From a virus, in IMG/VR virus record IMGVR_UViG_3300010300_000054, positions 1-32,143 of that record: a stretch of DNA of 32,143 bases. One strand, written 5' to 3'. The translations under genes and the position numbers were made by a program. Shown here in pieces: positions 1 through 32,143 of the stretch; within the stretch, counting starts at the first letter, position 1, and each line of letters begins with the position of its first letter. The notes beneath the pieces were generated by a model, which made no database searches, was not told where the DNA came from, and saw nothing but the letters and a program-made list of their open reading frames with translations.

Positions 1-3000
1 AACGGTAAGTTTGGACCCACTCCAGAGTATCCTGAGGGCGTCTACGCTTACTTTACGACAATCAGTGGTGTTAACGATTCTATAGGTCCATTCAGATCTT
101 TCAGAAGACCTCAGTTCCCATACATCATTGGTGATAGTTATAAGTCGAAACCAATCGAGTACAACTATGATGGAAAATCCAATCAGGATGAGATTGATCT
201 TAATGCAACTGGATGGAGTCGCAACACAACACCGTATAACCTGTCCAAATCTAGAAGTTATTATGATTTCGTTATCGATCCCGACAGAATCAAAAAACAA
301 ATCACAGTAGTCAGCAGCACTACAAGAGCTGGTATTCAGACTGTTGGTATTGTTACTGGTGGTATCAATTACAACGTTGGAGATAACGTAGTATTCAAGC
401 AATCTACTAGTGGTAGTGGAGCGATTGCTAAGGTTGAATCTCTGAAAGGAAAGCAAGTCACAGCAGTCTCTATTTCGACTGTAACTGACAATAATGTTCA
501 GTTAGTACCACTTTCACCAGAAACATTCACGGGACTTACTACAGACCCTCATGGCTACTCTAGAGGAGACATTATTGCGTTCTCTGGTAGTGGTATCAGC
601 ACTGTAGGTAAGATTGATGTTAGGTTCAATCAACCAATCTTGGCAACAGGTGTTGGAACTGCTGGATACACTGGCATTGCAACATTCATCAATATTATCG
701 GAAATGTTGCAGATGTTCGAGAAAATGATGTTTATCAACTCTTTGATGAAGATCTGAAAGTTCTGAACATCGATACCGTAAGTAACAGACTCAGAGTTCT
801 GCGTGAGCAGAATGGAACGGTATCTATTGGAACTGCAATCGCAGGTATTGCTCTGACAGAGAAACCAAGAAGATTTACTATTCCTCTGGGAATCACATCT
901 TCAACCAGTGGAGTCATTAGAGATCGTCAACTTTACTTTGATCCATCCGAAACTTGTGGTGTTGGACTCACTGCTGGACCAGGTATTACATCTTCTCTGG
1001 TGTTTACAAATCCTGGTGCAGGAATCACAGCAATTGAAATTCCAACCAAGACTTTCTTCATCCCAAATCACGGACTTGAGACTGGCGATGTTGTAACTTA
1101 TTCTTCAGGTTCTTCACCATCAGCCGTTGGAGTCTCAACGATTGGAAGTGGTGGTAGTGGAATTACTGAAGGAGAAACTCTTTACATTGGTAAAGTTACA
1201 GATGATCTCTTTGAGATTGCACTTGTACCTGTTGGCGTTGGATCAACTGGATCTTTCGTTGGTGTTGCAGCAAGTCACAGAGGTGATTCAACTCTCTTTA
1301 TTAATTCTCCTGGAACCGGTGATGCTCATAGTTTTACGACAGTTTATCCTGCTTCTAAACTGGTTGAAGGTACTACCGTTAGACATCAGGTTACAGTATC
1401 GACTGGATCCACCCACGGAATGGTGATTGGGGACAGTGTTAATGTTGCAGTTCGTCCTGGAATTATTACTAGTAAGTATTCTGGTACACACACAGTTTCT
1501 GGTGTAGCAGGAACTCAATTTAACTACACTATTCCAGAATATCCAGAGCAAGCATCATACAATACTGATGATGGAGAACTTGCATATTCAACCAATTCAA
1601 AATCTGCATATGGTCCAATCAAGTCTGTTGTTGTAACAAACTCGGGAAGAAATTATGCAAGACTTCCTGGTATTGACAAAGTTACTTCAGGAGTCGGAAC
1701 AGGTGCTGTTCTCGAACCATATGGTATTGGAATTGGTTCTATTAGTAATATCAATATTCTCGATATTGGATTTGATTATCCTTCAGACAACACACTCAGA
1801 CCAACCGCACAACTTCCAGAGATTCTTAATGTTGAGAACTTGTTCTCATATGAAAGAATTGGAATTACGTCTGTTGGTAGAAACTATCTGAAGGCACCTG
1901 ATCTTGTTGTTGTAGATAGGATCACTAAGTCTGTCGTTAAAGAAGCAGTTCTCGAATATGAACTGGGAGATACTGAAGTTTCAATCATTGAAAACTCTAA
2001 GGGTATTAGTAGCAAGAACTCAGAAATTATTCCAATCAATAACACAAATGGAGTTGGTATCAGCACCATTACATTTGACTCTGGAAACAAGAACGTTATT
2101 GTTACTCTTGGATCAAGTTTCAGTAATGCTTCAAACTTCCCGTTTGATGTTGGTGATAAAGTTCTTGTAGAGAACATCAGCGTTGGTATTGGTTCAACAG
2201 CGAAAGGATTCAACTCAAGAGCTTTCAATTATGAACTCTTCCAGATTACCGCTACTGATCCTAATATCGGGGGCATCGGGGCAACAATCACATACAATAT
2301 TAATGGTCTTCTTGGTATTGGTGAAACAACAGGATTATTTGATGCTCTAAACTCGGATGGAAGAATTGTTCCACAAAAACACTTCCCACTGTTTGACATT
2401 GAATATCGAGACAACCAATTCTTTAGAGGTGAACATGTAATTACACCTTCTGCAAATGGCAGAGTAATGACATGGGATGCTGACAATGGGGATCTTAAGA
2501 TTGCGACAAACGATGACTTTGTTGCAGGAGAACGTTTGATTGGCGGTACATCTGGTACACAAGCAATCATTCTTGACGTTATCAACTTTAAGTCAATCTT
2601 TGAAGTTAGTGCAAGTTCAATTGTCAAGAAAGGTTGGCAAACTGAAACTGGATTCTTGAACAACTCTCTGCAGAGAACTCATGATAATGACTACTACCAA
2701 TACTTTGCATATGACCTCAAGTCTAAGGTTGCAATTGATAAGTGGGGATCTGCAGTTGAAGATCTGAACCACACTTCTGGATTCAAGAAGTTTGGTAATA
2801 TGGTTGTTGAGTCTGATATTGCTCAGGCAGGTCTTGGAACAGATCAGAATGGTGGAGACTTCTTTGGATTTGGTGATATTGCATCTATTGTAGATATTAA
2901 CTGTGAAAATGATATTGATCTTGTAAGAGAGAACAATATTTTTCTTGATAGAACTGCATCAAACCAAGTAATCTTTAACAATGTTGAACTGAAAGATTAT

Positions 3001-6000
3001 CTTGAGTCTGTTGGTAACAGAGTCTTGATGATTGACGATCTTGCTGATCAATTTAATAGTAATCCAAGAGTTACTAAGTTCTCTACTGTTGACACATTTA
3101 AACTGGCTACAAACAGATTCAGAAAGTACCTGGTATTCATTAATGATGTTGTTCTTGCAGGAGAAACTCAGTCAAACCTGCTCGCACTTCTTCATGATGA
3201 TTCGTTTGGATATATTAATCAATATGCAAGACTTTCCTCTGCACAGGAACTTGGTTCATTCGACTTTACCATTGTTGGTAATGAAGGAGCTGTCCTCTTC
3301 TATCCAACTAAAACAGAAGAGAATGATTATGACATTACTCTCGTATCCTTCTCTACAAATGATCTTGTAGAGTCTGAGGATATTGATTTTGGAACATCAG
3401 TTTCTGTTGCAGGAACATCGTTTAATGTTGGTGCAGGAACTACTACTGCAACAAACGTTGTTCAGATTCCAACTACAGAGCGTGGTGGTCACTTGATTCT
3501 TACAATCAAGGCATCTGATGGATCATACATGGAAGTTGATGAACTCAACTATGTCCATGATGGAACTGATGTCCACTTTATTGATTATGGGCAACTTGAT
3601 ACCGGATCTTTGGTTCCCGGAGGTTCTACTGGAATCGGTACTTATGGTGCAACTATCTCTGGTGGAAATGTCAATTTCCAACTGACTCCATTTGTCGGAC
3701 TCTCAACGTCACATACCGTTAACACTCTGAAGATCGTATCTTCTGCATCCGGAACAGGAATTGGTTCTACTTCATTCCTTGACTCAGAATATAGGAGTAC
3801 GTTCACACAAATCGCCGCGTCTGGATCACCAACTGCAACTACAATTTCCGAGTTTAATCATGACTCAAGTTATCGTGCAACTTATTGCACAGCAGTAATT
3901 ACTGACACTACAAACACTGAGTATCAGATTACTGAACTTGCAGTAATGTATAACGATGGTAATGCATACTTGACTCAGTTTGGTGATGTCTTTACCAACA
4001 TTGATCTTGGAGACTTTACTGTAGATAACAGTGGAGCACTCACTCAATTGAAGTTTACTCCAAATGCTAGCACTGCTGTTGATATCAGAGTATTCCAACA
4101 AGCAGTTGCTAATGAGCATAACACAGCTCTAAACAAAACTGTTGATTTGAACAACACTGCTCTTAATGCTGACTTTGGATCATACGTTGGTGCTGCAAAT
4201 GCACTCGCAGATGAATTCGAGTTGACTTCAAGACAAGTTCCAATCTTCGAGAGATATTTCTTTGGTAATGACAGCAATGTTGTTGATCTCAGTCTCAACA
4301 CAGTTGAAGTTCCACGTAACTTCTACGTTACTGGTGAAGAACTGGAATACACATATCAAGGTGCTGATGCAAGCACTGAAAACGCTGTTGGTATTGCAAC
4401 AACAACGATCACTGGTATTGGTCTCACCGATAAACTTCCAAGATCTGTCTTTGCGATTAAGGACAATGAAAGACAACTGAGGTTTGCAGGATCTGCTGCA
4501 GATGCTAACGCAGCATCACCAAAAGCACTTGAAATCACTGCTGTTGGTATTGGAACATCACACTCTCTGAGTTCTAAGAACACTAATTCAAGATGTTTGA
4601 TTAGTGTTGACAATATGATTCAGTCACCAATTGTTGCAACTGCTGTTACAACAACATTGACTAATGATGTCAGACTTGTCACCAATCAAATAAGTCTAAC
4701 GGGTATCACTTCGATATTCTCTGGAGACGTATTGAAAGTTGACAATGAACTTATGAAGGTGGATACCGTTGGGTATGGTGCCGCGCAAACACTACTTGTC
4801 CGAAGGGGACACATGGGTAGTGGTATTCAGACTCACTCGTCTGGAGATCTTGTTTACAAGATGGAAGGTAATTATAACATTTCTAAGAACAAGATTCACT
4901 TCTCACAAGCACCATACGGATCTGTTCCTTTCACAAACCCAACGAACAGATACGACGAACAGGATTATGTTGGTCTGGTTACTGGATCAACTTTCTCAGG
5001 TCGTGTATTCACTAAGTCTGGTGAACTTGGAAATGATGCTTCGACGTATGGTAAGAACTATCTGTTCGATGATATTTCAGAAGCGTTCAGTGGATCAGCT
5101 AAAGATTTCATCTTGAGATCTGAAGGTAATGATATTGCTGGATTCTCAACTAGTAATGCTGTTGTTCTTGTTAATGGTATCTTCCAGATGCCAAGAAGAC
5201 AAACTGGTGTCGTTGGAATTGATGGAGATTACTTCCTGACTGAAGGTACAACTGGTATCACCACAATTACGTTTACTGGTGATCCTAATGTATCTACAGA
5301 TATCAATACTGCAAAACTTCCTAGATCTGGTCAGATTGTTTCTGTTGGTTCTACTGCAGGATTTGGTTTCCAACCACTTGTCGCTGCTGGAGGAACTGCA
5401 ACAGTTTCTGTAGCAGGAACGATTTCCGCAATTAGTATCGGTAACACTGGTTCTGGTTATAGACCTGGTGTTCAACCAGTTGTTAACGTTGGTGTTGGAA
5501 CGACAAGTCTTGGAACACCTAACATTGAGTTCATCGGAACCGCTGCTGTTCAGAATGGTCACGTTGTAAGTATCGCTATTACAAATCCTGGTGCTGGTTA
5601 TACATCAACCAATCCACCAGTTGTATTCTTCGATGCACCTCTGTCATACAACAATATCCCACTCATTTACGCAGATACTTCAATCACAGGATTTGGTAGT
5701 GCTGCAACTGCTGATATTGTTGTTGGTAATGGATCTAGTGTCGTCAACTTTGAGATCAGAAATACTGGTTATTCGTATGGTCAGGGCGAAACTCTTACTG
5801 TCGCTATCGGCGGAACAGTTGGTATTCCTACCAATACAAGTCTGACATATGAAGAGTTCCAAATCTCTGTAGATAGAACTCATAGAGATCTGTTTGCTGG
5901 ATGGAATCTTGGTGATCTTCAGGTTATGGACCCAATCGAGTCACTATTTGACGGTCAGAAGAAAGTATTCCCACTTAAAATCAACAGAGAGTTTACAACA

Positions 6001-7446
6001 ATTAAGGCAAGAAAAGGATCTAACATCGACATTCAGGCAACTATGATTGTCTTTATCAACGATGTTCTTCAGGTTCCTGGACTTGCATATGAGTTTGAAG
6101 GTGGATCTTTGATCACCTTTACAGAAGCACCTGCTGCTGGTGATACTTGTAAGATTATCTTCTACAAAGGTAATGGTGATCGTGATGTTATTGCAGTCGA
6201 TGTTCTGGAAAAAGTCAAAGTTGGTGATGGAATTACACTGAATAGTGATGATCTTGCGTATCAGCAAAATCAAAGATTCATCACTAAGATCAACGCAACT
6301 GATAATGCTTTTACCGATCTTTACTTTGCTCCTGGTGTTTCTACAGATGATCAACTCGAAAGACCTGCTAAGCTCTGCAGAATGACTGAAGATGCCATTA
6401 TCAATGGCGTTGAAGTTGGTAAAGATAGAGCAATCTATGAACCCCAGATCAATCCAGTCACTACGATTATTTCTCCAATCGGCGTTTCTACCGATAGAGT
6501 ATTTGTAGAGAGTGTCAAGACGTTCTTTGATAATGAAGCAGAATATCTGCCCGCAGCGAAGCAAAACAAATCAATTTTCGTCATTGATCAAGATGTTCGC
6601 ATTGCTGCTGCCGCTACTGCAACAGTTTCTATCGCAGGAACAATTACAGAGTTTACACTTTCTAGTGGTGGTGTTGGATATTCGACAGCACCACACGTCA
6701 TGTGCCCAGCGGCAGTTGGACTTGGTACAACGGCAAGAGCACAAGGAAGCGCAACTATTGTTGATGGAGTTATAACTTCTATCAGCGTTCTCAATGCTGG
6801 TCTTGGTTACACCTTCTCTAATCCTCCCGCAGTTCTGATTGAAGCACCTGCGCCTAAGAGAGAACTGATGGAGAAAGTTGACTATGAGGGTGACTTTGGT
6901 GATGTTGTTGGTGTCAAGACAACTTCTAACGCTGGTATCGGTGTAACATTTGGTTTGGTATTCGATCTCATCGTTCCACCAGGATCCTTTATTAGAGACA
7001 CTTACGTCAATAACGTTGGTATGGGAACTACAGGTGTACCTGGAGTTCAGGAGAATTATCGCTTCGTAGTTTCAAATTCTAACGTAGGATCTGGAGTTAC
7101 GTCACTGGATCGTTATGGAAACGTAGTTAGTGTCGGTTCTTCCTTTATAGATAATACTTACGAGGCTGTAGCAGTATCTGTTGCACAGACTAGTGTTCTT
7201 GGTCTCGGACAAACTTACGTTGCTCAGGTAACCGTAAATCTTGAGGGATGGGAAGGATTAAATACTTCCTTATCTGGAGTTGGTATGACTAACTTCTACG
7301 GAGAATATAGTTGGGGTCTGATCTCTGGTCTTACCAGAAAGAAACCACAATCATTCACCCGTTATAACAATGGACTGGCAGGTGTTTCTACCTCACCTTT
7401 GGTCCAGCGTTCGATTGCTCTAAAACATCGTAATTACACCACATAA
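1..7446 (+). CDS. Giant virion structural protein, YHYH-type, 5' end cut off by the window (T4 gene 7 position)
   Basis: Frame 1 is open from base 1 to the TAA at 7444-7446, so at least 2482 residues are encoded and the real start lies upstream; the ATG at 640 is internal. The first visible residues (PEYPEGVYAYF, then FPYIIG near residue 40) look like the end of a YHYH-type domain as found in large cyanophage structural proteins. Further on: a GEHVI...SGTQA module (about 806-864), a segment with FRKYLVFIND, LLHDDSFGY and GAVLFYPTK (about 1040-1120), an ELMKV...RRG module (about 1562-1621), and two beta-rich blocks with GSGY, GAGY, GVGY and GLGY turns (about 1800-1880 and 2204-2284). GIGTT- and GVSTS-like words recur throughout. 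There is no membrane segment. It lies directly upstream of the gp8-like gene, the place of T4 gene 7 (baseplate wedge), but I see no clear gp7 similarity, so a baseplate role is inferred from position. The structural call is firm; the exact role is not. Confidence 0.82.
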   Translation, partial: NGKFGPTPEYPEGVYAYFTTISGVNDSIGPFRSFRRPQFPYIIGDSYKSKPIEYNYDGKSNQDEIDLNATGWSRNTTPYNLSKSRSYYDFVIDPDRIKKQITVVSSTTRAGIQTVGIVTGGINYNVGDNVVFKQSTSGSGAIAKVESLKGKQVTAVSISTVTDNNVQLVPLSPETFTGLTTDPHGYSRGDIIAFSGSGISTVGKIDVRFNQPILATGVGTAGYTGIATFINIIGNVADVRENDVYQLFDEDLKVLNIDTVSNRLRVLREQNGTVSIGTAIAGIALTEKPRRFTIPLGITSSTSGVIRDRQLYFDPSETCGVGLTAGPGITSSLVFTNPGAGITAIEIPTKTFFIPNHGLETGDVVTYSSGSSPSAVGVSTIGSGGSGITEGETLYIGKVTDDLFEIALVPVGVGSTGSFVGVAASHRGDSTLFINSPGTGDAHSFTTVYPASKLVEGTTVRHQVTVSTGSTHGMVIGDSVNVAVRPGIITSKYSGTHTVSGVAGTQFNYTIPEYPEQASYNTDDGELAYSTNSKSAYGPIKSVVVTNSGRNYARLPGIDKVTSGVGTGAVLEPYGIGIGSISNINILDIGFDYPSDNTLRPTAQLPEILNVENLFSYERIGITSVGRNYLKAPDLVVVDRITKSVVKEAVLEYELGDTEVSIIENSKGISSKNSEIIPINNTNGVGISTITFDSGNKNVIVTLGSSFSNASNFPFDVGDKVLVENISVGIGSTAKGFNSRAFNYELFQITATDPNIGGIGATITYNINGLLGIGETTGLFDALNSDGRIVPQKHFPLFDIEYRDNQFFRGEHVITPSANGRVMTWDADNGDLKIATNDDFVAGERLIGGTSGTQAIILDVINFKSIFEVSASSIVKKGWQTETGFLNNSLQRTHDNDYYQYFAYDLKSKVAIDKWGSAVEDLNHTSGFKKFGNMVVESDIAQAGLGTDQNGGDFFGFGDIASIVDINCENDIDLVRENNIFLDRTASNQVIFNNVELKDYLESVGNRVLMIDDLADQFNSNPRVTKFSTVDTFKLATNRFRKYLVFINDVVLAGETQSNLLALLHDDSFGYINQYARLSSAQELGSFDFTIVGNEGAVLFYPTKTEENDYDITLVSFSTNDLVESEDIDFGTSVSVAGTSFNVGAGTTTATNVVQIPTTERGGHLILTIKASDGSYMEVDELNYVHDGTDVHFIDYGQLDTGSLVPGGSTGIGTYGATISGGNVNFQLTPFVGLSTSHTVNTLKIVSSASGTGIGSTSFLDSEYRSTFTQIAASGSPTATTISEFNHDSSYRATYCTAVITDTTNTEYQITELAVMYNDGNAYLTQFGDVFTNIDLGDFTVDNSGALTQLKFTPNASTAVDIRVFQQAVANEHNTALNKTVDLNNTALNADFGSYVGAANALADEFELTSRQVPIFERYFFGNDSNVVDLSLNTVEVPRNFYVTGEELEYTYQGADASTENAVGIATTTITGIGLTDKLPRSVFAIKDNERQLRFAGSAADANAASPKALEITAVGIGTSHSLSSKNTNSRCLISVDNMIQSPIVATAVTTTLTNDVRLVTNQISLTGITSIFSGDVLKVDNELMKVDTVGYGAAQTLLVRRGHMGSGIQTHSSGDLVYKMEGNYNISKNKIHFSQAPYGSVPFTNPTNRYDEQDYVGLVTGSTFSGRVFTKSGELGNDASTYGKNYLFDDISEAFSGSAKDFILRSEGNDIAGFSTSNAVVLVNGIFQMPRRQTGVVGIDGDYFLTEGTTGITTITFTGDPNVSTDINTAKLPRSGQIVSVGSTAGFGFQPLVAAGGTATVSVAGTISAISIGNTGSGYRPGVQPVVNVGVGTTSLGTPNIEFIGTAAVQNGHVVSIAITNPGAGYTSTNPPVVFFDAPLSYNNIPLIYADTSITGFGSAATADIVVGNGSSVVNFEIRNTGYSYGQGETLTVAIGGTVGIPTNTSLTYEEFQISVDRTHRDLFAGWNLGDLQVMDPIESLFDGQKKVFPLKINREFTTIKARKGSNIDIQATMIVFINDVLQVPGLAYEFEGGSLITFTEAPAAGDTCKIIFYKGNGDRDVIAVDVLEKVKVGDGITLNSDDLAYQQNQRFITKINATDNAFTDLYFAPGVSTDDQLERPAKLCRMTEDAIINGVEVGKDRAIYEPQINPVTTIISPIGVSTDRVFVESVKTFFDNEAEYLPAAKQNKSIFVIDQDVRIAAAATATVSIAGTITEFTLSSGGVGYSTAPHVMCPAAVGLGTTARAQGSATIVDGVITSISVLNAGLGYTFSNPPAVLIEAPAPKRELMEKVDYEGDFGDVVGVKTTSNAGIGVTFGLVFDLIVPPGSFIRDTYVNNVGMGTTGVPGVQENYRFVVSNSNVGSGVTSLDRYGNVVSVGSSFIDNTYEAVAVSVAQTSVLGLGQTYVAQVTVNLEGWEGLNTSLSGVGMTNFYGEYSWGLISGLTRKKPQSFTRYNNGLAGVSTSPLVQRSIALKHRNYTT

Positions 7447-7449
7447 ATA
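7442..7449 (+). promoter_or_regulatory. T4-like late promoter octamer CATAAATA
   Basis: CATAAATA lies 20 bases before the gp8-like start and matches the T4 late promoter TATAAATA except at the first base. Its TAA is also the stop codon of the upstream giant gene. T4-like cyanophages are known to use NATAAATA-type late promoters read by the phage sigma factor gp55. Activity here is inferred. Confidence 0.6.
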
Positions 7450-7468
7450 TAGAAAAAAACCCACAGCA

Positions 7469-9022
7469 ATGGCTGCAATTATAACAGATCAATTTAGAAT
7501 TTTGAACGCGAAGAACTTCGTTGCTGCTGCGAGTTCTTCCGTCAATTCTTACTATGCATTTGTTGGACTACCTAATGCAACTGAGGTTTCATCTACATGG
7601 AACACGAATCCTCCGTCACCGAAGGATAGTTTTGATGAAGAGCATTCCACCTACGATACTCTCGTAGCAGTGAAGAAGATTCCTGCTGAAAATATTCAGC
7701 AGATGGTTCGTAAGAGCAGTTGGAGTTCTGGTACAACTTACGACATGTACCGCCATGATGTAAGCAGAACAAAAACATCAAAACCTTCTGATGCAACTAG
7801 TTTGTATTCAGCAAACTATTATGTTGTAAATACAGATTTTAAGGTTTACATCTGTCTAGATAACGGAACAAATCCAGAAAACCCAGAAGGTAGACCATCT
7901 CTGGATGAACCCGACTTTACAGACCTGGAACCAAGAGCAGCTGGAACCAGTGGTGATGGATATATCTGGAAATATCTGTACACAATCAAACCAGCAGATA
8001 TTGTTAAATTTGACTCTACTCACTTCATGCCAGTTCCCAAAGATTGGGAAACTAGCACAAGAGATGCAGCAGTTAGAAATAATGCAGAGACCAGTGGGCA
8101 GTTAAAGATTGTCAGTATCAATAATCGTGGCGTAGGTCTTGGTACAGCGAATAGAACATATACAAGAGTTCCTATCAAGGGAGATGGATTTGGTGCGGAA
8201 GCGACAGTTGTTATTAACAACAACTCCAAAGTCGGTTCTGTTACTATTTCAAAAGGTGGTAAAGGTTACACATACGGAACAGTTGACCTGGTAGCAGGTG
8301 GTGTTCCTGTAGGAAGTGTTGATCCAGTATTTGATGTCATCATTCCACCAAAAGGTGGTCATGGTGCAGACATCTATAGAGAATTGGGTGCATCCAATGT
8401 TCTGATGTACTCCAGAATTGAGAATGATGTTCAGAATCCAGACTTTATTACTGGCAACCAAATCTCAAGAATTGGTGTTATTGAAAATCCAACTGCTTTC
8501 AATTCAACAACATTATTGACTGATGAGAAAGCAAGTGGTCTTTATGCGTTGAAACTGGTTGGTGCTGGATATAGCACAGCCGTATTTGATGCAGATTCAA
8601 GAATCACTCAAACTGTTGGAGTTGGTTCTACTGCTGTTGGTAGAGTTGTTTCTTATGACACCAATACTGGTGTTCTGAAGTACTGGCAAGATAGAACTCT
8701 TGTTGGATTTAATACTGATGGGACTCAAAATAAGACCCCCGAATTTGGGTTCACACTTCATAGATTCAGTCCAACAGTAGGTGCTGGTGGAACTACTGAG
8801 ATCAATGGCGGAAGCGTGACTTTGAATATTGACGAGCAGTTTAGTGGTCTGTCAACCTCAATAAATAGTAGGACATATTACTTTGGTCAAAACTTCGTCA
8901 GGGGTGTCGCTAATCCAGAAGTTGAAAAATACTCTGGAAACATTATCCACGTAGACAATAGACCATCTATTACAAGGTCTACGAACCAAAAAGAAGATAT
9001 CAAGGTTATTTTGCAATTCTAA
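7469..9022 (+). CDS. 8: Baseplate wedge protein, gp8-like
   Basis: 517 residues. The N-terminal half follows the T4 gp8 pattern: a start resembling TSKFR...NFY (here ITDQFRILNAKNFV), a proline and DS-containing segment (PPSPKDSFDEE), a 'VYICLDNG' strand near residue 128 that parallels 'VYRCLD' in T4, and GDGYIWKYLYTIKP near residues 161-175 against GDGYVWEYLFEIPP in T4. gp8 is a dimeric baseplate wedge component. T4 gp8 has 334 residues, so this one is longer by about 180, mostly after residue 210, where a GGKGYTYG turn (about 260) and a VGAGYST turn mark a beta-rich module also found in neighbouring structural genes. A CATAAATA late promoter precedes it. No strong ribosome site is visible before ATG 7469, but that ATG begins the conserved N terminus. 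The next gene starts 6 bases after the stop. Confidence 0.85.
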   Translation: MAAIITDQFRILNAKNFVAAASSSVNSYYAFVGLPNATEVSSTWNTNPPSPKDSFDEEHSTYDTLVAVKKIPAENIQQMVRKSSWSSGTTYDMYRHDVSRTKTSKPSDATSLYSANYYVVNTDFKVYICLDNGTNPENPEGRPSLDEPDFTDLEPRAAGTSGDGYIWKYLYTIKPADIVKFDSTHFMPVPKDWETSTRDAAVRNNAETSGQLKIVSINNRGVGLGTANRTYTRVPIKGDGFGAEATVVINNNSKVGSVTISKGGKGYTYGTVDLVAGGVPVGSVDPVFDVIIPPKGGHGADIYRELGASNVLMYSRIENDVQNPDFITGNQISRIGVIENPTAFNSTTLLTDEKASGLYALKLVGAGYSTAVFDADSRITQTVGVGSTAVGRVVSYDTNTGVLKYWQDRTLVGFNTDGTQNKTPEFGFTLHRFSPTVGAGGTTEINGGSVTLNIDEQFSGLSTSINSRTYYFGQNFVRGVANPEVEKYSGNIIHVDNRPSITRSTNQKEDIKVILQF

Positions 9023-9028
9023 GGAATC

Positions 9029-12000
9029 ATGCCGCAGTCTACCAACCTCAATATTTCACCTTACTTCGACGATTTCGATAAGGCGAAAGATTTCTACAAG
9101 GTTTTATTTAAACCGGGATATCCTGTACAAGCAAGAGAACTGACAACACTGCAGTCTTTCTTGCAGAATCAGGTTGAGCAATTTGGTAATCACATCTTCA
9201 AGGATGGATCTGTTGTCATCCCTGGACAGCTTTCGTATAACAAATTTGAGGCAGTAAAAGTTCTGCCTTCATATTTGGGTGTAGATGTAGACCAATACCT
9301 CAGTCTTTTGGTTGGACAAAAGATTGTTGGTAATGATTCCAAGGTAGAAGCGAAGATTGAATATTGCCTTCCTGCGGGAACGATTGATAACGAATTTGAT
9401 ACTTTGTATGTTTCCTATCTGGCGACCGGTACTGGTAATCAAGAAACATTCAATTCTGAAGAGAGACTAAATCTTGCTTCAGCTTTCACCTCTGGTTCCA
9501 TTGTATTCCAATCTGGGGAAGGATTTGCAAACACTGCTGCTGATGCAATTAAGACAGGAAGTGCTGTCATTGTAGGTGCTGGTGTTTACTATCTTAGAGG
9601 ATACTTTGTTGAGGTTGATGCACAAACTCTGATTCTTGATCCATATAGTGATGAACCCGATTACAGAGTTGGTTTTGATGTTATTGAAGAGATCATCACC
9701 CCAGATGATGATCAAAGTCTGAATGATAACGCTCAAGGATTTTCAAACTATGCAGCACCTGGTGCTGATAGATTAAAAATTACTGCAATCCTTTCTAAGA
9801 GAAATCTTGGAGAAACCTCCACAGAGAACTTTGTTTCTCTTATGGAGATTAGAAAAGGACAAATTTTTAGAAATACAACAGATACTCCAATCTATAATAT
9901 TCTTGCAGATGAACTTGCAAGAAGAACTTCGGAAGAATCTGGAGATTATTATGTAAAACCATTCAAAGTAGAAGTTAGAAATACTTTGAACGATGGTATT
10001 GGAAATAATGGTGTATTTAATGCCACACAAAGAACATATAACAATCTAACTCCAAGTGAAGATCTTGGAACATATAAAGTTTCCCCTGGTAAAGCATATG
10101 TCAAGGGATATGAGGCAAAGATTAATGGAACCTCATATGTAGACTTTGCAAAACCAAGAACAACTAGACGAGAAAAAGAAGCAAGTATTGCTTATGAAAC
10201 GGGTTCAACATATACACTGAACCGTGTGTATGGTGCTCCAACACTGGACATGTCATCTCCTTTCATTGTCTCTTTGAGATCTGAAAGAATTGGTGTTGGT
10301 GCAAGTTCACAAGGCGGTAAAGAAATTGGTCTTGCACGAGTCTATGACTTTGCATTAGAGTCTGGATCATATTCCGCTAACAATACCAATACTAATGAAT
10401 GGGATGTTACCCTCTTTGATATTGATCCATATGTAGAGTTGTCTGTAAATCAGAATGTAACTCTGTCTACACCTGTTCGCATTCAAGGTAAAGCATCTGG
10501 TGCAACAGGATTCTTGAGATATGACGTAAATAATACTGGTATTGCAACAGTTTACGGTGTCAAAGGATCATTTGCTGCTAACGAAAAACTCATCTTTAAC
10601 GGCAAAGAAGATACCAGCAGATTTACTACACTAGTTACAGAATTTGACACTTCTGATGTTCAGTCACTGACTCAACAGTCTGGTTCTGTTGTATTTGCTG
10701 GTGATGTTATCCAGCAAGCAGACCACAAAGTTGGATTTGCATCAATCACTGCTAGATCAGCAGGAAGTTCTACGATTAGTATCGCATCAGGATCTAGCAA
10801 CTTTGTATTCAATAATAATGCAAAAGTTGGTCAACTCGTAAGATATACAGTTCCTGGCGACAACGTACCAACCATCAATAGAATTACTGCAGTAGACGTT
10901 AAGTCGGTTACTGTTACTGGAGTTACTACTGTTACAGGAGTTTGTGAAGGTTCTCCAAATACTTCTGCACAGAGTGTAAATGATCTAGAACTTCTTGGAT
11001 CAAAATTCCAATCATCTACTGACAACACTCTTTCCACACAACTTCCAAAACCATATGTCAAGAGCATTGACTTTACTGATGCTCAACTGACTATCAGAAA
11101 AGAGTATTCTGTTACGATTACTAATAATCAAACAAATACAGTAGAAGCTGATGAAAGTGAAACTTTCCTTCCATATGATGAAGAAAGATATGTTCTCATT
11201 CGCGATGACGGATCTCATGAAATTCTGAGATCTGACAAGTTTACTTTCAATGCAGACTCTAGCGAACTGACTATTAGTGGTCTTGGTGCAAACGACAATA
11301 ATGCAAGACTTATTGCTACTCTGAGAAAGATTAACGTCAAGAGTAAAGTCAAGAATAGAAATAGAGTTCAAAGATTGGTTATTGGTAATGATGCAAATAC
11401 TGGTGCAGGTATCGGAACGACAACTCTTAATAACGGACTTACATCTAGTTCTGTTTATGGAACCAGAGTTCAAGACGAAGAAATTTGTCTGAATATTTCA
11501 GATGTAACTAAAGTCTATGGTATTTTTGAATCCAGCACTACGTCCAACGCATCAGAACCCGAACTTACTTTCCTGTCAATCAGCGGACCTTCTAATAAAA
11601 CTGGAGATCTTCTTATTGGAGAAAGAGTAATTGGTAGAACATCTGGCGCAGTATGTGTACATACAGGAAGAGTCAATGATCTGAAGATTTCTTTCGTATC
11701 ACTGAACCAGAATAAATTTGCTGTTGGAGAAACTGTAGATTTTGTTGACTCTGGACACACCGCTGTAATCAGTGATGTTTCTATTGCAGATAAAAATATC
11801 TCTGAAGACTTTACGCTTGATACCGGAAAAACAGACACTCTGTACAATTATTCCAAACTGGTACGTAAATCTGGTAGAACTCCTACCAGAAGATTGACGG
11901 TTATTTTTGAGTCGGGATCTTATTCTGGATCCGATACTGGTGATATTACTACAGTAAATTCATATGATGGATTTGACTATAGCGATATTGCACCTGAGAG

Positions 12001-15000
12001 AACAGGACAAAGTGATCTTATTGATCTTAGACCAAGAGTTTCTGAGTATGTAACAAGCGTAAGATCTCCGTTTGAATTCTTATCAAGAACATTCTCTGAG
12101 ACAAATAACTCAGCTAAGAATATTCTTGCATCGGATGAATCAGTTGTTCTGACATATGATCATTATCTGCCAAGAATTGATTCTATCTATTTTACACAAG
12201 CATCAGATCTCCAATTAGTTACTGGAGTTCCATCAGAATTCCCTGCTGCACCAAAAGCAGTTGACGGTGCGATGAAGATTGCAGAAATCTTCTTACCACC
12301 ATATCTGGTTGATCCTGGCAATGCGATTCTTTCATTGCCTACTCATAAGAGATATCAGATGAAGGATATCTATAAACTTGAGAATAGAATTAAGAATCTT
12401 GAGGATTATACAACCCTTAATCTTCTTGAGACCAAGACTGAGAGTCTGTCTATTAAAGACGAAAATGGTCTCGACAGATTTAAGTCTGGTTTCTTTGTTG
12501 ATAACTTCAGAAATATCAACTTCCAAACCAAGAAAGGTATTGTCAAGAACTCCATTGATAGAAAAAATCAAGAACTGAGACCAACTCACTTCACAACAGA
12601 GATTGACCTTCTGATTGGTTCTAAGTCTCTGATTGGTATTGGTGCATCCGTAGATCCAAATGCAGACGCTAGGTTTGTTACCGATCTTATTGGCGCAAAT
12701 GTAAGAAGAACTGGTCAACTCATTACTCTTGACTATGAAGATGTTGAATATGTATCAAACCCATTTGCAACAAGATCTGAGAATGTAACTCCATATCTGG
12801 TCACCGATTACTTCGGAACTATTGAACTGCAACCCTCTTCAGATCTTTGGACAGATCAAACTAGACTACCTGATCAACATTTTGAAATTGATCTGGTTTC
12901 ACCTGCAAGAGCGCAGATGGCAGCTCTGGGATATGATACCCAGAATGGTTGGTCCAACGTTGTTTGGGATAGTTGGCAGACCGATTGGGTTGGTGTAGAT
13001 GTAAACTCAACATCATCCACATCAAGTGTAACTAATAGAACAGTTAGTGAAGCAAACCGAGGACGAGGGGGCTGGAGAAGACCGAGAAATAGAAATTTTG
13101 GTGGTAATATTATTGATACAACGGTAGAAACGACTACCACAGAAACCACTACAACAATTTCTCAGGGTCAAAGTAGAACTGGTCGCCAAATCCGTATCGA
13201 AGAAGAATCAAACACAGTTTCTGAGGGCGATAGAGTTGTCTCTAGTGAACTCTCTGCGTTCATGAGATCCAGAAACATTGAGTTTACTGCAAGAAAATTC
13301 AGACCATTTACTGAAGTACATGCATTCTTCGATGGTGAAGATGTAAGTGCTTTCGTTACACCAAAACTCCTTGAGATCGAAATGACCTCAGGAACTTTCC
13401 AAGTTGGTGAAACGGTTATTGGTAGAGTTGGTGGCAATCAGGAGATTAGATTCAGAGTTGCTCAACCAAATCACAGATATGGACCTTTCAACTCTCCATC
13501 AGATCTGTTCTTCTTCAATCCATATGATCAAGAGTCAACAGCTCTACTTCCATCGACATATTCTGCAACCTCTGAAATTCTGAATATTGATATTGCAAGT
13601 CTCGCAGAGCAACCACAAGGAGACTTCTTCGGAAGACTTCTTGCTGGTGCAACTCTGAGAGGGCAAACTAGTGGAGCACAGGCATCAGTATCACGTATCA
13701 GACTTGTTTCTGATAATGTCGGAACAATCATTGGATCATTCTTGATTCCAGATTCAAGTGTTGCTTCAAACCCACAGTTTGAAACTGGAACAAAGACATT
13801 CAAACTGACTAGTGATAGAACAAACAATACACCAGAAGGATCTAGAAAGAATGAAGGTCAAGAAAACTACTATGCAATGGGTCTTCTGAATGAAGTTCAG
13901 GAAACATTCAGAACAACTAGAACTCCAAGAATTGATAGTAGAACTAGATCAGAAACCAGAACTCTTTCTGCTAGTGATACTTCTACAACATCCGCTGTTA
14001 CTGGAGTAACAGTTGTCGATAGAACTCCACCCCCACCACCAGGAGACGATGGCGGCGGCGGCGGAGGCGGCGGCGGTGGTGGTGGTGACCCACTTGCCCA
14101 AACCTTTAAGGTTGTAGAAGCTGGTGGATGCTACATTACTAAGGTTGACGTATTCTTTAGATTGAAGGATACAAACGATGTTCCAGTCGTTTGCCAGTTG
14201 AGATCTGTTGAGTTGGGAACACCAACTACAGATGTTTATCCATTTGGTGAAGTTGTTCTTGATCCAGCAGGCATTCAACTGTCCGAAGATGGTACTGTAG
14301 CAACTACAATCACATTCCCATCCCCAGTTTATCTAAAAGGTAGTGGTACAGAACACGCTCTTGTTCTTCTGTCAGATTCAACTTCATATGAAGTATGGAT
14401 TTCAAGATTGGGAGAAGCTGATATTACTACATCAGGTTTAGCAGAATCTCAGCAGGTTATCGTAACTGAGCAACCTCTTCTGGGTTCAATGTTTAAATCT
14501 CAGAATGGATCTGCATGGACACCAACTCAATATGAAGACGTGAAGTTCACTTTGTATAGAGCAGAATTCAGTTCAATCAACGGAAATGTAAGTTTCTACA
14601 ACCCAGAGTTAAGTAAGGGTAATAAGCAAATTGCTCATCTGATGAAGAACTCTGTTGAAATGAATGCAAGAAGACTGAAAGTTGGACTTGCAGCCACTGT
14701 GACCGATACCAATTTTGTTGTTGGTACACAAGTATTCCAAGGAACTGGAGTAGGTCATTATGTCTCTGCTGCCGGTATCGCAACTGGTAATCTGTCAATC
14801 ACTAATGCTGGATTGGGTTATTCAAATGGAAACTTCCCAAATACAGCATTGACAAATGTCACAGGATCTGGTTCTGATGCAGTAGCACACGTCACAGTTC
14901 TCAATAACGTTGCAACTGCGGCAACTATTACCACTGGTGGTTCTGGATATCGCGTAGGTGATGTATTGACAGTTACAAGTCTTGGTGGTAGCCCACTGGG

Positions 15001-16555
15001 TCAGAACATGAGACTTTCTATCGCAGAACTGGGTGGTCTTAATGAACTTGTTATCGATAAGACTCAAGGAACATTTGGTGTAGGATCATCAATTTCTTAC
15101 CTTAGACCAGATGGACTTCAGGTCGGTCTTAATGATGCTAGTGTAAATGCGACTAGCGTGACCCCAGATAACGAAGCATTTGATGGTCTTCATATTAAGA
15201 TCAATCATAAGAACCATGGCATGTATGCTCTGAACAATAACGTCACTATTTCTGACGTTAAGTCTGATATCATTCCTACAAAGATTTCTTCTGCATATGG
15301 AAGAGATTCAGTCACCGATCTGTTTGTCGATGATGTTACTCAGTTCACCACTTATGAGAATGTTGGTGTTGCAGCAACCAACCCCGGATATGTCAGAATT
15401 GAAGATGAAATTATTGCATATACTGGAGTAACTGGAAACAGTCTCACTGGTATCACTAGATCTATTGATGAGACTAAAGCATTCTCGTATGACCAAGGAA
15501 CTGAAGTTTCTAAGTATGAAGTGAATGGAATCTCACTTAGAAGAATTAACAAGCAACACACTCTACAAGATGTATCTTTCGCATCAACTAAACAGTTTGA
15601 TCTTGATTACTATTATCTGAAGATTGATCCTTCGGGAGATGGTGTATCTCTTCCAGAGGGACTTATTGACAGAAGCACTTCAGGAGTTTTTGCTCCTCTC
15701 TACATTACCGAGACTAAGGCAACAGGTGGTAGTGATGCTTATGCAACACAAAATATTCCATTCGAATTGGTAAGACCAAACATTCAAACGTTTGCACCAA
15801 TTCAAACATCTGTTTCTGCAGCATTGAGAACTGTCAGCGGATCTAGCGTTGATGGTAACGAAGAAGCATACTTAGATATGGGATTTGAACCAATCAATCT
15901 CAATGACAACAATTACATGTCATCACCAAGAGTTGTTGCCGCAAGATCTAATGAGACTGCTGCTCTTAGCACGTTGCCAGGTAGTAAGTCATTTGAAGTC
16001 AATGTTCTTATGAAGACTGCTAACTCTTATCTGTCTCCTGCCATTGACCTCGACAGAGTTGGTATGGTTCTCTCTTCCAATAGAGTCAACAGTCCAATCT
16101 CCGATTTCTCTGCGGATAACAGAGTATCTTCTATCCTTGACGATCCACATACTTTTGTTTACGCAACTAACCCAATTGAACTTGAACTCCCAGCCACAAC
16201 GCTTAGAGTCATGGTCAGTGCATACGTAAACACACAAAGTGATCTTAAGATGCTTTATGCAATCAGCAATGATATTGGTGAAGAGATGCTTTACTATCCA
16301 TTCCCAGGATATGATAATAAGGATGCTGCAGGAAATGTAATTGATGCGTCTAAGAACAGTGGACTCTCAGATACCAAGATTGCCAAGTCTGACAACTTTG
16401 GAAACCTGAGCAGAGAACTGAACTTCAGATCTCTCACATTCACGGTGGATAACCTGCCAGACTTCAGATACTTTAGTATCAAACTGGTCGGTAGCGGTAC
16501 TGATCAAGCGCATCCACCAAGAGTTCAAGATTTCCGAGTCATTGCTCTTGCATAA
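9029..16555 (+). CDS. Giant structural protein with N-terminal DUF4815-type domain (baseplate or fibre-attachment protein)
   Basis: 2508 residues. The N terminus (NISPYFDDFD, LFKPGYPVQARELTTLQ, NQVEQFGNHIFKDGS) is characteristic of DUF4815, a phage structural domain common in cyanomyoviruses. Later: SGATG/FAANEKL and SGAV/FAVGETV modules (about 480-540 and 858-925), an Arg-rich patch followed by a Thr-rich low-complexity stretch (about 1343-1385), a Pro5 run and 12 glycines (1675-1686) forming a hinge, then a conserved block beginning DPLAQTF (from 1687) with KDTNDVPV and YPFGEVVL. After this come GLGY and GSGY repeats (about 1916-1988) and a YVRIEDEII...TRS module (about 2090-2165). Start supported by TAAGGA before ATG 9029, overlapping the gp8 stop. 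It occupies the place of T4 genes 9-12 and wac, so a role in baseplate periphery, fibre attachment or whiskers is plausible but inferred; no similarity to those T4 proteins is evident. Confidence 0.85.
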   Translation: MPQSTNLNISPYFDDFDKAKDFYKVLFKPGYPVQARELTTLQSFLQNQVEQFGNHIFKDGSVVIPGQLSYNKFEAVKVLPSYLGVDVDQYLSLLVGQKIVGNDSKVEAKIEYCLPAGTIDNEFDTLYVSYLATGTGNQETFNSEERLNLASAFTSGSIVFQSGEGFANTAADAIKTGSAVIVGAGVYYLRGYFVEVDAQTLILDPYSDEPDYRVGFDVIEEIITPDDDQSLNDNAQGFSNYAAPGADRLKITAILSKRNLGETSTENFVSLMEIRKGQIFRNTTDTPIYNILADELARRTSEESGDYYVKPFKVEVRNTLNDGIGNNGVFNATQRTYNNLTPSEDLGTYKVSPGKAYVKGYEAKINGTSYVDFAKPRTTRREKEASIAYETGSTYTLNRVYGAPTLDMSSPFIVSLRSERIGVGASSQGGKEIGLARVYDFALESGSYSANNTNTNEWDVTLFDIDPYVELSVNQNVTLSTPVRIQGKASGATGFLRYDVNNTGIATVYGVKGSFAANEKLIFNGKEDTSRFTTLVTEFDTSDVQSLTQQSGSVVFAGDVIQQADHKVGFASITARSAGSSTISIASGSSNFVFNNNAKVGQLVRYTVPGDNVPTINRITAVDVKSVTVTGVTTVTGVCEGSPNTSAQSVNDLELLGSKFQSSTDNTLSTQLPKPYVKSIDFTDAQLTIRKEYSVTITNNQTNTVEADESETFLPYDEERYVLIRDDGSHEILRSDKFTFNADSSELTISGLGANDNNARLIATLRKINVKSKVKNRNRVQRLVIGNDANTGAGIGTTTLNNGLTSSSVYGTRVQDEEICLNISDVTKVYGIFESSTTSNASEPELTFLSISGPSNKTGDLLIGERVIGRTSGAVCVHTGRVNDLKISFVSLNQNKFAVGETVDFVDSGHTAVISDVSIADKNISEDFTLDTGKTDTLYNYSKLVRKSGRTPTRRLTVIFESGSYSGSDTGDITTVNSYDGFDYSDIAPERTGQSDLIDLRPRVSEYVTSVRSPFEFLSRTFSETNNSAKNILASDESVVLTYDHYLPRIDSIYFTQASDLQLVTGVPSEFPAAPKAVDGAMKIAEIFLPPYLVDPGNAILSLPTHKRYQMKDIYKLENRIKNLEDYTTLNLLETKTESLSIKDENGLDRFKSGFFVDNFRNINFQTKKGIVKNSIDRKNQELRPTHFTTEIDLLIGSKSLIGIGASVDPNADARFVTDLIGANVRRTGQLITLDYEDVEYVSNPFATRSENVTPYLVTDYFGTIELQPSSDLWTDQTRLPDQHFEIDLVSPARAQMAALGYDTQNGWSNVVWDSWQTDWVGVDVNSTSSTSSVTNRTVSEANRGRGGWRRPRNRNFGGNIIDTTVETTTTETTTTISQGQSRTGRQIRIEEESNTVSEGDRVVSSELSAFMRSRNIEFTARKFRPFTEVHAFFDGEDVSAFVTPKLLEIEMTSGTFQVGETVIGRVGGNQEIRFRVAQPNHRYGPFNSPSDLFFFNPYDQESTALLPSTYSATSEILNIDIASLAEQPQGDFFGRLLAGATLRGQTSGAQASVSRIRLVSDNVGTIIGSFLIPDSSVASNPQFETGTKTFKLTSDRTNNTPEGSRKNEGQENYYAMGLLNEVQETFRTTRTPRIDSRTRSETRTLSASDTSTTSAVTGVTVVDRTPPPPPGDDGGGGGGGGGGGGDPLAQTFKVVEAGGCYITKVDVFFRLKDTNDVPVVCQLRSVELGTPTTDVYPFGEVVLDPAGIQLSEDGTVATTITFPSPVYLKGSGTEHALVLLSDSTSYEVWISRLGEADITTSGLAESQQVIVTEQPLLGSMFKSQNGSAWTPTQYEDVKFTLYRAEFSSINGNVSFYNPELSKGNKQIAHLMKNSVEMNARRLKVGLAATVTDTNFVVGTQVFQGTGVGHYVSAAGIATGNLSITNAGLGYSNGNFPNTALTNVTGSGSDAVAHVTVLNNVATAATITTGGSGYRVGDVLTVTSLGGSPLGQNMRLSIAELGGLNELVIDKTQGTFGVGSSISYLRPDGLQVGLNDASVNATSVTPDNEAFDGLHIKINHKNHGMYALNNNVTISDVKSDIIPTKISSAYGRDSVTDLFVDDVTQFTTYENVGVAATNPGYVRIEDEIIAYTGVTGNSLTGITRSIDETKAFSYDQGTEVSKYEVNGISLRRINKQHTLQDVSFASTKQFDLDYYYLKIDPSGDGVSLPEGLIDRSTSGVFAPLYITETKATGGSDAYATQNIPFELVRPNIQTFAPIQTSVSAALRTVSGSSVDGNEEAYLDMGFEPINLNDNNYMSSPRVVAARSNETAALSTLPGSKSFEVNVLMKTANSYLSPAIDLDRVGMVLSSNRVNSPISDFSADNRVSSILDDPHTFVYATNPIELELPATTLRVMVSAYVNTQSDLKMLYAISNDIGEEMLYYPFPGYDNKDAAGNVIDASKNSGLSDTKIAKSDNFGNLSRELNFRSLTFTVDNLPDFRYFSIKLVGSGTDQAHPPRVQDFRVIALA
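14051..14086 (+). repeat. Twelve-codon glycine tract (GGN)12 forming a polyglycine hinge
   Basis: Twelve consecutive glycine codons, mostly GGC then GGT with one GGA, inside the DUF4815-type gene (residues 1675-1686), just after a five-proline run and Asp-Asp. It separates a Thr/Ser-rich region from the conserved DPLAQTF block. The tract looks like a flexible linker and is the most GC-rich spot noticed in the window. Near-uniform triplets of this kind can change length by slippage without breaking the frame. Confidence 0.85.
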
Positions 16556-16565
16556 GGTATAACAT

Positions 16566-16805
16566 ATGTCAAAAAAAGTTGAAGTTGAAGGTTATAGTGG
16601 GCTGGTCCGAGATCAGTCCACCAATGCTATAATCAATAATAATGTTTCGGAATATCAAAACTATCTTCGGATGAAATCTAAGAGAGACGAAGAAAATCTT
16701 AGAGTTCTTGACATGGAGGAAGATTTGACTAAACTGAAATCGGATATTGAAGAACTCAAACAACTACTAAGGAGTCTAATCAATGATGGATCCAGACAAG
16801 ATTGA
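16566..16805 (+). CDS. Small coiled-coil protein of unknown function
   Basis: 79 residues, acidic and basic mixed. After an N-terminal segment (EGYSGLVRDQSTNAIINNN) residues about 30-70 form a clear heptad-like helix (EENLRVLDMEEDLTKLKSDI), predicting a coiled coil. An AAGG at the upstream stop codon serves as a ribosome site, 10 bases after the DUF4815-type gene ends. Its 3' end overlaps the next small ORF by 23 bases. I associate small proteins of this kind with the gene 13 neighbourhood of cyanomyoviruses from memory only. The helix and location suggest an accessory assembly or scaffolding role for the neck, which is inference. Confidence 0.75.
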   Translation: MSKKVEVEGYSGLVRDQSTNAIINNNVSEYQNYLRMKSKRDEENLRVLDMEEDLTKLKSDIEELKQLLRSLINDGSRQD

Positions 16806-16962
16806 ACTCGCATCGATGGGTAAGTCTTTCTCATATGAGAAGATTTCTCGCGATATAGATACTATAGGTGATATTGACCTGGTACGGAATATTGCCAAGT
16901 CATATGCAAAATTATATCTAAAGCAGCAAGAAGTTCTGAAGGTTATCGATGGCACAGCCTAG
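16783..16962 (+). CDS. Small protein of unknown function (59 residues) upstream of gp13
   Basis: Begins MMDPDKIELASMGKSFSYEK, contains SRDIDTIGDIDLVRNIAKSY and ends QQEVLKVIDGTA, stop TAG at 16960-16962. A strong ribosome site (TAAGGAGT, 16768-16775) sits at ideal distance from ATG 16783; ATG 16786 is an alternative start one codon later. It overlaps the preceding coiled-coil gene by 23 bases and the gp13 gene by 14 bases, which suggests coupled translation of all three. Mostly helical, no membrane segment. The strong ribosome site and double overlap argue that it is a real gene; its function is unknown. Confidence 0.75.
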   Translation: MMDPDKIELASMGKSFSYEKISRDIDTIGDIDLVRNIAKSYAKLYLKQQEVLKVIDGTA

Positions 16963-17785
16963 CACTAGACAGGGGTTAATTGATTACTGCAAAAGGAGAC
17001 TAGGCGCTCCTGTTCTGGAGGTCAATGTTGCCGACGAGCAGATTGATGATCTTGTGGATGATGCTTTACAGTATTTCTACGAGAGACACTTCGATGGCGT
17101 TTATCAAACGTATCTGAAGTATCAACTCACAGCAGATGATATTGCCCGTGGAAAGGCAGGTTCGGGTGGAGTTGGAATCACAACAACTACAGTTTCCCAT
17201 AGCGTAGGAAATAGCACTTCATTTAAATTTGAAGAGAACGGAAACTACTTACCAGTTCCACCCTCAGTTATAGGCGTAAATAAAATTTTTAAATTTGACG
17301 GAGCAAATACTGTCACTAACAATATGTTTAGTGTCAAGTATCAGATGTTCCTGAATGACATTTACTACTGGGGTTCAACAGAAATGTTGACCTATGCAAT
17401 GACCAAGACTTATCTAGAAGATCTTGATTTCTTGCTCAATACTGATAAGCAAATTAGATTCAATCAAAGACAAGACAGACTTTACCTCGACATCGACTGG
17501 GGTTCAGTTACTGAAGGACATTTTATTGTCATTGATTGCTATAGAACAGTCGATGCAAATGATTATTCCAGAGTCTGGAACGACTCTTTTATCAAACCAT
17601 ATCTGACAGCATTGATTAAGCGTCAGTGGGGACTCAACATGATGAAGTTTACTGGAGTTAAACTTCCTGGTGGCGTTGAACTCAACGGCAGACAAATGTA
17701 TGACGATGCGGAGAAAGACCTCGAAGTAATTCGAGAGCAGATGTCAAATACATATGAACTTCCACCAATGGATATGATCGGTTGA
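16949..17785 (+). CDS. 13: Neck protein gp13
   Basis: 278 residues (T4 gp13: 309). The N terminus has the pattern of the myovirus head-completion protein: STRQGLIDYCKRRLGAPVLE, then DEQIDDLVDDALQYFYERHF. The middle carries FKFDGANTVTNNMFSVKYQ and the C-terminal half VTEGHFIVIDCYRTVD and FIKPYLTALIKRQWGLNM. gp13 works with gp14 at the portal vertex to close the filled head and receive the tail. The start is supported by GAAGG six bases upstream of ATG 16949, inside the preceding small gene. The gp14 gene begins 4 bases after its stop, as expected for two proteins that act together. Confidence 0.93.
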   Translation: MAQPSTRQGLIDYCKRRLGAPVLEVNVADEQIDDLVDDALQYFYERHFDGVYQTYLKYQLTADDIARGKAGSGGVGITTTTVSHSVGNSTSFKFEENGNYLPVPPSVIGVNKIFKFDGANTVTNNMFSVKYQMFLNDIYYWGSTEMLTYAMTKTYLEDLDFLLNTDKQIRFNQRQDRLYLDIDWGSVTEGHFIVIDCYRTVDANDYSRVWNDSFIKPYLTALIKRQWGLNMMKFTGVKLPGGVELNGRQMYDDAEKDLEVIREQMSNTYELPPMDMIG

Positions 17786-17789
17786 TGCT

Positions 17790-19169
17790 ATGACACTTAA
17801 TCCATTCTTTTTACAGGGCTCACCAACAGAGCAAGGTCTTGTACAAGATCTAATTAACGAACAACTCCGCATGTATGGAGTTGAGTGTCATTATATTCCT
17901 AGAGAATTTGTCACTCAGGGAACAGTCATCAAAGAGGTTATCGAATCTAAGTTTGATTCTGCATATCCTCTTGAAGCATATGTTGACAATTTTGATGGTT
18001 ATGAGGGTCAAGGAACTCTTCTGAGTAAGTTTGGTATTACTCCAACTACAGAGTTAAACCTTACAATCTCAAGAGAGAGATTTGAACTTTATATTGGAGA
18101 TCTCGCAAACTTAGATCCAAATAGACCAAGAGAAGGTGACTTGGTTTATTTCCCTTTGGGCGATCGTATCTTTGAAGTTAAGTTTGTAGAGGATGCAGAT
18201 CCTTTCTATCAACTCAAAAAGAATTATGTTTACAAACTGAAGTGTGAACTCTTCAGACCTCAGTCCGAAGAACTCAATACTGGTATTGCTGAGATTGATG
18301 ATACTATTGATAATGAGGGATACACACAATCTCTCGTTATGGTTGGTCTCGGAACAACTGCATCTGCCACATCAATTACTGCAGATGGTGGTGTTAGAAA
18401 GGTAACTATCCTCAATAGAGGAAACAATTTTGTCACAAGACCAAGAGTTGCTATTTCTTCTGCACCTACACCAGCAAACACTGCCGTAGGTATTGCAACA
18501 TTGATTGGTGGACTTGTAAATTGCAATGGAGTTTCTCAAGGAAACTATAAAGTTCAAGGTGTAGAGTTTTCTAATACTGGTGCTGGATATACTGTAGCAC
18601 CGAACATTGTATTTGTTGGTGGGGAAGGAGTTGGTGTAGCAGCAACCACAACAATCGCTGATGGTGTAATCAGATCGATTACAGTTAGTGATGGTGGAGC
18701 TGGATATGCAACTCCACCAGTCGTTACAATCGCTGCTCCTGGCGGTGGAGGTGCTCAAGCAGTAGCATCTGCATATATCAATAGTGCCGGTGTTGTTACT
18801 TCTATTCTCCTTAGAGATGGTGGATCTGGATATACCGGAACACCAACCATTACAATTGGAGATCCGAACCAGGGCAACAGTAATGTTGGAACCGGAACTT
18901 ACTTTAAGAATGAAACTGTCACAGGAAATATTAGTGGTACAACTGCATTAGTTAAGACTTGGGACGGAACAACTCTTGACGTATACAGAATTGATGGAAC
19001 TTTTGTCGCTGGTGACGTAATTGTAGGTGCAGCATCTAGTGCTGAGTATAGAATTAAGTCTTATAATATTGATGATATTGTTGATCCATATGCAGACAAC
19101 GATACTATCGAGACAGAAGCTGATGCAATTCTGGATTTCTCAGAGACAAACCCATTTGGTACGCCATAA
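17790..19169 (+). CDS. 14: Neck protein gp14 with a large beta-repeat insertion
   Basis: 459 residues against 256 in T4. Residues 1-170 match gp14 well: MYGVECHYIPREFV (T4 MRGVECYYVPREYV), YVDNFDGYEG (T4 YLNSFEGYEG), REGDLVYFP and DPFYQL. The C-terminal tail (about 428-459, DDIVDPYAD...ETNPFGTP) also resembles the end of T4 gp14 (VEPYVV...ESSPFDNDF). Between them an extra segment of about 240 residues (about 190-427) holds beta-rich repeats with GAGYTVAP, GAGYATPP and GSGYTGTP turns (about 264, 304, 345), then a TGNISGTTALV...FVAGDVIVGA module. gp14 binds gp13 at the neck; the insertion would presumably decorate the collar region. The start lies 4 bases after the gp13 stop with no strong ribosome site, so translation is probably coupled. 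Confidence 0.92.
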   Translation: MTLNPFFLQGSPTEQGLVQDLINEQLRMYGVECHYIPREFVTQGTVIKEVIESKFDSAYPLEAYVDNFDGYEGQGTLLSKFGITPTTELNLTISRERFELYIGDLANLDPNRPREGDLVYFPLGDRIFEVKFVEDADPFYQLKKNYVYKLKCELFRPQSEELNTGIAEIDDTIDNEGYTQSLVMVGLGTTASATSITADGGVRKVTILNRGNNFVTRPRVAISSAPTPANTAVGIATLIGGLVNCNGVSQGNYKVQGVEFSNTGAGYTVAPNIVFVGGEGVGVAATTTIADGVIRSITVSDGGAGYATPPVVTIAAPGGGGAQAVASAYINSAGVVTSILLRDGGSGYTGTPTITIGDPNQGNSNVGTGTYFKNETVTGNISGTTALVKTWDGTTLDVYRIDGTFVAGDVIVGAASSAEYRIKSYNIDDIVDPYADNDTIETEADAILDFSETNPFGTP

Positions 19170-19172
19170 ATA
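19165..19172 (+). promoter_or_regulatory. T4-like late promoter octamer CATAAATA
   Basis: CATAAATA overlaps the TAA stop of the gp14 gene and lies 22 bases before the gp15 start. It is identical in sequence and arrangement to the octamer upstream of the gp8-like gene. Function inferred from the T4 late promoter consensus. Confidence 0.6.
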
Positions 19173-19194
19173 ACTAAATCGTGTAGGATTCAAA

Positions 19195-20190
19195 ATGTTT
19201 GAATATTATTATCACGAGATTTTGAGGAACACGATTGTTTCATTTGGAACTCTCTTCAACAATCTCCAAATTAAACATAAAGATGAATCGGGAGATGACT
19301 ATAACGTCATCAAGGTTCCTCTTGCATATGGTCCTACACAAAAGTTTTTGGCGAGACTGGAGCAATCACCAGATCTGAGCAAACCAGTTCAGATGTCATT
19401 GCCCAGGATGTCGTTTGAGTTTACATCTCTTACTTATGACACGAGTCGTAAAGTAAGCACAACTCAGACATTTACAACTTCTCTGGCGTCTGATAAGAAG
19501 GCGATTAGAAAAGTCTTCATGCCAGTTCCATATAATATGGCATTTGAGTTGGCGATCTATACAAAGATCAACGACGACATGCTTCAAATTGTTGAACAAA
19601 TTTTACCATATTTCCAACCACACTATAATCTTTCAGTAAATCTCGTTAGTGTGATTGGAGAGAAAAGAGATATCCCTGTCATCTTCGAAGGTATCACGAT
19701 GACAGACAACTACGAGGGCAATTTTGATACTCGTAGAGCACTCATCTATACACTTAGATTCACAGCTAAGACTTATCTTTACGGACCTGTTGCAGACGTA
19801 TCCAAGGACGTTATCAAAAAGGTTACTGTTGGATATACTGCTGGCGGACAAAGCACTACACAAACAAGAGATCTTTCTTACAGTGTAGAACCAAGAGCAA
19901 CCAAAAACTATACTGGTGATGCTTCAACTACATTAGCAGAAAATCTTACTAAGACAGAGACATCTGTTGAAGTGGCAGATGCAACCGACATTCCTGAAAA
20001 CACATACATCTATATCGGTCAAGAAGAAATGTATGTCACCAAGAAAACTGGTAATGTTCTGACTGTAAAGCGTGGTCAAGACACTTCAATCGCCGCAGAA
20101 CATGTTCTTGGTGAAGGTGTATTCAAGATTGACGCTGCAGATAATGCGTTGATTGAAGCGGGTGATGACTTTGGATTTAATGGATTATGA
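19195..20190 (+). CDS. 15: Tail sheath stabiliser / tail terminator gp15 with a C-terminal added module
   Basis: 331 residues (T4 gp15: 272). Matches to T4 gp15: start MFEYYYHEILRNTIVSFGTLFNN (T4 MFGYFYNSSFRRY...LFSN), IQIKHKDESGDD, LPRMSFEF, and the almost identical DDMLQIVEQILPYFQPHYN (T4 DDMFQIVEQILPYFQPHFN). gp15 forms the hexameric ring that caps the tail tube and sheath and binds the neck. Residues about 241-316 have no T4 counterpart: they hold a compact module with IYIGQEEMYV, LTVKRGQDTS and EHVLGEGVFKI that recurs in two baseplate-region proteins of this window. Ribosome site TAGGA sits 8 bases before ATG 19195, and a late promoter precedes it. The stop overlaps the gp16 start (ATGA). 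Confidence 0.94.
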   Translation: MFEYYYHEILRNTIVSFGTLFNNLQIKHKDESGDDYNVIKVPLAYGPTQKFLARLEQSPDLSKPVQMSLPRMSFEFTSLTYDTSRKVSTTQTFTTSLASDKKAIRKVFMPVPYNMAFELAIYTKINDDMLQIVEQILPYFQPHYNLSVNLVSVIGEKRDIPVIFEGITMTDNYEGNFDTRRALIYTLRFTAKTYLYGPVADVSKDVIKKVTVGYTAGGQSTTQTRDLSYSVEPRATKNYTGDASTTLAENLTKTETSVEVADATDIPENTYIYIGQEEMYVTKKTGNVLTVKRGQDTSIAAEHVLGEGVFKIDAADNALIEAGDDFGFNGL

Positions 20191-20615
20191 CCAAAAAATT
20201 TGATAAGTTAAATGATGAATTCAATGTGGATGCAGATATTGTTCCTGCATCTAATACTGATATTGTGAAAAAAATTGATGCCGCAGATAGAGTTTCTGAT
20301 GATATCAGAAAAGATTATGATTACACAAGAGGAAACTTATATTCAATTATCGAAAAGGGGCAAGAGGCACTAAACGGAATTTTAGAACTTGCTCAGGAGA
20401 GTGAGATGCCCAGAGCATATGAAGTTGCTGGGCAGTTGATTAAGAACGTTGCTGATGCAACCGATAAACTTATGCTACTTCAACAAAAACTCAAAGATGT
20501 TGAGGAAGAGAAGCAGCAGAAAGGACCATCTACAGTCAATAACGCATTATTTGTTGGTAGCACAGCTGACTTAGCAAAAATGCTAAAGGACATGAATAAA
20601 GAAGAGGATAAATAG
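20187..20615 (+). CDS. 16: Terminase small subunit gp16
   Basis: 142 residues (T4 gp16: 164). Key matches: KDYDYTRGNLYSIIEKGQEAL aligns with T4 [20 protein letters not shown], the central helix ENAD-like region (ELAQESEMPRAYEVAGQLIK with T4 [20 protein letters not shown]), and the C-terminal NALFVGSTADLAKML matches T4 NATVFMGSPTELMDEF. The protein would assemble as a ring that regulates the large terminase during headful packaging. It overlaps the gp15 stop by 4 bases (ATGA), so translation is coupled. In T4 the large subunit gene 17 follows directly; here it does not, and other structural genes follow instead. Confidence 0.92.
   Translation: MTKKFDKLNDEFNVDADIVPASNTDIVKKIDAADRVSDDIRKDYDYTRGNLYSIIEKGQEALNGILELAQESEMPRAYEVAGQLIKNVADATDKLMLLQQKLKDVEEEKQQKGPSTVNNALFVGSTADLAKMLKDMNKEEDK
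20607..20614 (+). promoter_or_regulatory. T4-like late promoter octamer GATAAATA
   Basis: GATAAATA lies over the last codons of the gp16 gene; its last two bases are the first two of the TAG stop. It is 15 bases before the next start. It differs from the T4 consensus only at the first base. Function inferred. Confidence 0.55.
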
Positions 20616-20628
20616 TTAAAAAAGTTCC

Positions 20629-20958
20629 ATGGCAGTACCTACAGTAAACATTCAAATTGAACAGGGTGCTGATTTTGCTACCACCTACACTATTACTAAT
20701 AGTGATGGATCCGTTTATAATCTGACCGGAGCATCTGCTGTAGCAAAAGTTAAAAAGTATCCTGGAGCATCGTCATCTAGCAGTATGTCTACCAGTTTGA
20801 TCGCATCTACTGGAAAAATTCAGGTATCTCTAGCGAATACTATTACATCAGAATTGGACCCAGGTAGATATTATTATGACATTCTAGTCACTGACTCCAG
20901 TAATAAAAAAACTAGAGTTATTGAAGGTCAAGCAATAGTCACCCCAGGCAATCTCTGA
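20629..20958 (+). CDS. Small virion protein with a beta-sandwich fold like baseplate/fibre adaptor N-terminal domains
   Basis: 109 residues. The pattern IEQGADFATTYTI...DGSVYNLTGASAVAKVKK, then TGKIQVSLANTITSELDPGRYYYDI and IEGQAIVTP, follows a widespread phage domain of about 100 residues (as in BppU-type upper-baseplate protein N termini): Q-G-x-x-F, 'DLTG'-like turn, 'GRYYYDI' strand and a closing 'G.a.VtP'. Such domains usually anchor fibres or decorate virions. No signal peptide or membrane segment. A weak purine stretch (AAAAAAG) precedes ATG 20629 and a late promoter lies just upstream. The stop overlaps the next ATG by one base (TGATG). The fold is assigned by motif pattern, so the exact role is uncertain. 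Confidence 0.72.
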   Translation: MAVPTVNIQIEQGADFATTYTITNSDGSVYNLTGASAVAKVKKYPGASSSSSMSTSLIASTGKIQVSLANTITSELDPGRYYYDILVTDSSNKKTRVIEGQAIVTPGNL

Positions 20959-21311
20959 TGGCAGAACTTAGAGTAACAAGAGATAGAACCAGTCAGGTTC
21001 AGGCAAGAATTGCACCAGAATCTGATCAAAATAAAAGCACAGACTTTAGTTATAGCGTTTCCGTTGCAAGAACTGTCGTGGCAGAAAATTTCGCAGATTT
21101 AGCAGACGTAGACACGTCAAACTTATCCGGAAAGGATAAGTATGTGGTTCAGTATAATATTAGAACTCAAAAATTTGAATTGGTGAACCCAGATAAAGTC
21201 TTGAGTGATGCAACCACTATGACAGATGGTCCTGGTCTGCCAAGCGATTTCTTGGATCAATTGGATACAGATCTCGACGATCGTATCGATATGGATGCAG
21301 GATCTTTTTGA
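20958..21311 (+). CDS. Small virion-associated protein of unknown function
   Basis: 117 residues. The N-terminal half is charged (MAELRVTRDRTSQVQARIAP), followed by VVAENFADLADVDTSNLSGK and a strand pair KYVVQYNIRTQKFELVNPD that resembles the short 'what is displayed' segments in phage fibre-associated proteins. The C terminus is acidic (DQLDTDLDDRIDMDAGSF). The start is fixed by the one-base TGATG overlap with the preceding gene, implying coupled translation. Its place between a beta-sandwich virion protein and a fibre gene suggests a fibre adaptor, but no family is recognised with confidence. Confidence 0.6.
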   Translation: MAELRVTRDRTSQVQARIAPESDQNKSTDFSYSVSVARTVVAENFADLADVDTSNLSGKDKYVVQYNIRTQKFELVNPDKVLSDATTMTDGPGLPSDFLDQLDTDLDDRIDMDAGSF

Positions 21312-21319
21312 TCTAAATA
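21312..21319 (+). promoter_or_regulatory. Late-promoter-like octamer TCTAAATA
   Basis: TCTAAATA starts one base after the preceding stop codon and lies 28 bases before the 459-residue fibre gene. The same TCTAAATA core precedes the giant fibre gene and the 495-residue protein gene. It departs from the T4 consensus at positions 1-2, so it is a weaker candidate than the ATAAATA sites. Confidence 0.45.
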
Positions 21320-21347
21320 GTAAAAGCATAATTTTATATGTAATAAG

Positions 21348-22727
21348 ATGCCTGCACCAGTCATTCAGTTTAAAAGAGGCGTACTGACTAACCTGCCTGG
21401 TTTGAGGGCTGGCGAACCAGGATTTACTACCGACAGTTACGATCTCTATGTCGGTATCGACTCAACAACTTCTGCTAATAAATTTGTTGGTTCAAATAGA
21501 TTCTGGACAAGAAATACTGGAACCACTGGTAGTGGTGTCAATCTTGTAGAAGGAACAGATAACGGATCAAATTATATTACTCTCGCATCGCCAGCAAGAC
21601 TCGCTGGTATTGTCACATACTATTTCCCCGATTCTCAAGGATCTGCAAACCAGGTTCTTTCCAATGATGGATCTGGAAATCTTTCTTGGGTTAATAAGTC
21701 TGATCTTGGTGGTATAACGACGTTTACCGCTGTTGTAGATAACGAACTTGGAAACGTTGATAGTGGTGCTGTTCAGATTGATGGTGGTCTTGGTATCGCA
21801 TCCAACACCACTGTTGGAGGAAATCTACACGTAATTGGTTACTCTGAGTTTGTCGGAGTTGTAACCTTCAAAGGTGGAGCAATCGGACTTGGTGATGCAG
21901 ACACCGATACCATCACAGTTGGTGGTGAATTTGGGTCAAGTCTGATTCCAACTGATGACGATACACATAACCTTGGATCAGGTGCTAAGAGATGGAAGAA
22001 CGTAACTCTCTCTGGCATTGTTACGGCAGCATCATTTAATGGTAATGTAACAACCAATAGTCTGACAGTAAGTGGTGCTGGAGTCACCGCTATTCTCGAT
22101 GAAGATGGTCTGACATCGGATCGTGCTGATGCATTGGCAACTCAGCAGTCAATTAAGGCATATGTTGATGCTCAAGTAACAGCACAAGATCTCGACTTTG
22201 CTGGAGATTCTGGAACTGGTGCAGTTGATCTTGACAGTCAGTCTCTTACGATTGCTGGTACAGCAAATGAGATTGAGACTTCAGCATCAGGACAAACTCT
22301 GACAGTTGGTCTTCCAAACAACGTTACCATTGGAAACAACCTGACAGTTAGTGGAAACCTGTTCGTTAATGGTTCCACAACTCAAGTCAATACAACTTCA
22401 TTGACCGTTGAAGACGCTCTGATTGAAGTTGGAATGGTTGATGGTAGCGCACCATCTTCAGACCTCAATATCGACTTAGGTCTTCTGCTTAACTACTATG
22501 ACGGTAGTGCTAAGAAGGCTGCTGTTTATTGGGATGAAAGCGTAGGAAGAATTGTTCTTGCTAACGAAGTCAGTGAGAACACAGGTGTTCTGACTGCAAG
22601 CGAGTACGGTACACTTGAAATCGGATCACTGTTCCTCAACGATTGTGCAGGATCATCTCAAGTCATTTCTTGCACCGGATCAACCCGTTCTCTTGAGAAC
22701 ATAACTATTGATGCAGGTACATTCTGA
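21348..22727 (+). CDS. Tail fibre-like protein (459 residues) with tropism-determinant-type N terminus
   Basis: The N terminus (VIQFKRGVLTNLPGLRAGEP then GFTTDSYDLYVGID) follows the pattern of phage tropism-determinant and fibre N-terminal domains: I-Q-F-[RK]-R-G ... L..GE.G..TDT..LYVG. The middle is beta-rich, with GGLGIASNTTVGGNLHVIG and a DDTHNLGSGAKRWKNVTLSG segment typical of fibre shafts that report 'rendered' repeats. Residues about 335-410 (LFVNGSTTQVNTTSLTVEDA...) belong to a module that recurs three times in the 2005-residue fibre downstream. There is no S74 chaperone at its C terminus and no transmembrane helix. A late-promoter-like octamer precedes it; the ribosome site before ATG 21348 is weak (AATAAG). 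Likely a virion fibre or fibre-attachment protein; the receptor is unknown. Confidence 0.75.
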   Translation: MPAPVIQFKRGVLTNLPGLRAGEPGFTTDSYDLYVGIDSTTSANKFVGSNRFWTRNTGTTGSGVNLVEGTDNGSNYITLASPARLAGIVTYYFPDSQGSANQVLSNDGSGNLSWVNKSDLGGITTFTAVVDNELGNVDSGAVQIDGGLGIASNTTVGGNLHVIGYSEFVGVVTFKGGAIGLGDADTDTITVGGEFGSSLIPTDDDTHNLGSGAKRWKNVTLSGIVTAASFNGNVTTNSLTVSGAGVTAILDEDGLTSDRADALATQQSIKAYVDAQVTAQDLDFAGDSGTGAVDLDSQSLTIAGTANEIETSASGQTLTVGLPNNVTIGNNLTVSGNLFVNGSTTQVNTTSLTVEDALIEVGMVDGSAPSSDLNIDLGLLLNYYDGSAKKAAVYWDESVGRIVLANEVSENTGVLTASEYGTLEIGSLFLNDCAGSSQVISCTGSTRSLENITIDAGTF

Positions 22728-22733
22728 TAATTA

Positions 22734-22910
22734 ATGGCAAGTGAAACTGATCTTAAGTATCTACTGAATACATATCAAAAACGAACCATGGATTTATTCA
22801 CACAACTCGTGGTCGCTGAAACTAAATTAGAACAAGCGAATACTCAAATACGTGAACTGCTTGAGCGTTTGAAAAAATACGAAGAAGACGCAAAAGCAGA
22901 CACGTATTAA
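22734..22910 (+). CDS. Small coiled-coil protein between two fibre genes (58 residues)
   Basis: Begins MASETDLKYLLNTYQKRTMD and continues with a charged helix (AETKLEQANTQIRELLERLK), stop TAA 22908-22910. The second half is a heptad-like coiled coil. It starts 6 bases after the stop of the upstream fibre gene, has no strong ribosome site, and is followed by a late-promoter-like motif and hairpins. Compact spacing and the strongly helical, non-random composition support a real gene. It could be a fibre assembly helper or chaperone, as small genes near fibres often are; that is inference. Confidence 0.62.
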   Translation: MASETDLKYLLNTYQKRTMDLFTQLVVAETKLEQANTQIRELLERLKKYEEDAKADTY

Positions 22911-22913
22911 TTA

Positions 22914-22921
22914 CCTAAATA
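22914..22921 (+). promoter_or_regulatory. Late-promoter-like octamer CCTAAATA
   Basis: CCTAAATA lies just after the 58-residue gene, 67 bases before the next fibre start. It shares the TAAATA core of the other candidate late promoters but not their first two bases. Weak evidence on its own; supported by its intergenic position. Confidence 0.4.
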
Positions 22922-22934
22922 TCATTATGATTAA

Positions 22935-22969
22935 ACTCCTATCTCTATAGGAGTCTACGGTATATACCG
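22935..22969 (+). promoter_or_regulatory. Tandem inverted repeats upstream of the 278-residue fibre gene
   Basis: Two perfect inverted repeats lie back to back. ACTCCTAT and ATAGGAGT pair as an 8-bp stem with a CTCT loop (22935-22954), and CGGTATATACCG (22958-22969) is a perfect 12-base palindrome. No T-run follows, so a classical terminator is unlikely. The 3' arm of the first stem contains AGGAG, but it is about 35 bases from the fibre start, too far to act as its ribosome site. They may be an RNA-processing site, an mRNA-stabilising structure or a protein-binding site. Confidence 0.5.
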
Positions 22970-22988
22970 AAAATGTTAATTTGACCTG

Positions 22989-23825
22989 ATGGCAAATCCA
23001 AATATCAAGATCAAAAGGTCGGCTGTCCCTGGCAAGCGACCCACACGGACTCAGCTACCTTTAGGTGAGTTAGGTCTCAACACTTACGACGGACAACTAT
23101 TTGCTCAAGTTGACACTGGTGGTGTCGGCATTGGGACAACTGTTGCTTCGCTTACTCCCTGGAAAGAAACCTATGGGAGGACAGCGGTCTATTATGACAA
23201 CTCCGTTGGTGTTGGCACGGATTCTGTCACAGAAAAATTAACCGTTTTCGGTGATGCTTCGATTTCTACTGACCTTAGTGTTGGCGGAAACCTGAATGTA
23301 TCGGGCGATCTTGTTTACGATGAGGTAACAGGTCGAAATCTAAACATATCTGGTATTGCAACATTTTCAAATGTTGTTATCACTGGTTCCGTTAGTGCAG
23401 CGAGTAGCACTGGAACAAATGGGCAATATCTAGTTTCTACAGGAACTGGTGTCACCTGGTCATCAGCAGCATCTATTCGTTCTGGATCATCAACTGTTGC
23501 GACAGCAGGAACTGATAGATTCGCTGTAAATTACACCGCTGGTCTTCTTGACGTATATGTTAATGGTGTAAAACTAGCACCATCAGACTTTACAGCATCT
23601 AGTGGATCTCTTGTCATTTTAAATGAAGAGATGTATGGAGGGGAAGTTGTAGACTTCCATGCTTTCTCACCATCATCTACAGGTGCTGCACCAAATATTT
23701 TACATACACCACCATCTACCTCTAGTAGTAACGGAATCGCAGGACAGCAAGCATACGATTCTGACTACTTATACGTCTGTATTGCAACGAACAGTTGGAA
23801 GAGAGTCGCTCTTAGCACTTTCTAA
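22989..23825 (+). CDS. Tail fibre-like protein (278 residues)
   Basis: The N terminus (PNIKIKRSAVPGKRPTRTQL, LGELGLNTYDGQLFAQ) is of the fibre type: I-K-[IL]-K-R-S ... P....LPLGELGLNT.DG.L. A short shaft follows (DLSVGGNLNVSGDLVYDEVT, SGIATFSNVVITGSVSAASS). Residues about 178-231 (LLDVYVNGVKLAPSDF ... GGEVVDFHAF) form a module nearly repeated in the giant fibre (FLDVYLNGVKLAASEF ... GDVVEFVSY, about 1436-1494). The last 30 residues (AYDSDYLYVCIATNSWKRVA) are a well-known fibre-tip ending. No S74 domain. ATG 22989 has no clear ribosome site; a four-codon ORF (22973-22984) and two hairpins lie just before it. Likely a short fibre or adaptor. Confidence 0.75.
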   Translation: MANPNIKIKRSAVPGKRPTRTQLPLGELGLNTYDGQLFAQVDTGGVGIGTTVASLTPWKETYGRTAVYYDNSVGVGTDSVTEKLTVFGDASISTDLSVGGNLNVSGDLVYDEVTGRNLNISGIATFSNVVITGSVSAASSTGTNGQYLVSTGTGVTWSSAASIRSGSSTVATAGTDRFAVNYTAGLLDVYVNGVKLAPSDFTASSGSLVILNEEMYGGEVVDFHAFSPSSTGAAPNILHTPPSTSSSNGIAGQQAYDSDYLYVCIATNSWKRVALSTF

Positions 23826-23828
23826 ATA
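23821..23828 (+). promoter_or_regulatory. Late-promoter-like octamer TCTAAATA
   Basis: TCTAAATA contains the TAA stop of the 278-residue fibre gene (23823-23825) and lies 68 bases before the giant fibre start. It is identical to the octamers at 21312 and 29965. Function inferred. Confidence 0.45.
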
Positions 23829-23843
23829 ATTGATGTGAGCCTA

Positions 23844-23861
23844 GTCTTTCGGAGGAAAGAC
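23844..23861 (+). promoter_or_regulatory. Hairpin with a Shine-Dalgarno GGAG as its tetraloop
   Basis: GTCTTTC (23844-23850) pairs perfectly with GAAAGAC (23855-23861), leaving GGAG as the loop. The sequence GGAGG (23851-23855) is the best ribosome-binding site of the fibre region and stands 7 bases before an ATG at 23863 that opens a 15-codon ORF, not before the giant fibre ATG at 23897. No T-run follows, so it is not a terminator. GGAG is also the core that T4 RegB nuclease cuts; whether this phage has RegB cannot be judged here. Confidence 0.6.
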
Positions 23862-23862
23862 G

Positions 23863-23910
23863 ATGACGGTCATAATGTACACTTTTACAGACTCACATGG
23901 CGTTCAATAG
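23863..23910 (+). CDS. Candidate 15-residue leader ORF overlapping the giant fibre start
   Basis: ATG 23863 to TAG 23908-23910 encodes MTVIMYTFTDSHGVQ. It has an ideal GGAGG ribosome site at 7-base spacing, presented in a hairpin loop, whereas the giant fibre ATG (23897) has no recognisable ribosome site of its own. The leader stop lies 11 to 13 bases past the fibre ATG, within reach for termination-reinitiation. The peptide itself shows no known motif. It may be a translational coupling device, or a remnant of a lost gene; this is inferred from the arrangement only. Confidence 0.4.
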   Translation: MTVIMYTFTDSHGVQ

Positions 23911-26900
23911 AGAACTGTCACAGTTTGCATCGTTCCTGGAGCTCGATGCATCTGCGAATTATATCGGACTTACGTCCACATCTAGCTCCACAAAACTGGG
24001 TATTGGTACTGCCTTCCCAGATTCTAAGTTCACAGTAGTCGGTGATGTTCGCATCACAGGTATTACTACAGCATCTGGATTTGTTGGTCCTTTGACCGGC
24101 AACGTAACTGGTAACGTAACCGGAGACGTAACAGGTGACCTGACTGGTAATGTTACAGGTGATGTAACAGGTAATGCTGATACCGCTACTGCACTGGCAA
24201 CATCAAGAACTATCGGACTCTCTGGAGATCTGAGTGGTTCAGCATCATTCGATGGTTCTGCTAACGCAACCATCGCCGCTACAATCCAACCAAATTCGGT
24301 TGCACTTGGAAGCGACACCACCGGCAACTATGTTGGCGAAGGTGCTGTTTCTGGTAATGGTCTTTCTGGATCACTTTCAGCAGAAGGTGGTACTTTCACC
24401 GTTACTTCAAACGCAACTGCAGCAAACACCGCATCAACCGGCGTCTTCAGAGACGGATCTGGTAACTTTGCCGCTGGCACTATTACCGCAGATCTGACTG
24501 GTGACGTAACAGGTAACGCTGACACAGCAACTACTCTGGCATCTGCTAGAACTATTGCTCTGAGTGGAGACGTTACAGGTTCTGCATCGTTTGACGGATC
24601 AGCAAACGCTACAATCGCAGCAGCAATTGCAGCAAACTCCGTTGCCATGGGCACGGATACCACTGGTAATTACGTTGCAACGGTTGCTGACGCTGGTTCA
24701 GGTAGAATCACCGTTTCAGGTTCTGGTTCTGAGACCGCAGCAGTCACTCTGGATCTTGCAGATTCAGGCGTAACCGCAGCATCTTATGGTTCACAGACCG
24801 AAATTCCTGTTATTACCGTTGATGCTAAGGGTCGTTTGACCGCTGTTTCAACCGCTTCTGTCGGTACTGCACTGACAGTAACTGGTGATTCGGGTTCTGA
24901 AGATATCAATCTTCTGAACGAGTCTCTGTCTATCTCTGGTGGCACAAACGTAACCACAACTGCTGCTTCTAACGGAGTTTCAGTTGCTCTGGATCCTAAC
25001 GTCAGCCTGACAACTCTGACTGCTTCTGGTGCAGTAACTGGTTCCCAGTTCAACACTGGTGCAGAAGGTTCAGCAATTCGCGTTACTTCTAACACGATTT
25101 CTGGTCCCGCAACTCTGACCATTGACCCTGCTGGTGTTGGTGACAACACAGGTACGGTTGTCATTGCTGGTGACCTTCAAGTTGATGGTACACAAACCAT
25201 CATCAACTCGACAACAGTAACAGTTAACGATAAGAATATTCAGGTTGCTGATGGCGCTGCTAATGATGCAGCTGCTGATGGCGCTGGTATTACCGTTAAC
25301 TCTGGTGACGGCGATAAGACATTCCAGTTCCAAGCAACTGGTGACAACTTCGGTTCATCCGAAAACATCAACCTGGCAACAGGTAAAGTACTGAAGGTCA
25401 ACAACACCGAGGTCCTGAGTGCAAACTCACTGACCATCGCTAACGTTGCTGCTTCAGGTATTGTTACTGCAACCGGCGGATTCGTTGGTGACGTAACAGG
25501 TAATGCAGACACCGCAACTACTCTGGCAACTGCTAGAACAATCGCACTGAGTGGCGATGTTGCTGGTTCTGTTTCCTTCGATGGTTCTGCTAACGCAACC
25601 ATTGCTGCGACAATTCAATCAAACTCCGTTGCTCTCGGAAACGATACAACTGGAAACTACGTTGCAACTGTCGCTGATGCTGGTAACTCCAACATCACAG
25701 TTTCAGGTTCTGGATCAGAAACTGCAGCCGTAACTCTTGACCTGTCAAACTCAGGCGTATCTGCTGGATCTTACGGTTCAACTTCAGCAATCCCTGTCAT
25801 CACTGTTGATGCTAAGGGACGTATCACTAGTGCTTCAACCGCTGCTGTTGGTAGTGGTCTGACCGTAACTGGTGACTCAGGTTCTGAAGACATCAACCTG
25901 CTTACAGAATCACTGGCAATCACAGGTGGTTCAAACATCACATCGACCGCAGCGTCGAACGGTGTTTCACTCGCACTGGATTCAAACATCACTCTGACTA
26001 GCGTAACTGCTAATCTGACTGGTGACGTAACTGGTGACGTAACAGGTAACGCTGATACAGCAACTGCTCTGGCAACCGCTAGAACAATCGGTGGTGTATC
26101 CTTCGATGGTTCCGCAAACATCAGTCTTCCTGGTGTAGATACAACTGGTAACCAGGATACTTCTGGTAACGCTGCAACTGCAACTGCACTTGCAACCGCT
26201 AGAAACATCGGTGGTGTATCCTTCGATGGTTCATCTGACATCAACCTCCCAGGTGTAAACGCAACTGGTAACCAGGATACTTCTGGTAACGCTGCTACAG
26301 CAACTGCTCTGGCAACTCCTAGAACAATCGGTGGTGTATCCTTCGACGGTTCTCAGAACATCGATCTGCCTGGTGTAAACGCAACTGGTAACCAGGATAC
26401 TTCTGGTAACGCTGCTTCTGCTACCATTCTTCAGAATGCTAGAACAATCGGTGGTGTATCCTTCAACGGTTCTGCAAACATCGATCTGCCTGGTGTTAAC
26501 ACCGCAGGTAACCAGAATACTTCCGGTAATGCTGCAACTGCAACTGCTCTGGAAACCGCTAGAACAATCGGTGGTGTATCCTTCGATGGTTCAGCTAACA
26601 TCAACCTTCCCGGTGTAAACGCAACTGGTAACCAGGATACTTCTGGTAACGCTGCAACTGCAACTGCACTTGCAACATCTCGCGACTTCAGTGCATCTGG
26701 TGATGCAACTGCTGCTGCTGTTGGCTTCGATGGATCAGGCAACGTTGACCTGGCATTGACTCTGGCAAACTCTGGTGTATCTGCTGGATCTTACGGTTCA
26801 ACTACATCAATCCCTGTTATCACCGTTGATGCTAAGGGTCGTCTGACTGCAGTAAGCACTGCTTCCGTTGGTACTGCTCTTACCGTAACTGGCGATTCTG

Positions 26901-29900
26901 GTTCTGAGGACATCGATCTTCTGACCGAATCACTGAGCATCTCTGGTGGTACAAACCTCACATCCTCAGCTTCTTCTAACGGCGTAACCCTGAACCTCAA
27001 CGATTACGTTGATTCAACCGGTTTCACCGCATCTGGAGTTTCAACCGCAACTGCATTCCATACAGGTGCAGAAGGTTCAGCAATCCGTGTTACCACTAGC
27101 ACGATCTCTGGTCCTTCAACTCTGACTCTGGACCCTGCTGGTGTTGGTGACAACACAGGTACAGTCGTCATTGCTGGTAACCTGCAAGTTGATGGTACTC
27201 AGACAATCGTTAACAGCACGTCTGTTACGATCGATGACCTCAACATCATGGTTGCTGACGGTGCTGCTAACGACGCAGCTGCTGATGGTGGTGGTTTCAC
27301 TGTTCAGTCTGGCGACGGTAACAAGACCTTCCAGTTCGAAGCAACTGGAGACAACTTCGGTTCTTCTGAGAACATCAACCTGGCATCAGGCAAAGTTCTC
27401 AAGGTAGCAAACACTGAGATCCTCAGCGCAACTGCACTGAGTCAAAACGTTGTTGTTGCTGCTGCTTCTGTTGACATCGATGGCGCAACCGATATCGGTG
27501 GTGCTCTTTCTGATGGAGACGAGTTCCTGGTTGATGACGGCGGTAACGGTACAAACCGTAGAACCGACGCTTCAAGAATCTCTGACTTCGTATTCAACAA
27601 GGTCAGCGGAGACGTTGTAATCGCATCTAACGGTGCTGCAACAATCCAAGCAAACTCTGTTGCACTGGGTAGCGATACCACTGGCAACTATGTTGGCGAA
27701 GGTGCAGTTTCCGGTAATGGTCTGAGCGGTTCTCTGTCAGCTGAAGGCGGTACTTTCACTGTTACTTCAAACGCAACCGCAGCGAACACAAACAGCACTC
27801 TGGTCTTCAGAGACGGATCTGGCAACTTTGCTGCTGGAACCATCACTGCTGCTCTGACTGGTAACGTAACAGGTAACCTGACCGGTGATGTAACCGGCGA
27901 CGTAACTGGCGATCTGACTGGTAACGTTACAGGTAACGTAACTGGCAACCTGACTGGCGACAGCACAGGTACTCATACTGGTGGTGTAACTGGTCCTCTG
28001 ACCGGTAACGTTAATGCTGCTTCTGGCATCTCGACGTTCACCAACATGTCTCTGACAGGAACTCTGTCAGATACCAACAGCCAAACCGGTACGGATGGTT
28101 ACATCCTCAAGACCGTTGGTACAGGTGTATCCTGGGCATCCATCTCCGATGTTCTGCCAACACTGAGAACATCTTCTGTTGTAAACGCAACTGCTGGTCA
28201 GACTGCATTCACAACAAACTACAACGTCAACTTCCTTGACGTATACCTTAACGGTGTTAAACTTGCCGCTTCTGAGTTCGTTGCAACCAATGGTACATCT
28301 GTAACTCTGAACGAAGCAGCATACCTGGGTGATGTTGTTGAATTCGTTTCATACAACACTACCGCAACTGGTTCTGGAACAGTTAGCAGCCTGAACGATC
28401 TGACTGATGTCACGATCTCTTCTCCTGCTTCTGGCAACCTCCTGAACTACAATGGTTCCGAGTGGGTAGTTACTTCTACTCTGAGTGGTATTAGCGCACT
28501 TGACGCTACTACAACTGCAACCATTGAAACTGCTGTAAGAGCCGTACCTAACGATTTCAACTCACTGAACATCGCAGGTATTTCAACCTTCGCTGGCATC
28601 GTTGATGCTAATGGTGGTGCAAATATCGCTGGTGGTCTGGTTGTATCCGACGTTAACGTATCTGGCGTTGTAACTGCAACTTCATTCGTTGGTGCAGTAA
28701 CTGGCAACGTAACTGGTAACCTGACTGGTGACGTAACCGGTAACGTAACTGGTGACGTAACAGGTAATGCGGACACCGCAACCACTCTGGCAACTGCTAG
28801 AACAATTGCTGGTAACTCATTCGACGGTTCTGCAAACATTACGATTGCAGCACAAGATCTGAGTGACGTTGATCAGAATCTCGCAACTACCGACAGCGTA
28901 ACCTTCGCTGGAGTCACTGCTCCTCTGACTGGTGACGTAACTGGTAACGTAACTGGTGATCTGACTGGTGACGTAACTGGTAACGTAACTGGTAACCTGA
29001 CTGGTACTGTTCAGACTGCATCGCAGCCTAACATCACTTCAGTTGGTACTCTGTCCTCACTGACAATCAGTGGTGACCTGACAGTTAATGGTACTACAAC
29101 TACCATCAACTCTACAACTCTTAGTGTAGATGACAAGAACATCACCCTCGGTGATACTTCTTCTCCATCAGATGCTGGAGCTGACCAGGGTGGCATCACC
29201 CTGATGGGCACTACAGATAAGACCTTCATGTGGGTTGACGCGACCGATGCATGGACCTCTTCGGAGCACATGGATCTCGATTCCGGTATGGAGTATCATA
29301 TCGGCGGAACTTCGGTTCTGAACGCAACCACTCTTGGTTCAGGAGTCATTGATTCTTCCCTCGAAACCGTTGGAACAATTTCTTCGGGTACTTGGCAGGG
29401 CACTGCGATTGCTAATGCTTACCTGGCAAACTCCACCATCTCTGGTGTAGCACTGGGTGGTACTCTTGGAACCCTGACTGGTGCAACTTCCGGTACAGGT
29501 CTCTCCGGTTCCGTCTCCTATGACGGTTCAGGTAACCAGACCTTCACCGTTACTTCAAACGCAACATCAGCAAACACTGGTGGTGCAATCGTTGCTCGTG
29601 ACGGATCCGGTAACTTCACCGCAGGAACAGTCACCTGTACTGACCTGAACACAACTTCTGACATCGCTCTGAAGGATAACATCAATGTTATCGACAACGC
29701 TCTGGACATGATTTCCAGACTTGACGGTATCACATGGAACTGGAAGGCTGATGGTAGAGCATCTATGGGTGTCTCTGCACAGAACGTTGAGTCTGTCGCT
29801 CCTGAACTGGTAGCACAAGGCGACCACAAGTCCGTTAACTACAACGGTCTGGTTGGTGTCCTGATTGCTGCTGTTAAGGAACTCAGCGCAGAAGTCGCAG

Positions 29901-29914
29901 AACTTAAGAAGTGA
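23897..29914 (+). CDS. Giant tail fibre (2005 residues) with TGNV repeats and C-terminal peptidase S74 chaperone
   Basis: N terminus MAFNRELSQFASFLELD plus KLGIGTAFPDSKFTVVGD is the usual attachment start of cyanophage fibres. The shaft is built from tetrapeptide T-G-[ND]-[VL] blocks, SFDGSANATIAA-type segments, TSIPVITVDAKGRLTAVST segments, five 40-residue tandem repeats (residues 721-920) and three copies of a VDGTQTIINST-type module. A FLDVYLNGVKL module (about 1436-1494) is shared with the preceding fibre. The last 85 residues (from S1921) are an intramolecular chaperone (peptidase S74): SDIALKDNI carries the Ser and the Lys five residues on, matching the Ser/Lys pair of K1F endosialidase, followed by GVSAQNVESVAPELV and KSVNYNGLVGVLIAAVKEL. 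Self-cleavage before S1921 after trimer folding is expected. The gene is visibly more GC-rich than its neighbours. A terminator follows. Confidence 0.9.
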   Translation: MAFNRELSQFASFLELDASANYIGLTSTSSSTKLGIGTAFPDSKFTVVGDVRITGITTASGFVGPLTGNVTGNVTGDVTGDLTGNVTGDVTGNADTATALATSRTIGLSGDLSGSASFDGSANATIAATIQPNSVALGSDTTGNYVGEGAVSGNGLSGSLSAEGGTFTVTSNATAANTASTGVFRDGSGNFAAGTITADLTGDVTGNADTATTLASARTIALSGDVTGSASFDGSANATIAAAIAANSVAMGTDTTGNYVATVADAGSGRITVSGSGSETAAVTLDLADSGVTAASYGSQTEIPVITVDAKGRLTAVSTASVGTALTVTGDSGSEDINLLNESLSISGGTNVTTTAASNGVSVALDPNVSLTTLTASGAVTGSQFNTGAEGSAIRVTSNTISGPATLTIDPAGVGDNTGTVVIAGDLQVDGTQTIINSTTVTVNDKNIQVADGAANDAAADGAGITVNSGDGDKTFQFQATGDNFGSSENINLATGKVLKVNNTEVLSANSLTIANVAASGIVTATGGFVGDVTGNADTATTLATARTIALSGDVAGSVSFDGSANATIAATIQSNSVALGNDTTGNYVATVADAGNSNITVSGSGSETAAVTLDLSNSGVSAGSYGSTSAIPVITVDAKGRITSASTAAVGSGLTVTGDSGSEDINLLTESLAITGGSNITSTAASNGVSLALDSNITLTSVTANLTGDVTGDVTGNADTATALATARTIGGVSFDGSANISLPGVDTTGNQDTSGNAATATALATARNIGGVSFDGSSDINLPGVNATGNQDTSGNAATATALATPRTIGGVSFDGSQNIDLPGVNATGNQDTSGNAASATILQNARTIGGVSFNGSANIDLPGVNTAGNQNTSGNAATATALETARTIGGVSFDGSANINLPGVNATGNQDTSGNAATATALATSRDFSASGDATAAAVGFDGSGNVDLALTLANSGVSAGSYGSTTSIPVITVDAKGRLTAVSTASVGTALTVTGDSGSEDIDLLTESLSISGGTNLTSSASSNGVTLNLNDYVDSTGFTASGVSTATAFHTGAEGSAIRVTTSTISGPSTLTLDPAGVGDNTGTVVIAGNLQVDGTQTIVNSTSVTIDDLNIMVADGAANDAAADGGGFTVQSGDGNKTFQFEATGDNFGSSENINLASGKVLKVANTEILSATALSQNVVVAAASVDIDGATDIGGALSDGDEFLVDDGGNGTNRRTDASRISDFVFNKVSGDVVIASNGAATIQANSVALGSDTTGNYVGEGAVSGNGLSGSLSAEGGTFTVTSNATAANTNSTLVFRDGSGNFAAGTITAALTGNVTGNLTGDVTGDVTGDLTGNVTGNVTGNLTGDSTGTHTGGVTGPLTGNVNAASGISTFTNMSLTGTLSDTNSQTGTDGYILKTVGTGVSWASISDVLPTLRTSSVVNATAGQTAFTTNYNVNFLDVYLNGVKLAASEFVATNGTSVTLNEAAYLGDVVEFVSYNTTATGSGTVSSLNDLTDVTISSPASGNLLNYNGSEWVVTSTLSGISALDATTTATIETAVRAVPNDFNSLNIAGISTFAGIVDANGGANIAGGLVVSDVNVSGVVTATSFVGAVTGNVTGNLTGDVTGNVTGDVTGNADTATTLATARTIAGNSFDGSANITIAAQDLSDVDQNLATTDSVTFAGVTAPLTGDVTGNVTGDLTGDVTGNVTGNLTGTVQTASQPNITSVGTLSSLTISGDLTVNGTTTTINSTTLSVDDKNITLGDTSSPSDAGADQGGITLMGTTDKTFMWVDATDAWTSSEHMDLDSGMEYHIGGTSVLNATTLGSGVIDSSLETVGTISSGTWQGTAIANAYLANSTISGVALGGTLGTLTGATSGTGLSGSVSYDGSGNQTFTVTSNATSANTGGAIVARDGSGNFTAGTVTCTDLNTTSDIALKDNINVIDNALDMISRLDGITWNWKADGRASMGVSAQNVESVAPELVAQGDHKSVNYNGLVGVLIAAVKELSAEVAELKK
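24095..24175 (+). repeat. TGNV/TGDV tetrapeptide repeat tract 1
   Basis: Twenty-seven codons encode six T-G-[ND]-[VL] units plus TGN. At DNA level these are imperfect 12-base repeats (aac gta act ggt). It is the first of four such tracts in the giant fibre and probably a thin beta-helical or beta-prism shaft element. Confidence 0.85.
24281..24510 (+). repeat. Long direct repeat, copy 1 (partner at 27641-27870)
   Basis: This 230-base block is colinear, without gaps, with 27641-27870 at an exact offset of 3360 bases. Both encode NSVALGSDTTGNYVGEGAVS, GNGLSGSLSAEGGTFTVTSN and RDGSGNFAAGTITA with few amino-acid changes but many synonymous ones, so the duplication is old and kept in frame. Confidence 0.85.
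24764..25416 (+). repeat. Long internal duplication of the fibre shaft, copy A
   Basis: About 650 bases whose protein (ASYGSQTEIPVITVDAKGRL through FGSSENINLATGKVLKV) is repeated with substitutions at about 26771-27425, offset about 2007 bases (669 residues). A shorter third copy of its first part is at about 25751-26000. Edges are approximate. Confidence 0.8.
25751..26000 (+). repeat. Partial third copy of the shaft duplication
   Basis: Encodes SGVSAGSYGSTSAIPVITVD, then GLTVTGDSGSEDINLLTESL, matching the first part of copies A and B before diverging into a TGDVTGDVTGN tract. Edges are approximate. Confidence 0.75.
26057..26656 (+). repeat. Five tandem 120-base (40-residue) repeats in the giant fibre
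   Basis: Five consecutive units of exactly 120 bases, each encoding TATALATARTIGGVSFDGSA then NINLPGVNATGNQDTSGNAA with minor changes (for example copy 4 has SATILQNAR and FNGS). A sixth partial unit (TATALATSR) runs to 26683. Near-identity at DNA level (GGTGGTGTATCCTTCGA is kept in all five) points to recent expansion or gene conversion. Confidence 0.92.
26771..27425 (+). repeat. Long internal duplication of the fibre shaft, copy B
   Basis: Partner of 24764-25416. Encodes SAGSYGSTTSIPVITVDAKG through FGSSENINLASGKVLKV; it differs from copy A mainly in the middle (LNDYVDSTGFTASG replaces DPNVSLTTLTASG). Edges are approximate. Confidence 0.8.
27641..27870 (+). repeat. Long direct repeat, copy 2 (partner at 24281-24510)
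   Basis: Colinear with 24281-24510 at 3360 bases offset. It ends by running into the second large TGNV tract, as copy 1 runs into a shorter one. Confidence 0.85.
27857..28012 (+). repeat. TGNV/TGDV tetrapeptide repeat tract 2
   Basis: Longest T-G-[ND]-[VL] tract (LTGNVTGNLTGDVTGDVTGD and onward), interrupted near its end by STGTHTGGVTGP. Two twelve-base units (ggt aac gta act and ggc gac gta act) alternate. Confidence 0.85.
28700..28768 (+). repeat. TGNV/TGDV tetrapeptide repeat tract 3
   Basis: Twenty-three codons of T-G-[ND]-[VL] units leading into GNADTATTLATARTIAG, the same transition as after tract 1. Confidence 0.85.
28928..29005 (+). repeat. TGNV/TGDV tetrapeptide repeat tract 4
   Basis: Twenty-six codons of T-G-[ND]-[VL] units ending in NLTGTVQTASQPNITSVGTL, a motif that in other phage fibres precedes the final head and S74 domain. 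Confidence 0.85.
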
Positions 29915-29940
29915 TTCGTCACTGATTAAGTTTTAACCTC

Positions 29941-29965
29941 GGGGGCCTTCGGGTCCCCTTTTTTT
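29941..29965 (+). terminator. Rho-independent terminator after the giant fibre gene
   Basis: GGGGGCC (29941-29947), TTCG loop, GGTCCCC (29952-29958), then seven T residues. The stem has six Watson-Crick pairs and one G-T pair, and the UUCG tetraloop is the extra-stable form common in T4-like phages. It sits 27 bases after the fibre stop and directly before a late-promoter-like octamer, dividing two transcription units. The strongest terminator in the window. Confidence 0.9.
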
Positions 29966-29972
29966 CTAAATA
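29965..29972 (+). promoter_or_regulatory. Late-promoter-like octamer TCTAAATA
   Basis: TCTAAATA begins on the last T of the terminator tail and is 21 bases before ATG 29994. Its position immediately after a terminator strengthens the case for a real transcription start for the last three genes. Confidence 0.5.
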
Positions 29973-29993
29973 GATATACGCTAGATAATCTTC

Positions 29994-31481
29994 ATGGCAA
30001 AGTGTAAGGAAGGACACTATTACTGTTACACTGATAAAAAGTGTAAACCTATCCCTAAGGGATTTAAGGTGGTGGGTCCTGCTGGAATGCTTCGCAAAGA
30101 AAATGGTCACTCAGTAGACGATACTGAAGAGACCAAGAAAAATGGTAATGGTAATGGTGAAAGTGATGTCAGTGAAGCCAACAAAAGTGGTGATTCTTCT
30201 TTGCGTGACTGGTTTGGCAAGAGTCGCTCTAGTGATGGCAAGCCTGGCTGGGTTCAGTTGGGTGGAAAGTATGCAGGAAAACCCTGTGCAAAACAACCAG
30301 GACAAACCACAAAACCTAAGTGTGGTTCAAGTAAGATGAAACGCAATCTTTCTAAAGATGAGGAAGAGGCAGCGTTCCGTCGCAAAAATCGTAAAGATCC
30401 AAATCCAGATAGAAAAGGGAAGGCAATTAACGTGAAGACCGAAGAAACCGTTCTCGAAAAAGCGGGAGAGAAAGACGCTTGTTACCGTAAGGTCAAGTCG
30501 CGCTATTCCGTATGGCCTTCTGCATATGCTTCTGGTGCATTGGTAAAGTGCCGTAAAGTTGGTGCTAAGAACTGGGGAAACAAAACCAAGAAAGAAGAGT
30601 TTGAATTCTCAGATTGGAGATCAGAATTCAAATTGATTGATGAAGTTGCGACTCCCAAAGAAAGGATGCAGTCTTCCATTGAGAGAAGTAAATCAACTTT
30701 GGATATGACTTCGAGTCAGAAAGCTGCATATCATAAAGCAAGAGGTGCAATGATTGCTGCGAAGCAATTGAAAAAAGATGCAGATGAACTGAAAAAAGAA
30801 GAGACAGAATGCAACCATACAGAGAAAGGAAAAGAATGTCCTGTCCATAGACAAGATTCTTGCCCATCTCTGGTAAAGGAAGCAGTAAGTCTGCCAAGAA
30901 GAACTGGTCAAATCATCAAAGCATATTCCTCATGGAGAGGAAAGACTTATATGACCAAGATGTTCTTCCCACAAACTGGTATCCCTTCTAGAACTGAAGT
31001 CGCTGCTCAGATTGAAAAAGTTTATCCTGGATCAAGATTGCTCTCATATATGAAGAGTGATTACGAACCTGGGCAACATTTGCTACATACCGAAGAAGCA
31101 GAAGTTGATGCTTCGGTTCAGCAAAGAAAGCAGCAGATTCAGCGTAAGCAGTTAATGATCAACAGGCAGAAACTTCAGTTGCAAACAAAAGCAACTCAGA
31201 AGAAGAAGCATGATGACATGTACATGCAAACCGAAGGTGCTGCTTGGACAAAAAAGGCAGGTAAAAGTGAAAAAGGCGGACTCAACGAAAAAGGTAGAAA
31301 GTCGTATGAGCGAGAGAACCCAGGAAGCGATCTTAAGGCACCTTCAAAAAAAGTTGGGAACCCTCGTAGAAAGAGCTTTTGTGCGCGAATGAAAGGAATG
31401 AAGAAGAAACTCACTTCTTCAAAAACTGCTAACGATCCAGATAGCAGAATCAATAAGTCCCTTAGAGCTTGGAATTGCTGA
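29994..31481 (+). CDS. Basic, modular Lys-rich protein (DUF5872- and DUF6321-like segments), unknown function
   Basis: 495 residues, strongly basic. Segments in order: a Cys-containing N terminus (CKEGHYYCYTDKKCKPIPKG); a DUF5872-like block at 69-148 (SLRDWFGKS, GWVQLGGKYAGKPCAK, PKCGSSKMKRNLS); a block at 161-196 (DACYRKVKSRYSVWPSAYAS, GALVKCRKVGAKNWG) known as a stand-alone motif in several marine phages and large viruses; an acidic FSDWRSEF motif; a C-x-H...C-x2-H cluster at 273-285 that could bind metal; a W-x-G...YPG domain at 314-346; a Gln/Lys-rich helix; and a C-terminal block at 417-495 (GGLNEKGRKSYERENPGSDL, RRKSFCARMKGMKKKL, DSRINKSLRAWNC) resembling DUF6321. Family names are from memory. 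Its charge suggests nucleic-acid binding or packaging with DNA in the head, which is inference. Its stop overlaps the next start (TGATG). Confidence 0.78.
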   Translation: MAKCKEGHYYCYTDKKCKPIPKGFKVVGPAGMLRKENGHSVDDTEETKKNGNGNGESDVSEANKSGDSSLRDWFGKSRSSDGKPGWVQLGGKYAGKPCAKQPGQTTKPKCGSSKMKRNLSKDEEEAAFRRKNRKDPNPDRKGKAINVKTEETVLEKAGEKDACYRKVKSRYSVWPSAYASGALVKCRKVGAKNWGNKTKKEEFEFSDWRSEFKLIDEVATPKERMQSSIERSKSTLDMTSSQKAAYHKARGAMIAAKQLKKDADELKKEETECNHTEKGKECPVHRQDSCPSLVKEAVSLPRRTGQIIKAYSSWRGKTYMTKMFFPQTGIPSRTEVAAQIEKVYPGSRLLSYMKSDYEPGQHLLHTEEAEVDASVQQRKQQIQRKQLMINRQKLQLQTKATQKKKHDDMYMQTEGAAWTKKAGKSEKGGLNEKGRKSYERENPGSDLKAPSKKVGNPRRKSFCARMKGMKKKLTSSKTANDPDSRINKSLRAWNC

Positions 31482-31795
31482 TGAAATCTTTCAATCAATT
31501 TTTGTCAGAGTCTATTAATATCTCTGGCGACTTCAATGGAAATCTGTACATGAATTCTCAACCTGAAGAACCACAGCAGGTTGGTGAGAGTTATGCTGCA
31601 GATATAATGTGGAATGGTTCACTACATAGATTAGAGTTTACTGCTAATTCTTTACTTTCTAATCAAGAATTATCTGAACAACTTCAAGATGAATATCCTG
31701 GTGCAATCGTACAAAATGTATATCCAGCGCAAACTGGCAACGTAAACATAACCAGTTCGAAAAGATATCATCCCGGAAAATTAGACTGGATTTGA
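31481..31795 (+). CDS. Small protein with T4-like capsid-targeting N terminus, candidate internal head protein
   Basis: 104 residues. The start chosen is ATG 31481, which overlaps the upstream stop (TGATG); an in-frame ATG at 31469 would add MELL and spoil the N-terminal motif. MKSFNQFLSES matches the T4 internal-protein capsid-targeting sequence MKTYQEFIAE-A with conservative changes at every variable position, including the gp21 prohead-protease signature (L-x-E before a small residue). The rest (SGDFNGNLYMNS, YAADIMWNGSLHRLEF, ELSEQLQDEYPGAIV, KRYHPGKLDWI) is a compact alpha/beta domain sharing the W-x-G...E-[VL]-x2-Q-[IL]-x3-YPG pattern with the upstream protein. Predicted role: packaged into the head, processed and possibly delivered to the host. 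The gene is certain; the role is inferred. Confidence 0.72.
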   Translation: MKSFNQFLSESINISGDFNGNLYMNSQPEEPQQVGESYAADIMWNGSLHRLEFTANSLLSNQELSEQLQDEYPGAIVQNVYPAQTGNVNITSSKRYHPGKLDWI

Positions 31796-31796
31796 T

Positions 31797-32143
31797 ATGC
31801 CATTTAAAAATTATCTTTGGGATGAAGCATGGGAACTAAATGTTTCTCGTGATAAAGTTCGTGGTGCTTATCACATCGTCAAGTTTGGTGAAAATCTTGA
31901 TGTTGATGGTAATATGGAAACCATCTGGGATGGTGGTGGATTATATACCTACCTTACATCTGCAGGTGTTCTTACAGTAACAAGCACTGATGGTAATGAC
32001 TCTGCATCTGGAACTGGTGCAAGGACTGTAACAGTAGAAGGACTTGATGATAATTATAATCAAGTATCCGAAACACTAACAGTTGGTGGTGGTGCTGGTA
32101 GTGTTGAGTTTTTCAGAGTATTTCGTGCATTTGTTGCAACATC
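31797..32143 (+). CDS. Phage structural-type protein, 3' end cut off by the window
   Basis: 115 codons are visible from ATG 31797, one base after the upstream TGA, with no stop before the window ends. It reads MPFKNYLWDEAWELNVSRDK, then IVKFGENLDVDGNMETIWDG, TSTDGNDSASGTGARTVTVE, GLDDNYNQVSETLTVGGGAG and FFRVFRAF. The ETIWDGGGLYTY and GTGARTV..EGLD.NY...SETLT pattern is a recurrent beta-rich protein of marine phages, usually regarded as virion structural. Function otherwise unknown. Close spacing suggests translational coupling to the 104-residue gene. Confidence 0.7.
   Translation, partial: MPFKNYLWDEAWELNVSRDKVRGAYHIVKFGENLDVDGNMETIWDGGGLYTYLTSAGVLTVTSTDGNDSASGTGARTVTVEGLDDNYNQVSETLTVGGGAGSVEFFRVFRAFVAT

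Follow-up and report, generated by a model that had tools for sequence, protein, structure and literature searches.

A putative T4-type capsid-targeting sequence on a small protein of Synechococcus myoviruses and on unrelated cyanophage proteins

Introduction

Can the fate of a small phage protein without assigned function be read from its first ten residues? This question is raised by a gene in the DNA analysed here (hereafter the window), a fragment 32,143 bases long that comes from an uncultivated virus. The window carries genes of a T4-like Synechococcus myovirus, including homologues of gp13, gp14, gp15, and gp16, and its nearest DNA matches are the Synechococcus phages S-SCSM1, Sf-CH5/CH8, and S-T4. 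One of its genes encodes a 104-residue protein whose N-terminus resembles the capsid-targeting sequence (CTS) by which T4 sends proteins into the prohead, where the protease gp21 removes it. The T4 proteins Alt and IPI belong to this class: they are packaged in the head, processed by gp21, and injected.

CTS-directed packaging itself is already known from T4. What appears to be new is its scale in cyanophages, with dozens of cargo families, the occurrence of cargo embedded in polyproteins, and an explanation for the enzymes found in cyanophage virions. No paper on CTS packaging in cyanophages was found in the open-licence literature, in which one T4 review mentions both capsid targeting and cyanophages. 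With a probability of roughly 0.78, the 104-residue protein is an internal head protein of a T4-like cyanophage, which is targeted to the prohead, cleaved by gp21, and probably ejected together with the DNA. A common packaging tag of the T4 type would explain how otherwise unexplained enzymes enter cyanophage virions. It would also allow packaged cyanophage proteins to be predicted from sequence alone, so that the injected set becomes directly testable.

The gene and its family

The 104-residue reading frame described in a sequence-only reading of this DNA was confirmed in its ATG, its TGA, and its length (Table 1); the protein begins with MKSFNQFLSESINISGDF. The longest version given by the ORF caller, 108 residues from a TTG at 31469, was rejected. 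M1 is invariant in 42 homologues and the residues upstream of the ATG at 31481 are not conserved, and this ATG is therefore regarded as the conserved start. The protein gives a nearly end-to-end profile match to phrog_1742 (E 4e-44), a family of hypothetical proteins of Synechococcus myoviruses which had no earlier assigned function and to which it belongs. Homologues were found in 135 phage records, nearly all of them Synechococcus myoviruses, and in 368 viral-contig stretches. In relatives, the orthologous gene belongs to the gp16–gp17 region, where it is flanked by the genes of a DUF6321 protein and of a structural protein of the virion; in Sf-FS3, a homologue adjoins the cytidylyltransferase region instead.

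The start codon overlaps the stop codon of the preceding gene, which encodes a basic 495-residue protein, in the sequence TGATG (31479–31483). This arrangement fits co-transcription of the two genes, as had been supposed. Upstream, a terminator-like hairpin divides the pair from the gene before it and is directly followed by the heptamer CTAAATA, a putative late promoter of the kind used by T4-like phages. The window holds four copies of this heptamer (at 21313, 22915, 23822, and 29966), a count no higher than chance predicts. All four stand on the coding strand ahead of a gene; three of them fall in intergenic gaps and the fourth at the end of a gene, a placement as expected of T4-type late promoters.

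Table 1. Features of the two-gene locus, in window coordinates; a slash marks a predicted cut.
Feature	Position	Strand	Basis
Intrinsic-terminator-like hairpin and T-run, dividing the operon from the preceding gene	29941..29965	+	
CTAAATA, resembling a T4-type late promoter, in the gap between the preceding gene and the operon	29966..29972	+	
Basic 495-residue neighbour (phrog_727, DUF6321 at the C-terminus), probably a polyprotein processed by gp21	29994..31481	+	
Candidate gp21 site DVSE61/A in the 495-residue protein	30174..30176	+	
Candidate gp21 site TVLE155/K in the 495-residue protein	30456..30458	+	
Internal paralogue (residues 297-354) of the mature domain of the 104-residue protein, after SLVKE/A	30882..31055	+	hhalign
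Candidate gp21 site MQTE414/G before the DUF6321 domain of the 495-residue protein	31233..31235	+	P1 is E in 16/16 homologues
104-residue CTS-bearing putative head-internal protein, phrog_1742	31481..31795	+	ORF translation, profile match, homologues
Putative capsid-targeting sequence MKSFNQFLSE, residues 1-10; determinants F4, F7, L8, E10	31481..31510	+	Conservation; PMC9026906
Predicted gp21-type cleavage site E10/S11 (FLSE/S)	31508..31513	+	E10 invariant; site kept in embedded domain copies
Predicted N-terminal arm of the mature protein (residues 11-35), with conserved NISGDFNGNLYMN; modelled as mostly disordered	31511..31585	+	
Predicted folded beta-beta-alpha-beta domain, residues 36-82	31586..31726	+	AlphaFold2 model

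The N-terminal tag

The gap-free match to the T4 signal that had been proposed was borne out against the N-terminus MKTYQEFIAEA of IPII and IPIII, taken from the T4 record. The propeptides of these two proteins are identical and that of IPI is similar (PMC9026906). According to the same review, studies with amber suppressors assigned targeting by the T4 CTS mainly to residues 4 and 7 and processing to residues 8 and 10 (PMC9026906). The 104-residue protein agrees with IPII and IPIII at both pairs of positions, having an N-terminal tag of about ten residues with hydrophobic or aromatic residues at 4 and 7, I or L at 8, and E at 10. Among the 42 homologues, M1, F7, and E10 are invariant, K2, S3, F4, and S9 are conserved in at least 90%, and positions 5 and 6 vary. 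In an 82-residue paralogue of Sf-FS3 (L096), the N-terminus MKSFQKFLGE/G retains 8 of the 10 CTS residues at an overall identity of 27%. The degenerate motif occurs once in the window and did not occur in 100 shuffles.

As in IPII and IPIII (MKTYQEFIAE/A), the ten-residue tag combines an aromatic residue at 4 with F7, I or L8, E10, and a small residue at 11; it precedes an unrelated mature domain, and gp21 is present in the genomes of relatives. In contrast to the T4 proteins, packaging is here predicted from sequence comparison, the mature domain has no detectable homology to theirs, and it has a paralogue inside a polyprotein. The sequence-only reading had placed the signal on IPI, IPII, IPIII, and Alt alike. 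With the strict motif, a scan of the T4 genome upheld this for IPII and IPIII, whereas neither IPI nor Alt bears the exact motif; the likeness to these two would lie in the head-internal, gp21-processed class to which they belong.

Spread over unrelated proteins

The motif [KRN]x[FY]xxF[LIVMF]xE was searched in the translated ORFs of nine cyanophage genomes (2213 crude genes, 540,000 residues). It was found 20 times at N-termini, against 0.02 expected at starts, which amounts to an enrichment of about 1000-fold, although the 20 occurrences are not all independent and fall into about nine families; five further occurrences are internal. As a positive control, the T4 genome returned IPII, IPIII, and a 54-residue ORF. 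A TTG-initiated match in P-SSM2 (L098) and a 12-residue match in T4 (L103) were taken as chance. The 54-residue ORF (NC_000866.4, 18969–19130, minus strand; L097) begins with MKTFKEFIKE/D and may represent a further CTS protein of T4.

A DNA-pattern scan of viral contigs yielded at least 83 ORFs with the motif at their N-terminus. Beyond residue 11, they form at least 28 clusters without detectable similarity between clusters, and the first 11 residues are what they have in common. Unrelated proteins sharing this N-terminus, as anticipated in the sequence-only reading, are therefore present in the relatives. Among the carriers listed, Pfam identifies lytic-transglycosylase (DPBB), GNAT acetyltransferase, DUF5661, and DUF6267 proteins, and cytidylyltransferases and a short DUF6321-like protein were recognized by eye.

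Cleavage site and neighbouring polyprotein

The window ends before gp21, and the presence of the protease is hence deduced from relatives: all of the complete relatives examined have an annotated gp21, in line with the homologue that the sequence-only reading had called for. In S-SCSM1, the propeptide region of gp23 contains SFLAE/A, which resembles the site of the 104-residue protein. The site is also linked to the domain where the rest of the tag is missing. In two longer proteins (L047 and L049), the mature part of the 104-residue protein forms the C-terminus and follows NLGE/S, the FxxF half having been lost. Since embedding keeps the cleavage half and loses FxxF, the part of the signal read by the protease moves together with the domain, and the part for targeting occurs at N-termini.

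The same holds for the 495-residue neighbour, in which a diverged copy of the domain known from the 104-residue protein occupies approximately residues 297-354 (hhalign probability 96.9, E 1.9e-10). Across its homologues, the sites before the domain copies have E at P1 in 25/25 and V, L, I, or F at P3 in 24/25 distinct sites, two of the 25 having been re-registered in the alignment, and the surrounding upstream residues vary. Because a diverged domain copy and gp21-type sites at the boundaries occur together, the 495-residue protein is probably a polyprotein processed by gp21 into internal peptides and part of the same system. The earlier idea that it is head-internal gains further support from its S-SCSM1 orthologue, which is labelled a virion protein. 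The DUF6321/phrog_727 family (T4-GC119) shares with the 104-residue protein a beta-beta-alpha-beta domain preceded by a hydrophobic-x-E/ site; it differs in that the domain is internal and usually lacks the FxxF half of the tag. S-SZBM1 encodes a short form (_192) with a CTS of its own, MKTFKQYITE/A.

Comparison gives strong support to entry of the 104-residue protein into the prohead and to its predicted cutting by gp21 after E10.

Predicted structure

An AlphaFold2 model, built with homologues from viral-contig sequences only, has a mean pLDDT of 72, with residues 41-80 mostly at 83-89 by block. It places a helix at residues 4-9 in the CTS, a stretch of low confidence or disorder at 8-32, and a beta-beta-alpha-beta fold at 36-82. 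The tag would accordingly stand outside the folded domain, and the objection that the motif might belong to a conserved fold does not apply to this model. A search of a viral fold library gave relatives together with DUF6321 proteins, among them a virion protein of S-SCSM1, and Foldseek against the PDB gave no fold match at E<=0.001. The top six PDB entries, at E 0.28-0.36, include the RNA polymerase (RNAP) inhibitor Gp2 of T7 (TM 0.71 by target) and the RNAP-interacting YkzG. A Gp2-like RNAP inhibitor was rejected, its Foldseek E value of 0.36 being not significant and hhalign against T7 gp2 giving a probability of 0.2%. The protein has no Pfam match, and the sole match in a PDB profile search (E 0.74) was put down to chance.

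Tag carriers in virions

Other carriers of the tag have been detected in virions by mass spectrometry. The cytidylyltransferase/NMN-adenylyltransferase (NMNAT) was reported from virions of S-SM1 (PMC3037559), S-SCSM1 (ORF91; PMC9602691), and S-CREM2 (gp154; PMC10665884), and in these phages it begins with MKKFSAFLNEA, MKSFLQFLKEA, and MKNFSSFLTEA, respectively. This cyanomyovirus family (T4-GC190) resembles the 104-residue protein in its N-terminal tag and phage group, and differs in its mature domain, a nucleotidyltransferase unrelated to that of the 104-residue protein. In one case, S-PM2, the corresponding domain is joined to another protein and lacks the tag, and the enzyme was not detected in virions (PMC3037559).

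In S-CREM2, 5/5 motif-bearing ORFs are among the 52 proteins detected by mass spectrometry (hypergeometric P 6e-4), a figure obtained with a motif widened after the N-termini of this phage had been seen; with the earlier motif, the count is 3/3 (P about 0.013). The five are the SAM lyase gp6, gp13, the kinase gp14, gp136, and the cytidylyltransferase gp154. A sixth detected protein, gp12 (L236:7704-10313), has near its N-terminus a leader like that of the cytidylyltransferases, with RFASFMAE/A and, further on, AERLGLVSDGHGSY; its annotation as CRISPR-associated Cas9 looks doubtful, and it has no Pfam match at E<=0.01. According to the authors of the S-SCSM1 study, co-purified contaminants were not excluded in virion detections (PMC9602691). 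NMNAT, SAM hydrolase, and kinase recur in cyanophage virion proteomes, whose authors were unable to distinguish them from contaminants (PMC9602691, PMC10665884).

The orthologue of the 104-residue protein in S-SZBM1 (_191) is absent from the 30 detected virion proteins, and that in S-SCSM1 (_30) is without the label "virion protein" in GenBank. Orthologues of both flanking genes carry this label in S-SCSM1; it was taken to denote mass-spectrometry detection, which fits the paper and was assumed for each record. Being unreported in two virion proteomes, the mature protein may be scarce, degraded, or lost from the mature head.

Proposed route and alternative explanations

In the proposed route, residues 1-10 would dock the precursor on the prohead core as a capsid-targeting sequence, and gp21 would cut after E10 to give a mature protein of 94 residues starting at S11. 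This product would consist of a flexible arm (11-35) and the small beta-beta-alpha-beta domain (36-82). We infer that it is kept in the DNA-filled head and probably leaves with the genome at ejection. The 495-residue protein would follow the same path, probably as a precursor of several internal peptides.

The main rival accepts the tag as real and assigns the protein to the prohead core or assembly, in a scaffolding role that ends with its degradation or expulsion during maturation and not with delivery. Its small size, the location of its gene among structural genes, between gp16 and gp17, and the two virion proteomes in which its orthologues are unreported all point this way. However, a merely disposable piece of scaffold would not be as well conserved as the mature domain is (P73, G74, and Y81, among others, are invariant), and virions retain other CTS-bearing proteins that have folded domains; we therefore consider a core role unlikely. 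It is somewhat less probable still that the protein is an injected effector of host takeover or anti-defence, acting on RNA polymerase, restriction, or another defence directly after DNA entry. The tag does occur on host-acting enzymes (SAM lyase, kinase, NMNAT/cytidylyltransferase, GNAT), and T7 Gp2 and YkzG rank among the best PDB folds. Yet those E values are not significant, hhalign finds nothing in T7 gp2, Pfam and PDB sequence searches return no meaningful match, and a domain copy inside a polyprotein fits a packaging or structural role just as well.

The N-terminus could, finally, be the start of a conserved family that resembles the T4 CTS by chance or common descent, and conservation that continues through residues 11-24, without a sharp end at the site, would be in keeping with this. 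Such a resemblance is highly improbable in view of the at least 28 unrelated clusters and the strong N-terminal enrichment, the persistence of the tag in the diverged Sf-FS3 paralogue, and its position outside the modelled fold. Prohead targeting followed by gp21 cleavage and retention in the head is the preferred reading.

Anti-defence and the wider cargo

The sequence-only reading had further raised anti-defence as a function. This suggestion receives no direct support for the 104-residue protein, whose mature domain resembles no known anti-restriction protein in sequence or fold when compared with Pfam, PDB sequences, and PDB folds (E<=0.001); for the cargo set as a whole, it is plausible in the light of tag-bearing SAM lyases. 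The virion-detected SAM lyase gp6 of S-CREM2 (L236:3837-5081) begins with MKDFDSFLEE and matches PF23780 at E 2.3e-19. Two further proteins (L109 and L117), with the N-termini MKTFQEFMVE and MKTFKQFLHE, give weaker PF23780 matches below the Pfam cut-off, and in S-SZBM1_194 (L206:17254-19377) a PF23780 SAM lyase domain follows an internal TYREFIAE/G. A packaged anti-restriction enzyme, in the form of a tagged SAM lyase, is therefore a concrete possibility.

A broader reading, offered tentatively as possible rather than probable, is that in marine T4-like cyanophages the ten-residue CTS serves as a portable, general loading tag for unrelated proteins, with the cargo packed, trimmed by gp21, and injected against the host or its defences, and with the 104-residue protein as one effector. 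The cargo would then comprise NMNAT/cytidylyltransferase, SAM lyase, kinase, GNAT, ADP-ribosyltransferase-like proteins, DUF6321 modules, and cleavable polyproteins.

Some observations on individual carriers may be added. A 216-residue protein (L263:1211-1858) has MKTFSEFIAE/A directly before a domain, RTAHYTSASNKENILKTGF, which looks ADP-ribosyltransferase-like by eye. The same domain recurs in a 419-residue protein (L106:1501-2757) with its own N-terminal tag, where it follows an internal SFLLFITE/A; in neither protein does it have a Pfam match. A DUF3008-like module (MPA..SK.QQRF.GMV) recurs in basic proteins, namely S-SCSM1_93 (L214:5627-5836) and the N-terminus of S-SZBM1_194 (L206). In S-SCSM1_93, the C-terminal end is itself CTS-like, RTFKEFLEYIE.
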